This document shows positions 1-64,000 of a DNA stretch of 64,000 nt, piece after piece. Origin of the DNA: Flavobacteriaceae bacterium UJ101 (GTDB lineage: Bacteria; Bacteroidota; Bacteroidia; Flavobacteriales; UJ101); NCBI GenBank assembly GCA_001880285.1, contig CP016269.1, positions 496,001 to 560,000 of the forward strand, given 5' to 3'. The notes under the pieces were generated by a model. It made no database searches and had not been told where the DNA came from. It saw only the letters and a program-made list of their open reading frames with translations. Position 1 is the first letter of the stretch; every line of letters begins with the position of its first letter. The translations under genes and the position numbers were made by a program.

Positions 1-895
1 GTGGATTGAAGAATTTGGAATTGACGCCTACCGTGTGGACACTTTTGCTTACCCGAACCAAGACTTTATGTGGAAAATGATGAACATCATACAACACGAA
101 TACCCTAATTTCACCATCTTTGGAGAAGTTTGGGCTACAGGAGAAGCTACTCAGGCCTATTATTCCAAAAATAGAAAAGGTACACAGGAATACATTAAAA
201 CCGTAGGAATGACTGATTTTGAATTACAATATGCTATGATGGATACTTGTAATGAAGAGTTTGGTTGGAATACTGGAATTTCTAAAATTTATTACACCCT
301 TTCTTGGGATTGGCTTTACGATGAACCGATGAAAAATGTTGTCTTCATGGGGAATCATGATATTGAACGCTTTCACCATTCCATTAAAAAAGATATAGAT
401 TGTAATAAAATGATGACAGCTTTCACCCTTACAACTCGTGGAATTCCTCAACTATATTATGGAGATGAAATTTTATTTGATTACTCAGGACATCATGGTG
501 AAATACGAGCTGATTTCCCTGGTGGATGGAAAAACGACCCTCAAGACAAATCTAAAGAAACAGGAAGAACATCCGAAGAAAACGCCTATTTTAATTATCT
601 TAAAACTTTAGCACATTGGCGCAAAAATAATCCTGAAATAGCTAATGGAAAATTAGTTCAATTCATTCCTGAAGACTATGTATATGTTTATTTTAGAATA
701 AGTAAAACAGGCAAAACAATTATGGTCGCTATTAATTCTCACAAAGAAGATTCTAAAAAGGTTAATACACAACGATTTAAAGAAATTCTCTCTAAATTTA
801 AAACAGGAACAGATGTTACCACTCATAAAGCCTTTGATATAAGCAATGAAATTATAATATCACCTAAAACAGCTTTGGTTTTGGAACTGGAATAA
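1..895 (+). CDS. GH13 alpha-amylase family enzyme, C-terminal part (5' end outside window)
   Basis: This is an alpha-glucan hydrolase of glycoside hydrolase family 13. The reading frame is open from base 2, so the gene starts upstream and about 297 C-terminal residues are visible. All three downstream GH13 signature regions are present: GIDAYRVDTFAY (Asp nucleophile), TIFGEVWATG (Glu acid/base) and FMGNHDIERF (transition-state Asp). After the barrel come about 100 residues that fit the C-terminal beta domain. The GTG inside YRVDT (base 35) is an internal codon, not the start. Without the N terminus I cannot say whether it is cytoplasmic (maltodextrin or cyclomaltodextrin type) or exported. 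A branching enzyme lies at the far end of the window, but nothing links the two as an operon. Confidence 0.9.
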   Translation, partial: WIEEFGIDAYRVDTFAYPNQDFMWKMMNIIQHEYPNFTIFGEVWATGEATQAYYSKNRKGTQEYIKTVGMTDFELQYAMMDTCNEEFGWNTGISKIYYTLSWDWLYDEPMKNVVFMGNHDIERFHHSIKKDIDCNKMMTAFTLTTRGIPQLYYGDEILFDYSGHHGEIRADFPGGWKNDPQDKSKETGRTSEENAYFNYLKTLAHWRKNNPEIANGKLVQFIPEDYVYVYFRISKTGKTIMVAINSHKEDSKKVNTQRFKEILSKFKTGTDVTTHKAFDISNEIIISPKTALVLELE

Positions 896-916
896 TTTAA
901 CTTACTCAAAAAACTC

Positions 917-1486
917 ATGAAAGTACAAGATAGTGGTATGCCAGAAGAAAATTTATGGAACAGTTTCTTCGATATCCCCTCTATTTTATCAAAAATGGAA
1001 ATTACTATTCAAATACAAAATTTAGTTGAAATAGGATCGGGATATGGTACTTTTACTATACCAACAGCCAATATTATATCTGGAGATTTATATGCTTTCG
1101 ATATTGAATCTGAAATGTTAACTTATGTAAAAGAGAAACAACATTTTCACAATCTTTCCAACATTATTTTAGAAAAGCGTGATATTTTGACAGAAACTAC
1201 AGGTTTAAAAAATAATTCTATTGATTATTTTATGCTATTCAATATTCTTCATAATAATAAACCTACTCAATTTTTAGAAGAAGCTTATCGAATTTTAAAA
1301 CCTGGTGGAAAAATAGGAATCATTCATTGGAGAAAAGATATAGAAACACCTCGAGGTCCTGAATTAAGTATTCGTCCTACTCCTGAACAAATTATTAAAA
1401 TAGTTGATTTAGAAAAATTTACTCTTCATAAAAAACCTTTTTTATTAAAACCTTATCACTATGGACTAATATTAATAAAGAAATAA
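917..1486 (+). CDS. Class I SAM-dependent methyltransferase
   Basis: A 189-residue small-molecule methyltransferase of the UbiE/Methyltransf_11 type. SAM-binding motif I is VEIGSGYGTF (about residues 37-46), followed by the acidic ribose-binding stretch AFDIESEML (60-68), the FNILHNN motif and the post-motif ILKPGGKIGIIHW. The substrate cannot be read from the sequence. The start ATG is 21 bases after the amylase stop, so it may be cotranscribed with that gene. It is followed by a 120-base gap before trpD. The length is short but normal for stand-alone members of this fold. Confidence 0.8.
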   Translation: MKVQDSGMPEENLWNSFFDIPSILSKMEITIQIQNLVEIGSGYGTFTIPTANIISGDLYAFDIESEMLTYVKEKQHFHNLSNIILEKRDILTETTGLKNNSIDYFMLFNILHNNKPTQFLEEAYRILKPGGKIGIIHWRKDIETPRGPELSIRPTPEQIIKIVDLEKFTLHKKPFLLKPYHYGLILIKK

Positions 1487-1571
1487 TCTAATTATTCATT
1501 CACTTTATTCAATTAAAAATTATAACAAACTCTTTAAACTTTTATGAATATTTCTTCTTTTACTTGATTTT

Positions 1572-1604
1572 CGATAAGAACTTAATTACATTAGCCATTT
1601 ATCG
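1572..1604 (+). promoter_or_regulatory. Inverted repeat and possible promoter just upstream of trpD
   Basis: An inverted repeat CGATAA (1572-1577) / TTATCG (1599-1604) encloses TACATTAG (1587-1594), a one-mismatch version of the Bacteroidota -7 box TAnnTTTG. The trpD ATG is at 1610. This layout would suit an operator over the promoter, but the match is modest and no tryptophan leader peptide is visible. Confidence 0.3.
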
Positions 1605-1609
1605 GAACA

Positions 1610-2599
1610 ATGAAAGACATTTTACATCATTTATACCAACATAATACACTCTCTAAAGCGCAAGCAAAGAGTATATTAATTGATTTAGCACAAGGGAAAT
1701 TCAATGATTTTCAAATTGCCTCATTTATGACTGTTTTTAATATGAGGACGATTACACTAGCAGAATTACAAGGTTTCAGAGAGGCTTTATTAGAATTGTG
1801 TCTTTCTATTGATCTATCAGAGTTTAATACATTAGACTTATGCGGAACAGGTGGTGATGGCAAAGATACTTTTAACATATCAACCTTAACCTCTTTTATT
1901 GTGGCAGGTGCAGGTGAAAAAGTAGCTAAACATGGAAACTATGGCGTATCATCTGTTTCAGGATCATCCAACATGTTAGAGCATTTTGGGTTCCAATTTT
2001 CTAATGATCAAAGCATATTAAAAAAGCAGTTGGATCAAGCTGGAATTTGCTTTTTACACGCCCCATTATTCCACCCAGCCATGAAGAATGTGGGACCTAT
2101 CCGAAAGGATTTAAAAGTAAAAACATTCTTTAATATGCTAGGTCCTTTGGTTAACCCAGCACAGCCTCAAAATCAAATGACAGGTGTATTCAGTTTAGAG
2201 CTTGCTCGTATGTATCATTTTATTTTTCAAGAATCTTCAAAAAATTATAAAATTATTTATGCTTTGGATGGTTATGATGAAATTTCACTAACCAATGATT
2301 TCAAAATCTATGAAAATCAAGGTGAAAACTTATATAAAATAGCTGATGTTCCTTTTAAACATTTAAAACAAAGTAGTATTCAAGGAGGAACTTCTATTGA
2401 AGAAAATGCTCAAATTTTTAAATCCATCTTAGAAGGGAATGGAACAGAAGCACAAAATGAAGTAGTTTTAGCTAATGCTACTTTTGCCTTAAATACCATA
2501 ACCCATGATCCTTTGGATCTTTGCAAAGAAAAAGCAGAACGTTCACTTTATGATAAAAAAGGATTACATGCATTTCAAACCTTATTAAAGCTAGTTTAA
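1610..2599 (+). CDS. trpD: Anthranilate phosphoribosyltransferase
   Basis: It transfers phosphoribose from PRPP to anthranilate, the second dedicated step of tryptophan synthesis. The 329-residue length is normal for a stand-alone TrpD with no fused glutaminase. The PRPP loop is CGTGGDGKDTFNIST (about 78-92), followed by the KHGNYGVSS substrate motif (107-115) and RKDLKVKTFFNMLGPLVNP. The final A of its stop codon is the first base of the trpC ATG (shared base 2599), so trpD and trpC are translationally coupled. No trpE or trpG lies upstream, which is unusual because Bacteroidota normally have a complete trpEGDCFBA run. Confidence 0.97.
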   Translation: MKDILHHLYQHNTLSKAQAKSILIDLAQGKFNDFQIASFMTVFNMRTITLAELQGFREALLELCLSIDLSEFNTLDLCGTGGDGKDTFNISTLTSFIVAGAGEKVAKHGNYGVSSVSGSSNMLEHFGFQFSNDQSILKKQLDQAGICFLHAPLFHPAMKNVGPIRKDLKVKTFFNMLGPLVNPAQPQNQMTGVFSLELARMYHFIFQESSKNYKIIYALDGYDEISLTNDFKIYENQGENLYKIADVPFKHLKQSSIQGGTSIEENAQIFKSILEGNGTEAQNEVVLANATFALNTITHDPLDLCKEKAERSLYDKKGLHAFQTLLKLV

Positions 2600-3378
2600 T
2601 GGATATTTTAGAAAAAATTGTTTTACATAAAAAGAAAGAAGTTGCTACAATAAAAGAGCAATTTTCAATACAAGACCTTGAAAAAAGTCGTTATTTCGAA
2701 CGAGAAACGATCTCGCTACAACAACGAATCCAAGATCCTAATTCACATGGAATTATAACAGAATTCAAACGTAAATCCCCTTCAAAAGGGCTCATTAATG
2801 GTCATTCAAAGCCTGAAGACGTAACACCTCTTTATGAACAAGCTGGAGCAGCTGGAATTTCAATTCTAACCGATCATGAATTCTTTGGAGGAGCTATAGA
2901 CGATATTATTCAAGTAAGGCCTCTTATTAACATTCCTATTCTTAGAAAAGAATTCATCGTTGATGAATTTCAAATTATACAAGCTAAAGCAATAGGTGCT
3001 GATGCCATCTTATTAATTGCTGAATGTTTAACTAAAGAAGAAATTGCTCATTTTTCACAATGTGCACAGAGTCTCAACTTAGAAGTTCTAATGGAAGTTC
3101 ATTCAGAAGAAATGCTTGATAAAGTAAATGATAATCTCAATATTATTGGAGTTAATAACCGAAATCTAAAGACTTTTGAAGTAAATATAGAGCAATCTAT
3201 GAAGCTATTTTCAAAAATTCCTAGTAAATTTGCCAAGATCTCGGAGAGTGGTGTTTCTAATATAAAAGAAATTCATGCCTTGCAGAATACTGGGTTTGAA
3301 GGTTTTTTAATTGGGGAAAATTTTATGAAAACCCAAAATCCAGGTCAAACTTGTATTAACTTTATAAAAAGTATCTGA
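2599..3378 (+). CDS. trpC: Indole-3-glycerol-phosphate synthase
   Basis: It closes the ring of CdRP to give indole-3-glycerol phosphate, step four of tryptophan synthesis. It is a 259-residue monofunctional TIM barrel. The EFKRKSPSKG motif (about 55-64) carries the catalytic lysine. The barrel motifs ILRKEFIVDEF, GADAILLIAE, GVNNRNLKTFEV and SESGVSN follow in order. The start overlaps the trpD stop by one base. The stop is two bases before the next ATG, a small lipoprotein gene that separates trpC from trpF. Confidence 0.97.
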   Translation: MDILEKIVLHKKKEVATIKEQFSIQDLEKSRYFERETISLQQRIQDPNSHGIITEFKRKSPSKGLINGHSKPEDVTPLYEQAGAAGISILTDHEFFGGAIDDIIQVRPLINIPILRKEFIVDEFQIIQAKAIGADAILLIAECLTKEEIAHFSQCAQSLNLEVLMEVHSEEMLDKVNDNLNIIGVNNRNLKTFEVNIEQSMKLFSKIPSKFAKISESGVSNIKEIHALQNTGFEGFLIGENFMKTQNPGQTCINFIKSI

Positions 3379-3380
3379 TT

Positions 3381-3815
3381 ATGAAAAATTTATTTATGAT
3401 GAGTGTGTTTTCATTTTTATTATTTGCCTGTGGAACACAAAAAACAGCTAACACAACCAGTCGATACAATTTACAAGACGTAAATTGGATTATGGTCGAT
3501 GAATCAGGTGTTGTAAATGTTGGTGAAGGAGAAGAAGCAAAACCTCTTTACCTTCGATTCCCTTCTAGCAAGGTTAACACCTATAATGCTTTCTTAGGAT
3601 GTAACATGATTAATGGAAAAGTAAGTGCCGGAGAACAAGGACAAATGAAATTCTTTGAAGGTGCTATCACTAAGAAAATGTGTCCAGATATGAGCTATGA
3701 AAAAGCATTCATAGAAATGATTGGGCAAGCTAATAAATATCAAATTATTGGAGGAAAATTACATTTCTATAAAGATGATATTTTACTCATGAGCTTTAAG
3801 CAAGGTAAAAAATAA
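3381..3815 (+). CDS. META-domain lipoprotein inserted in the trp operon
   Basis: A 144-residue cell-envelope lipoprotein. The signal peptide ends in LLFACG, giving lipidated Cys17. The mature part matches the META/HslJ fold (DUF306): GCNMINGKV, the MCPD segment and the C-terminal YKDDILLMSF strand. META proteins are tied to heat and antibiotic stress in enterobacteria; the role here is unknown. It sits 2 bases after trpC and 3 bases before trpF, so it must be transcribed with them. That is an odd position for an envelope protein and could reflect a one-off insertion or a lineage-specific arrangement. Confidence 0.8.
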   Translation: MKNLFMMSVFSFLLFACGTQKTANTTSRYNLQDVNWIMVDESGVVNVGEGEEAKPLYLRFPSSKVNTYNAFLGCNMINGKVSAGEQGQMKFFEGAITKKMCPDMSYEKAFIEMIGQANKYQIIGGKLHFYKDDILLMSFKQGKK

Positions 3816-3818
3816 GCA

Positions 3819-4448
3819 TTGAAACAATCTTTAAAAATAAAAGTCTGTGGGCTTAAAGATGAAGCAAATATTTTTGATGTTTCATCTTTAAGCCCTGATT
3901 TTTTAGGTTTTATTCACTATCCTAAATCCAAACGCTTTGTTGGAACTCAATTTCAACTTCCTAACCTTCCTTTATCTCAAAAGAAAGTAGCTGTTTTGGT
4001 TAATGAACCTTTAGAATCTGCTATTCAAATATTCCACCAAGGTTATGATTTCCTACAAATTCATGGAGATGAATCTCCAGAATATTGTCAACAACTAAAT
4101 AATGAGAATATTCCTATTATTAAGGCATTTGGGATTACCGAAAATTTTAATTTTTCGACTCTTATTCCCTATCAATCTTATACAAAAATATTCCTTTTTG
4201 ATACAAAAAGTCCTCAGTACGGAGGAACTGGAAAAAAATTTAATTGGAACACTCTTAAAAATTACACTCTAAATACACCCTTTTTATTAAGTGGAGGAAT
4301 CACCAAAAATGATGCTAAAACTATTTTGCAACTAAATCATTCTCAGCTTATAGGAGTTGATCTCAATAGTGGTTTTGAAATCGCACCAGGAATTAAAAAT
4401 ATTGAGGATTTAACATTTTTTACACAAAATTTTAAGAAATCTGTCTAA
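3819..4448 (+). CDS. trpF: Phosphoribosylanthranilate isomerase
   Basis: It isomerises PRA to CdRP, step three of tryptophan synthesis. It is a 209-residue TIM barrel with KVCGLKDEANI near the N terminus (catalytic Cys of the ICG motif), FLQIHGDESPEYC, FDTKSPQYGGTGKKFNW (catalytic Asp and the phosphate-binding GGTG) and FLLSGGI near the C terminus. No ATG lies near the expected N terminus. The best start is TTG at 3819, three bases after the META gene stop, which suggests translational coupling. No trpB or trpA follows. Confidence 0.93.
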   Translation: MKQSLKIKVCGLKDEANIFDVSSLSPDFLGFIHYPKSKRFVGTQFQLPNLPLSQKKVAVLVNEPLESAIQIFHQGYDFLQIHGDESPEYCQQLNNENIPIIKAFGITENFNFSTLIPYQSYTKIFLFDTKSPQYGGTGKKFNWNTLKNYTLNTPFLLSGGITKNDAKTILQLNHSQLIGVDLNSGFEIAPGIKNIEDLTFFTQNFKKSV

Positions 4449-4512
4449 AAAAAAATCCTATCTAACAAAAACGTGTATCTTTACCAACCATTTTAAGGGT
4501 AAATTATAGCTT

Positions 4513-4938
4513 ATGAGTGTCGAAATTTTTTTAAGAAATGATGCTTTTCATTTTGAAGGACATGGTGAAAATGGAGCTTTAATCAATATTGACGGCTCTA
4601 AAAAAATAGGAGGACAAGACAAAGGCCCTACTCCTATGGAGTTACTATTATTAGGTGCCGCAGGTTGTAGTTCAATTGACATCTTAATTATGTTAAGAAA
4701 ACAACGTCAAAATATTGAAGATTTTAAAGTAACTGTTGATTACGAACGTGTCCCTAATGGAGAAGCTAGCCAATTTAAAACTATTACACTTAACTTTCAT
4801 ATTCAAGGTGACGTTGATTCTAAAAAAGCACAACGAGCAATCGATCTTTCCCTTGAAAAATACTGTTCTGTTTCTCTAATACTTAGCCACACCGCGACAA
4901 TTGATTATACATTAAACATTAACAATAATAAAATTTAA
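4513..4938 (+). CDS. OsmC family peroxiredoxin-like protein
   Basis: A 141-residue cytoplasmic OsmC/Ohr-fold protein that probably reduces organic hydroperoxides with a Cys pair. The first cysteine is in LLLGAAGCSSIDI (Cys52) and the second in LEKYCSVSLILSH (Cys118), the spacing expected for the family. This branch (YhfA-like) is common in Bacteroidota, and its members are often only presumed peroxidases. A TATCTTTA element at 4476-4483 could be its -7 box. The downstream lipoprotein gene begins one base after its stop, so the two form a small operon. Confidence 0.85.
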   Translation: MSVEIFLRNDAFHFEGHGENGALINIDGSKKIGGQDKGPTPMELLLLGAAGCSSIDILIMLRKQRQNIEDFKVTVDYERVPNGEASQFKTITLNFHIQGDVDSKKAQRAIDLSLEKYCSVSLILSHTATIDYTLNINNNKI

Positions 4939-4939
4939 A

Positions 4940-5488
4940 ATGAAAAAGACAATTTTAGCTCTTCTATCTGTAAGTTTTATTGTTTCTTGTAATCCTAAAA
5001 ATACCTCTGCGGATCAAGAAACAAATCAAGTAGAAGCAACACAAGTGGAAAAAAAAGAGGACAAACAAATCATGGGTGCTCCTAAAGATTTTGAAATAAC
5101 ACTATTGGAGGGTTATTTCTTAAAAAATGATGTTACTTTACAAGAAGGTATCAACACTATGGTTTTCAATACTCAAAAAGAATTTGATTCTTATTTTGGT
5201 ATAGGAAAAACTATGGACAACACTATTTCACCTATTAATTTTGATACAGAACGTGTTGCCGGTGTTTTGATTAGTCCAACTGATATAAAAATGGACTTTG
5301 ATGTAAAAAGTGCTAAACGAATTGGAACGGGTTTACAAGTGGTTTACGACATTAATAAAGGTGAAAAGCAGTCTTTTATGGCTTCTCCAATATATCTATT
5401 TAAGATTCCTAAAAATAATGCTTTACAATCTATAGAATTTGTACATAACAATGATCATAATACGATTACACTTCCACCTGTGAAGTAA
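4940..5488 (+). CDS. Lipoprotein of unknown function
   Basis: A 182-residue protein with an SpII signal peptide (FIVSCNPK, lipidated Cys17), a Gln/Glu/Lys-rich linker to about residue 45 and a compact beta-rich C-terminal domain of about 130 residues. I do not recognise a catalytic motif. The start is two bases after the osmC-like stop, so it is cotranscribed. Its stop (5486-5488) abuts the stop of the convergent methyltransferase at 5489 with no space for a terminator between them. Confidence 0.7.
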   Translation: MKKTILALLSVSFIVSCNPKNTSADQETNQVEATQVEKKEDKQIMGAPKDFEITLLEGYFLKNDVTLQEGINTMVFNTQKEFDSYFGIGKTMDNTISPINFDTERVAGVLISPTDIKMDFDVKSAKRIGTGLQVVYDINKGEKQSFMASPIYLFKIPKNNALQSIEFVHNNDHNTITLPPVK

Positions 5489-5962
5489 TCAAATCGTATC
5501 TAAAATCATTTTGTTTAAAAAAATACCAAAAGCTGTACTTACATTCAAACAGTCTGTATGACCTCTTTGTTGTATGTACAGCTTTTCATTGCATAAATTA
5601 GCCACATCTAGAGGCAAGCCTTCTTTTTCACTTCCCATTATCAACAAATCATCTTTTAGAAAAGTAAATTCTTCTAAAGAAGTAGCAGATACATCAACCA
5701 TTGTTGCTATAGTTCTACCTTTATATTCTGTTAAGAAAGACCTTATATTATCTAATTGGATTATTTCTATAAAATCAATGGCTCCAGCTGTCCAAACTTT
5801 AGCCATATGCTCCATTTCTGATTTTGAAACCTTATTATGAGGTGGTTTTAATAAATTATTTTGATCGAAAACATATACTTTTCTTAATCCATAAAATTCG
5901 GCTGTTCGAATCATATTAGAAAAATTAGGACGATATTCTGTTGCGTAAAATAATACATTCAT
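5489..5962 (-). CDS. SpoU/TrmH family RNA 2'-O-methyltransferase
   Basis: A 157-residue knotted (SPOUT) methyltransferase, the size of minimal TrmL-like members with no extra RNA-binding domain. Motif 1 is NFSNMIRTAEFYG, motif 2 is LLIMGSEKEGLPL (about 107-118) and motif 3 is DCLNVSTAFGIFL (138-149), which forms the knot and SAM pocket. Its target is probably a tRNA or rRNA ribose, but the exact site cannot be predicted. A second SpoU enzyme, rlmB, is encoded at 20.5 kb and is longer and clearly different. Confidence 0.88.
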   Translation of the reverse strand: MNVLFYATEYRPNFSNMIRTAEFYGLRKVYVFDQNNLLKPPHNKVSKSEMEHMAKVWTAGAIDFIEIIQLDNIRSFLTEYKGRTIATMVDVSATSLEEFTFLKDDLLIMGSEKEGLPLDVANLCNEKLYIQQRGHTDCLNVSTAFGIFLNKMILDTI

Positions 5963-5999
5963 GAAAACAAATTTAGGAATGTTTTGATGATTCTTTAAT

Positions 6000-6728
6000 T
6001 TATTTTTTGATTAACTGTACGTGATCTAAATAAAGTCTAGAAGAATCAATAAACTCGTCTGTATCATAAAATCGAAAACCAATTTCTATTTCTTGAGTAT
6101 TATTCAAAGTAAAAGTAGATCTTACTTCTTGCCATTCATTTATTATACTCGAATCAGAATAGTTTTTAAATGAATCTGCATACAAACGAACGCGAGAAGT
6201 CTTATCCAAATGAAAAACATAGAAAGAAATTTCATAGGTTCCTTTTTCTAACTGTATCCTTTGACGAAGATCAGTTGTATCTTGCTGAGTTGTATTTAAC
6301 TGAATTTTAGCAGATTTTTTGCCTGCTTTAATAATTACAGAATCTTTTTCCACTTTTATACCTTCTTCAATAATAGTCCAATCGTCTAATTTATCTCTCA
6401 TCCAATTTTCAAAATCACCATTTAAAAGCTCTTTACTTGGCTTTTCTGTTATGAGCTTTTCCATTACTATTCTATTCCAATCATTCCCATCAAAAATTTC
6501 TAACATTTTTGAATCTAAATTATAAATGATTAATCCTTCTGCTATATTTCCGTAATTAATTTGATCACGTTCTACTGAGGTTAACCTAGGTACTAAAAAG
6601 CCTTTGGAACTAGAATTTAAATCTAAGAGAGCAGATGTATCAGGAGAAGTAGTTCCTATTCCCACCTGTGCATTCATATAAAAAGAAAATACTACATAAA
6701 AAGTAGTTAAAATCTGTAACTTTTTCAT
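6000..6728 (-). CDS. Secreted protein with Bacteroidota N-terminal repeat and galactose-binding-like domain
   Basis: A 242-residue exported protein. After a signal peptide it carries VGIGTTSPDTSALLDL and SKGFLVPRLTSVERDQI, the motif typical of secreted Bacteroidota proteins that resembles tail-fibre collar repeats. Residues from about 105 to the end form a predicted beta-sandwich (WTIIEEGIKV, GTYEISFYVFH, LYLDHVQLIKK) like carbohydrate-binding modules of the CBM4/9 or galactose-binding type. It probably works at the cell surface or outside the cell, with no sign of an enzyme active site. No C-terminal T9SS sorting domain is visible. Confidence 0.6.
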   Translation of the reverse strand: MKKLQILTTFYVVFSFYMNAQVGIGTTSPDTSALLDLNSSSKGFLVPRLTSVERDQINYGNIAEGLIIYNLDSKMLEIFDGNDWNRIVMEKLITEKPSKELLNGDFENWMRDKLDDWTIIEEGIKVEKDSVIIKAGKKSAKIQLNTTQQDTTDLRQRIQLEKGTYEISFYVFHLDKTSRVRLYADSFKNYSDSSIINEWQEVRSTFTLNNTQEIEIGFRFYDTDEFIDSSRLYLDHVQLIKK

Positions 6729-6796
6729 AAAAATTAGGTTTTTATTATCTTTTAAAGTTACGATTTTAATTTATCATTTCAAAACAAAAAATCATA

Positions 6797-8905
6797 CTAA
6801 CTAATACGACTCCATGAAAGTTTACTTCTTTGTAATTCTTCAAATTTAATACGAATATTCTTATTTTCTTCTTTTGTAAAGTTAGGATCCTCTTCTAATA
6901 ATTTTTGAGCAGCATATCGTGCATACTCCATAATTTTAGTATCTTTTGCAATATCCGCCATTTTCAGATTTAATATACCACTTTGTTGAGTTCCCATAAT
7001 GTCACCTGGTCCACGTAATTTTAAATCAACTTCAGCAATTTCAAATCCATCATTGGTTTTACACAGAGTTTCAATTCGCAGTTTCCCATCATCCGAAAGT
7101 TGATCTTTGGTCATTAAAATGCAATAACTCTGTTCTGCTCCGCGTCCTACTCTACCTCTTAATTGATGTAACTGAGAAAGCCCAAATCGTTCAGCACTTT
7201 CAATAACCATTACGGAAGCATTGGGTACGTTCACTCCTACTTCAATCACCGTTGTAGCAACCATTATTTGGGTTTCACCTTTCACAAAACGATTCATTTC
7301 AAAATCTTTATCTGCAGGCTTCATTTTTCCATGAACGATACTAATTTTATATTCTGGTAAAGGGAAAGACCTTGAAATGCTTTCGTAACCATCCATCAAA
7401 TCTTTAAAATCTAATTTTTCAGATTCTTGAATCAAAGGATACACAATATAAACTTGACGTCCCTTTTTAATCTCTTCTCGAATAAAACCAAAAACACCTA
7501 AACGATTTGCATCCCTTTTATGAACCGTTTTTATTGATTTTCTACCTGCTGGGAGTTCATCAATAACTGATACATCCAAATCACCATATAAACTCATAGC
7601 TAATGTTCTCGGAATTGGTGTTGCTGTCATAACCAAAACATGCGGAGGAAATACATTTTTTTTATAAACTTTGGCCCGTTGTGCTACTCCAAAACGATGC
7701 TGCTCATCAATAATCACCAAACCTAAGTTTTTGAATAGAACTTTATCTTCGATAATTGCATGAGTTCCTACCAAAATATGTAAGCTCCCATTTTCTAATT
7801 CTTCATGTAATACAGTTCTATTTTTTTTAGTTGTAGAACCTGTTAAGAGCTTTATATTCACTCCCAATGGTTCAACCAATTCTTTTATTGAATTAAAATG
7901 TTGAATAGCTAAAATTTCTGTTGGAGCCATCAATGTGGCTTGAAAACCATTATCTAATGCAATCAGAACAGCCATTAAAGCTACAATTGTCTTTCCACTC
8001 CCAACATCACCTTGTAACAACCGATTCATCTGTACTGGGCGTCCTAAATCATTTCGAATTTCTTTTAAAACACGTTTTTGAGCTTTTGTTAATTCAAAAG
8101 GTAATTGTTCCTTATAAAATTGATTAAAATAATCTCCTACATTTTCAAAAGGATAACTTTTATACTTATGCATTCTAACCAACTTTTTTACAAGCATAGC
8201 CAATTGCAAATAAAAAAGTTCTTCAAATTTCAATGTATACTGCGCTTGGTTTAATTTATTGATATCTTTTGGAAAATGTAAATTGAATAAAGCTTCCTTC
8301 TTAGTTAACAATTTAAATTGTTTTGTTATGGCTTCTGAAAACACTTCTTCAAAACGTGTATCTTTTAACTGCGTAAATAAATTAACAAATAACTTTTTAT
8401 AATATTTCTGATTAATATTACGACTTGTTAATTTTTCAGTAAGTGGGTACACAGGCTGTAAAGGTGATAACTTTTGTGCACGATGTTTTTCTAAAGTTTC
8501 AATATCAGGATGTGAAATAGTTAACTTTCGACTAAAAAGACTTGGTTTCCCAGAAACAACCACTGGTTCGTTTATTTTCAGACGCTCTTTTATCCATTTT
8601 ATACCTTTAAACCATACTAATTCTATTGTTCCTGAATCATCTTCAAATTGGACTACTAAACGACTACCTCGTTTTTGTTTGACTTCTCTAAATTGTGTTA
8701 CTTTTCCTATAATTTGAACTTCTGTAGAAGTCGAAGTTAGCTCATTAATTTTATAATACTTCGATTTATCCACATAACGATGAGGAAAAAAATGTAACAA
8801 ATCCTCATAATTAAATATACCCAATTCTGATTTTAGCAGCGCTCCTAATTTAGGGCCTACACCTTTTAAATACTCAATAGGGGTTTTTAGAAGATTTTGA
8901 CTCAA
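6797..8905 (-). CDS. recG: ATP-dependent DNA helicase RecG
   Basis: It is a superfamily 2 helicase that reverses stalled forks and branch-migrates Holliday junctions. The 702-residue length is normal. The wedge (OB) domain spans about residues 60-140. Walker A is GDVGSGKT (299-306), motif II is DEQH (400-403), then MTATPIPRTLAMS, and the C-terminal helicase motifs GVNVPNASVMVIE and QLHQLRGRVGR follow. The start is TTG at 8905 (MSQNLLKTPIEYLKGVGP fits family N termini), with no better ATG nearby. A -7 box lies 14 bases upstream. Confidence 0.97.
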   Translation of the reverse strand: MSQNLLKTPIEYLKGVGPKLGALLKSELGIFNYEDLLHFFPHRYVDKSKYYKINELTSTSTEVQIIGKVTQFREVKQKRGSRLVVQFEDDSGTIELVWFKGIKWIKERLKINEPVVVSGKPSLFSRKLTISHPDIETLEKHRAQKLSPLQPVYPLTEKLTSRNINQKYYKKLFVNLFTQLKDTRFEEVFSEAITKQFKLLTKKEALFNLHFPKDINKLNQAQYTLKFEELFYLQLAMLVKKLVRMHKYKSYPFENVGDYFNQFYKEQLPFELTKAQKRVLKEIRNDLGRPVQMNRLLQGDVGSGKTIVALMAVLIALDNGFQATLMAPTEILAIQHFNSIKELVEPLGVNIKLLTGSTTKKNRTVLHEELENGSLHILVGTHAIIEDKVLFKNLGLVIIDEQHRFGVAQRAKVYKKNVFPPHVLVMTATPIPRTLAMSLYGDLDVSVIDELPAGRKSIKTVHKRDANRLGVFGFIREEIKKGRQVYIVYPLIQESEKLDFKDLMDGYESISRSFPLPEYKISIVHGKMKPADKDFEMNRFVKGETQIMVATTVIEVGVNVPNASVMVIESAERFGLSQLHQLRGRVGRGAEQSYCILMTKDQLSDDGKLRIETLCKTNDGFEIAEVDLKLRGPGDIMGTQQSGILNLKMADIAKDTKIMEYARYAAQKLLEEDPNFTKEENKNIRIKFEELQRSKLSWSRIS

Positions 8906-8919
8906 TTTATTTTTTATAT

Positions 8920-8927
8920 CAAAAATA
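8920..8927 (-). promoter_or_regulatory. -7 promoter box of recG
   Basis: On the minus strand this reads TATTTTTG, a perfect TAnnTTTG Bacteroidota -7 element, 14 bases before the TTG start of recG. Confidence 0.55.
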
Positions 8928-8954
8928 CAGCTTTTTTTACTATACTGAAATAAA

Positions 8955-8983
8955 AAAGATCTAGCATGATTTGCTAGATCTTT
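8955..8983 (-). terminator. Hairpin terminator of the Bax-inhibitor gene
   Basis: A perfect 12-bp stem (8955-8966 with 8972-8983) with a 5-base loop, followed on the minus strand by a T-run. It separates the membrane-protein gene at 9017 from recG. Confidence 0.75.
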
Positions 8984-9016
8984 CTATTTTATCTTAAAAT
9001 TAAGAATCTATTATTT

Positions 9017-9748
9017 TTAGTTGTCTGATAATTTTGATAGCAATCGTAAGATTTCAAAATACAACCAAACAACCGTCACAAGAAGTCCAAAACCACAATA
9101 CCATTCCATATATTTTGGAGCTCCATATTGAGCACCTTTTTCAATATTATCAAAATCCAATAATAAATTAAAAGCTGCTAAAGTAATCACAAAAAGACTA
9201 AAACCAATAGAAAATAAACTATTTCCCCATTCAAACATTTGAATATCAGTAAACATACCTATCAAAAAAGAAATTAAATAATAAGACATCACAGCTAATG
9301 TTGCACCAACTATAATTGATTTTAAACGTTCCGTTACTTTCACAATCCTTGTCTTATATAAAGTTAACATTACACCAAAAGTTACAGCCGTTCCTAATAA
9401 TGCTTGTCCAACAATCCCTTCATATACAGCACCATAATAATATGAAACAGATGCTACAAAAACACCTTCAATAATCGCATATACTGGTGCTAAAGTTGGA
9501 GCATATTTAGGGTTAAAACTTAAGAATAATGACAATGCAAATCCACCCACTACCGATCCGATCCATAGAACTTGTAGATTTTGAAACATTGGTATAATTT
9601 GATACCATGTAAAAGCTGCGGTTAACAACATTAAACCAAAAAGAATATACGTTTTATTTAAAGCACCTTGAATGGTCATTTTTTCTGTTGAAATAGCCGT
9701 TTCAGCACTTGCTCTAAATGTTTTTTCAGATAATGTAGGATTTGCCAT
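9017..9748 (-). CDS. Bax inhibitor-1 / YccA family membrane protein
   Basis: A 243-residue integral membrane protein of the BI-1 (TMBIM) family. Seven hydrophobic segments are visible (for example YILFGLMLLTAAFTWY and FSIGFSLFVITLAAFNLLL). The conserved LDFDNIEKGAQYGAPKYMEWYCGFGLLVTV region near the C terminus carries the Asp residues that form the pH-sensitive gate in bacterial homologues. Bacterial members behave as calcium leak channels or as modulators of FtsH-type proteolysis; which applies here is unknown. It has its own promoter, back to back with that of the MscS gene. Confidence 0.9.
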   Translation of the reverse strand: MANPTLSEKTFRASAETAISTEKMTIQGALNKTYILFGLMLLTAAFTWYQIIPMFQNLQVLWIGSVVGGFALSLFLSFNPKYAPTLAPVYAIIEGVFVASVSYYYGAVYEGIVGQALLGTAVTFGVMLTLYKTRIVKVTERLKSIIVGATLAVMSYYLISFLIGMFTDIQMFEWGNSLFSIGFSLFVITLAAFNLLLDFDNIEKGAQYGAPKYMEWYCGFGLLVTVVWLYFEILRLLSKLSDN

Positions 9749-9776
9749 AATTATTTTTTATTATTATTCGTATATA

Positions 9777-9784
9777 CAAAGATA
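9777..9784 (-). promoter_or_regulatory. -7 promoter box of the Bax-inhibitor gene
   Basis: The minus strand reads TATCTTTG, a perfect TAnnTTTG, 28 bases before the ATG at 9748. It lies only 6 bases from the oppositely oriented box at 9791. Confidence 0.6.
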
Positions 9785-9790
9785 ATTAAA

Positions 9791-9798
9791 TATTTTTG
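9791..9798 (+). promoter_or_regulatory. -7 promoter box of the MscS gene
   Basis: TATTTTTG matches TAnnTTTG and lies 21 bases before the chosen ATG at 9820. This argues that an in-frame upstream TTG at 9796, inside the box, is not a start. Confidence 0.6.
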
Positions 9799-9819
9799 TA
9801 TAAAATAGTTTCATTTATT

Positions 9820-11052
9820 ATGTATAAGATTCATCATTTTATTACAGAAAATATTAAATCTCTTGAACTTTCAACCTTTCTTGAAAATATTCTTATTGGA
9901 ATTGTGGATCTTACGCTATTAACATTTTTGGCCGTATTACTAGATTACATCCTTAAAAAGATTTTCTTATTAATAGCCCAACGTGTGGTTAGTAAAACAA
10001 AATTCAATTGGGACAATGTTCTATTCGAAAATCGTGTATTCAATAGTGTAAGTCACTTTATATCAATTTCAATTATCATCCTTTTGACTTCCCTATTGAT
10101 TCCTGAAAAATATGAACACTTAGCTGAGTTTATCAATAACATTCTTTATGTAGCCTTCATTATTATTTTTATACAATTTATAACCCGAGTAATCGATTCC
10201 GTTGTTACCATTTCTACTTCTGAAAACAATCACCGAACTGTTGCTGTAAGAAGTTTTGCTCAATTATCAAAAATATTAACCTATATTTTTGGAGCAATCC
10301 TTTTGGTTTCCATACTTTTAAAACAAGACATTACAGTTATCATAGGAAGTTTATCAGCCTTAACAGCTGTTATCATTTTGGTTTTTAAAGATACCATTTT
10401 GGGCTTTGTATCGGGTGTTCAAATTGCTTCTACTAAAATGATTAAAGTTGGGGACTGGATTGCCATCCCTAAACATGATGTAGATGGTGTTGTAATGGAA
10501 ATTAATTTAGTATCAGCAAAAATTCGAAATTGGGATAAAACCATTAGCTCAGTTCCAACTTATGACCTAATCTCTTCTACAGTGAAAAGTTATGAACCTA
10601 TGAAAGAAGCTAATGTTCGTAGAATTAAACGTTCTTTAATTTTTAATATTAAATCATTTTCCTTTTTAGAATCAGCTGATTTAGAAAAATTTAATCATTT
10701 TCAACTTATAAAACCCTATCTGGAAGAAAAAATCACTGAATTACACGAAGATAACACTATACATCATATCAATGAAGATTCACTCATTAACGGTAGGCGA
10801 TTAACCAACATTGGAGTTTTTAGAAAATATACAGAACTTTATCTTAAAAAGCACTCTCAAATAGACCAAAATCAAACTTTAATTGTAAGACAATTAGACC
10901 CTACTCCTCACGGTCTACCTTTAGAAATCTATTGTTTTACTACAAGTTCTGACTGGGTTACATACGAAAGTATACAGGCTGATATATTTGATCATTTATT
11001 AACATCTGCACGTGAATTCAACTTGGATTTAGTACAAGTTTTAACCAATTAA
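9820..11052 (+). CDS. MscS family mechanosensitive ion channel
   Basis: A 410-residue inner-membrane channel that opens under membrane tension to release solutes on hypo-osmotic shock. Four to five hydrophobic helices fill residues 20-200, with the pore-lining region around ITVIIGSLSALTAVIILVFKDTILGFVSGVQI. The cytoplasmic MscS beta domain follows (VGDWIAIPKHDVDGVVMEINLVS). The long C-terminal part with QLDPTPHGLPLEIYCFT is typical of the YbdG/MscM-like branch. The open frame begins at TTG 9796, but that codon is inside the promoter box, so ATG 9820 is used here. Confidence 0.9.
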   Translation: MYKIHHFITENIKSLELSTFLENILIGIVDLTLLTFLAVLLDYILKKIFLLIAQRVVSKTKFNWDNVLFENRVFNSVSHFISISIIILLTSLLIPEKYEHLAEFINNILYVAFIIIFIQFITRVIDSVVTISTSENNHRTVAVRSFAQLSKILTYIFGAILLVSILLKQDITVIIGSLSALTAVIILVFKDTILGFVSGVQIASTKMIKVGDWIAIPKHDVDGVVMEINLVSAKIRNWDKTISSVPTYDLISSTVKSYEPMKEANVRRIKRSLIFNIKSFSFLESADLEKFNHFQLIKPYLEEKITELHEDNTIHHINEDSLINGRRLTNIGVFRKYTELYLKKHSQIDQNQTLIVRQLDPTPHGLPLEIYCFTTSSDWVTYESIQADIFDHLLTSAREFNLDLVQVLTN

Positions 11053-11086
11053 AATGTAGTTCGCTTCAATATATTTAATTAATTCT

Positions 11087-11094
11087 TATCTTCG
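11087..11094 (+). promoter_or_regulatory. Probable -7 box of the CNNM/CBS gene
   Basis: TATCTTCG differs from TAnnTTTG at one position and lies 18 bases before the ATG at 11113. The same TTCG variant is seen before rlmB and leuS. Confidence 0.4.
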
Positions 11095-11112
11095 CAGTTA
11101 AAAATAATAACT

Positions 11113-12216
11113 ATGTTTTTATTAATCGTTTATGGAATAGCCTCCATATTCTTTTCTTTTTTATGTTCCATTCTTGAAGCTGTATTACTAAGTGTAACAC
11201 CTACTTTCATTAATATCAAGAAACAAGAAGGGAAAAAATATGCCGATACTTTAGAAGAATTAAAAAAAGATGTTGATAAACCACTTATAGCCATTCTTAC
11301 CATCAATACAATTGCGCATACAGTTGGTGCTATTATGGTGGGAGTTCAAGCAGAAAATGTCTTTGCTAATGGAGATGGTCTTTCTCTATTTGGATTTAAT
11401 ATTGGGATGGTTGGTGTTGTATCAGCTGTAATGACCGCTTTAATTCTTATTGCGTCAGAGATTATTCCTAAAACAATTGGAGCTACATACTGGAAAAGTT
11501 TAGCAGGATTTTCATCTGTATTATTAAAATATATGGTTCTTATTTTAAAATATACAGGCGTTTTATGGTTACTTCAACTTTTTACCAAAATGATTGGAGC
11601 TAAAGGAGAGCATGGTTCTGTTTTAAGTCGTGAAGATTTTTCTGCAATGACTGATATTGCTGAACAAGAAGGTGTTTTCCAAGAAAGTGAGTCTACTGTG
11701 ATAAAAAACCTAATCAACTTTAAAAAGATATTAGTTAAAAGTGTTATGACACCTAGAACGGTTGTTTTTTCTGTTGATGAAGATGTTATCCTTCATGATT
11801 TTTTTGCTGAAAACCCACATTTGCAATTCTCAAGAATTCCTGTTTATAAAGAATCTCCTGACCATATCACAGGTTATTTTCTAAAAGATGTTTTTCTTGA
11901 ATCTATTATCAATAAAAAAGGGGGAAATACACTTTCAACTATTAAACGAGAAATTCTAGTTTTTAAAGAAGATGCTAATATTTATGATGTCTTCAATCAA
12001 TTTACAGAAAAAAGAGAGCATATAGCCGTTGTAATGGATGAATTTGGTGGTACCGCAGGACTTGTAACTATGGAAGATGTTTTAGAAACACTTTTAGGGC
12101 TAGAAATTGTAGATGAATTTGATCAAAATACTGATATGCAAGAAGTAGCTCGAAATATGTGGAAGAAACGTGCTAAACGCTTAGGTATCATTGATGAAAA
12201 TGATTCTAATGAATAA
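11113..12216 (+). CDS. CNNM/CorC-type membrane protein with CBS pair
   Basis: A 367-residue protein of the hemolysin C/CNNM family, linked to Mg2+ or Co2+ efflux. The N-terminal DUF21 domain has four hydrophobic helices (residues 1-150). Two CBS motifs follow (KSVMTPRTVVFSVDEDV and EKREHIAVVMDEFGGTAGLVTMEDVLE). The C terminus stops soon after the CBS pair, so the usual CorC_HlyC domain is absent, as in the shorter members. It has its own promoter, and the VOC gene follows after 8 bases, suggesting cotranscription. Confidence 0.9.
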   Translation: MFLLIVYGIASIFFSFLCSILEAVLLSVTPTFINIKKQEGKKYADTLEELKKDVDKPLIAILTINTIAHTVGAIMVGVQAENVFANGDGLSLFGFNIGMVGVVSAVMTALILIASEIIPKTIGATYWKSLAGFSSVLLKYMVLILKYTGVLWLLQLFTKMIGAKGEHGSVLSREDFSAMTDIAEQEGVFQESESTVIKNLINFKKILVKSVMTPRTVVFSVDEDVILHDFFAENPHLQFSRIPVYKESPDHITGYFLKDVFLESIINKKGGNTLSTIKREILVFKEDANIYDVFNQFTEKREHIAVVMDEFGGTAGLVTMEDVLETLLGLEIVDEFDQNTDMQEVARNMWKKRAKRLGIIDENDSNE

Positions 12217-12224
12217 GTAATTTT

Positions 12225-12614
12225 ATGAAAATAGAGCATATTGCTATTTGGGTTGAAGATCTCGAAAAAATGAAATCTTTCTACCAGTTTTATTTCCAAG
12301 GTCAGTCAAATAAAATTTATCATAATCCAAAGAAAAAATTTTCCTCTTATTTCATATCTTTTGATGGTGAATGTCGTATAGAATTGATGCATAATCCATC
12401 TATTCTTAACTTAAAAAAAGAAAACCGTGCTTCTTTTCTAGGCATTGTTCATTTTGCTATTTCAGTAGGAAGTAAAAAACAAGTAGACCAATTAACACAA
12501 CAATTAGAAAATGATGGTTATACCGTAATCAGCCAACCAAGAACTACAGGAGATGGTTATTATGAAAGCGTTGTTTTAGATCCTGAAAATAATCCTATTG
12601 AAATTACGATATAA
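12225..12614 (+). CDS. VOC family (glyoxalase-fold) protein
   Basis: A 129-residue single-domain vicinal-oxygen-chelate protein. The fold is marked by KIEHIAIWVEDLEKMKSFYQFYF at the start, GIVHFAISVG in the middle and SVVLDPENNPIEITI at the end. Candidate metal ligands are His5, the Glu of RIELMH, His of IVHFAIS and the final Glu. The family includes lactoylglutathione lyase, dioxygenases and resistance proteins; the substrate cannot be assigned. It follows the CBS gene by 8 bases. Confidence 0.85.
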   Translation: MKIEHIAIWVEDLEKMKSFYQFYFQGQSNKIYHNPKKKFSSYFISFDGECRIELMHNPSILNLKKENRASFLGIVHFAISVGSKKQVDQLTQQLENDGYTVISQPRTTGDGYYESVVLDPENNPIEITI

Positions 12615-12680
12615 CGTATTTTTATTTTATTTGAATCCTTTTTTTAGTATATTTAATATCATCTTTTAAATACTAAAAAA

Positions 12681-13538
12681 ATGAAAAAATTCAAACATCT
12701 TTTGGTTGCCTTAGATCATTCTAAAATGGATGAAGATCTAATCCAATATACTTCTTTTTTTGCAAACCATGTAAAAGCAAAAAGGATCTATTTTATTCAT
12801 AATATAAAAAAATACGATTCTGATGAAATTCTTGATCGTCTTGTAGACTTTAAAACTATTCAAGAACAAATTCAAAAAGAAATTTTAGAAAAAATTCAAA
12901 CCCATTATACGGGAAAAACCGATTATGAGTTAATTATTTCAAACGACCCATTTACAGAAAGTTTAATAAGCTACACTGTTTCACGTTTTAAAATCGATTT
13001 AACTATTATAGGTAAAAAAAATGATCTAGATCGATCAGCTACTTTAACAGGAAAACTTTTAAGAAGTTTAAAATGTAGTATGTTAGTAGTTCCTCAAAAT
13101 CCAAGTAATCAATTTGATAATATTTTAGTAGGTACTGATTTTTCCGTTATTGCTCAACGTGCTGCCCGTATTGCTTTTAAACTACAAAAAAAAGGGACTC
13201 AAGTTAATTTTGCTCATGTTTATACTACTCCAAATCATTATTTACCTTTTTTAAAAGAGGAAAAAATAATTAAAATGACCGAACAATATGCTGATCAACA
13301 ATTAGAAGAATTTATTACAAACGCTCAACTAAATGCAGCTCATTCTTCTTTCCATAAAATAAATAGAAAAGATGATAATATCAGTATTTGTCTACAAAAA
13401 CTAGCAGATGAGAATCATTATGACTTACTAGTCATAGGAGATAAAGGACAGAACTGGCTATCTTCCTTTTTTATTGGAAGCGTTGCTGAAAAGCTTTATA
13501 ACATTCCGATCTATACACCTACTTTGGTTGTTAAATAA
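12681..13538 (+). CDS. Universal stress protein with two Usp domains
   Basis: A 285-residue cytoplasmic protein made of two tandem UspA domains. The first starts KKFKHLLVALDHSKMDEDL and ends in GKLLRSLKCSMLVVP. The second starts FDNILVGTDFSVIAQRAARIA and ends LLVIGDKGQNWLSSFFIGSVAEKLYNIP. The G-2x-G-9x-G(S/T) ATP motif is only partly kept (GDKGQNWLSSFFIGS), so nucleotide binding is possible in the second domain. It is probably induced in stress or stationary phase. A strong bidirectional terminator follows. Confidence 0.88.
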   Translation: MKKFKHLLVALDHSKMDEDLIQYTSFFANHVKAKRIYFIHNIKKYDSDEILDRLVDFKTIQEQIQKEILEKIQTHYTGKTDYELIISNDPFTESLISYTVSRFKIDLTIIGKKNDLDRSATLTGKLLRSLKCSMLVVPQNPSNQFDNILVGTDFSVIAQRAARIAFKLQKKGTQVNFAHVYTTPNHYLPFLKEEKIIKMTEQYADQQLEEFITNAQLNAAHSSFHKINRKDDNISICLQKLADENHYDLLVIGDKGQNWLSSFFIGSVAEKLYNIPIYTPTLVVK

Positions 13539-13540
13539 AA

Positions 13541-13568
13541 AAAGTCCCGAGCTAATTCTCGGGACTTT
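13541..13568. terminator. Bidirectional terminator between usp and M48 genes
   Basis: A perfect 11-bp stem AAAGTCCCGAG / CTCGGGACTTT (13541-13551 and 13558-13568) with a 6-base loop and A/T-runs on both sides. It serves both convergent genes. Confidence 0.9.
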
Positions 13569-13592
13569 TCATTATGTTTCAATCGTTTTACT

Positions 13593-14435
13593 TTACCTTT
13601 TTTTCCCTTTAGCTTGAAAATAAGGTTGAATTGATCTTGTTTTATAAACTTGTGTTGCTACCGGCATTAATGCATTCAAATCAGCAATACGTGTTTGTGG
13701 ATGTGGGTGAGTTGACAAAAATTCAGGGGGAGCTTCTCCTCCACTTGCTGCTGACATTGCTTCCATTCGTTCCCAAAATGCAGGTGCAACTGTAGGATCA
13801 TATCCAGCCAAAGACATAAATAAGATTCCCATTTCATCTGCTTCTGATTCATGCTTTCTACTATAACTTAACATTCCTACTTGAGAACCAATACCATAAG
13901 CCTGCATCAAAGCTTCTTGAGTTCCAGCACTAGCACCTCCAGCTCCAATAGCTACTGCAGCACCTCCTAAATTTATTAATTGACCTTGACTCATACGTTC
14001 CCCTCCATGGTTTGCAATAGCATGCGCAATTTCATGTCCCATTACAACAGCAACTCCAGCATCATCTTTACAAACAGGTAAAATTCCTGTATAAAAAGCT
14101 ACTTTTCCTCCTGGCATACACCATGCATTTAATTGATCACTATCAATTACTTTATATTCCCATTGATAATTAGCTAGTGCATTCGGTTTTCCTATATCTT
14201 GAAAAAATTTCTCCACCGCTGCCTGAATTCGCTTTCCTACACGTTGTACTTGTGCATTATATTGTGGGTTTGCTGACACTTTACTTTCTTTTAAAGTTTG
14301 TTGATAGGCTGCAAACGACTGAGGAAACAAAGTAGATTCTGAAACCATACTTAATTGTTTACGACCTGTTACAGGATTTGTAGCACACCCTACAAACAAT
14401 GCTATAGATAATAACCCAGTAATAATTTTTTTCAT
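13593..14435 (-). CDS. M48 family metalloprotease lipoprotein
   Basis: A 280-residue periplasm-facing zinc protease lipoprotein, similar in layout to BepA/LoiP. The signal peptide ends at Cys17 (LFVGCATNP). The zinc site is HEIAHAIANH (134-143), with the third ligand in the ESEADEMG motif (about Glu198). CMPGGKVAFYTG precedes it, as is usual. Family members degrade misfolded outer-membrane proteins. The C-terminal part has no TPR repeats, so it is a short version. Its promoter box is at 14457-14464. Confidence 0.92.
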   Translation of the reverse strand: MKKIITGLLSIALFVGCATNPVTGRKQLSMVSESTLFPQSFAAYQQTLKESKVSANPQYNAQVQRVGKRIQAAVEKFFQDIGKPNALANYQWEYKVIDSDQLNAWCMPGGKVAFYTGILPVCKDDAGVAVVMGHEIAHAIANHGGERMSQGQLINLGGAAVAIGAGGASAGTQEALMQAYGIGSQVGMLSYSRKHESEADEMGILFMSLAGYDPTVAPAFWERMEAMSAASGGEAPPEFLSTHPHPQTRIADLNALMPVATQVYKTRSIQPYFQAKGKKR

Positions 14436-14456
14436 AATTACTATTTTTTCTTTTTA

Positions 14457-14464
14457 CAAATATA
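14457..14464 (-). promoter_or_regulatory. -7 promoter box of the M48 gene
   Basis: The minus strand reads TATATTTG (perfect TAnnTTTG), 21 bases before the ATG at 14435. Confidence 0.55.
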
Positions 14465-14495
14465 AAAAGAAAAATCTTATAAAGTTATTTATTTT

Positions 14496-14591
14496 CTAAC
14501 TTGAAAGATAACCAATGATCCAATTATCAGGGATATTTACAGGATTTCTTACATCATCAATAATTTTCTGAACAGTACTTAAAATAGTTTT
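14496..14591 (-). pseudogene. Possible 31-codon coding remnant downstream of the Tli4 gene
   Basis: After the Tli4 stop, the minus strand has an open run of 31 codons bounded by TAA upstream and TAG downstream, with no usable start codon. The peptide ends in VNIPDNWIIGYLSS and looks protein-like (mixed polar/hydrophobic, no homopolymers). It could be the 3' end of a gene broken when the Tli4 gene arrived, or chance. I do not recognise the family. Confidence 0.25.
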
Positions 14592-14610
14592 TTATACACT
14601 TACAACATTA

Positions 14611-15714
14611 TTATTCCATAACACCTGACATACCATTTTCTCGAATTCGAATCGACTTCAATAAAGCAACAATAACATCGGTAGCATTTAAAGGCTTCAT
14701 TTGTGGGTAATCATCGATCTCAAGCTCTCCCATTATTTGAATATGCGTATTTCTCACGCTATTTACTTTAGAATCCGTACTTACCCATACAAACTCTCGT
14801 AATGATGGGGAGTAAGGTCCGTTACTGATAAATAAGCGCCCTTCTCTACCGGCTACACTCATTTCTTTGTTTGCAAGCATCGTCGACCACAGATTCAATG
14901 CCTTATCGATTCTTTCAGCTAAACTCCTCTCTGATCCCTTAGGGTAAGAGGTAACATCAAATTCGATAGATGAGTTTTTTCCGTTTCGGAAGGCAACTGT
15001 GTAGAGTTCCCGGTATGAACCATCCATGTCTTTTTCTGGAGCCAATGCGTGAACATAAATACCATCAGGAAAACACAAACCTAACCCATTCATTGATGCA
15101 TGTTCATTGAGTTTAATATCCCTTGCTGCATCAACCATATTATTCGCTCTCTCATTAACATACTTGATTATATCAGTTTGTCTTCTAGGCAGACGTAAAT
15201 CAGATATTTCATTAACAACCAAACTTCTTTGAATCTTACTATTATCAATCAATAAGTATGTCTGAAACACAAGGTCAGCATTTGGGTCGTTACGTAGGGC
15301 TCTAATATCAACATCGAGTACGGCTATTTTGATATCATTATCTATGTGTTTGATTATATACTCTGTCTGACTATATCGCTCATTGTTTTTCCTTTCTGCT
15401 TCGACAAAATCTAGCCAAGTGCGGATTCGATTTTCACCTAAAAGTAGCCCTTTGTTGTCTCGGCCACCTTCTGCCCCAACACCATAAGTACTGAATTGAT
15501 ACAGAGGATGAACATAACTGAGACTCATCAACTTCATATCTTCCGGCAAATCAATCAAGTAACGACCTAGGCATTGTGTTTGAAAAGCTACAGATTCTGG
15601 CCCTTCTAGTTGAGTATTAGATTCTGTGTATCGATCTTTATCAAAAGAACCTTGACAATATATGGTACTAATAGTTAATAATGCTATAATAAATCGAACA
15701 ATTATTTTTTTCAT
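14611..15714 (-). CDS. Tli4-type T6SS lipase immunity protein (orphan)
   Basis: A 367-residue exported protein that resembles Tli4, the periplasmic immunity partner of type VI secretion phospholipase effectors. After a signal peptide (residues 1-20) come CLGRYLIDLPEDMKLMSL, a hallmark of the Tli4 N-terminal domain, then NGLGLCFPDGIYV, and the C-terminal domain marked by VAGREGRLFISNGPY...REFVWVSTDSK. No effector, VgrG, Hcp or sheath gene is nearby. Codons such as CTG, TCG, ACG, CGC and GGG are used more than in neighbours, and four 60-base lines I counted ran 35-45% GC. This suggests transfer from a proteobacterium. The assignment rests on remembered family motifs. Confidence 0.65.
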   Translation of the reverse strand: MKKIIVRFIIALLTISTIYCQGSFDKDRYTESNTQLEGPESVAFQTQCLGRYLIDLPEDMKLMSLSYVHPLYQFSTYGVGAEGGRDNKGLLLGENRIRTWLDFVEAERKNNERYSQTEYIIKHIDNDIKIAVLDVDIRALRNDPNADLVFQTYLLIDNSKIQRSLVVNEISDLRLPRRQTDIIKYVNERANNMVDAARDIKLNEHASMNGLGLCFPDGIYVHALAPEKDMDGSYRELYTVAFRNGKNSSIEFDVTSYPKGSERSLAERIDKALNLWSTMLANKEMSVAGREGRLFISNGPYSPSLREFVWVSTDSKVNSVRNTHIQIMGELEIDDYPQMKPLNATDVIVALLKSIRIRENGMSGVME

Positions 15715-15809
15715 AACTACTATGATCTATTCCTATAAATATAAAAAAAATTATAATAGCCTATTTTATATTTTTAATAAAAAAGAGGTTTATTATTTAA
15801 AATAAGCAC

Positions 15810-15817
15810 TATATTTG
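15810..15817 (+). promoter_or_regulatory. -7 promoter box of the metK leader
   Basis: TATATTTG matches TAnnTTTG. Transcription would begin a few bases later (about 15823), just ahead of the riboswitch helix P1, leaving a leader of about 118 bases before metK. Confidence 0.6.
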
Positions 15818-15827
15818 CTCAAAATTT

Positions 15828-15880
15828 AAGAGGAAGGATTTGTTCTGATTGCAACCTCGTAAAAAAATGCTAAAGCAGTA
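15828..15880 (+). ncRNA. SAM-II-like riboswitch aptamer upstream of metK
   Basis: The leader fits the SAM-II pseudoknot. P1 is GAGG (15830-15833) with CCUC (15855-15858). The loop carries GGAUUU and AUUGCAA, as in known SAM-II aptamers. After P1 comes GUAAAAAAAUGCUAAAG with the conserved GCUAAA. The pseudoknot forms from AUUGC with GCUAA and from CUG (15845-15847) with CAG (15876-15878). The CUG/CAG pair replaces the CC/GG pair of the reference alphaproteobacterial-type aptamer, so pairing is kept while sequence changes. It sits between the promoter and the SAM synthetase gene, the right target for a SAM sensor. Confidence 0.75.
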
Positions 15881-15892
15881 ATACTACAATAA

Positions 15893-15949
15893 GCAATCAG
15901 TTATCCCCTCATTTTATTTATTAAATATAGTTTATATAAAAATGGGATA
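15893..15949 (+). promoter_or_regulatory. Probable expression platform of the metK riboswitch
   Basis: GCAATCAG (15893-15900) is the exact complement of CTGATTGC (15845-15852), the pseudoknot strand of the aptamer. TATCCC (15902-15907) can pair with GGGATA (15944-15949), which covers the G of the metK ATG and the next codon. CCTC (15907-15910) can also pair with GAGG of P1. These helices compete, so SAM binding could free TATCCC to cover the start codon. This is a fold I drew by hand, not computed. Confidence 0.45.
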
Positions 15950-17192
15950 TTTATTTACATCTGAATCCGTTTCAGAAGGTCATCCAGATAAGATTGCAGA
16001 TCAAATTTCTGATGCAATTTTAGATCGGTTTTTAGCTTTTGATCAAAATTCAAAAGTTGCAGTCGAAACATTGGTTACAACTGGGCAAGTTGTTTTAGCA
16101 GGAGAAGTACGTTCTTCAACTTATGTAGATGTTCAAAAAGCAGCCCGAGAAGTTATTTCAAAAATTGGTTATACGAAAAGTGAATATCAGTTTGATGCTA
16201 ATTCGTGTGGTATTCTTTCTGCAATTCATGAACAATCACAAGAAATCAATCAAGGTGTTGATCGTGCAAATAAAGAAGAACAAGGTGCTGGTGATCAAGG
16301 AATGATGTTTGGTTATGCTACCAATGAAACGACTACCTACATGCCTTTAGCTTTAGATTTATCACATCGTATTTTAAAAGAATTAGCCAAATTAAGACGT
16401 GAAAATGCTGAAATTCAATATTTACGCCCTGATGCTAAATCTCAAGTTACCATTGAATATAATAACGATAATAAACCCGTTCGAATCGATTCAATTGTTA
16501 TTTCAACACAACATGATGATTTTGCAGAGGATCAAGCTATGTTAGAAAAAATTAAATTTGATTTAATTAATATTCTAATTCCACGTATTAAAGCTCAATT
16601 ATCGGAAGAGCTACAAGCCTTATTTACTAACGATATTGTTTACCACATTAATCCTACTGGAAAATTCGTAATCGGGGGTCCTCACGGAGACACAGGTTTA
16701 ACTGGACGAAAAATTATCGTTGATACCTATGGAGGAAAAGGTGCTCATGGTGGAGGTGCATTCTCAGGAAAAGATCCTTCAAAAGTAGACCGTTCAGCTG
16801 CCTACGCAGCACGCCATATTGCTAAAAATTTAGTAGCTGCTAATGTTGCTGATGAAATTTTAGTACAAGTATCCTATGCTATTGGGGTAGCAAAACCTAC
16901 AGGTATTTATGTCAATACGTATGGTACCTCTAAAGTGAATTTAACGGATGGTGAAATTGCTCAAAAAGTACAAGAATTGGTTGATTTAAGACCTTACGCA
17001 ATTGAACAACGTTTAAAATTACGAAACCCAATATACAGCGAAACAGCTTCTTACGGTCATATGGGAAGAGAACCTCAAATCGTTCAAAAATCATTTACTA
17101 ATACTGCAGGAGATACTGTTCAAACTGAAGTTGAGCTTTTTACTTGGGAAAAATTGGATTTAGTTGAATTATTTAAAGAAAATATCAAGTAA
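15942..17192 (+). CDS. metK: S-adenosylmethionine synthetase
   Basis: It makes SAM from methionine and ATP in the cytoplasm. The 416-residue protein has the standard motifs: [20 protein letters not shown] at the N terminus (ATP and Mg2+ binding), [12 protein letters not shown] near residue 115 (methionine loop and adenine pocket) and [19 protein letters not shown] near 275 (P-loop-like). The ATG at 15942 fits the family start. Expression is probably controlled by the SAM-II-like leader upstream. A strong bidirectional terminator follows. Confidence 0.98.
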
Positions 17193-17217
17193 TTACATTG
17201 TATTCATAAAAATAATT

Positions 17218-17256
17218 AAGAACATCATCTACTATTTTAAGTTAGATGATGTTCTT
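17218..17256. terminator. Bidirectional terminator between metK and glycosyltransferase
   Basis: A perfect 13-bp stem AAGAACATCATCT (17218-17230) / AGATGATGTTCTT (17244-17256), with A-run and T-run flanks. The glycosyltransferase stop codon (17242-17244) lies partly inside it. Confidence 0.9.
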
Positions 17257-18414
17257 TTTTAAATTATCATAATGTTGGACTAATATTGTTTCCTCTTTTG
17301 ACCAATTGTATTTTTCAATCACTTTTTGGTGTCCATTTTCTCCAAAATGATTTTCCTTATTCTGAATTATTTCCAAAGCTTTTTCACTAAATTGCTCAGG
17401 ATTATCAAAATCATAAATCAATCCACTTTGACACTCTTTAACAATCCGTTCAATCGGATCACAATTTGAAGCCAAAACAGGTTTTTTCAAATACATATAT
17501 TGAAATAATTTATTAGGAATCGTATGATCTGTATGAGAAGACTTTACATGTGGAATTAAACAGCAATCAGCTCCGGCTAAAAAATGCATCATCTTTTCAT
17601 AGGGTTGATGTCCTAAAAAGAGAACTTTATTATCTATTTTCAATTCTTTCGCTTGCTTTTTCAAATTCTCAACATAACGACCTGCCCCTACTAAAACTAA
17701 TTGCCAATCTGAAAACGATTGATTAACTAATGCTAATCCTTCTAAAACATATTGCAATCCTCTATGATAAGTAATTCCTCCTGCATAAATAAATGTAAAT
17801 GGATTATATATCTCTTTTTCTTTTACTTCAAAAGGAATTGAAATCGTATTAGAAACAACTGCTATTTTATATTTAAAAATTCCTTTTTTAACTAATCGAT
17901 CTTTAGCTTCTTCAACTACTACGATAATTTGATCTGCTACATTACAATATCGCGTTTCATAAGCTTCCCATTCTGAATTAGAACTTAGAATTCTTCCTAA
18001 AAAAGTTTTGGTATGTTCTGAAACAGAAAGAAGTCCTGCCCAATTTTCATGAAGATCTAGAACCCACTTAGCTTTTATTTTCTTTGCAACTTCATACCCT
18101 ACTCTTGCTAAAGGCAAATCATGAATATGAAGTACCTCAAATTTTTCTTTTTTATTAATTTCAAATAAAAAATCTTTCCAAAATTTAAAATAAAGGGGAA
18201 TTTTCAAAGCCGCAACACTCGCTTTTTTCAGTATAAAATTAGAAATTGGTTTTCGATGAATATGAATTCCCTTAAAAATTTCTTCAGAAGTACGATTTTG
18301 ACGTGTAAAACAAGCTAAATGTACCTCATGACCTGCTTTGATCAAAGATAATGCTTCTTTCTCTACACGTTCATCTTCTGGAAATTCACGTTCTAAAACC
18401 ATTAAAATCTTCAT
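17242..18414 (-). CDS. GT4-family glycosyltransferase
   Basis: A 390-residue GT-B glycosyltransferase (Glycos_transf_1/GT4). The N-terminal acceptor half starts KILMVLEREFPEDERVEKEA with the HEVHLACF strand. The C-terminal donor half has FIYAGGITYHRGLQYVLEGL, LVLVGAG and the nucleotide-sugar E-x7-E region (TDHTIPNKLFQYMYLKKPVLASN). It probably adds a sugar to a surface glycan at the inner face of the membrane. It is divergent from a flippase gene, which supports a role in polysaccharide or lipid-linked glycan assembly, but no full cluster surrounds the pair. Confidence 0.88.
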   Translation of the reverse strand: MKILMVLEREFPEDERVEKEALSLIKAGHEVHLACFTRQNRTSEEIFKGIHIHRKPISNFILKKASVAALKIPLYFKFWKDFLFEINKKEKFEVLHIHDLPLARVGYEVAKKIKAKWVLDLHENWAGLLSVSEHTKTFLGRILSSNSEWEAYETRYCNVADQIIVVVEEAKDRLVKKGIFKYKIAVVSNTISIPFEVKEKEIYNPFTFIYAGGITYHRGLQYVLEGLALVNQSFSDWQLVLVGAGRYVENLKKQAKELKIDNKVLFLGHQPYEKMMHFLAGADCCLIPHVKSSHTDHTIPNKLFQYMYLKKPVLASNCDPIERIVKECQSGLIYDFDNPEQFSEKALEIIQNKENHFGENGHQKVIEKYNWSKEETILVQHYDNLKKNII

Positions 18415-18451
18415 AAATCTAATTTATTTCTCCAAAATTAATCAAATATCC

Positions 18452-18459
18452 TAAATTTG
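18452..18459 (+). promoter_or_regulatory. -7 promoter box of the flippase gene
   Basis: TAAATTTG (perfect TAnnTTTG) lies 18 bases before the ATG at 18478. The upstream in-frame TTG at 18457 is inside this box and is therefore not taken as the start. Confidence 0.6.
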
Positions 18460-18477
18460 CCTTATACATATTGTAAT

Positions 18478-19920
18478 ATGAATACCATTGCCAAGCAATC
18501 TTTCGGGTTTTCCATTATGAGTTACCTAGGTACTTTTTTAAGTATTCTAGCTTCCTTATTTTTATATCCTGAAAATTTAGAAATTCATGGTATCTTACGT
18601 TCTATTCTAACGGCTGGTGAATTTTTAGCTCAGTTATTCCTTTTTGGTAGTGCTCTAATGATGGTAAAGTTTTATCCTATTTTTAAAAATCAAAAAGGAT
18701 TATTAGGTCTTGGTTTTTCTATTACCAGTATTCTTTTTTTATTTTTTTTAGGAATCTTTTTATTAAGTAAAGATTATATCATCAATTTAAATCTAATTAA
18801 AAATAAAGAATTTGCAGAATACACAATTTATAGTGTGTTTTTAGGCTTATTTCTAGGGTATAGCCAGTTATTAGTCAAATATATATCCAATTATAATAAA
18901 ATTGCGGTTCCTTCTATTTTTGAACGATTTTTACCTCGAATCAATATTATTATAGCTTTCCTTTTAGGAGGCTATTTCGTTATTCTAAGTAAAGAACAAA
19001 TGTTGCTTTTCTTTATTTTAGGTTATCTTATTATCATTATTTTACTTTTTTTATACCTCCAAAAATTTGAAAAAACATCTTCTCATTTTTTTCCAAAAAA
19101 TCTAAGTAAAAGCCTGTCAAAACAAATGATTAACTTTGGTTTCTTTACTTTTTTGGCTTCTTTTGGTAGTTTGATGACTTTTAAAATCGATACTTTAATG
19201 ATTCCTTCTATTTTAGAATTTAAAGATAACAGTATCTATTCTATTTGTTTTTCACTGGGAACTATTATAACAGTGCCTTTTATGGCTATTTATAGTATCT
19301 CATCTCCTAAAATCACCTCTTATTTGCATGATCACAAAATTGACTTACTAGAAAATCTTTATAAACAAACCTCTTTATTTTTATTTGCTTTTGGTTTATT
19401 GTTTTTTGGAGGGATTGTATTAGGCATACATGATTTATTTGAATTAATTCCTCGTGGAGAAAGCTTAAAAGCAGGTTATGGTGTAATTTACCTCGTTAGT
19501 TTTGGAAGTTGGTTTAGCATTTCTTGCGGCTTTAACGATCAAATTATTGCTTACTCTAAATATTATAAATTCAATATTATAGCCGTTTTAATTTTAGCAA
19601 TTTTAAACATCTCATTAAACTATTATTTTTTAGAAATTAAAAAAACCGGTATAATAGGGCCTGCTATAGCTTCTTTAATCGCTATTGTATTATTTAATGT
19701 AGTAAAACTCATCTTCATTTATACAAAATATAAAATTCTTCCTTTTTCAATACAAACCATAAAAATTGGTTTTATAGGATTGATTACTTTCTTTATAGCC
19801 TATTCAATTCCCGTAATAGAAGCTCCTTTTCTTAACCTATTAATAAAATGTGGAAGTTTTTCTCTACTTTTTATTGGTAGTCTTTTTTATTTTAAATTAA
19901 TTGATTTTAGATTTAAGTAA
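18478..19920 (+). CDS. Wzx-type oligosaccharide flippase (MOP superfamily)
   Basis: A 480-residue polytopic membrane protein with about 14 hydrophobic helices, the size and topology of polysaccharide-export (Wzx/RfbX) flippases. The start SIMSYLGTFLSILASLFLYP and the mid-protein FLASFGSLMTFKIDTLMIPSILEF resemble the paired half-repeats of the family. It probably moves an undecaprenyl- or lipid-linked sugar across the inner membrane, perhaps the product of the divergent GT4 enzyme. The stop overlaps the 3' end of the convergent GNAT gene by 8 bases. Confidence 0.85.
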   Translation: MNTIAKQSFGFSIMSYLGTFLSILASLFLYPENLEIHGILRSILTAGEFLAQLFLFGSALMMVKFYPIFKNQKGLLGLGFSITSILFLFFLGIFLLSKDYIINLNLIKNKEFAEYTIYSVFLGLFLGYSQLLVKYISNYNKIAVPSIFERFLPRINIIIAFLLGGYFVILSKEQMLLFFILGYLIIIILLFLYLQKFEKTSSHFFPKNLSKSLSKQMINFGFFTFLASFGSLMTFKIDTLMIPSILEFKDNSIYSICFSLGTIITVPFMAIYSISSPKITSYLHDHKIDLLENLYKQTSLFLFAFGLLFFGGIVLGIHDLFELIPRGESLKAGYGVIYLVSFGSWFSISCGFNDQIIAYSKYYKFNIIAVLILAILNISLNYYFLEIKKTGIIGPAIASLIAIVLFNVVKLIFIYTKYKILPFSIQTIKIGFIGLITFFIAYSIPVIEAPFLNLLIKCGSFSLLFIGSLFYFKLIDFRFK

Positions 19921-20437
19921 TATTATCCCTTTTTAACCATTCAGAACGTGTTATTTTATAACGCCTATCCATACAATTCCATTCTTTACTAAAAAATTCA
20001 AAATGAAACTCCATAAACTTTTCAATAATTTTCATGGATTGTTTATTTTCAATAAAAACATCGGCAGTAATTATAGGTGAATTTAATTTTTCAAATCCAT
20101 ACTTTAGCAAACCTTCTGCTATTTCTGTACCATATCCCAATCCCCAATGTTTTTCTCTGAAGCGATATGCAATTTCATCTTCATTTTCATTATTTTTAAT
20201 CAATCCACATATCCCAATGAACTCATTCTCCAAAATCACAGCCCATATTTTCTTTTCAGACTTTTGTTTACACAAATTAACAAATTCATCAAATTTTTGA
20301 TCACTTTCAACTTTCGTTAATATTTTCATTGGTATAGGATTCATCACTTTTGGATTACCCATCATATCATAAAAATCCACTCGATCTGATTCAATCAAGT
20401 CTCTAACTATTAATCGTTTTGTTTTAAAAATCATCAT
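19913..20437 (-). CDS. GNAT acetyltransferase (RimJ/RimL type)
   Basis: A 174-residue acetyl-CoA-dependent N-acetyltransferase. It begins FKTKRLIVRDLIESDRVDFYDMMGNP, typical of the Acetyltransf_3 group, and contains WAVILENEFIGICGLI, the acetyl-CoA loop region YRFREKHWGLGYGTEIAEGLLKYGF and ADVFIENKQSMKIIEKF. Substrates of this group range from ribosomal protein N termini to small amines. A perfect -7 box ends only 6 bases from the first ATG, so the mRNA leader is very short. The second codon is also ATG and could be the start. Confidence 0.85.
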   Translation of the reverse strand: MMIFKTKRLIVRDLIESDRVDFYDMMGNPKVMNPIPMKILTKVESDQKFDEFVNLCKQKSEKKIWAVILENEFIGICGLIKNNENEDEIAYRFREKHWGLGYGTEIAEGLLKYGFEKLNSPIITADVFIENKQSMKIIEKFMEFHFEFFSKEWNCMDRRYKITRSEWLKRDNIT

Positions 20438-20443
20438 ACATTC

Positions 20444-20451
20444 AAATATAC
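20444..20451 (-). promoter_or_regulatory. -7 promoter box of the GNAT gene
   Basis: The minus strand reads TATATTTG, 6 bases from the ATG at 20437, implying a near-leaderless transcript. Confidence 0.5.
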
Positions 20452-20463
20452 CTATATAATTTG

Positions 20464-20471
20464 TAACTTCG
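20464..20471 (+). promoter_or_regulatory. Probable -7 box of rlmB
   Basis: TAACTTCG is one mismatch from TAnnTTTG and lies 20 bases before the ATG at 20492. Confidence 0.35.
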
Positions 20472-20491
20472 CATGATATAAAATCTCAACA

Positions 20492-21229
20492 ATGCAACAA
20501 GACAACATGGTTTTCGGACTTCGTCCAGTAATTGAAGCTATCAATAGTGGAAAGACCTTAGATAGTTTATTTATTCAAACTGGATTAAAAGGTGAAATTT
20601 ATGCAGAATTAAAAGGACTTATAAAAAAATACAATATTAGTTCCAAACAAGTCCCTGCAGAACGTTTAAATCGTTTTACACGAAAAAACCACCAAGGAAT
20701 TGTTGCTTTTATATCGCCTATTGATTTTCATCGAATCGAAGATCTATTACCCAAATTATATGAAGAAGGCAAAACACCCCTTCTCCTTATTTTAGATCGT
20801 GTAACCGATGCACGAAATTTTGGTGCTATTGTTCGAACAGCAGAATGCACTGGTGTAGATGCTATTATCATTCCTAAAAAAAATGCAGCACCTATCAATG
20901 CTGATGCTATTAAAACTTCTACAGGTGCCATTTATAATATTCCAATTTGTAAAGAATCTGATTTAAAAGCTGTTATAGAATATATTCAAGACTATGGTCT
21001 TCAAGCAGTTGCAGCATCTGAAAAAACAAACGATACATTATATGATTTGGATATGAAAGTTCCTACTGCTATTATTATGGGAAGTGAAGAAAACGGTGTT
21101 TCGCTCTCATATATAAAAGCAGCTCAAAAAGTAGCTAAATTACCTATGTATGGTAAAATTGGCTCTTTAAATGTTTCGGTAGCTTGTGGTGCTTTCTTAT
21201 ATGAATGTGTCCGTCAGCGAATGGAATGA
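20492..21229 (+). CDS. rlmB: 23S rRNA (guanosine-2'-O-)-methyltransferase RlmB family
   Basis: A 245-residue SpoU methylase that, by family, methylates G2251 in the 23S rRNA peptidyl-transferase P loop. It has the N-terminal substrate-binding domain (MVFGLRPVIEAINSGKTLDSLFIQ) and then the knotted domain with LDRVTDARNFGAIVRTAECTG, IIMGSEENGVSLSYIKAA and GSLNVSVACGAFLYECVRQR. This two-domain layout separates it from the short SpoU gene at 5.5 kb. The assignment to RlmB, as opposed to a tRNA TrmH, rests on the N-terminal domain. Confidence 0.9.
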   Translation: MQQDNMVFGLRPVIEAINSGKTLDSLFIQTGLKGEIYAELKGLIKKYNISSKQVPAERLNRFTRKNHQGIVAFISPIDFHRIEDLLPKLYEEGKTPLLLILDRVTDARNFGAIVRTAECTGVDAIIIPKKNAAPINADAIKTSTGAIYNIPICKESDLKAVIEYIQDYGLQAVAASEKTNDTLYDLDMKVPTAIIMGSEENGVSLSYIKAAQKVAKLPMYGKIGSLNVSVACGAFLYECVRQRME

Positions 21230-21302
21230 TTCTTGTTATCTAATTAGTCACAAGGTTCTCAAAATTAAAAAATTACAAACGATTGTTTTTAATATAAATC
21301 AC

Positions 21303-22550
21303 ATGAAAAATCATCCTCTTATTCTTTTATTATTTATAGGAAATTTGTTGTTTTCTCAAACATTTGAACCTGTAGTTCCTCCTGATAATATTGGTGGTGT
21401 TGTTTTATTTAACCCCAATACCAATGACAACACACCCATTATTGAATTAGGCGAACAACTAATTTTAAAGTTTGATGATTTAGATGGTATTTACAAGCGT
21501 TATAACTATACCATAGAACGTTATACACATGATTGGCAACCTACCAACGCTTTTAGAAATGATTATATGATCGGTTTTAAGCAAGATTTTATATCAGATT
21601 ATAAACAGTCTTTCAATACCTCTTCAAATTATACACACTATAACCTTATTTTTCCAAACAATAAAATAGGTATTAAACTTTCAGGAAATTATGTAATCAA
21701 AGTATTCCAAACAAATCCTCGAAAGCCTATCATCACTAAGCGTTTTGCTGTATATGAATCTGGTGCAGGACTTCAGACCTTGGTTTCACAAGGAAGAACA
21801 CAAACCAATGAAACCCAAACCGTCTCTTTTGATGCAATTTATAACTCTCAACGTTTCGATTTAACACGAAATATCCAAGATGTTTGGGGAACAATTATTA
21901 AAAATAACAATTGGAACGATGCTTTATACAACTTAGCTCCAGATTTTGTAAATGATCAAAAACTAACCTTCAATTCCATTGACTATACCTTTTGGGCAGG
22001 AAATGAATACCGTTGGCTCGATACTAAAAAACGAGATGCTAAAGCTTTAACTACTGACCATATTGATCATGATAGTATCTATCATCATTACTTAATGATC
22101 GATCAACCTCGTGCGTTTAGTGGATATATTAACGAACCCGATTATGAAGGCGGTTACTACATTCGAACAGTTGATCAACTTGCAGAAGATAATATTGATA
22201 CACAAGCCGATTATATTGATGTCCACTTTGCTTTTGAATCTTTTAATCCAAAAAATGATGTTGACATCTATGTTACCGGAGCATTTAACGATTGGCAGTT
22301 ATCAGAACAAAATAAGATGGTTTTCGATAAAGAAAACCGTTATTATAAGCTCAATATGCTTTTAAAACAAGGAACTTATAATTATCAATATACCTTTACA
22401 AAAAAAGGGACTCACGAAATCATTTTTGAAGAACCTGAAGGAAACTATTGGCAAACAACCAATTTTTATAGCACCTTGCTATATTATCGTCCATGGGGAC
22501 AACGCTATGACTTATTAATCGGTATGGGAAGAGTTCTATCTAGAGAATAG
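21303..22550 (+). CDS. DUF5103 secreted protein
   Basis: A 415-residue exported protein matching the Bacteroidota DUF5103 family: PIIELGEQLILKFDDLDG, YTIERYTHDWQPTNAFRNDYM and the C-terminal YNYQYTF and LLYYRPWGQRYDLLIG. The segment with FNPKNDVDIYVTGAFNDWQ looks like an early-set/CBM48-like strand set, so a glycan-related or structural envelope role is possible. No function is established. The open frame runs back into rlmB, but the first ATG followed by a signal peptide (MKNHPLILLLFIGNLLFSQ) is at 21303. Confidence 0.75.
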   Translation: MKNHPLILLLFIGNLLFSQTFEPVVPPDNIGGVVLFNPNTNDNTPIIELGEQLILKFDDLDGIYKRYNYTIERYTHDWQPTNAFRNDYMIGFKQDFISDYKQSFNTSSNYTHYNLIFPNNKIGIKLSGNYVIKVFQTNPRKPIITKRFAVYESGAGLQTLVSQGRTQTNETQTVSFDAIYNSQRFDLTRNIQDVWGTIIKNNNWNDALYNLAPDFVNDQKLTFNSIDYTFWAGNEYRWLDTKKRDAKALTTDHIDHDSIYHHYLMIDQPRAFSGYINEPDYEGGYYIRTVDQLAEDNIDTQADYIDVHFAFESFNPKNDVDIYVTGAFNDWQLSEQNKMVFDKENRYYKLNMLLKQGTYNYQYTFTKKGTHEIIFEEPEGNYWQTTNFYSTLLYYRPWGQRYDLLIGMGRVLSRE

Positions 22551-22573
22551 AATTTATTCCATTTTTTATATAA

Positions 22574-22625
22574 AAAATGCATAATTCATAATTTTTTGTT
22601 TTTAAAATTATGAATTATGCATTTT
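22574..22625. terminator. Long inverted repeat, probable bidirectional terminator
   Basis: A perfect 22-bp inverted repeat (22574-22595 with 22604-22625) around an 8-base loop, entirely A/T-rich apart from GC at the TGCA and TTCA positions. It follows the DUF5103 gene. It is much longer than the other terminators in the window and could also be a mobile repeat unit. Confidence 0.6.
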
Positions 22626-22706
22626 AAGTTTTTTACAAGTCCGTAAAACTATAATTATATACTATTTTATACTATATTGTTATTTCAACTAAAATCAAAG
22701 AGAACA

Positions 22707-24263
22707 ATGAATGTAACACAGAGAACACTTTTATCATGTGTCGTATCAATTAGTATTTTTATTTCTTGTGAAAATGAAAGTCAACAAATTGATTCTACAA
22801 CTCTATCTTCTAACACTACGACTTCTGATTTACTAACCAAATCTGAAATTGATCAAATTATTTATAACAAATTAGAAAAAAACGGGAAATTTGAATGGAA
22901 TATGGTAGACGATCATGTTTTGATTAGCGCTTTAATTCTTTCAGATTCTATTGCCAGTATTGGGTACAATGCAACATCTTCTGATTACGTTAATTATGAA
23001 TCTTTTAATCAAAGTGCTCGATCATTTGACGAGACCAAAGCTAAAATTAAAGCTATTTTTGCAACAACCTCAAGCAATCGATCTTTATCTACCTCAACTC
23101 AAAGTCAAAATTTCTTATACGAAGATAAAAACTTTCCTATAATAGATGTTAAAATCTACAACCAAGAAACACTAGATAGAGTTCGAGATGTAGGAAATAT
23201 ACGGTTTATAGAACCTGTTAACTATACTTTTAATGAATCTAACATAACGAGATCTAATAGTAGTTTAAGTTCTGGCTCAGGATGTGGTGATGTTGAAGCT
23301 CAATCCATTCATACCAATGATTATGTCACTATTTCTCCAAATGCTTTACAAAGTTGGAATTATACTTATATGAATATTCCTCAAGCATGGAATTATACAA
23401 CAGGGAAAAATGTTACAATTGGAGTTATCGATTCAGGTGTTTTTCAAAAGCAAAGTATGTTAAATGGTCATTTTTCCATATCAAATGCAAATAGAAATGT
23501 AGAAAACTATGGAACTTATGTAGATTCATGGTGGCCATGGAGCACTGAAACAGATGGCGTCTGGGACAAATGCGGTCACGGTACCCAAATGGCAGGAATT
23601 GCTACAGCACCTCGTTCCAATAAAGGCACTCCCGTTGGCGTTGCTTATGATGCTAATTTAATTACAGTTAGAGCAACTAGTAATGTTGTTTTAGATAGTT
23701 ATCATGAACAAAAAGGAGTGGCTAATGCATTACGTTTACTTGCCGATAGACCAGATGTTAAGATTATTAGTATGTCTTTAGGCCATATTGCATCTGTTGG
23801 ACGTATTGAAGATGCTGTAAAATATGCATATGCTAAAGGTAAAATCATTGTAGCAGCGGGTGGAACTTCTACTACTTTTACAACTTGGTATGGTGTTATT
23901 TTTCCTGCCTGGATGCCTGAAACGGTTGCTGTTACAGGTATTACAGATGCTACTGATTATGAAACTTGTGATATTTGCCATGATGGTAAAGAAATTGATT
24001 TCACTATTGTAATGCAACGCTCTGGAAATGGAAACCGGAATGCTCTTACATTACCTCAAAATGGTTATGGTTCACGTTATGTAAGCGGTTCTTCTGCTGC
24101 TACAGCCACTTTTGCAGGTATTAGTGCTTTAGTATGGAGTAAATATCCTAATGAATCAAGAGAACAAATTTTAGACCGATTGAAAAAAGCAGGGGAATTT
24201 TACCCAAATAAGAATGGTGATTACGGTTGGGGAACTGTAGATGCTTTAAAAGCCATTCAATAA
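22707..24263 (+). CDS. S8 subtilisin-family protease lipoprotein
   Basis: A 518-residue subtilase anchored as a lipoprotein (SISIFISCENES, lipidated Cys about 18). The catalytic triad is readable: Asp in TIGVIDSGVF, His in DKCGHGTQMAGIAT and Ser in SGSSAATATFAG. The usual oxyanion Asn (AAGN) is replaced: the sequence reads IIVAAGGTSTTF. The serine motif also lacks the normal Pro (GTSxAxP). It may have altered activity. An N-terminal region of about 190 residues before the catalytic domain could be a pro-domain. The start used is ATG 22707; an upstream in-frame TTG at 22677 is less likely. Confidence 0.88.
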   Translation: MNVTQRTLLSCVVSISIFISCENESQQIDSTTLSSNTTTSDLLTKSEIDQIIYNKLEKNGKFEWNMVDDHVLISALILSDSIASIGYNATSSDYVNYESFNQSARSFDETKAKIKAIFATTSSNRSLSTSTQSQNFLYEDKNFPIIDVKIYNQETLDRVRDVGNIRFIEPVNYTFNESNITRSNSSLSSGSGCGDVEAQSIHTNDYVTISPNALQSWNYTYMNIPQAWNYTTGKNVTIGVIDSGVFQKQSMLNGHFSISNANRNVENYGTYVDSWWPWSTETDGVWDKCGHGTQMAGIATAPRSNKGTPVGVAYDANLITVRATSNVVLDSYHEQKGVANALRLLADRPDVKIISMSLGHIASVGRIEDAVKYAYAKGKIIVAAGGTSTTFTTWYGVIFPAWMPETVAVTGITDATDYETCDICHDGKEIDFTIVMQRSGNGNRNALTLPQNGYGSRYVSGSSAATATFAGISALVWSKYPNESREQILDRLKKAGEFYPNKNGDYGWGTVDALKAIQ

Positions 24264-24331
24264 TATGACTATTTTTGTCCTTATGATAGTGAATTAGTTA
24301 TGACGGTGTTATTTTTTAAAATAATACCGTC

Positions 24332-25066
24332 TTATTTCCCAATCCATTTTTTAAAGTCTTTAACACGTTCTCTACTCACAATCATCTCTTCTTCAATGGA
24401 TTGTATATTCAGCTTTAATCTAGAATTTGTATAGGAAATAATTTTTTCAATAGACGTTAACTTAACAATGTATTGCCTATTTACTCTAAAAAAAAGCATT
24501 GGATTTAATACATTTTCTAGTTCTTCTAATGATTCATCAATCCAATAACGTCTATTTTCTGTATGAAGATAGGTCACTTTATTTTCTGAAGAAAAACCAT
24601 CTATATCCTCTGTATTAATAATTTTTAATTGTTGACCTACTGAAACAACAAAACGTTCTTTATACACTTTTTTTTGTTGAAAAAAGGGTTCAAGCTGATT
24701 AAAATTGAAGGGTTTCTGGTACGTTTTAAATTTATCAATTGCTCTTTTAAAATCTTCATTTAAAATAGGTTTTAAAAGATAATCAACACTATTCAATTTA
24801 AATGCTTTTAAAGTATACTGATCAAAAGCAGTCGTAAAAAGAACAAAGCTTTTCAATTCAAATGCTTTATAAATATCAAAACTCAACCCATCTCCCAACT
24901 GAATATCTGAAATAATTAAATCGGGTTGTTCATTTTTTTTCAACCATTTTTTTCCTTCTATAACAGAATGAACCATTGCTACAACTTCCAAACCATTACT
25001 TTTTGCCATTTTACTTAACTGACGTGCAGCTGGTTTTTCATCTTCTATAATTAATGTTCTAATCAT
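24332..25066 (-). CDS. LytTR-family response regulator
   Basis: A 244-residue transcription regulator. The receiver domain has the acidic pocket IIEDE and the phosphoacceptor Asp54 (LIISDIQLGDG), then Thr and Lys in FTTAFDQY and YLLKPIL. The C-terminal LytTR DNA-binding domain spans about residues 135-240 (FFRVNRQYIVKLTSIEKI). Its start overlaps the kinase stop by 4 bases (ATGA), so the two are translated together. The family binds paired 9-bp direct repeats, and such a site lies upstream of this operon at 27276-27305. Confidence 0.93.
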   Translation of the reverse strand: MIRTLIIEDEKPAARQLSKMAKSNGLEVVAMVHSVIEGKKWLKKNEQPDLIISDIQLGDGLSFDIYKAFELKSFVLFTTAFDQYTLKAFKLNSVDYLLKPILNEDFKRAIDKFKTYQKPFNFNQLEPFFQQKKVYKERFVVSVGQQLKIINTEDIDGFSSENKVTYLHTENRRYWIDESLEELENVLNPMLFFRVNRQYIVKLTSIEKIISYTNSRLKLNIQSIEEEMIVSRERVKDFKKWIGK

Positions 25067-26091
25067 TTTTCACTCATTTTTAATCCTATCAAAGGAATCC
25101 TTAATTCAAACCAATCTTCCGTTTGCTGTATTTCTAATTTATGATTCAACAACTCATAACGTTTTCTTAAATTACGCAATCCTATTTTATTAGAATGTAA
25201 AACTTCTTTCTTTTGGTAATTGTTCCTAATTATCAAACTATTATGATCTTCAACAATCATAATTTTCAAAGGATTCTCTTCCGAAATATGATTATGTTTT
25301 ATAGCATTTTCTAATGCAGTTTGTAGAGTTAAAGGAACCATCTTTTTCATCAAACTGGATACTTCAACCTGTAATTCAATTCCCTTTTCAAACCGTTTTT
25401 GTAATAAATTAAAATACCGTTTTGCAAAGTTTATTTCATCTTCTAATACAACTACTTCTTGATCTTTAGCTTCTAAAACATATCGATACACTTTTGAAAG
25501 TTCTCCTACAAATTCTTGTGCCTTTTCCGGGTTTTCGTCAATTAATGCATGTAAAACATTTAAATTATTAAACAAAAAATGAGGATCAATTTGTGCTTTC
25601 AAAGCACTTAGTTCAGTTTCTTTCTTTTCTTCAATCAATTGAATTTCTCTTTTTTTACTTGCAATTAAAGCCTCATAAAAACCTTTTGCATGAAAGAAAA
25701 AAGAAAACATTAGTGCTAATACAAAGTAGAAAAATATTTTTAATTGACCTTTTCTACTCAATACATATTCCGATAATGTATATTGCTTTTCTGAATACAG
25801 TGATATTTCTGCATAAGATAATAATACCGATAGCGCAAACAACAACACTAAATTAGCTACAATTGTTATAAACAAACGATTTTTAAATGTGCTCCATGGG
25901 AAAAAACGATCTAATAATACAGCTAATAAAAATGACGGTATAGCAAAACAACTTGCTATAATTAACCAAAACAAAAAATATACAATAGGAGATGCATGGG
26001 TTGTAAAACGATCATTTACTATAAAAAATAAACCTCCTATACATAATGACAATACTAAGGCTACTACAATATTTTTAACTCCTGATTTCAT
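25063..26091 (-). CDS. LytS/YehU-type sensor histidine kinase
   Basis: A 342-residue membrane kinase with four hydrophobic segments in residues 5-135 and no recognisable separate sensor domain. A coiled linker (residues 138-165) leads to the His_kinase domain with IDPHFLFNNLNVLHALI (phospho-His171), then LQTALENAIKHNH (N box) and a G-box region IGLRNLRKRYELL. It phosphorylates the downstream LytTR regulator. The signal is unknown, and the lack of an extracytoplasmic domain points to sensing within the membrane. Confidence 0.93.
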   Translation of the reverse strand: MKSGVKNIVVALVLSLCIGGLFFIVNDRFTTHASPIVYFLFWLIIASCFAIPSFLLAVLLDRFFPWSTFKNRLFITIVANLVLLFALSVLLSYAEISLYSEKQYTLSEYVLSRKGQLKIFFYFVLALMFSFFFHAKGFYEALIASKKREIQLIEEKKETELSALKAQIDPHFLFNNLNVLHALIDENPEKAQEFVGELSKVYRYVLEAKDQEVVVLEDEINFAKRYFNLLQKRFEKGIELQVEVSSLMKKMVPLTLQTALENAIKHNHISEENPLKIMIVEDHNSLIIRNNYQKKEVLHSNKIGLRNLRKRYELLNHKLEIQQTEDWFELRIPLIGLKMSEK

Positions 26092-26150
26092 TTATTTTAC
26101 TATTTATAACGAATTTCTATTATTTTAATGATCTATTCAATAAAAAGTTA

Positions 26151-26159
26151 CTGAACTGT
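26151..26159 (-). promoter_or_regulatory. Single LytTR-type half-site before the kinase gene
   Basis: The minus strand reads ACAGTTCAG, identical to one half of the operator at 27276-27305. It overlaps the 3' end of the DUF2306-like gene, 60 bases before the kinase ATG. No good partner lies at 21-base spacing, so its function is doubtful. Confidence 0.3.
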
Positions 26160-26803
26160 TAATTTTTAGGGTTGAGTTGTCCCACTTTTCGAGTCCAATA
26201 AATCAAAACTGGAATAAATATGAAACTAGGAAGGATCCATACTAAAAATGCGGGTTCTACAAAACGAACATTAGTTACAACAAAAGCAGTAAACGCTGCA
26301 ATATAAGACCCTATCATACGCTGAATATGAACTACTAGCCAAGCATTTTTATATTGATAACGATTCGTATACACTTTATAATCTGTTCTAATCATCAATA
26401 AGCCAAACATTCCTATAAAAATTGGAACTACCCCCATTGTATCCTTTAGTGTAAATAAATACATTCCCATTACGATAAATAGAACTAAAATACAGAACAT
26501 ACAACCCGAGATTACATAATCAAGAAAACTTGCCTTTTGATTTTGTAAACGGAGCAATCGTACACCCGTCCCAATTTTATATAAAACAAAAATCCCTAAT
26601 ACAGCTAAAAAACCATTCTCACGAATATACGATAATATTAAAGATGATATCCCTGTAACAATCATTCCATAACTATAAATCCATCCTATTTTATGATGCC
26701 ATTTTCCTCCTTTCTTTATGCTTAAAACCAGCGCTCCAGAAAATAAACTTATAAACCCTCCTATAATATGAAGGGTTAAAAATAAATTAAATACGGTTTC
26801 CAT
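26159..26803 (-). CDS. DUF2306-like integral membrane protein
   Basis: A 214-residue membrane protein with about seven hydrophobic helices. The start (NLFLTLHIIGGFISLFSGALVLSIKKGGKWHHKIGWIY) carries the His and Gly pattern seen in DUF2306 and related predicted heme or quinone membrane proteins. Histidines in LHIIGG, KWHHKIG and VHIQRMIG could be ligands, but that is inference. It begins one base after the DUF2141 stop and precedes the two-component genes in the same direction, so all four probably form an operon. Confidence 0.65.
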   Translation of the reverse strand: METVFNLFLTLHIIGGFISLFSGALVLSIKKGGKWHHKIGWIYSYGMIVTGISSLILSYIRENGFLAVLGIFVLYKIGTGVRLLRLQNQKASFLDYVISGCMFCILVLFIVMGMYLFTLKDTMGVVPIFIGMFGLLMIRTDYKVYTNRYQYKNAWLVVHIQRMIGSYIAAFTAFVVTNVRFVEPAFLVWILPSFIFIPVLIYWTRKVGQLNPKN

Positions 26804-26804
26804 T

Positions 26805-27206
26805 CTACTTTATCATTTTCATTGTTACTTTCTCATCTTGCTTAATTTCTATAGCAAAATGTTCAAATGTTGGATTTTCTCGTGGAATGTACTCATTTGA
26901 AAAAGCATACCATTCTTTCCCATAATCATAAAAATAATTTTCATTCGTATCTACAAACGCAACAATTCCATATCTACCTTGAGGCAACTCGAACCTTACT
27001 CTATTTGAATCTTTTGCAACCTTTTTAGAAACAGCTTCTACAGCTTCATATTTTCCCCATTTTTCTTGAGAATCAAAAACAGCAATCATTAAAGCTCCCT
27101 CTTCTGGAGTATTCTCAATTTCTAATTCTAACGATACTGTTTCTTGTGCTTGTACCATCATTAAACTACTTAAACTAAATCCTAATGCTAAAAAAAATGT
27201 TTTCAT
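26805..27206 (-). CDS. DUF2141 secreted protein
   Basis: A 133-residue exported beta-rich protein of the DUF2141 family: VSLELEIENTPEEGALMIAVFDSQEKW, then RFELPQGRYGIVAFVDTNENYFYD. Signal peptide residues are about 1-20 (ending VQAQ). Family function is unknown; members are often encoded near membrane or regulatory genes in Bacteroidota. It is the first gene of the operon that ends with the LytS/LytTR pair and carries the LytTR operator upstream. Confidence 0.8.
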   Translation of the reverse strand: MKTFFLALGFSLSSLMMVQAQETVSLELEIENTPEEGALMIAVFDSQEKWGKYEAVEAVSKKVAKDSNRVRFELPQGRYGIVAFVDTNENYFYDYGKEWYAFSNEYIPRENPTFEHFAIEIKQDEKVTMKMIK

Positions 27207-27231
27207 TTTAAATTCTTTTATAATTATAGTA

Positions 27232-27239
27232 CAAAGATC
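27232..27239 (-). promoter_or_regulatory. Probable -7 box of the DUF2141-lytTR operon
   Basis: The minus strand reads GATCTTTG, one mismatch from TAnnTTTG, 25 bases before the ATG at 27206. The LytTR-type operator is centred about 65 bases upstream of the expected start of transcription. Confidence 0.4.
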
Positions 27240-27275
27240 ATATGGAAGCTTCTATTCTAAAATTATTTATATCTG

Positions 27276-27305
27276 AACTGTTATTTTTAAGTTCTCAACT
27301 GTCAT
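27276..27305 (-). promoter_or_regulatory. LytTR operator: paired 9-bp direct repeats
   Basis: On the minus strand there are two 9-bp repeats, ACAGTTGAG and ACAGTTCAG, with a 12-base spacer (21-bp period). Both fit the AgrA/LytTR consensus (T/A)(A/C)(C/A)GTTN(A/G)(T/G). The position about 65 bases upstream of the operon promoter is right for activation by the LytTR regulator encoded at the end of the same operon. Confidence 0.7.
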
Positions 27306-27426
27306 TTTCTATTTTAAAAAGTATTCTTTGGCTCTCTTTGAATTATTTTCAATACCTATCGAAATACATTTCATTATCTAAAATTTTCATCGTAAATTAG
27401 AGCCACATTTTAAAAGAATAATAATT

Positions 27427-29160
27427 ATGCCTAAAGGAATTTATTATGTTCCAAAAGCTGTAAACGAACCAATCAACAGCTATGCACCAGGAACTCCTGA
27501 ACGATTAGAATTACAAGCCAAATACAAAGAGATGTACAATACTGTTGTGGATATACCACAATATATAGGTGCAGACGAAGTACGTAGTGGTAACAAAGTT
27601 TCCATTCATCCTCCTCATGATCACCAACATACCGTTGGATTTTTTCATGAAGGAAATTCAGATGATGTTAAAAAAGCAATCGAAACGGCTTTAGAAGCTC
27701 GTGAAAAATGGGCTGCCCTAGCATGGGAACAACGTGCTTCTATTTTTTTAAAAGCAGCTGAATTAATTGCTGGACCTTACCGTGCAAAAATTAATGCGGC
27801 TACTATGATTGGACAAAGTAAAAATGCTTTCCAAGCAGAAATTGATTCCGCTTGTGAATTCATTGACTTTTTACGTTTCAATGTTCAATACATGACAGAA
27901 ATATACGGTGAGCAACCTATTTCTTCTCCTGGTGTTTGGAATCGTGTTGAATACCGCCCTTTAGAAGGATTTTTATATGCTGTAACACCTTTTAACTTTA
28001 CGGCAATTGCTGGGAATTTACCTTCTTGTATGGCTATGATGGGGAATGTAGTAGTTTGGAAACCTTCTGATAAGCAAGTTTATTCCGCTCAAGTTATTAT
28101 GGAAGTATTCAAAGAAGCTGGATTACCTGATGGTGTAATCAATATGGTTTTAACAGATCCTGTTGAAACAACTCAAATTTGTTTTGAACACCCTGATTTT
28201 GCAGGAATCCACTTTACAGGTTCTACTCATGTATTCAAAAAATTCTGGACACAAATAGGAAATAATATTGATCTTTATAAAACATACCCTCGAATTGTAG
28301 GTGAAACAGGTGGTAAAGATTTTATTTTTGCACATCCTTCAGCTCATGCAAAACAAGTAGCAACAGCTATTTCTCGTGGTGCATTTGAATATCAAGGACA
28401 AAAATGTTCAGCTGCTTCTCGTGCTTATATTCCAAAAAGTATCTGGAATGAAGTTCGTGATTTTGTAAAAGCTGATCTTGAATCTTTCAAAGTAGGAACT
28501 ACACAAGATTTTGGAAACTTTATCAATGCCGTAATCAGTCAAGAATCATTTGATAAAATCAAAGGATTTATTGATCGTGCTAAAGATAGTACTGATGCTG
28601 AAGTTATCATAGGAGGAACTTGTGATGATTCTGTTGGATATTTTGTACATCCTACCGTTATTGAAACAACCAATTCAAAATACGAAAGTATTTGTGATGA
28701 GATTTTTGGACCTGTTATCACCGTTTATGTTTACGAGGATGAAGATTGGAAAGATACATTAGAATTAATTGATGGAACGTCTGTTTATGCTTTAACGGGG
28801 GCTATTTTCTCACAAGATCGTTATGCGGCTGATTTTGCAACCAAAGCTTTAGTTAACGCTGCGGGTAATTTTTATATTAACGATAAACCAACTGGTGCTG
28901 TTGTAGGACAACAACCATTTGGAGGAGCTCGTGCGTCAGGAACTAATGATAAAGCAGGTTCTGCTCAGAATTTATTACGTTGGGTATCTCCTCGTACTAT
29001 TAAAGAAACTTTCGTTTCTCCTACAGATTATCGTTATCCTTTCTTAGAAGATAGTGCTGTTGAAACCGTAGAAAAAACAGTTCAAAATGTTGAAGCTGAA
29101 GTTAAAAACGTAGTAAATAAATTAAAAGAAATTGGAAAAGATATTACAAAAGATTGGTAA
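27427..29160 (+). CDS. pruA: 1-pyrroline-5-carboxylate dehydrogenase with C-terminal tail
   Basis: It oxidises glutamate semialdehyde/P5C to glutamate with NAD+, the second step of proline breakdown. It is an aldehyde dehydrogenase fold with FTGSTHVF and VGETGGKDF (catalytic Glu) and EYQGQKCSAASRAY (catalytic Cys327), and GGARASGTNDKAG near the C terminus. After the normal end near DYRYPFLE there is an extra, charged, helical tail of about 38 residues (VETVEKTVQNVEAEVKNVV...), making 577 residues, which is longer than I expect for flavobacterial PruA (about 540). A clean terminator follows. Confidence 0.95.
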   Translation: MPKGIYYVPKAVNEPINSYAPGTPERLELQAKYKEMYNTVVDIPQYIGADEVRSGNKVSIHPPHDHQHTVGFFHEGNSDDVKKAIETALEAREKWAALAWEQRASIFLKAAELIAGPYRAKINAATMIGQSKNAFQAEIDSACEFIDFLRFNVQYMTEIYGEQPISSPGVWNRVEYRPLEGFLYAVTPFNFTAIAGNLPSCMAMMGNVVVWKPSDKQVYSAQVIMEVFKEAGLPDGVINMVLTDPVETTQICFEHPDFAGIHFTGSTHVFKKFWTQIGNNIDLYKTYPRIVGETGGKDFIFAHPSAHAKQVATAISRGAFEYQGQKCSAASRAYIPKSIWNEVRDFVKADLESFKVGTTQDFGNFINAVISQESFDKIKGFIDRAKDSTDAEVIIGGTCDDSVGYFVHPTVIETTNSKYESICDEIFGPVITVYVYEDEDWKDTLELIDGTSVYALTGAIFSQDRYAADFATKALVNAAGNFYINDKPTGAVVGQQPFGGARASGTNDKAGSAQNLLRWVSPRTIKETFVSPTDYRYPFLEDSAVETVEKTVQNVEAEVKNVVNKLKEIGKDITKDW

Positions 29161-29181
29161 TATTCATTCACATACTTTTTT

Positions 29182-29209
29182 AAAAGACCATTCTAACGAA
29201 TGGTCTTTT
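29182..29209 (+). terminator. Terminator of pruA
   Basis: A perfect 11-bp stem AAAAGACCATT / AATGGTCTTTT (29182-29192 and 29199-29209) with a T-rich run after it. Confidence 0.9.
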
Positions 29210-29275
29210 TTAGTATATTAGTAAAACTATCATCTCATCATTACTAAAAACTCTAAAACTTAATAACTACATAAA

Positions 29276-30511
29276 ATGAAACATACTATTATCCTATTCT
29301 TAATTAGTTCCTTAAGCTTTTCTTATGTAAGTTCACAAGAAAACAAAGTTGATCCTTCCAAAATTAAAGACGATTTAAATGAAATTATTTCTGATTTAGG
29401 ACAAAACTATATCTATCTCGAAGAAAAAAATGTTGATTTAGCTTGTATTAAAAAATACTACGAAAACCAAATACAACATATTAAAACAAAAGATCAAACT
29501 GTTCTTTTATTCGAATATTTATTAGATGAGTTTTATGATAGTCATTTAATTTTAAACACCAATGTAAATGAATCATTTCGATTATTCTCACCTGTTTATG
29601 CATTATTTAAAAATGAGAAACCTATCGTTTCAAGCATTTGGCAATCCCAAATAGAAAATCTTGATCAGAATTTAATTGGCGCCGAACTACTAAAAATAAA
29701 TGGAATTGATTTCAGCAAAGCTATTGAACAATTTCCAACACAATGCAATAACAAAAATTCATTAGCTGTTAGAGAATGGATACTCAATAAAATATTAGCG
29801 GGGCAATATAATAAACCTAGAGTCTTAACCTTAAAATTACACAACAATAAAATTATTCAATTTGATTTAGATAAGCTTAAAGTTAAATCGAACACTGAAC
29901 TTCTAACATCAACTATAAAAGATGACATTGGAATAATAAGAATTCATAATTCTTTAGGAAACAATAACCTTATCAATGAATTTGATAAAGCACTTCATAA
30001 TTTGATCCATACTAAAGGATTGATTATTGATTTGAGAAATACTGTAGATGGGGGAAATTCTTATGTAGCCCGAGGAATCATGGGGCGATTTATTGACCAA
30101 TCAAAACCTTATCAAAAACATTGGACAATTGAACAATATGATAGAGATACAAAAATTGAAAGAAGTTGGGTTGAATATGTAAGTCCTAGGAAAGAAACCT
30201 ATAAAAAACCTATTATCATTTTAGTAGGTCGCTGGACAGGAAGTATGGGAGAAGGAATTGCAATTGGATTTGAGGGTATGGAAAGAGCCACTATAATGGG
30301 TACCGAAATGGAGCGATTAGCTGGTGAGGTGAATAATTTTTCATTTCAAAATCAAAAATTTGGTTATCAACTTTCAACTGCCAAATTATTCCATATTGAT
30401 GGAACACCAAGAGAACAATACATTCCAAAACATTATATACAACAATCCACTATAAAAAAAGATGAAACACTTCAAAGGGGAATTGAATTAATAAAAGAAA
30501 TCATCAAATAG
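29276..30511 (+). CDS. S41-like peptidase
   Basis: A 411-residue exported protein (signal peptide ending YVSSQ) with the fold of C-terminal-processing/tail-specific proteases. The S41 core is visible in IGIIRIHNSLG, KGLIIDLRNTVDGGNSYVARGI and IIILVGRWTGSMGEGIAIGFEGM, where Ser of GSMGEG is in the place of the catalytic serine. There is no obvious PDZ domain; the region between residues 120 and 200 is short and divergent. Similar proteins act on periplasmic peptides. The substrate is unknown. Confidence 0.75.
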   Translation: MKHTIILFLISSLSFSYVSSQENKVDPSKIKDDLNEIISDLGQNYIYLEEKNVDLACIKKYYENQIQHIKTKDQTVLLFEYLLDEFYDSHLILNTNVNESFRLFSPVYALFKNEKPIVSSIWQSQIENLDQNLIGAELLKINGIDFSKAIEQFPTQCNNKNSLAVREWILNKILAGQYNKPRVLTLKLHNNKIIQFDLDKLKVKSNTELLTSTIKDDIGIIRIHNSLGNNNLINEFDKALHNLIHTKGLIIDLRNTVDGGNSYVARGIMGRFIDQSKPYQKHWTIEQYDRDTKIERSWVEYVSPRKETYKKPIIILVGRWTGSMGEGIAIGFEGMERATIMGTEMERLAGEVNNFSFQNQKFGYQLSTAKLFHIDGTPREQYIPKHYIQQSTIKKDETLQRGIELIKEIIK

Positions 30512-30549
30512 AGTAACGATCTAAATTATTTATCTAGTAAATCAAAAAA

Positions 30550-30568
30550 AGAGCCCATTACAGGCTCT
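30550..30568. terminator. Short terminator between convergent S41 and NMO-like genes
   Basis: AGAGCC (30550-30555) pairs with GGCTCT (30563-30568) around a 7-base loop, with an A-run before and a weak T-rich stretch after it. Confidence 0.65.
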
Positions 30569-30597
30569 CTTCACAATTTAATTAATATAACACATTT

Positions 30598-32283
30598 TTA
30601 AAACTTCAATGTTCCTAATTTAGCTTTGAATAGATTTAATTTTTCAAAAGATCTTTGATTAAAAAATGAAATCTTTTTATTTCTAGCCAATTCTTCATAA
30701 TACTGAATTCCTTTTAAAAGGTTTTCTTTATATTCTTTTACTTTTTTTGCTGGTCTAGAAGATACATCTTCTTTTATCGTCTGGTATTTCTTTTCTATAT
30801 CTTGAATGTACAACGACAACTCTTTAATGAAAACATTGGGTCTATTTTGATCGTTCATTACATTTTCTTTTCCATAAATATGACTAATCATCTTTTTTAA
30901 AGAAACCTTCTGATTAAAATAGGCCATATTAGGCCCTGGGCAAACTGAAACTCCAGTTCCATCTTTCTTTTCATTTTCATCATATCTAATAAAAGCTGCT
31001 TTAGAAAGACCTTGACACAAACATTCTTTTTCTATAATAGAGCATGCTAATTCTTCGCTAATATCATCACAATCTTTAAATTTAAAATCTTGATATTTTC
31101 TTGAAGCCGTACATACTAAATCTTCTGTATATTCCTTATTACTGATTAAAAATTTCTTAGTACATGGGCTTCCAGGACGATTTTTTTCATACAAAGCTCT
31201 TCCTTCTGCCTTTTTTGAACTATTTTTTAAATTATTAAAAGGAACTCCTAAAGGAGAGGCATCACTCAAATACAAATCTTTTTCCGTTGCCTGAGCTAAT
31301 TTATCTTTAGTATCTTCATCAATAGTTACAGCTTCATCAACCAATAAAAACGGAGAACCCCAACCTACTGAATCCACCTTATAATGATCAATTAAAAAAT
31401 TATGTTCTTCAGCCGTTCCAATTCCTCCTTGAGCAGTAATTGCTATATCGACCTCTTCCTGAGCATTATAATTTTTACTTATTAAAGCTTTATTATATAT
31501 CTCTTTCAATTCCTGAACTAAAGCATCTTTCTTGTTCTTAAATTCCTCTAAAATAGGTCCCATCAACAATCCATTCGTAGCAAAAGCATGCCCTCCACAA
31601 TTTAAACCTGACTCTAATCGAAACTCAGAAACCCAAAGTCCTTTTTTAGCAAAAAACTTTCCTTGAATCATAGCTGATCGAAAATCACTCACTTTAACAA
31701 CAATTTTCTTCTTTAATTCTCCCTTTTCATTTGGAAAGAAATCTTTAAACTCCTCAAAATAAGCATATAATCTAGGATTCATTCCTGCAGAAAGAACCAA
31801 TGACGAATTTAATTTACTATTTGCAAACCCTCTTAAAGCTGCATGAGCATCATTAAAAATGGATGGTAATTTCACTTTCCCTTTGAAATTTTCCTTGTCA
31901 ATTTTTGTCATAATATTTACATCAATTGATCCTTTTGAAAAGTTTTTCAAAGTATCTGTATTGGGGAATAATTCTTTCAAATCATTCATTGCTTGTTGAG
32001 AATTCTCTTGAAGTGATTTTTTCATTTTTGAATAGCGATCTTCCACTACCTCATGAATCAAATCCAAATAAGCTGTAATCCTTTTTGCTCTCGAATCTTC
32101 CTCTTTTTCTTCAATAGGCTGATATTGAATTCCCATCTTTTTAGAATACACTTTACGCATACGTTCAATTAAATCATCGTCAACCAATGATATAACAGAT
32201 GATATTCCTAAATGCGCTACTTTCGCAGGAGAATCAATTGTATAACTAGTTCCCATAACAGGAATATGAAATGAATGTTTCAA
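30598..32283 (-). CDS. Large nitronate-monooxygenase-like protein with Cys-rich C-terminal region
   Basis: A 561-residue cytoplasmic protein I cannot assign with confidence. The N-terminal two thirds look like an FMN TIM barrel of the nitropropane dioxygenase/nitronate monooxygenase kind: FHIPVMGTSYTIDSPAKVA at the start, LNCGGHAFATNG near residue 225, and ITAQGGIGTAEEHNF near 285 followed by GWGSPFLLVDEA. A region around residues 375-445 has seven cysteines (GSPC, DLVC, DC, ACS, KEC, LC, SVCPGP) that could hold an iron-sulfur cluster. The last 100 residues are charged and helical. It has its own promoter and stands alone. Confidence 0.55.
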   Translation of the reverse strand: MKHSFHIPVMGTSYTIDSPAKVAHLGISSVISLVDDDLIERMRKVYSKKMGIQYQPIEEKEEDSRAKRITAYLDLIHEVVEDRYSKMKKSLQENSQQAMNDLKELFPNTDTLKNFSKGSIDVNIMTKIDKENFKGKVKLPSIFNDAHAALRGFANSKLNSSLVLSAGMNPRLYAYFEEFKDFFPNEKGELKKKIVVKVSDFRSAMIQGKFFAKKGLWVSEFRLESGLNCGGHAFATNGLLMGPILEEFKNKKDALVQELKEIYNKALISKNYNAQEEVDIAITAQGGIGTAEEHNFLIDHYKVDSVGWGSPFLLVDEAVTIDEDTKDKLAQATEKDLYLSDASPLGVPFNNLKNSSKKAEGRALYEKNRPGSPCTKKFLISNKEYTEDLVCTASRKYQDFKFKDCDDISEELACSIIEKECLCQGLSKAAFIRYDENEKKDGTGVSVCPGPNMAYFNQKVSLKKMISHIYGKENVMNDQNRPNVFIKELSLYIQDIEKKYQTIKEDVSSRPAKKVKEYKENLLKGIQYYEELARNKKISFFNQRSFEKLNLFKAKLGTLKF

Positions 32284-32312
32284 TTTTAAACTGATTAAAA
32301 AAATTATAATTC

Positions 32313-32320
32313 CAAATATA
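32313..32320 (-). promoter_or_regulatory. -7 promoter box of the NMO-like gene
   Basis: The minus strand reads TATATTTG, 29 bases before the ATG at 32283. Confidence 0.5.
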
Positions 32321-32424
32321 AGGCTTTTACCTATTTCATATCTTTTAATACCAATGCATGCATAATAAATTAAACGATTTTACATTTTCTTAGTTTCCAT
32401 CTTAAGGATTTATATGAAAAAAGT

Positions 32425-32432
32425 TATCTTTG
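32425..32432 (+). promoter_or_regulatory. -7 promoter box of the TlpA-like gene
   Basis: TATCTTTG (perfect TAnnTTTG) lies 20 bases before the ATG at 32453. Confidence 0.55.
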
Positions 32433-32452
32433 AGTTTTAAATAAAATAAAGA

Positions 32453-33808
32453 ATGAAATATTTAAAATTTGTTACGTTATTCCTTATTGGATCTTTGTTT
32501 TTTATCAAATGTACATCTTCTAAAGAAAAAAATACAGTGACAGCTCATCAAGATAATATTCAATTAATTTATCGTTATAATTTAGATAAAATTGATACTG
32601 TACTTACTAAAAAAAATCAAGCCGTTGCTTTTAATTTTGATGAAGAACTGCAAAATGGAATGCTTTTTCACCCTAAAACGAACACTCGTATTCCACTTTA
32701 TTTAGGAAATAATAAAACAAATTCTGTTATTATTGATAGTTTGAGCAATCGTCAACTCTATTTTCACTATAACGGAGAAAATGCCCCTATAAATCAATAT
32801 ATTTTAAAAAGTTTTGATGCTCAACAAATGCTTATGAGAGGGATGCAAGATGATTATCCTTCATTTAAAGCCATTATCAATAAAGCCGTATCATTAAGAA
32901 GAGCACAACTGGATAGTCTTTCTGATGAGGATTTCAAAAAAATTGAAACCATCACAATTGATTACCTTCCAAAGAATTTAAAATTAACATATGCTTTTCA
33001 ACATGCACTACGAGAACAAAAAAACGTAGACTCAATTGATTCAGAAATCACACAACTAATTAATGAAAAGCCAATTGAGGATCCTTCTTTATTAAAATCA
33101 GATAGTTATAAAAACTATTTGAATATGATGAGTCAAATTAACTTTTTTAAAACAAATCCTGATCTATTAAACTCCATTTACGATCATTTGATTTATAGCC
33201 AACATTATTTTCAAAATGAAGAAATTATTGCTACTGTAGGTGAAAACTTGATTAACTTGTATCTTAAATTTACAAAAGATACTTCTCATGATAATGAAGT
33301 AAAAGATTTTATTAATCAATACATCACAAAAACAGCTAAAAAAGAACAATTTTTAAATCAATTTAAAGAACGAAATAAGTTTTCAAAAGGACAAACTGCT
33401 CCTACCTTTTCAGGTATCGATATTAATGGTAAAACCATCCATTCTACTGATTTAAAAGGTAAATACTTAGTTGTAGATGTTTGGGCTACTTGGTGTGGTC
33501 CCTGCATTAAAGAAGCCCCTTTTTTCAAAAAACTTGCTGAACAATATAAAAATGATGATCGAATAGAATTTATTAGTATTTCAATTGATCAAAATAAAAA
33601 GGCTTGGGAAAAATTCCTTCAAAAGGAAAAACCTTCTTGGTTAAATCTTTGGGTAGAAAATGATTTTCAATCTTCATTGGCTCTTGATTATGAAATTAAA
33701 GGAATTCCTTACTTCATGATTATTGATCCTGATGGAAAATTTGCTACTTCATCAGCAAGTAGACCTTCTGATAAAATGGGAGAACAAATTACACACTTAC
33801 TAAAGTAA
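32453..33808 (+). CDS. TlpA-like thioredoxin-fold lipoprotein
   Basis: A 451-residue lipoprotein facing the periplasm (FFIKCTSSKEK, lipidated Cys about 20). The first 300 residues form an all-helical or mixed N-terminal domain found in Bacteroidota AhpC/TSA-TlpA proteins. The C-terminal thioredoxin domain starts GQTAPTFSGIDINGK and has the active site WATWCGPC (Cys348 and Cys351) and the cis-Pro GIPYFMIIDPDG. It probably reduces disulfides in exported proteins. A compact terminator follows, so it is transcribed alone. Confidence 0.88.
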   Translation: MKYLKFVTLFLIGSLFFIKCTSSKEKNTVTAHQDNIQLIYRYNLDKIDTVLTKKNQAVAFNFDEELQNGMLFHPKTNTRIPLYLGNNKTNSVIIDSLSNRQLYFHYNGENAPINQYILKSFDAQQMLMRGMQDDYPSFKAIINKAVSLRRAQLDSLSDEDFKKIETITIDYLPKNLKLTYAFQHALREQKNVDSIDSEITQLINEKPIEDPSLLKSDSYKNYLNMMSQINFFKTNPDLLNSIYDHLIYSQHYFQNEEIIATVGENLINLYLKFTKDTSHDNEVKDFINQYITKTAKKEQFLNQFKERNKFSKGQTAPTFSGIDINGKTIHSTDLKGKYLVVDVWATWCGPCIKEAPFFKKLAEQYKNDDRIEFISISIDQNKKAWEKFLQKEKPSWLNLWVENDFQSSLALDYEIKGIPYFMIIDPDGKFATSSASRPSDKMGEQITHLLK

Positions 33809-33829
33809 AATAGTCCTTCATAATATACC

Positions 33830-33850
33830 AAGACCACACAATGTGGTCTT
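33830..33850 (+). terminator. Terminator of the TlpA-like gene
   Basis: AAGACCACA (33830-33838) pairs perfectly with TGTGGTCTT (33842-33850) around a 3-base loop, followed by TTTTTC. Confidence 0.88.
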
Positions 33851-33884
33851 TTTTCATTAATTTTACCTTTTTAATCATCGTACT

Positions 33885-34670
33885 TTGGAAAATAACAATC
33901 AAAATTCAGTCAATTTAAATAAATTTATTAGTCAAACTGGAGTATGCTCTCGAAGAGAAGCAGAAAAATTTATTACGGCTGAACGCGTAACTATTAATGG
34001 TAAAATTGCACAATTAGGAAATCGTGTTTTTGAAGGTGATATAGTAGAAATTGATGGAAAACCTTTAAAAGAAAAACCTAAAACATTATATATTGCATTT
34101 AATAAACCTATTGGTATTGTTTGTACAACGGATCGCAAAGAACCTCGTAATATCATTGATTATATTAACCATTCTGAACGTCTTTTCCCTATTGGTCGCT
34201 TAGATAAACCTTCTCAAGGATTAATTTTTCTTACCAATGATGGAAATATTGTCAATAAAATTTTACGTGCGGGTAATCATCATGAAAAAGAATATATTGT
34301 TACTGTAAAAGAGAAAATCACTTCTGAATTTATAGCACGAATGGCTAAAGGAGTTCCTATTTTAGGCACTATTACTAAAAAATGTAATGTTAAAAAAGTA
34401 AATGATTTCACTTTTAAAATTATCCTTACACAAGGTCTAAACCGTCAAATACGACGCATGTGTGAATACTTAGGTTATGAAGTAACGAAGTTAAAACGTT
34501 TACGCATTATGAATGTAAATCTTCAAGGTATTAAAGTAGGTGAATGGCGCGAATTAACAGAAGATGAAATGCATAAAATCAATCAAATGATTGCACATTC
34601 TTCCAAAACAGAAGAAGCTTCCAAAGATCACAATCGATATAAAAAAAGAAACTATAGGAAAAGTCGTTAG
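33885..34670 (+). CDS. rluF: 23S rRNA pseudouridine synthase RluF-like
   Basis: A 261-residue RsuA/RluB/E/F-type pseudouridine synthase. The S4 RNA-binding domain is [21 protein letters not shown] (about 10-30). The catalytic domain has [17 protein letters not shown] with the catalytic Asp of GRLD and the conserved [15 protein letters not shown]. By similarity it isomerises U2604 in 23S rRNA. The S4 domain sits so near the N terminus that the start must be TTG at 33885; no ATG is available. The basic C-terminal tail KKRNYRKSR is typical. Confidence 0.88.
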
Positions 34671-34727
34671 TAATAATTTAGTTTTTGATTATTATACAAA
34701 CCCAGCTTTAACATTGAAATATAGATA

Positions 34728-35750
34728 CTAAAACAACGTGTCTTGCTTTCCATTCGGTGTTCTGCCCAAATGACGATAAGCTAATTCAGTTACTTCACGC
34801 CCTCTCGGTGTACGCATCAAATAGCCTTCCTGTATTAAAAATGGTTCGTAAACCTCTTCTATCGTACCTGCATTTTCACCTACTGCTGTAGCAATGGTCG
34901 TAATTCCAACTGGTCCTCCTTTAAATTTATCAATAATTGTAGTTAAAATACGGTTATCCATTTCATCTAAACCGTTTTGATCAACATTCAAAGCATTCAA
35001 ACCAAATTCTGCAATTTTTTTATCAATGGTTCCATTTCCTTTTATCTGAGCAAAATCACGTACACGGCGTAATAGAGCATTCGCAATACGCGGTGTTCCT
35101 CTACTTCTTCCCGCTATTTCAAAAGAAGCATCTTCATGAATAGGAACATTAATAATTCCTGAACTTCTTGTAATAATATGACTTAATAATTCTGAATTAT
35201 AATAATGCAAACGACAATTAATTCCAAAACGAGCTCGCATAGGTGCTGTTAAAAGCCCAGAACGTGTCGTTGCTCCAATTAATGTAAAAGGATTTAGATC
35301 GATTTGAACCGAACGTGCGTTTGGACCTGTTTCAATCATGATATCAATTTTATAATCCTCCATTGCAGAATATAAATACTCTTCTACAATAGGTGATAAA
35401 CGATGAATTTCATCAATAAATAAGACATCACGTTCTTCCAAGTTTGTCAAAAGCCCTGCTAAATCTCCTGGTTTATCTAAAACCGGTCCTGAAGTGATTT
35501 TAATCCCAACACCTAATTCATTAGCAATAATATGAGCCAAAGTTGTTTTCCCCAATCCTGGAGGACCATGCAATAACACATGATCTAGAGCTTCATCACG
35601 CTGATTTGCTGCTTTTACAAATACCTCCAAATTTTCTATCACTTGAGGTTGCCCTGCAAAATCATCAAATAATTGCGGACGCAGACGCTTTTCTAGTTCT
35701 AAATCTTCCGAAGGAAAATGTGTTTTATCGGGGTCTAAATATTCTTCCAT
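34728..35750 (-). CDS. ruvB: Holliday junction branch migration helicase RuvB
   Basis: The AAA+ motor of the RuvABC resolvasome. The 340-residue protein has Walker [18 protein letters not shown], Walker [12 protein letters not shown], sensor [18 protein letters not shown] with the arginine finger region, and a winged-helix C-terminal domain ending [10 protein letters not shown]. No ruvA or ruvC is adjacent. A -7 box ends 7 bases before the ATG, so the leader is very short. It is divergent from the SigZ-type gene. Confidence 0.98.
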
Positions 35751-35757
35751 TTAAAAA

Positions 35758-35765
35758 CAAAGATA
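35758..35765 (-). promoter_or_regulatory. -7 promoter box of ruvB
   Basis: The minus strand reads TATCTTTG, 7 bases from the ATG at 35750, implying a near-leaderless mRNA. Confidence 0.55.
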
Positions 35766-35816
35766 CGATATTAATATTTTCTATAAATAAAATTCCTATT
35801 TCCTTCCTAATTAATG

Positions 35817-35824
35817 TAATTTTG
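35817..35824 (+). promoter_or_regulatory. -7 promoter box of the SigZ-type sigma factor gene
   Basis: TAATTTTG is a perfect TAnnTTTG and ends only 4 bases before the ATG at 35829. Transcription would begin at or inside the start codon. Confidence 0.5.
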
Positions 35825-35828
35825 CCTT

Positions 35829-36419
35829 ATGTCAGAGAAATGTTGTGATTTAAATGAAACGGTTCATGCCTTTTACAATCAATTAAAATACTTTATTTTT
35901 AATCGAGTTAAAGATCAAGCTCTAGCAGAAGATTTAGTACAAGAGGTCATGTTACGCTTAATAACAGCTCACTCCAAAGGAACTTCCATTCATAATTTAA
36001 AAGCTTGGCTTTATCAAATTACTCGTAATGTCATAGCTGATTATTATAAAAAAAATAGTACTGAACCTACTCTTTCTCTTGATGGTGAACTTGATTTTAT
36101 AAGTGATTCTGAAGTCTCCATACTACTCTCTGATTATATTGTTCCAATGATTTCTTTACTACCTGATCAATATGCAATTCCATTAAAATTACATGATATT
36201 GAAAAAAAATCTCAAAAAGAAATTTCAACACAACTTCAAATTGGCTTATCCGCCACGAAAATGAGAATCCAAAGAGCAAGAACCAAATTACGAGAACTTT
36301 TTATCGAATGTTGTGAAATTGAATACAATAAAAATGGGACTATAATGTCGTGTACGATTAAAGATTCATGCACTCCTCTAAAAAACATTCAAGAAAATTT
36401 ACATAGTAAAACACTATAA
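35829..36419 (+). CDS. ECF sigma factor of the SigZ type with cysteine-rich ends
   Basis: A 196-residue sigma-70 family ECF factor. Sigma region 2 is LKYFIFNRVKDQALAEDLVQEV with KAWLYQITRNVIADYY. Region 4 is LPDQYAIPLKLHDIEKKSQKEISTQLQIGLSATKMRIQRARTKLREL. Both termini carry cysteines: CC at residues 5-6 and, after region 4, a tail with ECCEIEYNKNGTIMSCTIKDSC (about residues 159-180). No anti-sigma factor gene is adjacent, so the tail may sense metal or redox state itself. It heads a run of four genes whose products all have neighbouring cysteines. Confidence 0.85.
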   Translation: MSEKCCDLNETVHAFYNQLKYFIFNRVKDQALAEDLVQEVMLRLITAHSKGTSIHNLKAWLYQITRNVIADYYKKNSTEPTLSLDGELDFISDSEVSILLSDYIVPMISLLPDQYAIPLKLHDIEKKSQKEISTQLQIGLSATKMRIQRARTKLRELFIECCEIEYNKNGTIMSCTIKDSCTPLKNIQENLHSKTL

Positions 36420-36458
36420 ATAAATATTTTAAATAATTTTTTTAAAAAAAATCATTTA

Positions 36459-36477
36459 TTTATGTGACTTTTATGTG
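36459..36477 (+). repeat. Direct repeat TTTATGTG in the sigma/redoxin gap
   Basis: TTTATGTG occurs at 36459-36466 and again at 36470-36477, an 11-base period (about one helix turn). It lies between the sigma gene stop and the redoxin ATG at 36527, so it may be a regulator or promoter site for the structural genes. Confidence 0.35.
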
Positions 36478-36526
36478 CCTTTTTCAGACTACCTAATAAA
36501 CGTTTATAACATTAAAAACATTTATT

Positions 36527-36766
36527 ATGCGTACAGAAATTAAAATTTTACATTCATCTTGCTGTGGAAAAGGATCTCCAATAAAAGAACAAATAGAAAA
36601 TGTTGCAAAGGAAAAAGGTATTGATTTTACTTTAGAAGAACTCACAGAAATGCAAGACACTATGGTTTATGGTACTACTGTATTTCCTTCTATCGTTGTA
36701 AATGATAAAGTTTATCCTTACAAAAATTACAACACAAATGAAAAACTAGCTTCTATCTTATCCTAA
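36527..36766 (+). CDS. Small redoxin-like protein with vicinal cysteines
   Basis: A 79-residue thioredoxin/glutaredoxin-fold protein. It has the strand IKILHSSCCGKGSPIKEQIENVAKEKG with a Cys-Cys pair in place of CxxC, then a cis-Pro-like FPSIVVNDKVYPYK. It resembles the small redox-active disulfide (thioredoxin_3) group. The CC pair fits binding of a soft metal or metalloid such as As(III), Hg(II) or Cu(I) better than ordinary disulfide exchange, but this is inference. The permease gene starts 9 bases after its stop. Confidence 0.7.
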   Translation: MRTEIKILHSSCCGKGSPIKEQIENVAKEKGIDFTLEELTEMQDTMVYGTTVFPSIVVNDKVYPYKNYNTNEKLASILS

Positions 36767-36775
36767 ACACATACC

Positions 36776-37750
36776 ATGGAAAAATTAGTTTATTTTTTAT
36801 CTAAAATAGCCGATTATTTAGTTTATGATCTATTTGGTTTAGCAGAAAATGATTTGTTTTCAAAAGCCTTACATTATTTTATTATAGGTTTTTCAGAAAT
36901 TGTCATTCTAGTGATTATCATAACGTATATCATGGGAATTATTACCAGCTATTTACCACTAGATAAAATACGTCATTATTTGGAAAAACATAAAAGCTTA
37001 GGAATAGGTAATGTTTTTGCCTCTATTTTAGGTGCAATCACACCTTTTTGTTCTTGCTCCTCTATTCCACTCTTTGTTGGAATGATGCAAGCTCGTATTC
37101 CTTTAGGTATTGCACTGTCTTTTCTTATTACCTCTCCTTTAGTTAATGAAATTGCTATTGTCCTTTTTTGGGCAACCTATGGTTGGAAAGTAACGCTTAT
37201 TTACATATTGTCAGGAATCACTTTAGGCGTTATTGGTGGAATAGTACTTGAAAAAATGGGCATGGCTCAACACGTTGCTGATTGGGTTAAAAATTTAAAT
37301 ACACAAAAAGTAACGCCTGAAAAAGATCAACGAAGTTTTATTCAACGTATACCTGAGATTCATCGTGAAGCTATACAAACCCTAAAAAAGTTGATTCCTT
37401 ATATTTTTGTAGGTTTGGCTATTGGTTCCTTCATTCATGGTTTTGTACCTGAATCTTTTTTTGAAACCTATATTTCAAAATCCAATCCTTTAGCAGTCCC
37501 TATAGCTGTTATTTTAGCCATCCCTCTTTATATTGATGCTGTTGGTGTCTTACCTATTATAGAATCCTTGATTAGTAAAGGAGTTCCTATGGGGACCGCT
37601 ATCGCTTTTATGATGGCTTCTATCGGACTTTCTTTTCCTGAGGCTTTACTCTTAAAAAAAGTAATGAAAAAGAAACTAATTGTTGCTTTTTTTAGCACCA
37701 TTGGTATCGGTATGATTCTATCTGGATATTTCTTTAATTTAATCTTTTAA
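36776..37750 (+). CDS. DUF318/YraQ-ArsP family permease
   Basis: A 324-residue membrane transporter with about eight to ten helices in two halves. The signature is ILGAITPFCSCSSIPLFVGMM (cysteines about residues 92-94), conserved in ArsP organoarsenical exporters and SO_0444-type metal efflux permeases. The second half carries IPLYIDAVGVLPIIESLISKGVPMG. The cytoplasmic loop (residues 165-200) is charged. It is likely to export a metal or metalloid; which one cannot be told. It is flanked by cysteine-rich genes in the same operon. Confidence 0.85.
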   Translation: MEKLVYFLSKIADYLVYDLFGLAENDLFSKALHYFIIGFSEIVILVIIITYIMGIITSYLPLDKIRHYLEKHKSLGIGNVFASILGAITPFCSCSSIPLFVGMMQARIPLGIALSFLITSPLVNEIAIVLFWATYGWKVTLIYILSGITLGVIGGIVLEKMGMAQHVADWVKNLNTQKVTPEKDQRSFIQRIPEIHREAIQTLKKLIPYIFVGLAIGSFIHGFVPESFFETYISKSNPLAVPIAVILAIPLYIDAVGVLPIIESLISKGVPMGTAIAFMMASIGLSFPEALLLKKVMKKKLIVAFFSTIGIGMILSGYFFNLIF

Positions 37751-37756
37751 TACATT

Positions 37757-38113
37757 ATGAAATCGTTGTTCTCCTCTATAAGTGCTATTTTCCTTGCTCT
37801 ATTAGCCTGTACTTGCTGTGTAGGACCTTTTTTGGCTTTAGCAGGACTCATTGGTGTCAGTGCTTCTCAACTTGCTTGGCTAGCTAGTGTTAAAAACTAC
37901 TTAATTGCTTTCAGTTTGATGGTTATCTTTTACAATTTATACAAAGCTTATTTTCCATCTAAAAAGCAAGACTGTTGTTCTATAGACGAAAACCAACCTA
38001 CATTACAAAAAAACGAACAAAAAATAGTCTCTTTTTTTCAATCTAAATTATTCTTATGGAGTATCGCAATAGTAACCCTATTGATTTTACTTCTTCCTTA
38101 TTTAACCAATTAA
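37757..38113 (+). CDS. MerT-like small membrane protein
   Basis: A 118-residue protein with three predicted helices. The first holds LALLACTCCVGPFLALAGLIGV, with a Cys-x-Cys-Cys set inside the membrane as in mercuric transport protein MerT, and a cytoplasmic or periplasmic loop ends in KQDCCSIDE, a second vicinal pair. This is the layout of MerT, which takes Hg(II) across the inner membrane, but the metal here is uncertain. It starts 7 bases after the permease and is followed by a MerP-like gene. Confidence 0.75.
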   Translation: MKSLFSSISAIFLALLACTCCVGPFLALAGLIGVSASQLAWLASVKNYLIAFSLMVIFYNLYKAYFPSKKQDCCSIDENQPTLQKNEQKIVSFFQSKLFLWSIAIVTLLILLLPYLTN

Positions 38114-38121
38114 AAATTCAT

Positions 38122-38445
38122 ATGAAAAATTTATTTAAGTCAACCCTTTTAAGTTGTGTAACCCTTCTTTTTATAGGATGTGGAGAAAGCAATGCACAGC
38201 AAACAATTACTGAAACTAGTAAACAACAATCCAAAAATCTTACAAAAAGAACCTATACATTACAGAATTTTAAACAATCCTGTTGTTCAAAAATTGTAGA
38301 TTATTCATTAAAAGAAGTAGAAGGTTACATAAAATCAGAAGCCAATATAGATCATCAGCAAATTACGGTTTGGTATGATTCATCAAAAGCCACAGAAGAT
38401 CAAATAAAACAAGCTATTAATCAAACAGCTTATAAGATAGAATAG
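38122..38445 (+). CDS. MerP-like heavy-metal-binding lipoprotein
   Basis: A 107-residue lipoprotein (LLFIGCGESN, lipidated Cys about 17) with a C-terminal HMA fold. The metal site reads FKQSCCSKIVDYSLKEVEGYI, a vicinal Cys pair in place of the MerP/CopZ CxxC, followed by ITVWYDSSKATEDQIKQAINQTAYKI, the standard HMA second half. It would hand a thiophilic metal to or from the MerT-like protein at the outer face of the inner membrane or in the outer membrane. An upstream in-frame extension overlaps the previous gene and is ignored in favour of the ATG with a signal peptide. Confidence 0.75.
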   Translation: MKNLFKSTLLSCVTLLFIGCGESNAQQTITETSKQQSKNLTKRTYTLQNFKQSCCSKIVDYSLKEVEGYIKSEANIDHQQITVWYDSSKATEDQIKQAINQTAYKIE

Positions 38446-38566
38446 AACATGGCATTATAACCCTCTCTTTTTTATCATCTTATTAAGTAAAAATTATATA
38501 CATTTTAATTTTTTGTTCGCTTTTTTTTAAATAACTTGAATTCAAATTAAAATATACAACACTAAT

Positions 38567-39085
38567 ATGAAAAAAATAGTATTAGGAGCCATCCTCTCCT
38601 TACTCTTTGTCATTACAAATGCTCAAGAGTTTCCAAAACTAGATAAAAGTCCACACGACATTGCAACTTATAAGACCAGTAGAAATGAACCTACTCTAGC
38701 AAAAGTTGTTTATGGAAGACCTCAACTAAAAGGGAGAACCATGATTGGTGATAAAATTCCTTATGGAAAAATCTGGCGGACAGGTGCTAATGAAGCTACA
38801 GAAATTACCTTTTTCCAAGATGTAACTTTTGGAGGAAAAGCGGTAAAAGCAGGTACCTATTCTTTATTCACAATTCCTAATGAAAAAGAATGGACCATTA
38901 TATTAAATTCTGATTTAAACACATGGGGAGCCTATAGCTATGACGAAAAAAAGGATGTTGTACGATTCAATGTACCCGTTCAACATGTTGATAAAGTACT
39001 TGAAGCTTTTTCTATGGATTTTGAAAAAGAAAATCTTTTTATGGGATGGGATACAATACGAATCGCTATTCCTATTCAATTTTAA
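38567..39085 (+). CDS. DUF2911 secreted protein
   Basis: A 172-residue exported protein of the DUF2911 family, common in Bacteroidota. The signal peptide ends ITNAQ. The conserved core is VVYGRPQLKGRTMIG...GKIWRTGANEATEITFFQDV and KAGTYSLFTIPNEKEWTIILNSDLNTWG. No enzymatic function is known for the family. It is transcribed alone with its own terminator; the gap after the MerP-like gene is about 120 bases with no clear hairpin. Confidence 0.85.
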   Translation: MKKIVLGAILSLLFVITNAQEFPKLDKSPHDIATYKTSRNEPTLAKVVYGRPQLKGRTMIGDKIPYGKIWRTGANEATEITFFQDVTFGGKAVKAGTYSLFTIPNEKEWTIILNSDLNTWGAYSYDEKKDVVRFNVPVQHVDKVLEAFSMDFEKENLFMGWDTIRIAIPIQF

Positions 39086-39108
39086 AAAAATATATCTTAT
39101 ATAATAAA

Positions 39109-39135
39109 AAAACCACTTCAAAATGAGGTGGTTTT
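39109..39135 (+). terminator. Terminator of the DUF2911 gene
   Basis: A 12-bp stem with one T-G wobble (39109-39120 with 39124-39135), a 3-base loop and a T-rich tail. Confidence 0.85.
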
Positions 39136-39172
39136 CTTTTATCCATTACTTTTTTAACTTCCTTAAAAATTG

Positions 39173-39180
39173 TAAATTCG
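39173..39180 (+). promoter_or_regulatory. Probable -7 box of leuS
   Basis: TAAATTCG is one mismatch from TAnnTTTG and lies 83 bases before the leuS ATG. Confidence 0.35.
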
Positions 39181-39263
39181 CCTCTTTATAAGATTGTCTT
39201 GTCTTCTTGAATCATTTTCAAGATGACATTAAAACAATTTTTAGATATTTTTAGATAAAAAGC

Positions 39264-42080
39264 ATGGAATACAATTTCAAAGAAATCGAACAACGTTGGC
39301 AACAATATTGGGCTAACAAACAAACATTTAAAGTAGAGAATCATTCAAACAAACCTAAGTATTATGTGTTGGATATGTTTCCTTATCCTTCGGGAGCCGG
39401 ATTACACGTTGGACACCCATTAGGTTATATTGCTTCTGATATTTATGCACGTTACAAACGTTTAAAAGGCTTTAATGTTTTGCACCCTGCCGGTTATGAT
39501 TCTTTTGGTCTTCCTGCAGAACAATATGCCATTCAAACAGGACAACATCCTGCTATTACAACCGAAACCAATATTAATACGTATCGTAAACAATTGGATA
39601 AGATTGGTTTTTCTTTTGATTGGTCGCGTGAAGTTCGTACTTCTGATCCTTCTTACTATAAATGGACACAATGGATCTTTCTTCAATTATTCAATGCTTG
39701 GTATAACAACGATACCCATAAAGCTGAAAAGATTGAAACCCTTATAGAGCAATTTAAAAAAGAAGGAAATACAACCGTAAATGCTGCTTGTGATGAAAAC
39801 GTTATTTCCTTTTCAGCAGAAGAATGGAATGCATTTAGTAAAAAACAACAAGAAGAAATTTTATTGCAATACCGTTTAACTTACTTAGCTGACACAGAAG
39901 TTAATTGGTGTCCAGCTTTAGGAACCGTTTTAGCAAACGATGAAATTGTAAACGGTGTTTCCGAACGTGGAGGCTACCCTGTGATTCGTAAAAAAATGAC
40001 ACAATGGTCTATGCGTATCTCTGCTTATGCGGAACGTTTGTTACAAGGTTTAGAGCAACTCGATTGGACCGATGCTTTAAAAGAATCACAACGCAACTGG
40101 ATTGGAAAATCGCAAGGGGCTTCTGTTGAATTCGGAGTTCAAAATTCGGAATTCAAAATTGAAGTATTCACCACGCGTCCTGATACTATTTTTGGGGTAA
40201 CGTTTATGACCTTAGCTCCTGAACATGAATTGGTACAACATATTACAACACCTGAATACAAAGAGGCTGTTCAACAGTATATAGAAGAAACATCAAAACG
40301 TTCTGAACGTGATCGTATGGCGGATGTAAAAACCATTTCAGGACAATTTACTGGAGCCTATGCCATCCACCCATTTACAGGAGAAGAAGTTCCGATTTGG
40401 ATTGGAGATTATGTTTTGGCAAGTTATGGGACAGGTGCCGTTATGGCCGTTCCTTGTGGTGATGAGCGTGACTATGCTTTTTCAAAACATTTTAATATCC
40501 CTATAAAAAATATTTTTGCTGATATTGATATTTCAGAGGAAGCCTATACAGCCAAAGAGGGTACGATAAAAATAGCTAATTCAGACTTTTTAGATGGTTT
40601 AACAGTTAAAAAAGCCACTAAACTCGCTATTTACGAAATCGAACAACGTGGTTTCGGAAAAGGGAAAACCAATTATCGTTTACGAGATGCTGTTTTCAGT
40701 CGTCAACGTTACTGGGGAGAGCCTTTCCCTGTGTACTATAAAGACGGTATGCCTCAAATGGTTGATGCAAAACATCTTCCTGTTGTGTTACCTGAAGTTG
40801 AAAAATATTTACCTACAGAAGATGGTGATCCTCCTTTAGGACGTGCAGACATATGGGCTTGGGATACTAATGAGAATACAGTAGTCAGTAATCAGAATAT
40901 AGATCATAAAACCGTGTTCCCTTTAGAATTGAATACGATGCCGGGTTGGGCAGGTTCATCATGGTATTTTAATCGCTATATGGATGCGCAAAATACAGAA
41001 GCATTTGCAAGCCAAGAAGCATTGAATTACTGGAAAGATGTGGATTTATACATTGGAGGTTCAGAACATGCTACTGGGCACTTATTATACAGTCGTTTCT
41101 GGCAAAAGTTTTTATTTGATTTAAACTATGTTCCTGTAGATGAGTTTGCAAAAAAATTGATTAACCAGGGTATGATTTTGGGGAATTCAGCTTTTGTTTA
41201 TAGAATTAATGATACCAATCAATTTGTATCTCTAAAATTAAAAGATCAATATGAAACCACGCCCATTCACACGGATGTTACCTTTGTAAATGGCGATATT
41301 TTAGATATAGAAAAATTCAAAAACTGGCGTCCTGATTTTAAAGATGCTGAATTTATATTAGAAGATGATGGAACGTATCGTGTAGGATTTGAAGTGGAAA
41401 AAATGTCTAAGTCGAAATACAATGTTCTTAATCCGGATGATATCTGCAACGAATATGGTGCCGATAGCTTACGTATGTACGAAATGTTCTTAGGACCTAT
41501 TGATCAAGCAAAACCATGGAATACCAATGGATTAAGCGGTGTATACGGTTTCTTAAAGAAATTCTGGAAATTATTTTTTGAGAATTCAGAATTCAATGTT
41601 CAAGATTCAGAACCGACAAAAGAGGAAATGAAGATTTTACATACGGCTATAAAAAAAGTAGATGAAGATATTCAAAACTTCTCGTTTAATACATCGGTAA
41701 GTACATTTATGATTGCTACTAATGATCTACTAAAATTAAAATGCAACAAACGAGCTATCTTAGAGCCGTTGACGATCTTACTTTCTCCTTATGCTCCCCA
41801 TATTGCAGAAGAATTATGGTCAAAATTAGGTTATGAAGAAAGTATTTCGTTTGCTAATTTCCCTGTTTTTGAGAAAAAATGGTTGGTAGAAAGTTCAAAA
41901 GAATATCCTGTATCGTTTAATGGAAAGATGCGTTTTAAAATCGAATTACCATTGGATATGCCAAAAGACGAAATGGAAAAAGTTGTAATGGCAGATGAAC
42001 GTACACAGAAATATTTAGACGGGCGTGAACCTAAAAAGATCATTATTGTACCTGGAAAGATTATTAACATTGTAGGATAA
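39264..42080 (+). CDS. leuS: Leucyl-tRNA synthetase
   Basis: It charges tRNA-Leu. The 938-residue class I synthetase has HIGH as HVGH (48-51, in [15 protein letters not shown]), the CP1 editing domain with [13 protein letters not shown] and [15 protein letters not shown], and KMSKS (713-717). The C-terminal anticodon and tRNA-arm domains are intact. Two surface stretches encode a nearly identical low-complexity peptide: [12 protein letters not shown] at about residues 288-299, just before the editing motif, and [12 protein letters not shown] at about 773-784. The DNA there is a short tandem repeat, suggesting in-frame insertion of a repeat element. Confidence 0.98.
40131..40158 (+). repeat. 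14-bp tandem repeat inside leuS (site 1)
   Basis: TTCGGAGTTCAAAA (40131-40144) is followed directly by TTCGGAATTCAAAA (40145-40158), one mismatch. The frame stays open and encodes a loop before the editing domain. Confidence 0.7.
41583..41612 (+). repeat. Related repeat inside leuS (site 2)
   Basis: TTCAGAATTCAATG (41585-41598) is followed by the diverged TTCAAGATTCAGAA (41599-41612). It encodes almost the same peptide ([10 protein letters not shown]) as site 1. Confidence 0.5.
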
Positions 42081-42104
42081 TCACCTTGTTATTTAAGATA
42101 ATAC

Positions 42105-42136
42105 AAACCTTGTCAAACTTACCTTTGACAAGGTTT
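42105..42136 (+). terminator. Terminator of leuS
   Basis: A perfect 13-bp stem AAACCTTGTCAAA (42105-42117) / TTTGACAAGGTTT (42124-42136), loop CTTACC, then TTT. Confidence 0.92.
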
Positions 42137-42225
42137 TTTAGTTTGAAAAAATATTCCCTGATAGAAGAACATTTCACAACCTTATTCTTTTTTTGTATTT
42201 TTAGATGACATCAATATATTTCAAT

Positions 42226-42684
42226 ATGCAATCAAATGCAGCTACACCAGAACAATACATAAATGAGTTACCTGAAGAACGAAAAGAGGTCATTCAGAAG
42301 CTTCGTCAACTTATCAAAGAAAATCTACCAAAAGGATTTGAAGAACAAATGAGTTATGGAATGCTAGGATACGTTGTACCCCATAGTCTTTATCCAAAAG
42401 GGTATCATGTGAATCCTACTTTACCTCTACCCTTTTTAAATTTGGCTTCACAGAAACACTATATTGCTTTATATCACGCTGGAATTTATGCAAATACTGA
42501 ATTGATGGATTGGTTTGTGAAAGAATATCCAAAGCACAGTCGTTATAAACTGGATATGGGAAAAAGTTGTATTCGTTTTAAAAAGCTCAATGCAATTCCT
42601 TATTCTTTGATTGCGACTCTTTGTCAGAAAATCACACCACAAGAATGGATTGACTTATATGAATCTCAAATACAAAAAACCTGA
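42226..42684 (+). CDS. DUF1801 (YdhG-like) protein
   Basis: A 152-residue cytoplasmic protein of the DUF1801/YdhG fold: ATPEQYINELPEERKEVIQKLRQLIKENLPKGFEEQMSYGMLGY, HYIALYHAGIY and KSCIRFKKLNAIPYSLI. The family resembles the iron chaperone frataxin but has no proven function here. An ATG 21 bases upstream (42205) is in frame, but homologues begin MQSNA-TP, so ATG 42226 is chosen. Its stop codon is inside a hairpin shared with the convergent clpP gene. Confidence 0.75.
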   Translation: MQSNAATPEQYINELPEERKEVIQKLRQLIKENLPKGFEEQMSYGMLGYVVPHSLYPKGYHVNPTLPLPFLNLASQKHYIALYHAGIYANTELMDWFVKEYPKHSRYKLDMGKSCIRFKKLNAIPYSLIATLCQKITPQEWIDLYESQIQKT

Positions 42685-42707
42685 TTATTTATTACAAACA
42701 ATCAGGT
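42679..42707. terminator. Hairpin at the DUF1801/clpP junction
   Basis: ACCTGATT (42679-42686) pairs with AATCAGGT (42700-42707) around a 13-base loop, followed by CTTTCTTTTC. The stem includes the DUF1801 stop codon. Confidence 0.7.
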
Positions 42708-42731
42708 CTTTCTTTTCTCAGAATTGTCATT

Positions 42732-43391
42732 TTATTTTTTGACAATTACCTCATCAATCATTCCATATGCTTTTGCTTCTTCAGAAGTCATCCAATAATC
42801 ACGATCTGAATCTTGTTCAACCTTTTCAAAAGGTTGTTTTGAATGCGTTGCAATGATATCGTATAATTCTTTCTTCAATTTCAAAATTTCACGTGCTGTA
42901 ATTTCAATATCCGACGCTTGTCCTTGCGCTCCTCCTAAAGGTTGGTGAATCATTACACGAGAGTGTTTTAAACCAGAACGTTTTCCATCTGCTCCTGCAC
43001 ATAATAATACCGCTCCCATTGAAGCTGCCATACCCGTACACACAGTTGCTACATCTGGATTGATAAATTGCATCGTATCATAAATACCTAAACCTGCATA
43101 AACACTTCCTCCTGGAGAATTAATATACATGGTAATATCACGATCAGCATTGGCGTTTGCTAAAAATAGTAACTGAGCTTGAACAATATTAGCAACATGA
43201 TCGTCAATACCTGTCCCTAAAAAGATAATGTTGTCTTTCATCAAACGTGAAAAAACGTCCATTTGTGTTACATTCATCTGACGCTCTTCTAGGATATAAG
43301 GAGTCATACTACTTACGATTTTATCATAATGCATACTACTTATTCCTTGATCTTTTATAGCAAATTTTTTAAATTCTTTTCCGTAATTCAT
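42732..43391 (-). CDS. clpP: ATP-dependent Clp protease proteolytic subunit
   Basis: The serine peptidase core of ClpXP/ClpAP. It is 219 residues. The catalytic Ser is in GMAASMGAVLL (about Ser124), His in SRVMIHQPLGG (about His149) and Asp in DSDRDYWM (about Asp198). The oligomer-forming head domain is complete. Upstream on the same strand lies the trigger-factor region with an intervening hypothetical gene, and clpX is not adjacent. The first methionine used is at 43391. Confidence 0.97.
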   Translation of the reverse strand: MNYGKEFKKFAIKDQGISSMHYDKIVSSMTPYILEERQMNVTQMDVFSRLMKDNIIFLGTGIDDHVANIVQAQLLFLANANADRDITMYINSPGGSVYAGLGIYDTMQFINPDVATVCTGMAASMGAVLLCAGADGKRSGLKHSRVMIHQPLGGAQGQASDIEITAREILKLKKELYDIIATHSKQPFEKVEQDSDRDYWMTSEEAKAYGMIDEVIVKK

Positions 43392-43461
43392 ATTCTTTTA
43401 TTTTTAATTCTGGAATGTATAAATTTCTAATGATTTAATACAATTACTATACCCTTTTAAA

Positions 43462-43484
43462 TTACATGAAATTATGTCATGTAA
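43462..43484 (-). terminator. Weak hairpin between hypothetical gene and clpP
   Basis: TTACATGA (43462-43469) pairs with TCATGTAA (43477-43484) around a 7-base loop. The T-run is short, so it may instead be a regulator site in front of clpP. Confidence 0.4.
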
Positions 43485-43517
43485 AAACAGATGTTAAATT
43501 ACAAAATAATTTAATTA

Positions 43518-44603
43518 TTAATTGTACTGATTGGGTTTTATTTGAAGTGCTGTACCTATTTTATTTTTTATAACACTTGGTAACGAATATTCTTTATTAT
43601 CATTATTCCAAAATTCTTCTTCATACCAACTTTCTTTTACGTTAACATCCTTAAAATTTTTCTTTCGTAATTTAAATTCTTTTTTGGTTATAAATTCTCT
43701 ACTTATTATTTTTAGATCTTGATTATATTGATAATTATTATAGGGCGTATTCTTCCCTTTATGATAATCTAATTCCCATAATTGTTTAAACTTTTTAAGT
43801 CGCTCCATCGCATTATAAGATTTTTCTGTTCCTTTAAAAATTTGTTGGATATAAAGCTGTTTAATCTTCAAATGATGTCCTAAAATATTAAGCGTATATA
43901 CTTCATCTTTTAAACTTTTAATATAATCAACTGTTATTTCTGTTGTTTTAGATGTTGTTAAACTCTTCCCATATGTTTTATTTTTTCGATTGATAAACTT
44001 GTATTCATATCTATCAACTTCAACTACATCTTTTTTATGTTCTTCTAACAAACTCTTTATCTTAAATTCTGGGATCAACTCTTTTTGGTATTCTCTGTCC
44101 TGCTCTTCAGGGTTTTCAAACAACCTATATTCTAATACATCATATTTTATTTTCCCAGAATAATTTAAAGGAATATAATATTTAACGATACCGTCTAAAA
44201 AATTAATTGGTGTTCCATCCTTTACTAAAAAAGTAGTAGCATACGCTTTTAAAACAGCATAGGCATCATCTTGTGTTTTTTTATCATTTGTAACAATAAC
44301 TTCATCAATCGAATATACATCGTTCTCTAATTTTATAATAGGATTTTCCTTGATTTCCTCTACTGTCATCATTTTTTCAGTAAAAGAATCATGATGAATA
44401 AAAAGAAAAGCTTCAATATTTAAATTAAATATTATCGAATCTTGAACTTTACCTTCTGCATCAGAAACAGCAACTATTTTACCCTCTGTGTTGTAAAAAT
44501 ACGTTGTATTTAAAGCATTTCCTTCTTGATCAGTTACCTGAATTGATTGTCCTGTCAAGAATACCATTACACTACATAAAATAAAAGTAATACTTGTTTT
44601 CAT
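43518..44603 (-). CDS. Secreted protein of unknown function
   Basis: A 361-residue exported protein with a signal peptide (residues 1-20). The N-terminal part (IQVTDQEGNALNTTYFYNTEGKIVAVSDAEGK) resembles a carboxypeptidase-regulatory-like beta domain, as in proteins that use a TonB-associated surface anchor. The EVIVTNDKK stretch near residue 100 is like the junction before a DUF5686-type region. The rest is charged and helical or beta with no catalytic motif I recognise. It stands between clpP and tig, with hairpins on both sides, so it is its own transcription unit. Confidence 0.55.
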   Translation of the reverse strand: MKTSITFILCSVMVFLTGQSIQVTDQEGNALNTTYFYNTEGKIVAVSDAEGKVQDSIIFNLNIEAFLFIHHDSFTEKMMTVEEIKENPIIKLENDVYSIDEVIVTNDKKTQDDAYAVLKAYATTFLVKDGTPINFLDGIVKYYIPLNYSGKIKYDVLEYRLFENPEEQDREYQKELIPEFKIKSLLEEHKKDVVEVDRYEYKFINRKNKTYGKSLTTSKTTEITVDYIKSLKDEVYTLNILGHHLKIKQLYIQQIFKGTEKSYNAMERLKKFKQLWELDYHKGKNTPYNNYQYNQDLKIISREFITKKEFKLRKKNFKDVNVKESWYEEEFWNNDNKEYSLPSVIKNKIGTALQIKPNQYN

Positions 44604-44624
44604 TGAATCTTATTATGATAAAAA

Positions 44625-44654
44625 AACGGAAATAAATTTTCATTTATTTCCGTT
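44625..44654 (-). terminator. Terminator of tig
   Basis: AACGGAAATAAAT (44625-44637) pairs with ATTTATTTCCGTT (44642-44654), a perfect 13-bp stem with a 4-base loop, followed on the minus strand by TTTT. Confidence 0.9.
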
Positions 44655-44676
44655 ATTCTTAATTTATATGCTTTTT

Positions 44677-46029
44677 TTATTTTGCTTGCTTTTCTGTTAC
44701 TTCTTTTACAAAATCTTCAAAGTTTACTTTTTTACTCTTAAACTTCATGTTGTCTTTGTAAACATTCAACATTTTTGCTCCGAACACTTGTTCTGCAACA
44801 CGTTTATATTCGTCTTGATTTTGTAACACACGGTTTACAATTTCTTCAACTTCTTCATCAGAAGCATTAGCTTGACCAAATTGTGCCATTTGTGCTTTAA
44901 TTAAATTAGCCGCTTCTGCTTTGATGTCCTCCATCTCAACTTTCACCTCATATTTTTCAGCCACTTTAGCCTCAATCAATTGATAACGTAATGATTTCTC
45001 TGCTTTTTCGTATTCTTCTTTGGCTTGCTCATCTGACTCAACCTTTTCATTGGTCTCTTTTAACCAACGCGTTAAGAAATCTCCAGGTAAATCAAATTTT
45101 GTCTTTTCAATTAGATTTTCAATCACATCATTTAATAATTGACGATCTACCTCTCCTTGGTACATTTTAGTCGATTCATCAGCTATTTTTTCTTTAAATG
45201 CTTTTTCTGAATCAACTGTTCCTTCCCCGTATATTTTATCAAATAACTCTTGATTAATTTCTGCTGGTTCAACTTCTGTAATTTCTTTTACAATAAAACG
45301 TACTTTAATTTCTAATCCTTCTACTTCAGAAACCGTTTTTCCTAAAGCTAAGGCTAAGTCAGAAGTATTTTCAAATAAATTCTTTGTTTTAAATTCTAAT
45401 TCATCTTCTATTTTAGAACCTACTAACTTCTCTTTATTCTTTTTCCCTTTAATAGAAGAAACAGAAATGGTTGTTTGATTTTTAATTCCTTCTTCCTTAG
45501 GTTTACCATCTTCTTCTAATTCTTCAAAAATACCGTTTACATTAGACGTTTCTTTTACTTCATCTTGAGAAATCATCTTCCCGTAACGTGTTTGAAAATT
45601 TTCTATATAACGATTAATTTCTTTATCGTCTACCGTAATTTCGTATTGTGTGATTCCTTTTCCATCTAACTTCACATCAAATTCAGGAGCTAAACCTAAT
45701 TCAAATTCAAATGTAAATTCTTTTGCATCCCAATCAATACTATCTTGTGGTTTAGGTAAAGGTTGACCTAAGATATTCAGCTTTTCTTCATTAATATAAT
45801 TCGAAACAGATTCTTGTAACAATCTGTTTACTTCATCAAACATCACTGCTTTTCCGTACTGTTTTTTAATCATTCCCATAGGCACATGTCCTTTACGGAA
45901 ACCCGGTACGTTCGCATTCTTTTTATACGATTTCAAAGTCGCATCTACTTTTTCTTGATAATCATCTTGAGAGATTGTTACTGCAACAATTGCATTTAAA
46001 TCATCGATATTCGTTTTCGTAATATTCAT
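44677..46029 (-). CDS. tig: Trigger factor chaperone
   Basis: A ribosome-bound chaperone and peptidyl-prolyl isomerase of 450 residues. The N-terminal ribosome-binding signature is present (VPGFRKGHVPMGMIKKQYGKAV). The middle domain (about residues 150-245) has a reduced FKBP core, as usual in Bacteroidota. The long helical C-terminal arms are complete and acidic/lysine-rich. It has a strong -7 box at 46055 and its own terminator, so it is not cotranscribed with clpP here. Confidence 0.92.
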   Translation of the reverse strand: MNITKTNIDDLNAIVAVTISQDDYQEKVDATLKSYKKNANVPGFRKGHVPMGMIKKQYGKAVMFDEVNRLLQESVSNYINEEKLNILGQPLPKPQDSIDWDAKEFTFEFELGLAPEFDVKLDGKGITQYEITVDDKEINRYIENFQTRYGKMISQDEVKETSNVNGIFEELEEDGKPKEEGIKNQTTISVSSIKGKKNKEKLVGSKIEDELEFKTKNLFENTSDLALALGKTVSEVEGLEIKVRFIVKEITEVEPAEINQELFDKIYGEGTVDSEKAFKEKIADESTKMYQGEVDRQLLNDVIENLIEKTKFDLPGDFLTRWLKETNEKVESDEQAKEEYEKAEKSLRYQLIEAKVAEKYEVKVEMEDIKAEAANLIKAQMAQFGQANASDEEVEEIVNRVLQNQDEYKRVAEQVFGAKMLNVYKDNMKFKSKKVNFEDFVKEVTEKQAK

Positions 46030-46054
46030 TTCGAACTTTATTTTTAAAGGTCAG

Positions 46055-46062
46055 CAAAGATA
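46055..46062 (-). promoter_or_regulatory. -7 promoter box of tig
   Basis: The minus strand reads TATCTTTG (perfect TAnnTTTG), 25 bases before the ATG at 46029. Confidence 0.6.
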
Positions 46063-46150
46063 AGAACAATATCCTACAATAAAAATACTGAGATATAAAA
46101 AAATAGATTTTTTAAAGCTTTGTTTTGATAAAGGAAGATTATTTTAAAAT

Positions 46151-49036
46151 TTAATCTTTTGATCTTTTCACTGTAACATGTCCTTTTAGCATAGGTGATC
46201 GTCCATCATTAAACTCAATTACAAACCAGTAAGTATTACTAGGAACAGGTTTTCCTTTTGCTTTCCCATCCCAAATTAATTGATCAGCTTTCATTTGACG
46301 TAAGAATTTACCATATCGATCAAATATTTTTACATCAATATTTCGACAACCATTAAGTGCTGATAAATCCCAAGTATCATTAATATGATCTCCATTAGGG
46401 CTGAATGCTTGATGTAATTTAAATTCTAAGAAATAATCTCCTTCCGTTTGAACCACACAACCTTTAGCATCCTTCACATAAATTTTATGAAAACCTTGTG
46501 AAACATCTGTAAATAAAGGAGAAGGTTGATAATCAATTCCATCCAATGAATATTCATAAGGTGCTGTTCCTCCTTGTGGGCTAACAAACAATTGATTGTA
46601 ACACGTTTCTACCTTTTCAATAGTTAAATCTGTTTTAGTAACCACTACACTCCCCGTATTACTATTACCATCTGGTGTTGTAACTGTCAAAGTATAAGTA
46701 CCTGCTTCAGAAATTTCTCGTTGATTAGTAGTGATCCCATCGTCCCATAAATAGGTGAATCCAGCTTCTAATGGATAAGAATAGGTTACGGTTTCGTCAT
46801 AACACAAATGAGTATCTTCTCCTAAAGCGGATTCTACATCTATAAAAGTATTAATATTTTTACTAACCGTTTTATTACAGCCTACTACTGTTTCTTCTAA
46901 ATAAAGACTATAAGTCCCTTGATTTTGCTCTCCTTGTACAGGAACTTCAACAGATTTAGCGTTTGAATTAAAACTATTTGGGCCATTCCATCTGTAAAAT
47001 CCATTTTCATCAATATTAGTTTCAGAAGAAAATTCAATTACATCACCATAGAAATAATTTGAAAATGCTGACTGTATTTCTAATTCTATTGGAGGTACAA
47101 TAATAATATCAATACTACCTACATCTTGATTTCCATCAGGCGTAGTTACTGTAAGAGTATATGTTCCTGATTCTGTTATTTCTCTTTCATGAGTTGTTAC
47201 GCCATCATTCCATAAATAAGTAAATCCTATTTTCTCGGGGTAACCAATCGTAAGATTTTGTCCATCACAATGTTTTCTATCTTCTCCTAATCTTGCTTCT
47301 ACATCTTCATGAATAATGATCGCTTTTTCATCACTTCCAGCACATCCAAACTCATTGGTTATGGTTACTGAGTAATCTATATTTTGAATCATCCCATTTA
47401 TCTTTACTACTGGATTTGATTCTGTAGAACTAAAACCATTTGGCCCTATCCATTCATAAGTTAATTTACTTTCATCGTCATATTGAGTTTCAGCTTTTAA
47501 ATCAAATTCTTGCCATAGGAAATAATGATCGTAAGCTGTTATAATTGTTGCTTCAGGATTTTCATATATCGTAAATTCTTTTTCATAAAACTCTTTTGAA
47601 TCATTTAGTAAGGTAATTTCAGCTGTTACTTTATAAGTACCCGGAGTTTTATAATTATACGTTGGCTTTAACTCAGTAGATGTATCTTCGGTTGTTGTAG
47701 GATCTCCAAAATCCCAAACAATACTTTTAAATTCTTCAGTAAAAAAGACTTCAAATTCAGTTGGTTCTCCAAAGCAATGGTCTTCAACAGCAATTTGAGC
47801 TAAAAAAAGTGATTGAATAAAAGGGGGTAATCCTTGTGTTACAAAACCATTTTGAAGTACAATAGCTTCCGCATCGTAATTTACACTGGTTGCTTCATTA
47901 TTGGGGTTATTAATAACGCCCAATGTTTGAGCACTTTCGTATAAATATCCTTTACTTAAAACTCTATAAATCTTTCCATCCAATGCAAGTTGTAATGCTC
48001 CTCTAAAATCTTCTGATTGATCAATTAACTTTCTACTAGCATTTATATCCGTTGCATTTAAATCATATTGGTATAACTTTCTATTATTTCCTAATACTTG
48101 ATTTACATCCAAAATAGTACCTCCATCATCTGTATCAAAAAAAGCATCTATATACAAATATTGTCCTGAAGGAGAAAATTCTGCTCCATAAACATTTTCT
48201 TCATCTTCATTACCATATCGATCTACAAAGTTATCCATTTTTAATGTTAATGGATTTGACACTACTCCTGTTTCTGTATTAAAATCTGCAATAAAAGCCC
48301 CATCACCTTGAGAATTACAAATAATTTTCGATCCATCAGGGGAAAATTTTAAATAACCTCTATAATCGATATTATTAGGATTTTCTGCATCTAAATAAAC
48401 ATCTAATACTGATTTTACAGGAGCTGTATGTACACCTGATTCATCAACTTTAAAAGCATAAAAAGTATTAAATCTATTATTATATAAATGATCTTCCTGA
48501 TTTGAAAAAGTTACAACCCAAATACCTTTTTCGGATTTATCTGAGGTTGCAGTAATTTTTTCACTGGCATATCTCAATATAGGGATATTTTTCTGATTAT
48601 CCACAACTCCTCCTAAGCCTGAATCTAAGGTCATATCAACCACACTATAATTAATTCCTGATATACCTATATCAATATTATCTAAATAAGGAATATCCAC
48701 CGTAAAAATATAGTAGCGTCTAAAATTTGAAGGATCTGGAACAATAATGGCAGATTGGGTACTAGAAGTATTTCCTAATAAATCTGTACCATTAAGCATA
48801 ACTTCGTGATTTGCGTTATAAACTGTTATTCCATCTGTATAAAAAAGTAATTTCCCATTACCATCGGATATGGATGCACTTCCTTCTAATGTCCTTAAAG
48901 CTCCTCTTTCTTCTACAGGTGTTCCTGAATTAAAATTCAACCCCCCATTTGATCCAAAAAACCAATATGCAGACTGTTTTTGCCCCATCAAAAAAGAGGT
49001 CAAACAACTCATGATTATAAAAATAAACAGTCTCAT
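46151..49036 (-). CDS. T9SS type B sorted surface protein with PKD domain
   Basis: A 961-residue secreted protein. The N-terminal half (residues 20-400) has repeated SPDGSKI/SPSGQYL-type motifs like a beta-propeller. A PKD domain follows (VWDFGDPTTTEDTSTEL...YNYKTPGTYKVTAEI). Then come two near-identical Ig-like repeats of about 70 residues (VEARLGEDRKHC... and VESALGEDTHLC..., each with YLW[ND]DG[VI]TT). The end is the gliding-motility type B domain (FSPNGDHINDTWDL...NTYWFVIEF). By family it is exported through type IX secretion and stays at or leaves the cell surface. Confidence 0.92.
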   Translation of the reverse strand: MRLFIFIIMSCLTSFLMGQKQSAYWFFGSNGGLNFNSGTPVEERGALRTLEGSASISDGNGKLLFYTDGITVYNANHEVMLNGTDLLGNTSSTQSAIIVPDPSNFRRYYIFTVDIPYLDNIDIGISGINYSVVDMTLDSGLGGVVDNQKNIPILRYASEKITATSDKSEKGIWVVTFSNQEDHLYNNRFNTFYAFKVDESGVHTAPVKSVLDVYLDAENPNNIDYRGYLKFSPDGSKIICNSQGDGAFIADFNTETGVVSNPLTLKMDNFVDRYGNEDEENVYGAEFSPSGQYLYIDAFFDTDDGGTILDVNQVLGNNRKLYQYDLNATDINASRKLIDQSEDFRGALQLALDGKIYRVLSKGYLYESAQTLGVINNPNNEATSVNYDAEAIVLQNGFVTQGLPPFIQSLFLAQIAVEDHCFGEPTEFEVFFTEEFKSIVWDFGDPTTTEDTSTELKPTYNYKTPGTYKVTAEITLLNDSKEFYEKEFTIYENPEATIITAYDHYFLWQEFDLKAETQYDDESKLTYEWIGPNGFSSTESNPVVKINGMIQNIDYSVTITNEFGCAGSDEKAIIIHEDVEARLGEDRKHCDGQNLTIGYPEKIGFTYLWNDGVTTHEREITESGTYTLTVTTPDGNQDVGSIDIIIVPPIELEIQSAFSNYFYGDVIEFSSETNIDENGFYRWNGPNSFNSNAKSVEVPVQGEQNQGTYSLYLEETVVGCNKTVSKNINTFIDVESALGEDTHLCYDETVTYSYPLEAGFTYLWDDGITTNQREISEAGTYTLTVTTPDGNSNTGSVVVTKTDLTIEKVETCYNQLFVSPQGGTAPYEYSLDGIDYQPSPLFTDVSQGFHKIYVKDAKGCVVQTEGDYFLEFKLHQAFSPNGDHINDTWDLSALNGCRNIDVKIFDRYGKFLRQMKADQLIWDGKAKGKPVPSNTYWFVIEFNDGRSPMLKGHVTVKRSKD

Positions 49037-49072
49037 TATCTTATTTTGTTTACAGACTTACAAAGTACAAAA

Positions 49073-49103
49073 AAAAGCGGAAACTCATTATATTCCCGCT
49101 TTT
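49073..49103 (-). terminator. Terminator after the alpha-oxoamine synthase gene
   Basis: AAAAGCGG (49073-49080) pairs with CCGCTTTT (49096-49103) with a 15-base loop and a T-run on the minus strand. Confidence 0.75.
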
Positions 49104-49128
49104 AATTTATAAAATTTAACTTATTTTC

Positions 49129-50385
49129 TTACAAACCTTCTCTTGCTGCTATCGCTTCTGCCATTCGAGCATACACTCCACTCTCTAGTTTCTCACGAAT
49201 AGCTTTAAACGCTTCAATCGTCTTATCAATATGTTCAAACTCATGAACAGCAGTAGGAATCAAACGTAACAAAATCATTCCTTTTGGTATTACAGGATAC
49301 ACTACAATTGATGTAAATATTCCATATTTTTCACGTAAATCACGTACTAAAGGTGCTGCTTCTAAAGCTTCTCCATGTAAATAAACAGGGGTCACACATG
49401 AATTGGTTGTTCCTAAATCAAAACCATTTTCACGTAATCCTGCTTGTAATTTATTTACATTTGCCCATAATTTTTCTCTTAATTCAGGCATTGTACGTAA
49501 CATTTCCAGACGTTTTAATCCTCCTATAACCAATGGCATAGGTAATGATTTTGCAAATATTTGTGAACGCATGTTATATTGTAAATGACGTATAATATCT
49601 TTATCTCCTGCTACAAAAGCTCCAAGAGAAGCCATTGATTTTGCAAAAGTTGAAAAATAAACATCTATATCATCTTGAACACCTTGCGCTTCTCCTGCTC
49701 CGATTCCTTTTTCTCCTAAAACTCCAAAACCATGAGCATCGTCAACTAATAGACGGAAATTATATTTTTTCTTTAATTCAACAATTTCCTTTAAACAGCC
49801 TTGATTACCTCTCATACCGAAAACTCCTTCAGAAATCAATAAAATTCCTCCTCCATTCTCAGCTGCTACTTTTTCTGCACGTTTCAAGTTTTTTTCAATA
49901 CTTTCAATATCATTATGTTTAAAAACAAAACGTTTTCCTTGATGCATACTTACTCCATCAATAATACATGCGTGGGAATCCATATCGTAAACAATTACAT
50001 CATTACGGTTTACCAATGCTCCTATTATTGAAACCATTCCTTGATAACCAAAATTTAATAAGAAAGAAGCCTCTTTTTGTACAAAACTGGCTAACTCTTC
50101 TTCTAATTGTTCGTGATATTTTGTTTGTCCTGACATTGGACGTGCTCCCATTGGATAAGCTAATCCCCAATCGGCAGCAGCTTGAGCATCTATTTTTCGT
50201 ATTTCTGGATGATTAGCTAAACCTAAATAACTGTTAATTGACCAACAGATTACATCTTTACCTTGAAATTTCATAATAGGCCCTATTTCACCTTCTAATT
50301 TTGGAAAAATAAAATACCCTTCTCCAAAATCTGCATATTGTCCTAAAGGTGTTTTTTGAGTTCTAATTCTTTCAAATATATCCAT
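49129..50385 (-). CDS. Alpha-oxoamine synthase, possible cysteate fatty-acyltransferase
   Basis: A 418-residue PLP enzyme of the serine palmitoyltransferase/KBL/AONS group. It has the Gly-Ala-Arg stretch MGARPMSGQTKYHEQLEEELA, His138 that stacks on PLP (YDMDSHACIIDG), the PLP aspartate DDAHGFG (215-221) and the PLP lysine Lys249 (STFAKSMASLGAF). The family joins an amino acid to an acyl-CoA or acyl-ACP. The Flavobacterium enzyme of this type joins cysteate to a fatty acid to begin capnine (sulfonolipid) synthesis. Together with the SDR and the cysteine-synthase-like gene upstream, that role fits; serine as the substrate is the alternative. Confidence 0.75.
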   Translation of the reverse strand: MDIFERIRTQKTPLGQYADFGEGYFIFPKLEGEIGPIMKFQGKDVICWSINSYLGLANHPEIRKIDAQAAADWGLAYPMGARPMSGQTKYHEQLEEELASFVQKEASFLLNFGYQGMVSIIGALVNRNDVIVYDMDSHACIIDGVSMHQGKRFVFKHNDIESIEKNLKRAEKVAAENGGGILLISEGVFGMRGNQGCLKEIVELKKKYNFRLLVDDAHGFGVLGEKGIGAGEAQGVQDDIDVYFSTFAKSMASLGAFVAGDKDIIRHLQYNMRSQIFAKSLPMPLVIGGLKRLEMLRTMPELREKLWANVNKLQAGLRENGFDLGTTNSCVTPVYLHGEALEAAPLVRDLREKYGIFTSIVVYPVIPKGMILLRLIPTAVHEFEHIDKTIEAFKAIREKLESGVYARMAEAIAAREGL

Positions 50386-50467
50386 GATCTTTAATTATAA
50401 ATTTTAAATTAGAAATTATAAATGAAATTTCTATATATAATACTATTTATTGTTTCTTTTTGTAATG

Positions 50468-50475
50468 CAAATATA
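50468..50475 (-). promoter_or_regulatory. -7 promoter box of the alpha-oxoamine synthase gene
   Basis: The minus strand reads TATATTTG, about 82 bases before the ATG at 50385, so this gene may have its own promoter as well as readthrough from the SDR gene. Confidence 0.45.
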
Positions 50476-50498
50476 GTAAAATCTTACTGTTATTACTT

Positions 50499-51374
50499 TT
50501 AATTCTTTATTTGATATTGTTTCCCTTGAATCTTTTTTAATTCATTCATGAAGTAAGCGTCTAACCAACGAGCTGGGAGAACATACATGAAAATTTTAAA
50601 AGCTAATTTCATTGGGGTTACTAAATAGCGGGCTTTAGGTTTCTTCTTCTCAAAAGCTAAAAATACTTTGTCTGCAACACGACTCGGAGGAATAGCTAGT
50701 TTTTTAATCTGTTCAATAGCTGTTGTTTCTATTTTTTGCAATAATTCCTCATAGTGAGTCCCTTTATATTTTTCTATATCAAACATTTGAGCTTTATCCC
50801 AAATTTCTGTTCGAATGGGTCCTGGTTGAATAATAACCACATCTATTCCATATAATTTTAACTCACGACGGTATGCATCAAAAATAGCCTCTAAAGCATG
50901 TTTAGAACCTGAATAAGGTCCTAAAAATGGCCTTGTCCATACACCTGCTGCAGAACTAATTACAATAATTTTTCCTGAAGGGCTTTCTAAATCTTTTGTT
51001 CCTAGTAGTGGTAAAAATTGTTGCGTTAGATCAACAGTAGCAAAAACATTAATCTCAAATTGTTTTCTTAAATCATCTATTGGAAAATGTTCCATTGGTC
51101 CGTAATAAGAAACACCTGCATTATTAACTAAACAAGATAAACCTTCTTTGCCTACAATGTCTTCAATGTTCTTTACAGCTTCCTGAACTGCCTCACGATC
51201 TGTTATATCAAATAATAAAGGATGAAAATTGGATGAATTAAATTCCTGTTTTAATCGATCTGCATCTTCTTGCTTACGAACACTACCAAAAACATAACAT
51301 CCTTCTGTAATAAATTTTTTAGCAATTGCATTTCCGATTCCTGAGGATACTCCTGTAATTAAAACATATTTCAT
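50499..51374 (-). CDS. SDR-family oxidoreductase
   Basis: A 291-residue short-chain dehydrogenase/reductase. The cofactor motif is TGVSSGIG (7-14), NNAG is at about 84-87, and the catalytic set is Ser (VISSAAG) with Tyr154 and Lys158 (YSGSKHA). A hydrophobic C-terminal stretch (LAFKIFMYVLPARWLD) could touch the membrane, as in 3-ketosphinganine reductases. The next gene downstream makes a beta-keto product, so this enzyme may reduce 3-ketocapnine or 3-ketosphinganine to the alcohol. That is inferred from order and fold, not from a unique motif. Confidence 0.7.
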   Translation of the reverse strand: MKYVLITGVSSGIGNAIAKKFITEGCYVFGSVRKQEDADRLKQEFNSSNFHPLLFDITDREAVQEAVKNIEDIVGKEGLSCLVNNAGVSYYGPMEHFPIDDLRKQFEINVFATVDLTQQFLPLLGTKDLESPSGKIIVISSAAGVWTRPFLGPYSGSKHALEAIFDAYRRELKLYGIDVVIIQPGPIRTEIWDKAQMFDIEKYKGTHYEELLQKIETTAIEQIKKLAIPPSRVADKVFLAFEKKKPKARYLVTPMKLAFKIFMYVLPARWLDAYFMNELKKIQGKQYQIKN

Positions 51375-51426
51375 TATCTCTTGATTTTGGCTGTAAGCAC
51401 TAGATTTGAAATTCTAAATCTTGTAA

Positions 51427-52497
51427 TTAAATTACATAGAAATCATATGGTTCTGTTCGAACTTCTGTATCTTCTTCTATATATTCAATTTTTGCTTCAT
51501 CAATAATTTCTTGTAGCGGATGGTTAGTATATTCATATTTTTCCATCCATTTTTTGTTATAAATTCGATCCATATACTTAGAACCATGATCTGGATATAC
51601 AGTTACAACCACACTATTTTCATCGAATTCATCTTCAAACTCAAATAATCCTTGTGTCACAGCACCTCCAGTATAACCAATAAAAAGTCCTTCAGTTAAA
51701 GCTACTTCTGAAGCTTTGTAAGCTGCATCTTCATCGGTTACTTTAACATAACGATCTACCACAGAAAAATCGGTAGCAGAAGGAATTAAATTTTTACCCA
51801 ATCCTTCTATTTTATATGGATAAATTTCTTTAGAATCTAACTCGCCTGTTTCATGATATTTTTTAATTGCAGAACCGTAAGCGTCCACTCCTAAAATTCG
51901 AATATTCGGATTTTTTTCTTTTAAATAACGTCCTACTCCTGAAATAGTACCTCCTGTACCTGAACAAATGACAACATGGGTTACTTTACCATCTGTTTGC
52001 TCCCAAATTTCTTTTCCTGTTGAATGGTGAGCAGCTATATTCTCTTCATTAAAATATTGATTAATGTATATAGAATTGGGTGTTTCTTTTGCAATACGTT
52101 TTGCTGTTTCATAGTATGACTTAGGGTCATCTGCTGGAACATTAGCTGGACATACATATACTTTAGCACCCATAGCTTGTAAATAGGCTATTTTTTGAGG
52201 CCCTGTTTTATCAGAAACAGCTAAAATACACTTATATCCTTTAATTCGACACACCATTGCTACAGCAAAACCCGTATTTCCAGAAGTAGTTTCACAAACG
52301 GTAGAACCTGGTTTCAAACGGCCTTCTTTTTCTGCTTTTTCAATAATATAAAGTGCTACTCGATCCTTAACAGATAAACCAGGGTTAAACCATTCCAGCT
52401 TGGCATAAAAAGACCCTTTGAGGTTATGAGTGATTTTGTTTAATTTAACCAGTGGGGTATCTCCTACTAGTTCTAAAACATTATTATATGTATTCAT
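51427..52497 (-). CDS. Cysteine-synthase-fold PLP enzyme, possible cysteate synthase
   Basis: A 356-residue fold-type II PLP enzyme. The PLP lysine is in [10 protein letters not shown] (Lys44), the substrate loop is ETTSGNTG (69-76) and the phosphate loop is [12 protein letters not shown]. Ordinary O-acetylserine sulfhydrylase and cystathionine beta-synthase share these motifs. A tail of about 35 acidic residues extends beyond the core. In flavobacteria, enzymes of this fold can make cysteate from phosphoserine and sulfite for sulfonolipids. Its place upstream of the SDR and oxoamine synthase genes supports that, but cysteine synthesis remains possible. Confidence 0.7.
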
Positions 52498-52514
52498 TGA
52501 TGTTAAAATTCAAA

Positions 52515-52522
52515 CAAAGGTA
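52515..52522 (-). promoter_or_regulatory. -7 promoter box of the cysteine-synthase-like gene
   Basis: The minus strand reads TACCTTTG (perfect TAnnTTTG), 17 bases before the ATG at 52497. It is the likely main promoter for the three-gene run that ends at 49129. Confidence 0.55.
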
Positions 52523-52590
52523 TAAAAATTATAGGAGATAATGATATTATGATCCTCCGTTAAATAAAAATATTTTTATCTAAGCTCTTC

Positions 52591-52911
52591 TTACATACCA
52601 GGAATTTTAGGCATCCCGTCTTTAGCTGCTTCTGCTAATTCTTGCTCATATTGTATTTTTGCTTTTTCAAGAATTTTATTTAAAGCTAAAACCAAATAAT
52701 CTTCTAATTGCTCCTTATCTTGCAATAATTCTTCTGATAATGTAATATCATGAATTTTTTGACTGACACTCATTTTAATTTCTAACTTACCATCTTTGGT
52801 TCGTTGGTGTAAAAATTCATTATCTAGACGGGTTTTAGTTTCCTCAACTTTTTGTTGAGCTTCTTTCAATTTCCCCATCATTCCCATCATATCTTTCATG
52901 TTTCCAAACAT
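52591..52911 (-). CDS. YbaB/EbfC nucleoid-associated protein
   Basis: A 106-residue DNA-binding protein of the YbaB/EbfC family. It starts with the Met/Lys-rich helix MMGMMGKLKEAQQKVEETKTRLDNE, followed by the beta-strand pair KLEIKMSVSQKIHDITLS and the helical dimer part. Dimers bind DNA non-specifically and shape the nucleoid. It is alone, with a clear promoter, and is not beside recR/dnaX as in many bacteria. Confidence 0.88.
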   Translation of the reverse strand: MFGNMKDMMGMMGKLKEAQQKVEETKTRLDNEFLHQRTKDGKLEIKMSVSQKIHDITLSEELLQDKEQLEDYLVLALNKILEKAKIQYEQELAEAAKDGMPKIPGM

Positions 52912-52934
52912 AATCTTCTTAATTTATAGTCCAG

Positions 52935-52942
52935 CAAAGATA
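52935..52942 (-). promoter_or_regulatory. -7 promoter box of ybaB
   Basis: The minus strand reads TATCTTTG, 23 bases before the ATG at 52911. Confidence 0.6.
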
Positions 52943-52948
52943 AAAAAA

Positions 52949-52972
52949 CTCCCAATAAAAATTTATTGGGAG
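52949..52972 (-). terminator. Terminator-like hairpin ahead of ybaB
   Basis: CTCCCAATAAA (52949-52959) pairs perfectly with TTTATTGGGAG (52962-52972). The T-run (AGTTTTTTT) lies on the minus strand, facing ybaB, but no known minus-strand gene lies upstream. Confidence 0.6.
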
Positions 52973-53235
52973 AAAACCTAAATTAATTTAACTATGAAAA
53001 AGTTACTTACTGTTGTTGAACTTCATTACAAATATATAATACCCATTTCCTTATACAGTGTCTATTTCGTTATACAAATCATTTTTCTCGACCAATGTCA
53101 CTTTTTAACAAATAAACTTCATTTTTTATACAAAAAATCATTACCAAAGACTTCATCACCTCTTTCTTATCAAAAATCGTTTTAAAAAGATATTATAATC
53201 AAATTATTCGTATATTCAACTGAAATTTTTTTACT

Positions 53236-55365
53236 ATGAAAAAACATCTCATTTTTAGTCTAAGTTTAGTACTTTTGATTCATTGCAATGAAAAAAATAT
53301 GAATTCAAATACCAAAACATTAATTGCTCCTAAAGCAAAAACAATTTTACATAAAATTACAACACACGGTCATACGAGAACAGATCCTTATTATTGGATG
53401 AATGATCGTGAAAACCCTGAAGTAATTGATTATCTTAATCAAGAAAATAACTATTTAAGAAATACTTTACAACATACTGATTCTTTCCAAAAAATTCTTT
53501 TTGAAGAAATGAAAGGACGCATTAAAGAAGATGATGAAAGTGTTCCTTATAAATTAAATGGTTATTGGTACAAAGTTCGTTATGAAAAAGGACAAGAATA
53601 TCCAATTTATACTCGATTTAAAGATTCTTTAACGAACAAAGAACACATTATGTTTAATGCCAATGAAATGGCTGAGGGACATTCTTTCTTTAACTTAGGA
53701 GGTATAAAAATTAGTGAAAATAATCAACTTGCTGCTTTCTCAACAGATACACTAGGTCGCAGAATTTATACTTTACAATTTAAAAATTTAGAGACCGGTG
53801 AAATATTACCTGATACAATTGAAAACACAACAGGATCTGCTACTTGGGCATCAGATGATAAGACCGTTTTTTACACTCGAAAAGATGAATCATTACGCGC
53901 TTTTCAAATTTACAAACATATTTTAGGAACAGACTCTTCTCAAGATGTTTTAGTTTTTCATGAAAAAGATGAAACCTTCAATGTAGGAGTTCATAAAACA
54001 AAATCACGTGAATTCATTATGATTTCATCACATAATACCGTTTCTGATGAATACCGTTTTATTAAAGCAGATGAACCCAACACTGAATTCACTCTTATTC
54101 AGCCTAGAGAACGTGATTTAGAATATAGCGTAGAACATTATAATAACCATTTCTATATTATTACCAATAAAGATGGTGCTACCAATTTTAAAATCATGAA
54201 AACTTCAATAGATCGTCCTTCAAAAGAAAATTGGTTGGATATCATTCCTCATAGAGAAGATGCTTATATTGAGGATATAGAAATCTATAATGATTATTTA
54301 GTAGTTGAAGAACGTTCAAACGGATTAGTTAAGTTTAATATCAAAAAATGGGATGGTTCTGAAGATTATTATATGGATTTTCCTGAAGAAACCTATTCGG
54401 CTTACATTGGTTTCAATCCTGATTTTAATGCTACCTCTTTACGTTATGGTTATAACTCTATGACAACTCCATCTTCTATTATTGAGTATAATTTAACTAA
54501 TAAATCAAAAAAAGTTTTAAAAGAACAGGAGGTACTTGATCCTAATTTTAACAAAGAAAATTATATTTCAGAACGTATTTGGGCCACTGCAAAAGATGGT
54601 AAAAAAGTAGCTCTATCTATCGTAAGAAGAAAAGATACTCCTTTAGGAAAAGATACTCCCTTATTACTTTATGCTTATGGTTCATATGGCCATACAATTG
54701 ACCCTTATTTTAGTACTGTTCGATTAAGTTTACTAGATCGAGGATTTGTATATGCCTTAGCTCATATACGTGGTTCCCAATACTTAGGGCGAGAATGGTA
54801 CGAAGAGGGTAAGATGTTAAAAAAGATGAACACTTTTACTGACTTTATAGCGTGTGGTGAACATTTAGTACAACAAAACTATACTTCTCCTGAACATTTA
54901 TACGCTATGGGAGGTTCTGCTGGAGGACTATTAATGGGTGCAGTTATGAATTTAAAACCTGAATTATTTCATGGAGTTGTAGCACAAGTTCCTTTTGTTG
55001 ATGTAGTTACCACTATGTTAGATGAATCCATCCCTCTAACTACAGGAGAGTTTGATGAATGGGGAAATCCTAAAAATAAGGAGTATTATGAATATATGTT
55101 ACAATATTCTCCTTATGATAATGTGGAAGCAAAAAATTACCCAAACACACTTGTTATGAGTGGTCTACATGATTCTCAAGTGCAATATTGGGAACCAACT
55201 AAATGGGTCGCCAAATTACGTAGTTTAAAAACAGATCAAAACAAAACTTTATTGCATACCAATATGGATGCAGGACATGGAGGTGCTTCTGGACGCTTCG
55301 AAAGTTTAAAAGAAGTGGCACTTGAGTATGCCTTCCTACTCGATTTAGAAAATATTCATAAATAA
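53236..55365 (+). CDS. Oligopeptidase B / prolyl oligopeptidase-family lipoprotein
   Basis: A 709-residue S9A serine peptidase that cleaves short peptides inside a seven-bladed propeller (residues about 80-400). The signal peptide ends in LIHCNEK (lipidated Cys about 16). The catalytic Ser561 is in MGGSAGGLLMG. Asp is in SGLHDSQVQYWEPTKW, and His is in DAGHGGASGR. The conserved AHIRGSQYLGREWYEEGKM before the Ser fits oligopeptidase B (PtrB), which prefers basic residues. It is probably held in the periplasm or outer membrane. Confidence 0.92.
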   Translation: MKKHLIFSLSLVLLIHCNEKNMNSNTKTLIAPKAKTILHKITTHGHTRTDPYYWMNDRENPEVIDYLNQENNYLRNTLQHTDSFQKILFEEMKGRIKEDDESVPYKLNGYWYKVRYEKGQEYPIYTRFKDSLTNKEHIMFNANEMAEGHSFFNLGGIKISENNQLAAFSTDTLGRRIYTLQFKNLETGEILPDTIENTTGSATWASDDKTVFYTRKDESLRAFQIYKHILGTDSSQDVLVFHEKDETFNVGVHKTKSREFIMISSHNTVSDEYRFIKADEPNTEFTLIQPRERDLEYSVEHYNNHFYIITNKDGATNFKIMKTSIDRPSKENWLDIIPHREDAYIEDIEIYNDYLVVEERSNGLVKFNIKKWDGSEDYYMDFPEETYSAYIGFNPDFNATSLRYGYNSMTTPSSIIEYNLTNKSKKVLKEQEVLDPNFNKENYISERIWATAKDGKKVALSIVRRKDTPLGKDTPLLLYAYGSYGHTIDPYFSTVRLSLLDRGFVYALAHIRGSQYLGREWYEEGKMLKKMNTFTDFIACGEHLVQQNYTSPEHLYAMGGSAGGLLMGAVMNLKPELFHGVVAQVPFVDVVTTMLDESIPLTTGEFDEWGNPKNKEYYEYMLQYSPYDNVEAKNYPNTLVMSGLHDSQVQYWEPTKWVAKLRSLKTDQNKTLLHTNMDAGHGGASGRFESLKEVALEYAFLLDLENIHK

Positions 55366-55378
55366 TAATTCTTCATAA

Positions 55379-55406
55379 AAAAGAGAAGCTAAATAGCTTC
55401 TCTTTT
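55379..55406 (+). terminator. Terminator of the oligopeptidase gene
   Basis: AAAAGAGAAGCT (55379-55390) pairs perfectly with AGCTTCTCTTTT (55395-55406), with a 4-base loop. Confidence 0.9.
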
Positions 55407-55694
55407 CTTTGGTATTGAGTGTGTATAATTATAACCCCTAAAGATAACTTAAAAGTGACAATACCAGCACTTAAAATCATCTTCACAATCATAATAATTA
55501 TATTTTAAGTCAAAAATTTGCAAACTTTGATTATCCTTTATATATAGACAAATGTATATTTTTTTCTGTAATAGAAAAAATGTCTGTTTACAATTTATAA
55601 TCATTCTGATTAATTTCATTATAATGAAATCTATATTATAATAATTCATCCCCTTTATATTACTTATTATAATAAATTAATCATTAAACAAAAA

Positions 55695-55716
55695 AGGTAA
55701 AAACAATGTTTTACCT
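55695..55716 (-). terminator. Terminator of the yeiH-like gene
   Basis: AGGTAAAA (55695-55702) pairs with TTTTACCT (55709-55716), loop of 6, followed on the minus strand by TTTTTTG. Confidence 0.75.
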
Positions 55717-55744
55717 CTTAAGTCTTAAATAAGATTAATATACC

Positions 55745-56683
55745 CTATTTAAAATGTAATATAAAATATAGACTGGAAATTGATATAAAGATCCATAAGA
55801 ATGATCCTAAAAAAATAGGCTTCCAGCCTTCATTCTTAATGGCCTTAAACGATAATCCCCCTCCAATTAAAAACAAACTCACAATTAACATTTTCTTGGC
55901 TATGAAGAAAAATCCCTTATCAATATGACTAGTTTCGAAAAAAGGAATATATGTATTAAGGATTACCACTACTACAAAACCTAATATGAACCATGGAATT
56001 TTAACTTTTGACTCTTTACTTTTAAAAAGAAAAGAAGAAAGAATTGCAACAGGAATAATCCACAAAGCACGACTTAATTTTACTGTTGTAGCAATCTTTA
56101 AGGCTTCTTCTCCATAACGACTTGCTGCACCTACTACAGAGCTGGTATCATGAATTGCTATAGCACTCCATAAACCAAAATCATGTTGAGATAAGTGTAG
56201 ATAATTTCCCACAACAGGGAAAACAAATAACGCTAACGCATTTAAAAAGAACACAATTGCCAAAGCTATGGTAATATCTTTCGTTTCCGCCTTTATAACG
56301 GGAGAAATCGTTGCAATAGCACTACCTCCACAAATAGCAGTTCCTGATGAAATTAAATGTGAAATTTTAGTATTAATTCCCAAAAGTCTTGCAATCCCCC
56401 AACCTAAAGATAGTGTTGTGGCTATTGATAAAACAGTTATAAGAATGGCTTCTTCACTTGCTTTTACAGCTTCTTCAATATGCAACCCGAAAGCTAAACC
56501 CACTACAGATATTTTTAAGAGATGACTGGTAACCTTATCTCTATAATGATCTAATGGGAAACCTAAAGTAGCTGAGAAAATAAATCCTAAAATTAAAGCT
56601 AATGCTGGTGAAATTAAATCAGTAAAACATAACACTATAACCGTTATAAATAATACTGTTCTAATCGTGAATACTTTATCCAT
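55745..56683 (-). CDS. YeiH-family putative sulfate/sulfite exporter
   Basis: A 312-residue inner-membrane protein with about ten helices of the YeiH (PSE, UPF0324) family. It shows the conserved LISSGTAICGGSAIATISPVIKA and SAIAIHDTSSVVGAASRYGEEAL motifs. Family members are linked to export of sulfate, sulfite or small sulfonates. A LysR regulator gene lies just upstream in the same direction. The nearby sulfonolipid-type genes (49-52.5 kb) use sulfite, so a role in sulfur-anion balance is plausible but not shown. Confidence 0.85.
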   Translation of the reverse strand: MDKVFTIRTVLFITVIVLCFTDLISPALALILGFIFSATLGFPLDHYRDKVTSHLLKISVVGLAFGLHIEEAVKASEEAILITVLSIATTLSLGWGIARLLGINTKISHLISSGTAICGGSAIATISPVIKAETKDITIALAIVFFLNALALFVFPVVGNYLHLSQHDFGLWSAIAIHDTSSVVGAASRYGEEALKIATTVKLSRALWIIPVAILSSFLFKSKESKVKIPWFILGFVVVVILNTYIPFFETSHIDKGFFFIAKKMLIVSLFLIGGGLSFKAIKNEGWKPIFLGSFLWIFISISSLYFILHFK

Positions 56684-56711
56684 TTTGTTTGAGTTTTTTA
56701 AAATTATAGGA

Positions 56712-56719
56712 CAAAGTTA
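56712..56719 (-). promoter_or_regulatory. -7 promoter box of the yeiH-like gene
   Basis: The minus strand reads TAACTTTG (perfect TAnnTTTG), 28 bases before the ATG at 56683. Confidence 0.6.
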
Positions 56720-56753
56720 AGATCAACTTATAACTTATTAAAATACAAAATAT

Positions 56754-57686
56754 TTATATCTCATAACTAAAAGTTATAGTTCTGTTTTTTAAATTATGGC
56801 AAAAATCAAAAAAGAGATTATAGAGCGCTGTATCTTTTCCACTCATTAACCGAATAAAACGAAATTCACGTTCAATTTTAAAGTTTTCAATTCTAATTGT
56901 TCTAATTTTTTTATAGTCTCTTTCTAGTAAAGCATACTTAGAAATAAAAGCCAATCGGTTTTTTCTACTTTCTATAAATGATTTAATTCCCTCTGTAGCA
57001 CCAATATACAATTCAATATTTAAATTTTTGATTTTTACACCGTTTTCATTTACGGCGTGTTGTATAACATCCAATGTTCCTGAGCCTATTTCTCTTAAAA
57101 CAAATGGATGCTTGCTTAAATCGTTTATTGTCATTATTTTTTTAGGTATCAAATCACTATTATAGTTAGTAATTAATACTATTTCATCATCTAGATATGG
57201 ATCATAATGAATTTGAGGGGAATTAGAATTACTTTCAACAATTCCAAAATCTATTTTCTCATTAATCAATAATTGCTCAATTTCATAACTATTTCCACTG
57301 ATTACAGCAATTTTAATTTTAGGATATCGTTGTGTGAAATCTGCTAAAATTTCAGGTAAAACATATTGAGAAAGTGTTGTACTTGCTCCTATTTTCAATT
57401 CTCCTACTTTTAAAGAATCATCTTTTTGTAAATCAATTAATTCCTCTTCTAATTCATGATAGACTTTAAAAATTTTCTCAACATATTTTTGTAATAAAAC
57501 TCCTTCTTTTGTTAAGACAATAGTATTTCCTAATCGCTTGAAAAGAATCACATTTAAATGTGTTTCTAGCTCTTTAATATGTTTCGTTACAGCTGGCTGA
57601 GAAATCAATAAAATTTCTGCTGCTCTAGTAAAGCTTAACCTTTCTGCTACGGTATAAAAAACTTTTAATCTAAAATCAAATTGCAT
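56754..57686 (-). CDS. LysR-family transcription regulator
   Basis: A 310-residue LysR-type regulator. The winged helix-turn-helix fills residues 1-60 (FYTVAERLSFTRAAEILLISQPAVTKHIKELETHL). A linker helix leads to the two-lobed effector-binding domain (KVGELKIGASTTLSQYVLPEIL...). The effector lobes look like the CbbR/CysB side of the family, but the ligand is unknown. It most likely controls the adjacent yeiH-like exporter gene and itself, given palindromes at both promoters. Confidence 0.93.
   Translation of the reverse strand: MQFDFRLKVFYTVAERLSFTRAAEILLISQPAVTKHIKELETHLNVILFKRLGNTIVLTKEGVLLQKYVEKIFKVYHELEEELIDLQKDDSLKVGELKIGASTTLSQYVLPEILADFTQRYPKIKIAVISGNSYEIEQLLINEKIDFGIVESNSNSPQIHYDPYLDDEIVLITNYNSDLIPKKIMTINDLSKHPFVLREIGSGTLDVIQHAVNENGVKIKNLNIELYIGATEGIKSFIESRKNRLAFISKYALLERDYKKIRTIRIENFKIEREFRFIRLMSGKDTALYNLFFDFCHNLKNRTITFSYEI
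56763..56777 (-). promoter_or_regulatory. Candidate LysR operator (T-N11-A palindrome) upstream of yeiH
   Basis: ATAACT-AAA-AGTTAT is a perfect 15-base palindrome with T-N11-A form. It overlaps the 3' end of the LysR gene and is centred about 65 bases upstream of the expected yeiH transcript start, the standard place for a LysR recognition site. Confidence 0.55.
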
Positions 57687-57700
57687 ATCCTTTCTATTTA

Positions 57701-57718
57701 TATCATAAAGGTATGATA
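57701..57718 (-). promoter_or_regulatory. Palindrome over the lysR promoter
   Basis: TATCAT-N6-ATGATA (57701-57706 and 57713-57718) encloses TACCTTTA on the minus strand, a one-mismatch -7 box 19 bases before the lysR ATG. It could be an autorepression site. Confidence 0.45.
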
Positions 57719-57793
57719 ATTCTTTTCTTATCCTTTTAACAAAAATTTAAAAAATATGAAATACCATACTTGGTTTGATCGCGTTAAATTTAG

Positions 57794-57801
57794 TAACTTT
57801 G
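57794..57801 (+). promoter_or_regulatory. -7 promoter box of the OmpA-family gene
   Basis: TAACTTTG (perfect TAnnTTTG) lies 25 bases before the ATG at 57827; a TTTG at 57774-57777 may be the upstream element. Confidence 0.6.
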
Positions 57802-57826
57802 ATAAAATTATAAAAACAATAACAAA

Positions 57827-58684
57827 ATGAAGAGAATAATCGTTTTAAGCTCCATTCTTGGCTTAGTTCTTACCTCTTGTGTGAGTCAGAAAGAATTTGA
57901 TGCATTAAATGGAAAATATACCAAAGCTCTTGATGAACTGGGTGTATATGAAGGTCGTTTACAAGATTGTAAAACGGAAAAGTCTAATTTAGAATCTAAA
58001 AATGGAGCATTAAACTCTCAAATTTCTTCTTTAGAAGGGAATATTGCTACATTACAAAAATCTTTAGAAAGTTGTGTAAGTTTAAACCAACAAGGTAATA
58101 CCAACATTAGTAAATTAATTGACGAAATCAATTCATCTAACAGTTATATAAAAGATTTAATTGCACAAAATCAAAAACAAGATTCATTAAACAAAGCTTT
58201 AAGTGGTCGTTTAAAACGTTCATTGGATGATGTAAATGATCAAGATGTACAAATTCAGGTTAAAAAAGGTGTTGTATTTATTTCTTTATCAGACAAAATG
58301 TTATTCAAATCTGGAAAATATGAAATCAATACTAATGCAGCAACTGTTTTAGCTAAAATTGGAAAAGTAGTAAATGATTATAAAGATTATGATATTTTAA
58401 TTGAAGGACACACAGATAATGTTCCAATCTCAAACAAATTAATTAAAGATAATTGGGATTTATCTGCTATGAGAGCTACGGCAATTGCACGCTATTTACA
58501 AAATGATTTGCAAGTCAATCCTGCAAGAATTACAGCAGGTGCACGTTCTGAGTATGTTCCTAAAGCATCTAATTTAACTCCTGAAGGTCGTGCTATTAAC
58601 CGACGTACAGAAATTATTATTCTTCCTAAATTAGAAGAGTTTATGAAGTTAATGGATATTCAAGCTAAAAATGTTCAAAAATAA
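57827..58684 (+). CDS. OmpA-family lipoprotein with coiled coil
   Basis: A 285-residue lipoprotein (VLTSCVSQKEFDAL, lipidated Cys about 18) anchored in the outer membrane. Residues about 20-130 form a long coiled coil. The C-terminal OmpA domain (about 145-265) binds peptidoglycan: ILIEGHTDNVPI, NWDLSAMRATAIARYL and GRAINRRTEIIILPK. It tethers the outer membrane to the cell wall. It is not Pal, because no Tol genes are near. A strong terminator follows. Confidence 0.92.
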   Translation: MKRIIVLSSILGLVLTSCVSQKEFDALNGKYTKALDELGVYEGRLQDCKTEKSNLESKNGALNSQISSLEGNIATLQKSLESCVSLNQQGNTNISKLIDEINSSNSYIKDLIAQNQKQDSLNKALSGRLKRSLDDVNDQDVQIQVKKGVVFISLSDKMLFKSGKYEINTNAATVLAKIGKVVNDYKDYDILIEGHTDNVPISNKLIKDNWDLSAMRATAIARYLQNDLQVNPARITAGARSEYVPKASNLTPEGRAINRRTEIIILPKLEEFMKLMDIQAKNVQK

Positions 58685-58709
58685 TCTTCAAATAAAATAG
58701 ATAAATAAG

Positions 58710-58735
58710 AGAAGCTGCCTATATGGGCAGCTTCT
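58710..58735 (+). terminator. Terminator of the OmpA-family gene
   Basis: AGAAGCTGCC (58710-58719) pairs with GGCAGCTTCT (58726-58735), a perfect 10-bp stem with a 6-base loop, then TTTT. Confidence 0.92.
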
Positions 58736-58853
58736 TTTTACCGAATTGTTTTATCATTACGTCTTCTTTAAAATCATTTTCATCGAGTAAAAAACATCAT
58801 AAACCAATTTCTATAACTACTTTTACAGTAGAAATCAAATAAATTTATTAAAG

Positions 58854-59204
58854 ATGGCAAATAGAACATTTTTTATTGTATCTATTCTAACGCTTTCTCT
58901 TTTAACACTTAACGCAAATACAAATCCTTCCAAAATATATAAGAAGGATCCTCCTAATGCTTTAGTTATTAGTTGGCAAAAAAATAATATTTGGTATGCT
59001 TGTGGACCTATTCAATGCATCAAGACAGGGGAAAAAACAGAAAAAAAAGCATTGAATTATGTTTACAATGAAAAAAAGGACTCATTAGAGTATATTGAAA
59101 AAAAGGGGAATTATAAAATATACAGCTTAAATCGACCGCTCAAAAGTTACGACAAAGATGTTCGTAAACGGTTAAAACAATTAGGCATTATAATTAATTA
59201 TTAA
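58854..59204 (+). CDS. Small secreted protein of unknown function
   Basis: A 116-residue protein with a signal peptide (FFIVSILTLSLLTLNANT). The mature part is lysine-rich and has two nearby cysteines (WYACGPIQCIKTG), which could form a disulfide, and a basic C-terminal half (KDVRKRLKQLGIIINY). No domain is recognised. It has its own space between the OmpA gene and gcvP. Confidence 0.55.
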   Translation: MANRTFFIVSILTLSLLTLNANTNPSKIYKKDPPNALVISWQKNNIWYACGPIQCIKTGEKTEKKALNYVYNEKKDSLEYIEKKGNYKIYSLNRPLKSYDKDVRKRLKQLGIIINY

Positions 59205-59257
59205 ACATTTTATATATTAATTATCTAAAATACTATCGTTAGAAAAAGATTTTATTC

Positions 59258-59303
59258 ATAAACAAAAATACCTTGATAAATTTATCAAGGTATTTTTGTT
59301 TAT
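59258..59303. terminator. 46-base perfect palindrome, bidirectional terminator
   Basis: A 23-base arm and its exact reverse complement (59258-59280 and 59281-59303) abut without a spacer. The centre is TTGATAAA|TTTATCAA. It ends both the small secreted gene and gcvP. Confidence 0.8.
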
Positions 59304-59318
59304 AAAATAATTATCTAA

Positions 59319-62141
59319 TTACACATATTCCTCAATAGGAGCACATGTACACATTAAATTTCGATCTCCATAGGCTTCATCAATTCGATTAACGGTTGCC
59401 CAAAATTTATTCTCTCTTACCCATTCTAAAGGATACGCTGCTTTACTTCTTGAATAAGGGAATGACCATTCATCAGCAGTAATCTGACTCATAATATGAG
59501 GTGCGTTTTTCAACACATTTTCTTCCTCAGACGCTTTTCCTTCTGCAATTTCTTCTATTTCATTCTTTATAGAAATTAAAGCTTCTGCAAAACGATCGAT
59601 TTCTTCTTTACTTTCACTTTCAGTTGGTTCAATCATTAGAGTCCCAGCGACTGGAAATGAGACTGTTGGAGCATGAAACCCATAATCCATTAAACGTTTT
59701 GCCACATCAGCAACTTCAATTCCTAATGATTTAAATTTTCTAAAATCTACAATCATTTCATGGGCTACATTTCCACTCTCACCTGTATATAAAATATCGT
59801 ATTCTTTTTCTAAAATCGATTTTAGATAATTAGCATTTAAAATAGCATATGCTGTTGCATTCTTTAATCCTTTTGTTCCTAACATTTTAATGTACGAATA
59901 AGAAATAAGTAGAACCAATGCAGACCCATAAGGTGCTGAAGAAATAGCCTCAATTCCTTGCTCTCCTCCTACTTTTACAATAGGATTTGAAGGTAAAAAT
60001 GGTTTTAAATGTTCCGCTACGCAAATTGGTCCAACTCCTGGTCCACCGCCGCCATGTGGAATAGCAAATGTTTTATGTAAATTTAAGTGGCAAACATCAG
60101 CTCCAATTATTCCAGGGTTTGTGTATCCCACTTGTGCATTCATATTAGCCCCATCCATATATACTTGTCCTCCATGCTCGTGAATTAGATTGGTAATATC
60201 TAATATATGACTTTCAAATACACCATGTGTTGATGGGTAAGTAATCATTAATGCAGCTAATTCATGACTATGTTTTTCTACTTTTATTTTTAAATCTTCA
60301 TAATCTATATTACCATTTTCCAATGATTTTACTACGACTACTTTCATTCCTGACATAGTAGCAGAAGCTGGATTGGTTCCATGAGCTGAAGCTGGTATAA
60401 TTACTATATTTCGAACATGATCTCCTCTTGATTCATGATATTTTTTTATCACCATAAGTCCTGCATACTCACCTTGAGCACCTGAATTAGGTTGTAAAGA
60501 TGTTGCTGCAAATCCTGTTATTTCAGATAAATCATCTTCTAAATTTTGAATCATTTCTAAATAACCCATCACTTGATCTTTAGGCTGAAAAGGATGCATA
60601 TTATTCCACTCTGCCCAACTTAAAGGAAGCATTTGAGTTGCTGCATTTAATTTCATCGTACAGGATCCTAATGAAATCATAGAATGATTTAACGATAAAT
60701 CTTTTCGCTCCAAACGTTTGATGTAACGCATCATTTCAGTTTCCGTATGGTATTTTTTAAAGACATCTTCTTGTAAAAATGTAGAAACTCTTTTTAAACT
60801 TTCAGGAATTTGTAGTGTTTCCTCCGATTGAGACACCATACCACTTAATAATGATATGATTTCTTCAATATCAACTTCTGAAGTCATTTCATTAATTGAT
60901 ATCGACAATTCTCTATCATTAATATAATTAAAATTGATATTCTTATCTTCTGCCTGAGTTCTAATTGCTTTTGTATCAACATTAGTAAAATGTAATGTAT
61001 CAAAATAATATTCATTTACATTACCTGAAACACTTTCAGCAATTTGTTTTGTTTTAAAATGAATATCTTTTGCAATGTTTGTTAAGCCATCTGCTCCATG
61101 ATAAACAGCATACATCCCTGCCATTACAGCTAATAATACCTGTGCTGTACAAATATTTGAAGTTGCACGTTCACGTTTAATATGTTGCTCACGTGTTTGT
61201 AAAGCCATTCTATATGCTTTACGATCATAACGATCTTTTGAAATACCAATTATACGTCCTGGTATGTTACGTTTGTATTTTTCTAATGTAGCAAAATAGG
61301 CCGCATGAGGTCCTCCAAATCCTAATGGAATTCCCAAACGTTGAGTAGTTCCAACGACAACATCTGCTCCCCATTCACCTGGAGGAGTTAATAATGTTAA
61401 AGCTAAAATATCAGCTGCTACAATTGTTGCTATTTCTAATTCTTTTGCTTCGGCTACTATATTTGTATGCTCAACTATTTTTCCATACTTCCCTGGATAT
61501 TGAATTAAAAGAGCAAAATAATCTTCTGTAGGTTTAAAATCATCTATCTTTCCAACAATCAATTCTACATCAAATGCTTCAGCTTTTGGTTTTAAAACGG
61601 CTAATGTTTGTGGCAAAACTTCATCTGAAACAAACAATTTATTCGCATTATTCTTTTTTTGATTTCGTGTACGAGAACCATATAACATAGTCATCGCTTC
61701 GGCAGCTGCTGTTCCTTCATCTAATAATGAAGCATTTGCAATTTCCATTCCAGTTAGCTCTACAACTGTTGTTTGGAAATTAATTAATGCCTCTAATCTT
61801 CCCTGCGCAATTTCTGCCTGATAAGGCGTATACGCAGTATACCACCCTGGGTTTTCTAAAACATTACGATGAATAACAGATGGTGTTATGGTTGGATGAT
61901 ATCCTAAGCCAATATAATTCTTTGATAGTTGATTTTTTGAAGAAAGTCTTTTCAAATGATTTAACATCTCATATTCTGTTAAGGCCTCTCCTATATTTAA
62001 ATCTTTTTTTGCCAGTATCTTAGACGGTATCGTTTTATCAATTAAATCTTCAATTGATTTACAATTTAACTGTTTTAGCATCTCATTCTTAGCATTTTCT
62101 GAGATACCTATATGTCTTTTTTGAAAATCTGTTAATTGCAT
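59319..62141 (-). CDS. gcvP: Glycine dehydrogenase (decarboxylating), P protein
   Basis: The PLP decarboxylase of the glycine cleavage system. It is 940 residues in one chain (both halves, as in most gcvP). The PLP lysine is in HLNLHKTFAIPHGGGGPGVGP, around residue 690, and GFAATSLQPNSGAQGEYAGL and VAAGTLMIEPTESESKEEIDRF-type motifs (here VAGTLMIEPTESESK) are present. It transfers the aminomethyl group to the H protein. No gcvT or gcvH is adjacent, as is common in Bacteroidota. Confidence 0.97.
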   Translation of the reverse strand: MQLTDFQKRHIGISENAKNEMLKQLNCKSIEDLIDKTIPSKILAKKDLNIGEALTEYEMLNHLKRLSSKNQLSKNYIGLGYHPTITPSVIHRNVLENPGWYTAYTPYQAEIAQGRLEALINFQTTVVELTGMEIANASLLDEGTAAAEAMTMLYGSRTRNQKKNNANKLFVSDEVLPQTLAVLKPKAEAFDVELIVGKIDDFKPTEDYFALLIQYPGKYGKIVEHTNIVAEAKELEIATIVAADILALTLLTPPGEWGADVVVGTTQRLGIPLGFGGPHAAYFATLEKYKRNIPGRIIGISKDRYDRKAYRMALQTREQHIKRERATSNICTAQVLLAVMAGMYAVYHGADGLTNIAKDIHFKTKQIAESVSGNVNEYYFDTLHFTNVDTKAIRTQAEDKNINFNYINDRELSISINEMTSEVDIEEIISLLSGMVSQSEETLQIPESLKRVSTFLQEDVFKKYHTETEMMRYIKRLERKDLSLNHSMISLGSCTMKLNAATQMLPLSWAEWNNMHPFQPKDQVMGYLEMIQNLEDDLSEITGFAATSLQPNSGAQGEYAGLMVIKKYHESRGDHVRNIVIIPASAHGTNPASATMSGMKVVVVKSLENGNIDYEDLKIKVEKHSHELAALMITYPSTHGVFESHILDITNLIHEHGGQVYMDGANMNAQVGYTNPGIIGADVCHLNLHKTFAIPHGGGGPGVGPICVAEHLKPFLPSNPIVKVGGEQGIEAISSAPYGSALVLLISYSYIKMLGTKGLKNATAYAILNANYLKSILEKEYDILYTGESGNVAHEMIVDFRKFKSLGIEVADVAKRLMDYGFHAPTVSFPVAGTLMIEPTESESKEEIDRFAEALISIKNEIEEIAEGKASEEENVLKNAPHIMSQITADEWSFPYSRSKAAYPLEWVRENKFWATVNRIDEAYGDRNLMCTCAPIEEYV

Positions 62142-62255
62142 TCTTCTTCTGTTTTAAAAATGATACCTAAAGATATGAAATTCACTTATGATTTTTACAA
62201 TTTCTCAATGAAAAAGTTCTAGTTAATTATGTTATTATTCATGCATAATAAATAC

Positions 62256-62711
62256 CTATGTTCTTTTATAGATCATTTTTATATGAGGTAAATTATCTTC
62301 TAGATATTCTTTACCTGTGGATTGAAAACCTAAACTGGTGTAAAAATTCAATAAATAAGTTTGAGCACTGATTATAATGGTATCTTCTTTAAATAATTCT
62401 AAAGTTTGTTGAATAGCTAATTTCATCATATCACGAGCTAATTGCTGTCCTCTAAAATCTGGTGAAACAACAACTCTTCCTATTGATAATCCATTATTAT
62501 ATGAAATACCTCTTGGAATCAATCGAGAATAAGCCACCATATGATTCTGCCTATATAAAAATAAATGATACGATTGTTCATCTTTTCCATCTACATCTAA
62601 ATAAGGACAATTTTGTTCTACTACAAAAACAGTCTCCCTTAATTGAATCATATCATGAAATTCTTTTTTTGTTAGTTCCTCCCATGATTTAATTTGCCAA
62701 TTATCTTTCAT
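62256..62711 (-). CDS. ElaA-like GNAT acetyltransferase
   Basis: A 151-residue GNAT protein. The pattern SWEELTKKEFHDMIQLRETVFVVEQNCPYLDVDGKDEQSYHLFLY is typical of ElaA. The acetyl-CoA loop is in IGRVVVSPDFRGQQLARDMMKLAIQQT. The substrate is unknown. It lies between gcvP and the branching enzyme gene, in the same direction as both but with gaps that suggest separate transcription. Confidence 0.85.
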   Translation of the reverse strand: MKDNWQIKSWEELTKKEFHDMIQLRETVFVVEQNCPYLDVDGKDEQSYHLFLYRQNHMVAYSRLIPRGISYNNGLSIGRVVVSPDFRGQQLARDMMKLAIQQTLELFKEDTIIISAQTYLLNFYTSLGFQSTGKEYLEDNLPHIKMIYKRT

Positions 62712-62791
62712 AACTATAATAGTTTTATCAAATATCTTTCAATTAAAAAGAAGTAAACATTTTTTTATTTGTTTACTTCTTCAAAAATATA

Positions 62792-63007
62792 ATCTTTCTT
62801 TATTAATTATTCTTAATTTTTCTTTAAAACCACAACCATTCTACTTGGTAAATAAATTTGTAAAGATTGTTTGTCATCTATTAAATATTGAAACTTTTTA
62901 TCTTTCTTTATTAATTATTCTTAATTTTTCTTTAAAACCACAACCATTCTACTTGGTAAATAAATTTGTAAAGATTGTTTGTCATCTATTAAATATTGAA
63001 ACTTTTT
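62792..63007 (-). repeat. Perfect 108-bp tandem duplication of the glgB 3' end
   Basis: Bases 62792-62899 and 62900-63007 are identical. The right copy contains the last 28 codons and the stop (62921-62923) of the branching-enzyme gene plus 21 bases beyond it. The left copy repeats this after the stop, so it is not translated. The third copy would begin at 63008 and matches for only 4 bases. Confidence 0.95.
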
Positions 63008-64000
63008 ATCTACTCGATTAAAACCTCCAAAAATTTCATCATCAGAGCTAAAAACTACCTTATAATTACCTTTTTTATAAATAGGAATACTATAATCTTC
63101 AAAAGAATCTTGATTAAAATTAAAAATATAAATCAATTCATTTTTCTCAAACACCAATATTCTTCTTTCATTATCTTCATGTATTTTATGTGAATATCCC
63201 TCTAAAATAGTTTCTTTTTTAGCAAATTCAATCATAGCCTCATCGAATTCATTCAAAAATTTATATTTCAAATGGTCTGTTTCAGGTAAACTCCACTGAC
63301 GACGTGCATAATGATAACTCCAATTATTCCCTTCGCGAGGAAAATCAACCCACTCGGGATGGCCAAACTCATTTCCCATAAAATTTAAATAGCCTTCTCC
63401 TCCTAAAGTCATTGTAATAAAACGAATCATTTTATGTAATGCTATTCCTCGATCAATGTTAATACTTGGTGAAAACACACTCATATTCGTATACATTTCC
63501 TGATCCATCAACCAAAATGCAATGGTTTTATCTCCTACTAAAGCTTGATCATGACTTTCTGCATAAGCAATGGTCTTTTCCTTCCAACGGCGATTTGTTA
63601 AATGATAAAACAAATCTCCCATATGCCATTCTTCATCTTGTTTTTCTTCTAAGAGTGTAGTCCAATAGTCTGGAATTCCCATTCCTAATCTATAGTCGAA
63701 ACCTAATCCTCCTTCATTTATTTTCCGACACGCACCTGGCATTCCACTCATATCTTCACAAATGGAAATAGCATATGGGTTAACTTCATGAATTAATGTA
63801 TTGGCTAATTGTAAATATAAAACCGCATCATTATTTTCTTCTCCACCAAAATAATCAGCATATTCTCCAAAACTAGTATGTCCATGATGATGATATAACA
63901 TAGACGTTACACCATCAAATCGAAAACCGTCAAAATGGAATTCTTCCATCCAATATTTTAAATTTGATACTAAAAATCGTTTCACTTCAATTTTCCCATA
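62921..64000 (-). CDS. glgB: 1,4-alpha-glucan branching enzyme, eukaryote-type, C-terminal part
   Basis: It transfers alpha-1,4 chains to 6-positions in glycogen. The 5' end is off the right edge; the frame stays open to 64000, so about 359 C-terminal residues are visible. The motifs match the GH13_8 (eukaryotic GBE1-like) branching enzyme, not classical bacterial GlgB: FHFDGFRFDGVTSMLYHHHG, ISICEDMSGMPGACR, AYAESHDQALVGDKTIAFWL, GGEGYLNFMGNEFGHPEWVDFPREGNNWSYHYARRQWSL. Asp, Glu and Asp catalytic residues are present. The beta-sandwich C-terminal domain ends normally at VVVLKKN. A 108-bp duplication of its 3' end follows the stop. Confidence 0.93.
   Translation of the reverse strand, partial: YGKIEVKRFLVSNLKYWMEEFHFDGFRFDGVTSMLYHHHGHTSFGEYADYFGGEENNDAVLYLQLANTLIHEVNPYAISICEDMSGMPGACRKINEGGLGFDYRLGMGIPDYWTTLLEEKQDEEWHMGDLFYHLTNRRWKEKTIAYAESHDQALVGDKTIAFWLMDQEMYTNMSVFSPSINIDRGIALHKMIRFITMTLGGEGYLNFMGNEFGHPEWVDFPREGNNWSYHYARRQWSLPETDHLKYKFLNEFDEAMIEFAKKETILEGYSHKIHEDNERRILVFEKNELIYIFNFNQDSFEDYSIPIYKKGNYKVVFSSDDEIFGGFNRVDKKFQYLIDDKQSLQIYLPSRMVVVLKKN

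What the first reader, a model, noticed from the sequence alone, without database searches (positions are those of the whole stretch)
27276..27305. Strong LytTR operator upstream of its own operon
Minus-strand repeats ACAGTTGAG-N12-ACAGTTCAG meet the AgrA/LytTR consensus at every defined position, with the right 12-base spacer and 21-base period. They lie about 65 bases upstream of the promoter for DUF2141-DUF2306-LytS-LytTR, which ends in the LytTR regulator. That gives a testable self-activating loop with two membrane/envelope proteins of unknown function.
Basis: partly seen in the sequence, partly recalled or inferred. Interest (0 to 1): 0.58.

Follow-up and report, generated by a model that had tools for sequence, protein, structure and literature searches.

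The report
Conserved self-activating LytTR operator pair

Summary
The repeat pair is real, at 27273-27302 on the minus strand (3 bases from the stated place). It is the only exact ACAGTTNAG-N12-ACAGTTNAG in the 3.07 Mb genome. A weight matrix built from 32 neighbourhoods of related kinases in the same order, window excluded, scores it 22.7. It scores 25.9 at a second site, 26151-26180, just before the kinase gene; the next best place in the window scores 10.5. The motif occurs in 31 of 32 training loci and 20 of 20 held-out loci, with a 12-bp spacer. A Bacteroidota -7 box starts 33-34 nt after 59 of 63 training sites and 37 of 43 held-out sites, as expected of an activator-dependent promoter; the window's first site fits well, the second weakly. 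In relatives the same site also precedes TonB-receptor, DUF2141, DUF2306 and GIN-domain genes. Mechanistically this is a known kind (LytTR direct-repeat autoregulation); the regulon was not found in the papers searched. Binding, sign of regulation and signal are untested.

The parts
27273..27302 (-). Operator 1: direct repeats ACAGTTGAG-N12-ACAGTTCAG upstream of DUF2141
   Evidence: relatives' matrix score 22.7, second best in the window
27232..27262 (-). Predicted promoter 1: TTT at the -33 position (27262-27260) and -7 box GATCTTTG (27239-27232; 5 of 6 bases of TAnnTTTG), at the offset conserved in relatives
26805..27206 (-). DUF2141 gene, 133 aa, with signal-peptide-like start (by eye)
   Evidence: PF09912, 54.7 bits
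26159..26803 (-). DUF2306-like membrane protein, 214 aa
   Evidence: PF10067 28.7 bits, under cut-off; 38% identical to its counterpart in L123
26151..26180 (-).
   Evidence: relatives' matrix score 25.9, best in the window
26110..26140 (-). Predicted promoter 2: TTG at the -33 position (26140-26138) and a weak -7 box GAAATTCG (26117-26110; 4 of 6 bases)
25063..26091 (-). LytS-type sensor histidine kinase, 342 aa, without the 2TM domain of most relatives
   Evidence: PF06580 88.7 bits; relatives with 2TM
24332..25066 (-). REC-LytTR response regulator, 244 aa, presumed to bind both operators
   Evidence: PF04397 80.9 bits and PF00072 43.1 bits; tree and motif FFRVNRQ

Best explanation
The repeats are operators of the REC-LytTR regulator encoded at the end of the same operon. 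Phosphorylated by the membrane kinase, the regulator would bind the two 9-bp repeats on one face of the helix, just upstream of the -33 position, and recruit RNA polymerase to the promoter behind them. Operator 1 would drive DUF2141-DUF2306-kinase-regulator; operator 2 would give an extra internal start for kinase and regulator. The result is positive autoregulation that amplifies a response at the cell envelope. Shown here: the sites, their conservation, the 12-bp spacing, the fixed promoter spacing, the strand bias and the linkage to this regulator's genes. Inferred: binding, activation rather than repression, phosphorylation, the signal and the envelope role.
For: Motif in 31 of 32 training loci at score 20 or more (L160 has none) and 20 of 20 held-out loci. 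Half-site pairs: 60 at a 12-bp gap, at most 4 at any other gap from 3 to 30. -7 box at offset 33 or 34 in 59 of 63 training sites and 37 of 43 held-out sites; the matrix does not include the box. Site, box and -33 position have the geometry published for autoregulated LytTR operons (PMC6193735, passages). The regulator is 43-53% identical to those of the site-bearing loci against 24-31% to the seven paralogs of its own genome and groups with the former in a tree. The regions around the seven paralogs carry at most one weak match (L168, 12.9). In relatives DUF2141 and DUF2306 genes carry the site also where no kinase gene lies in the stretch fetched.
Against: No binding or expression data. Operator 2 has a poor -7 box (4 of 6). 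Operator 1 scores in the lower range of the relatives' sites, has G for the conserved C in one repeat, and one random position in 3 Mb beat it on the matrix from f3 loci alone. No genome of the same family was held, so conservation in close relatives is untested. The Saprospiraceae kinase-regulator locus L062 has no site of 18 or more.
Confidence: 0.8

Rival explanations
1. The regulator represses its own operon through these sites (negative feedback).
For: Sign of regulation cannot be read from sequence; the sites lie close to the promoters.
Against: The sites lie upstream of the -33 position at a fixed 33-34 nt from the -7 box, not over the promoter or start; the same geometry activates in S. 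mutans (PMC6193735, passages).
Confidence: 0.1
2. Another of the genome's eight LytTR proteins is the one that binds here.
For: Eight LytTR genes exist and LytTR sites are alike in general form (recalled).
Against: The site tracks orthologs of this regulator; the seven paralogs lie elsewhere in the tree and read with H.S-type motifs where this clade has N or S followed by RQ or RK; their own regions lack the motif apart from one weak match.
Confidence: 0.06
3. The site at 27273-27302 serves the divergent aldehyde dehydrogenase gene at 27427.
For: It lies in the shared 220-base gap.
Against: Orientation and -7 box point to DUF2141; no dehydrogenase match appears beside the operon in the 40 neighbourhoods of relatives, while the site stays.
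Confidence: 0.05
4. Chance repeats in AT-rich DNA.
For: With 3 mismatches allowed the AgrA-style pattern is no commoner than its control.
Against: Conservation, gap test, promoter phasing and held-out test; best score in a 3.07 Mb random sequence 21.3.
Confidence: 0.02

Closest known systems
LytTR Regulatory Systems (LRS), e.g. HdrRM and BrsRM of Streptococcus mutans (PMC6193735, passages seen)
   Same: Autoregulated operon; 9-bp direct repeats, mostly 12 bp apart, about 10 bp upstream of the -35 element; Bacteroides LRS-like examples end in a TATCTTTG box.
   Different: LRS use a membrane inhibitor and no kinase; here a PF06580 kinase and a receiver domain are encoded. Repeat sequence differs (about ACMRTTCRG).
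LytS/LytTR two-component systems of E. coli, BtsSR and YpdAB (PMC5552118 and PMC4847170, start of abstract seen)
   Same: LytS-type kinase with a LytTR response regulator.
   Different: Those are described as pyruvate-responsive; this one sits with DUF2141 and DUF2306, and in relatives with 2TM proteins and TonB receptors. No signal is known here.
AgrA of Staphylococcus aureus (PMC4227749, passages seen)
   Same: LytTR domain; binds as a dimer to direct repeats upstream of its own operon's promoter.
   Different: The clade's repeats prefer C at position 7 and its contact motif is FFRVNRQ rather than FFRCHNS. Different kinase and signal.

Membership tests
LytTR two-component system with autoregulatory direct repeats | Kinase and REC-LytTR regulator encoded together | tested here: met
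   PF06580, PF00072 and PF04397 over cut-off
LytTR two-component system with autoregulatory direct repeats | 9-bp direct repeats, 11-13 bp apart, upstream of the operon promoter | tested here: met
   conserved in 31 of 32 and 20 of 20 loci
LytTR two-component system with autoregulatory direct repeats | Regulator binds the repeats and changes its own operon's transcription | not testable with these tools
   needs gel shift and expression data
LytTR Regulatory System (LRS) | LytTR regulator controlled by a co-encoded membrane inhibitor, no kinase | tested here: not met
   kinase and receiver domain present; so it is not filed as an LRS. Whether DUF2306 inhibits the regulator is untested
LytTR Regulatory System (LRS) | Repeats about 10 bp upstream of the -35 element | tested here: met
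   T-rich -33 position at offsets 10-12; window TTT and TTG
AgrA-type operator | Repeat consensus in which position 7 is free (recalled) | tested here: inconclusive
   operator 1 fits, but the clade strongly prefers C at position 7 (2.3 bits)

The most novel reading that the evidence does not exclude
A conserved, undescribed envelope regulon, probably of Flavobacteriales: one kinase-LytTR pair controls, through the same 9-12-9 operator phased to a -7 box, a TonB-dependent receptor, DUF2141, a ~208-aa secreted protein, 2TM proteins, DUF2306 and GIN-domain proteins, often with several operators per locus; the window carries a pared-down version devoted to its own operon, and DUF2141/DUF2306 may feed back on the kinase.
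Probability: 0.65. Interest if true: 0.65.

Novelty: new member of a known kind. Interest (0 to 1): 0.55.

Why it matters
It turns an eyeballed repeat into a predictive motif that names likely targets of a widespread, apparently uncharacterised two-component system. It ties several families of unknown function (DUF2141, DUF2306, 2TM, GIN/DUF2807) to one regulator, so that their shared role could be tested by removing one gene pair in a laboratory strain.

Tried and rejected
The AgrA-style pattern with mismatches was useless genome-wide, and so were the two-mismatch matches of a wider pattern: both no commoner than controls. A pattern search in 27 genomes also brought many single-mismatch hits that look like chance; of 18 regions then fetched, L229, L231, L233, L234 and L235 gave no convincing target, and the gene behind the L225 site (beta-lactamase fold) was not pursued. 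Conservation in close relatives could not be tested: only the window's own genome was held for its family. Folding DUF2141 alone gave a modest model (mean pLDDT 68) with no PDB match at E 0.001 or below; nothing is claimed from it. The PDB sequence search matched only the receiver domain. F. johnsoniae FJOH_RS09515/RS09520 (PMC10197871, passages) may or may not be this system; not tested. RAYM_RS09735/RAYM_RS09740 of Riemerella (PMC5399024, abstract and passages) is rejected as the ortholog because the paper places its regulator in the OmpR family. Passages of PMC11237479, PMC10057207 and PMC5395568 held nothing on this system.

Caveats on counts. The matrix was refined on sites from the 32 training loci, kinase strand only, so presence and strand counts there are partly circular; the held-out set (the next 20 rows that had not been fetched) is the cleaner test. 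The family-only matrices used sites picked by the joint matrix, so they are not fully independent. L142 was among the controls and gave a site (22.5, upstream of a DUF2306 gene); I left it out of the control lists. Other control hits were L137 (18.6, 13.5) and L168 (12.9). The pattern was drawn partly to fit the two window sites.

Full report
OBSERVATION. The repeat pair exists on the minus strand at 27273-27302, three bases from the stated place. It is the only exact copy of ACAGTTNAG-N12-ACAGTTNAG in the genome. The window is 496001-560000 of a single contig of 3,074,209 bases with eight LytTR genes. Downstream on the minus strand lie DUF2141, a DUF2306-like membrane protein, a PF06580 kinase and a REC-LytTR regulator; the divergent neighbour is an aldehyde dehydrogenase.

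RELATIVES. Of 296 genomes, 60 matched DUF2141 and 30 DUF2306 at E 0.001, and 124 the kinase at E 1e-20. I fetched 40 neighbourhoods: 32 with the kinase and 8 chosen for DUF2306 (L135-L142). Where found, the regulator is 43-53% identical to the window's, against 24-31% for the seven paralogs of the window's genome. In two of two relatives' kinases or operons scanned in full (L131, L123) there are 2TM domains: on the kinase of L131 and in separate small genes of L131, L123 and L158; a TonB-dependent receptor and a ~210-aa protein stand upstream. L123 (G180) holds receptor, DUF2141, ~208-aa protein, kinase, 2TM genes, DUF2306 and regulator in a row. L132 (G012) has the window-like order DUF2141, kinase, regulator. 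L034 (G255) has site, DUF2141, DUF2306, ~208-aa protein behind a receptor gene.

THE MOTIF. A simple scan of 41 regions (the window's own among them) found 36 pairs at 13 of 16 or better against 15 for the reversed pattern. A matrix refined on the 32 kinase loci, window excluded, reads about ACMRTTCRG-N12-ACMRTTCRG with an A-rich spacer; C at positions 2 and 7 of the repeats and the last G carry most information. At score 20 or more, 31 of 32 loci have a site, 63 sites on the kinase strand and 2 on the other; L160 has none. Half-site pairs occur 60 times at a 12-bp gap and at most 4 times at any other gap from 3 to 30 (threshold 7). A matrix from loci of family f5 alone found sites in 15 of 16 loci of f3 and f13; one from f3 alone in 14 of 17 loci of f5 and f13; controls gave 1 and 2 of 15.

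HELD-OUT TEST. Twenty further kinase loci, the next unfetched rows, were taken. With the matrix frozen, 20 of 20 have a site of 20 or more: 43 sites, 42 on the kinase strand, 37 with the -7 box; the reversed matrix gave none. Of the six sites without the box, five are one recurrent sequence in L249 and L252-L255 and one lies past the regulator gene in L241; I did not check whether they lie in coding DNA.

PROMOTER. TAnnTTTG with at least 5 of 6 bases starts at offset 33 in 45 and at 34 in 14 of the 63 training sites of score 22 or more, 59 of 63 in all; no other offset exceeds 9. With all 6 bases the counts are 22 and 14, at most 1 elsewhere. T at offsets 10 and 11 in 61 and 62 of 67 sites (window sites included) marks the -33 position. 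So the operators sit about 10 bp upstream of the -33 element, the geometry that PMC6193735 reports for autoregulated LytTR operons (passages). In the window, operator 1 has TTT at offsets 10-12 and GATCTTTG at 33; operator 2 has TTG and GAAATTCG. The second -7 box is weak.

THE SECOND SITE. ACAACTCAA-N12-ACAGTTCAG at 26151-26180 scores 25.9, above operator 1 (22.7); the third best position in the 64 kb scores 10.5. It overlaps the DUF2306 stop codon and ends about 60 nt before the kinase start, so kinase and regulator may have their own activated start. Several operators per locus are also common in relatives. In a random sequence of 3.07 Mb the best score was 21.3 on one strand and 17.4 on the other.

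OWN REGULON. With a pattern widened to cover the relatives' and the window's sites, the genome has two zero-mismatch matches, both in this operon, and 22 with two mismatches against 22 for the control. The best matrix score among the other own-genome stretches scanned was 16.6. The regulator looks devoted to its own operon, within the limits of pattern searches; the genome could not be scanned whole with the matrix.

REGULON IN RELATIVES. In stretches without the kinase the site also stands before receptor genes (L219, L220, L222, L223, L224, L227, L232), DUF2141 genes (L034, L040, L045, L046, L220, L226, L227; L040 and L227 are the same place), a DUF2306 gene (L142) and GIN-domain (DUF2807) genes (L218, L221, L230). 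This supports DUF2141 and DUF2306 as real targets, since the link does not depend on the kinase operon. Most of these stretches were found by looking for the site, so they show the kinds of target, not rates. Of the DUF2141 loci first fetched by protein match alone, sites of 18 or more appeared in L034, L037, L040, L044, L045, L046 and L051 out of 29 (L033-L061); many of those 29 are weak matches inside long unrelated frames.

REGULATOR. In a tree of 36 LytTR proteins the window's lies with the relatives' in a group of 27 at 99/98, which also takes in one extra G205 protein (L228p); the seven own-genome paralogs lie outside. Long branches and a weak split of the labelled groups (58/37) call for care. 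At the conserved FhRhHRS motif (PMC4227749, passage) the window has FFRVNRQ, as have most f5 relatives; f3 relatives mostly have F[FY]R[VIT][SN]RK; paralogs keep H there.

WHAT IT IS. The best reading is positive autoregulation by the kinase-LytTR pair of an operon, probably acting at the envelope. Sign, signal and binding are inferred. It works like the LRS loop but is not an LRS, because a kinase and a receiver domain stand in place of the membrane inhibitor. I found no paper on this regulon in the open-licence PMC library; most subscription papers were not searchable.

Noticed in passing
26159-26803 (minus) and alignment A2: DUF2306-like proteins share three invariant histidines (H12, H36, H159 of the window protein), which could bind a cofactor.
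   Followed up: no
26805-27206 (minus) and alignment A1: DUF2141 proteins share an invariant D-x-N-x-N-xxx-D stretch (D86, N88, N90, D94), which by eye resembles a calcium-binding loop; a fold search gave no significant match.
   Followed up: partly
L228 1280-7705: G205 operon: site, DUF2141, kinase, five small 2TM genes in a row, regulator, then a second kinase-LytTR pair.
   Followed up: no
L249 3494, L252 8669, L253 8314, L254 3361, L255 3412: A recurrent site-like sequence without a -7 box between two normal sites in related genomes; perhaps a conserved coding stretch.
   Followed up: no
L131 11519, L145 1164, L147 10241, L241 10229: A site-like sequence past the regulator gene, without a -7 box, recurring in related genomes.
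   Followed up: no
L164 2418-5675 and 5979-9266 (own genome, about 473-476 kb): Two neighbouring ~1090-aa reading frames each hold an alike three-mismatch match to the AgrA-style pattern at or near them; probably paralogs, not operators.
   Followed up: no
22677-24263 (plus): 528-aa reading frame next to the regulator gene that by eye looks like a subtilase-type secreted protease.
   Followed up: no
F. johnsoniae FJOH_RS09515/RS09520 (PMC10197871, passages): A neighbouring LytTR and kinase pair mutated in coevolved lines: regulator in lines 2 and 5, kinase in lines 1, 3 and 4; orthology to this system not tested.
   Followed up: no
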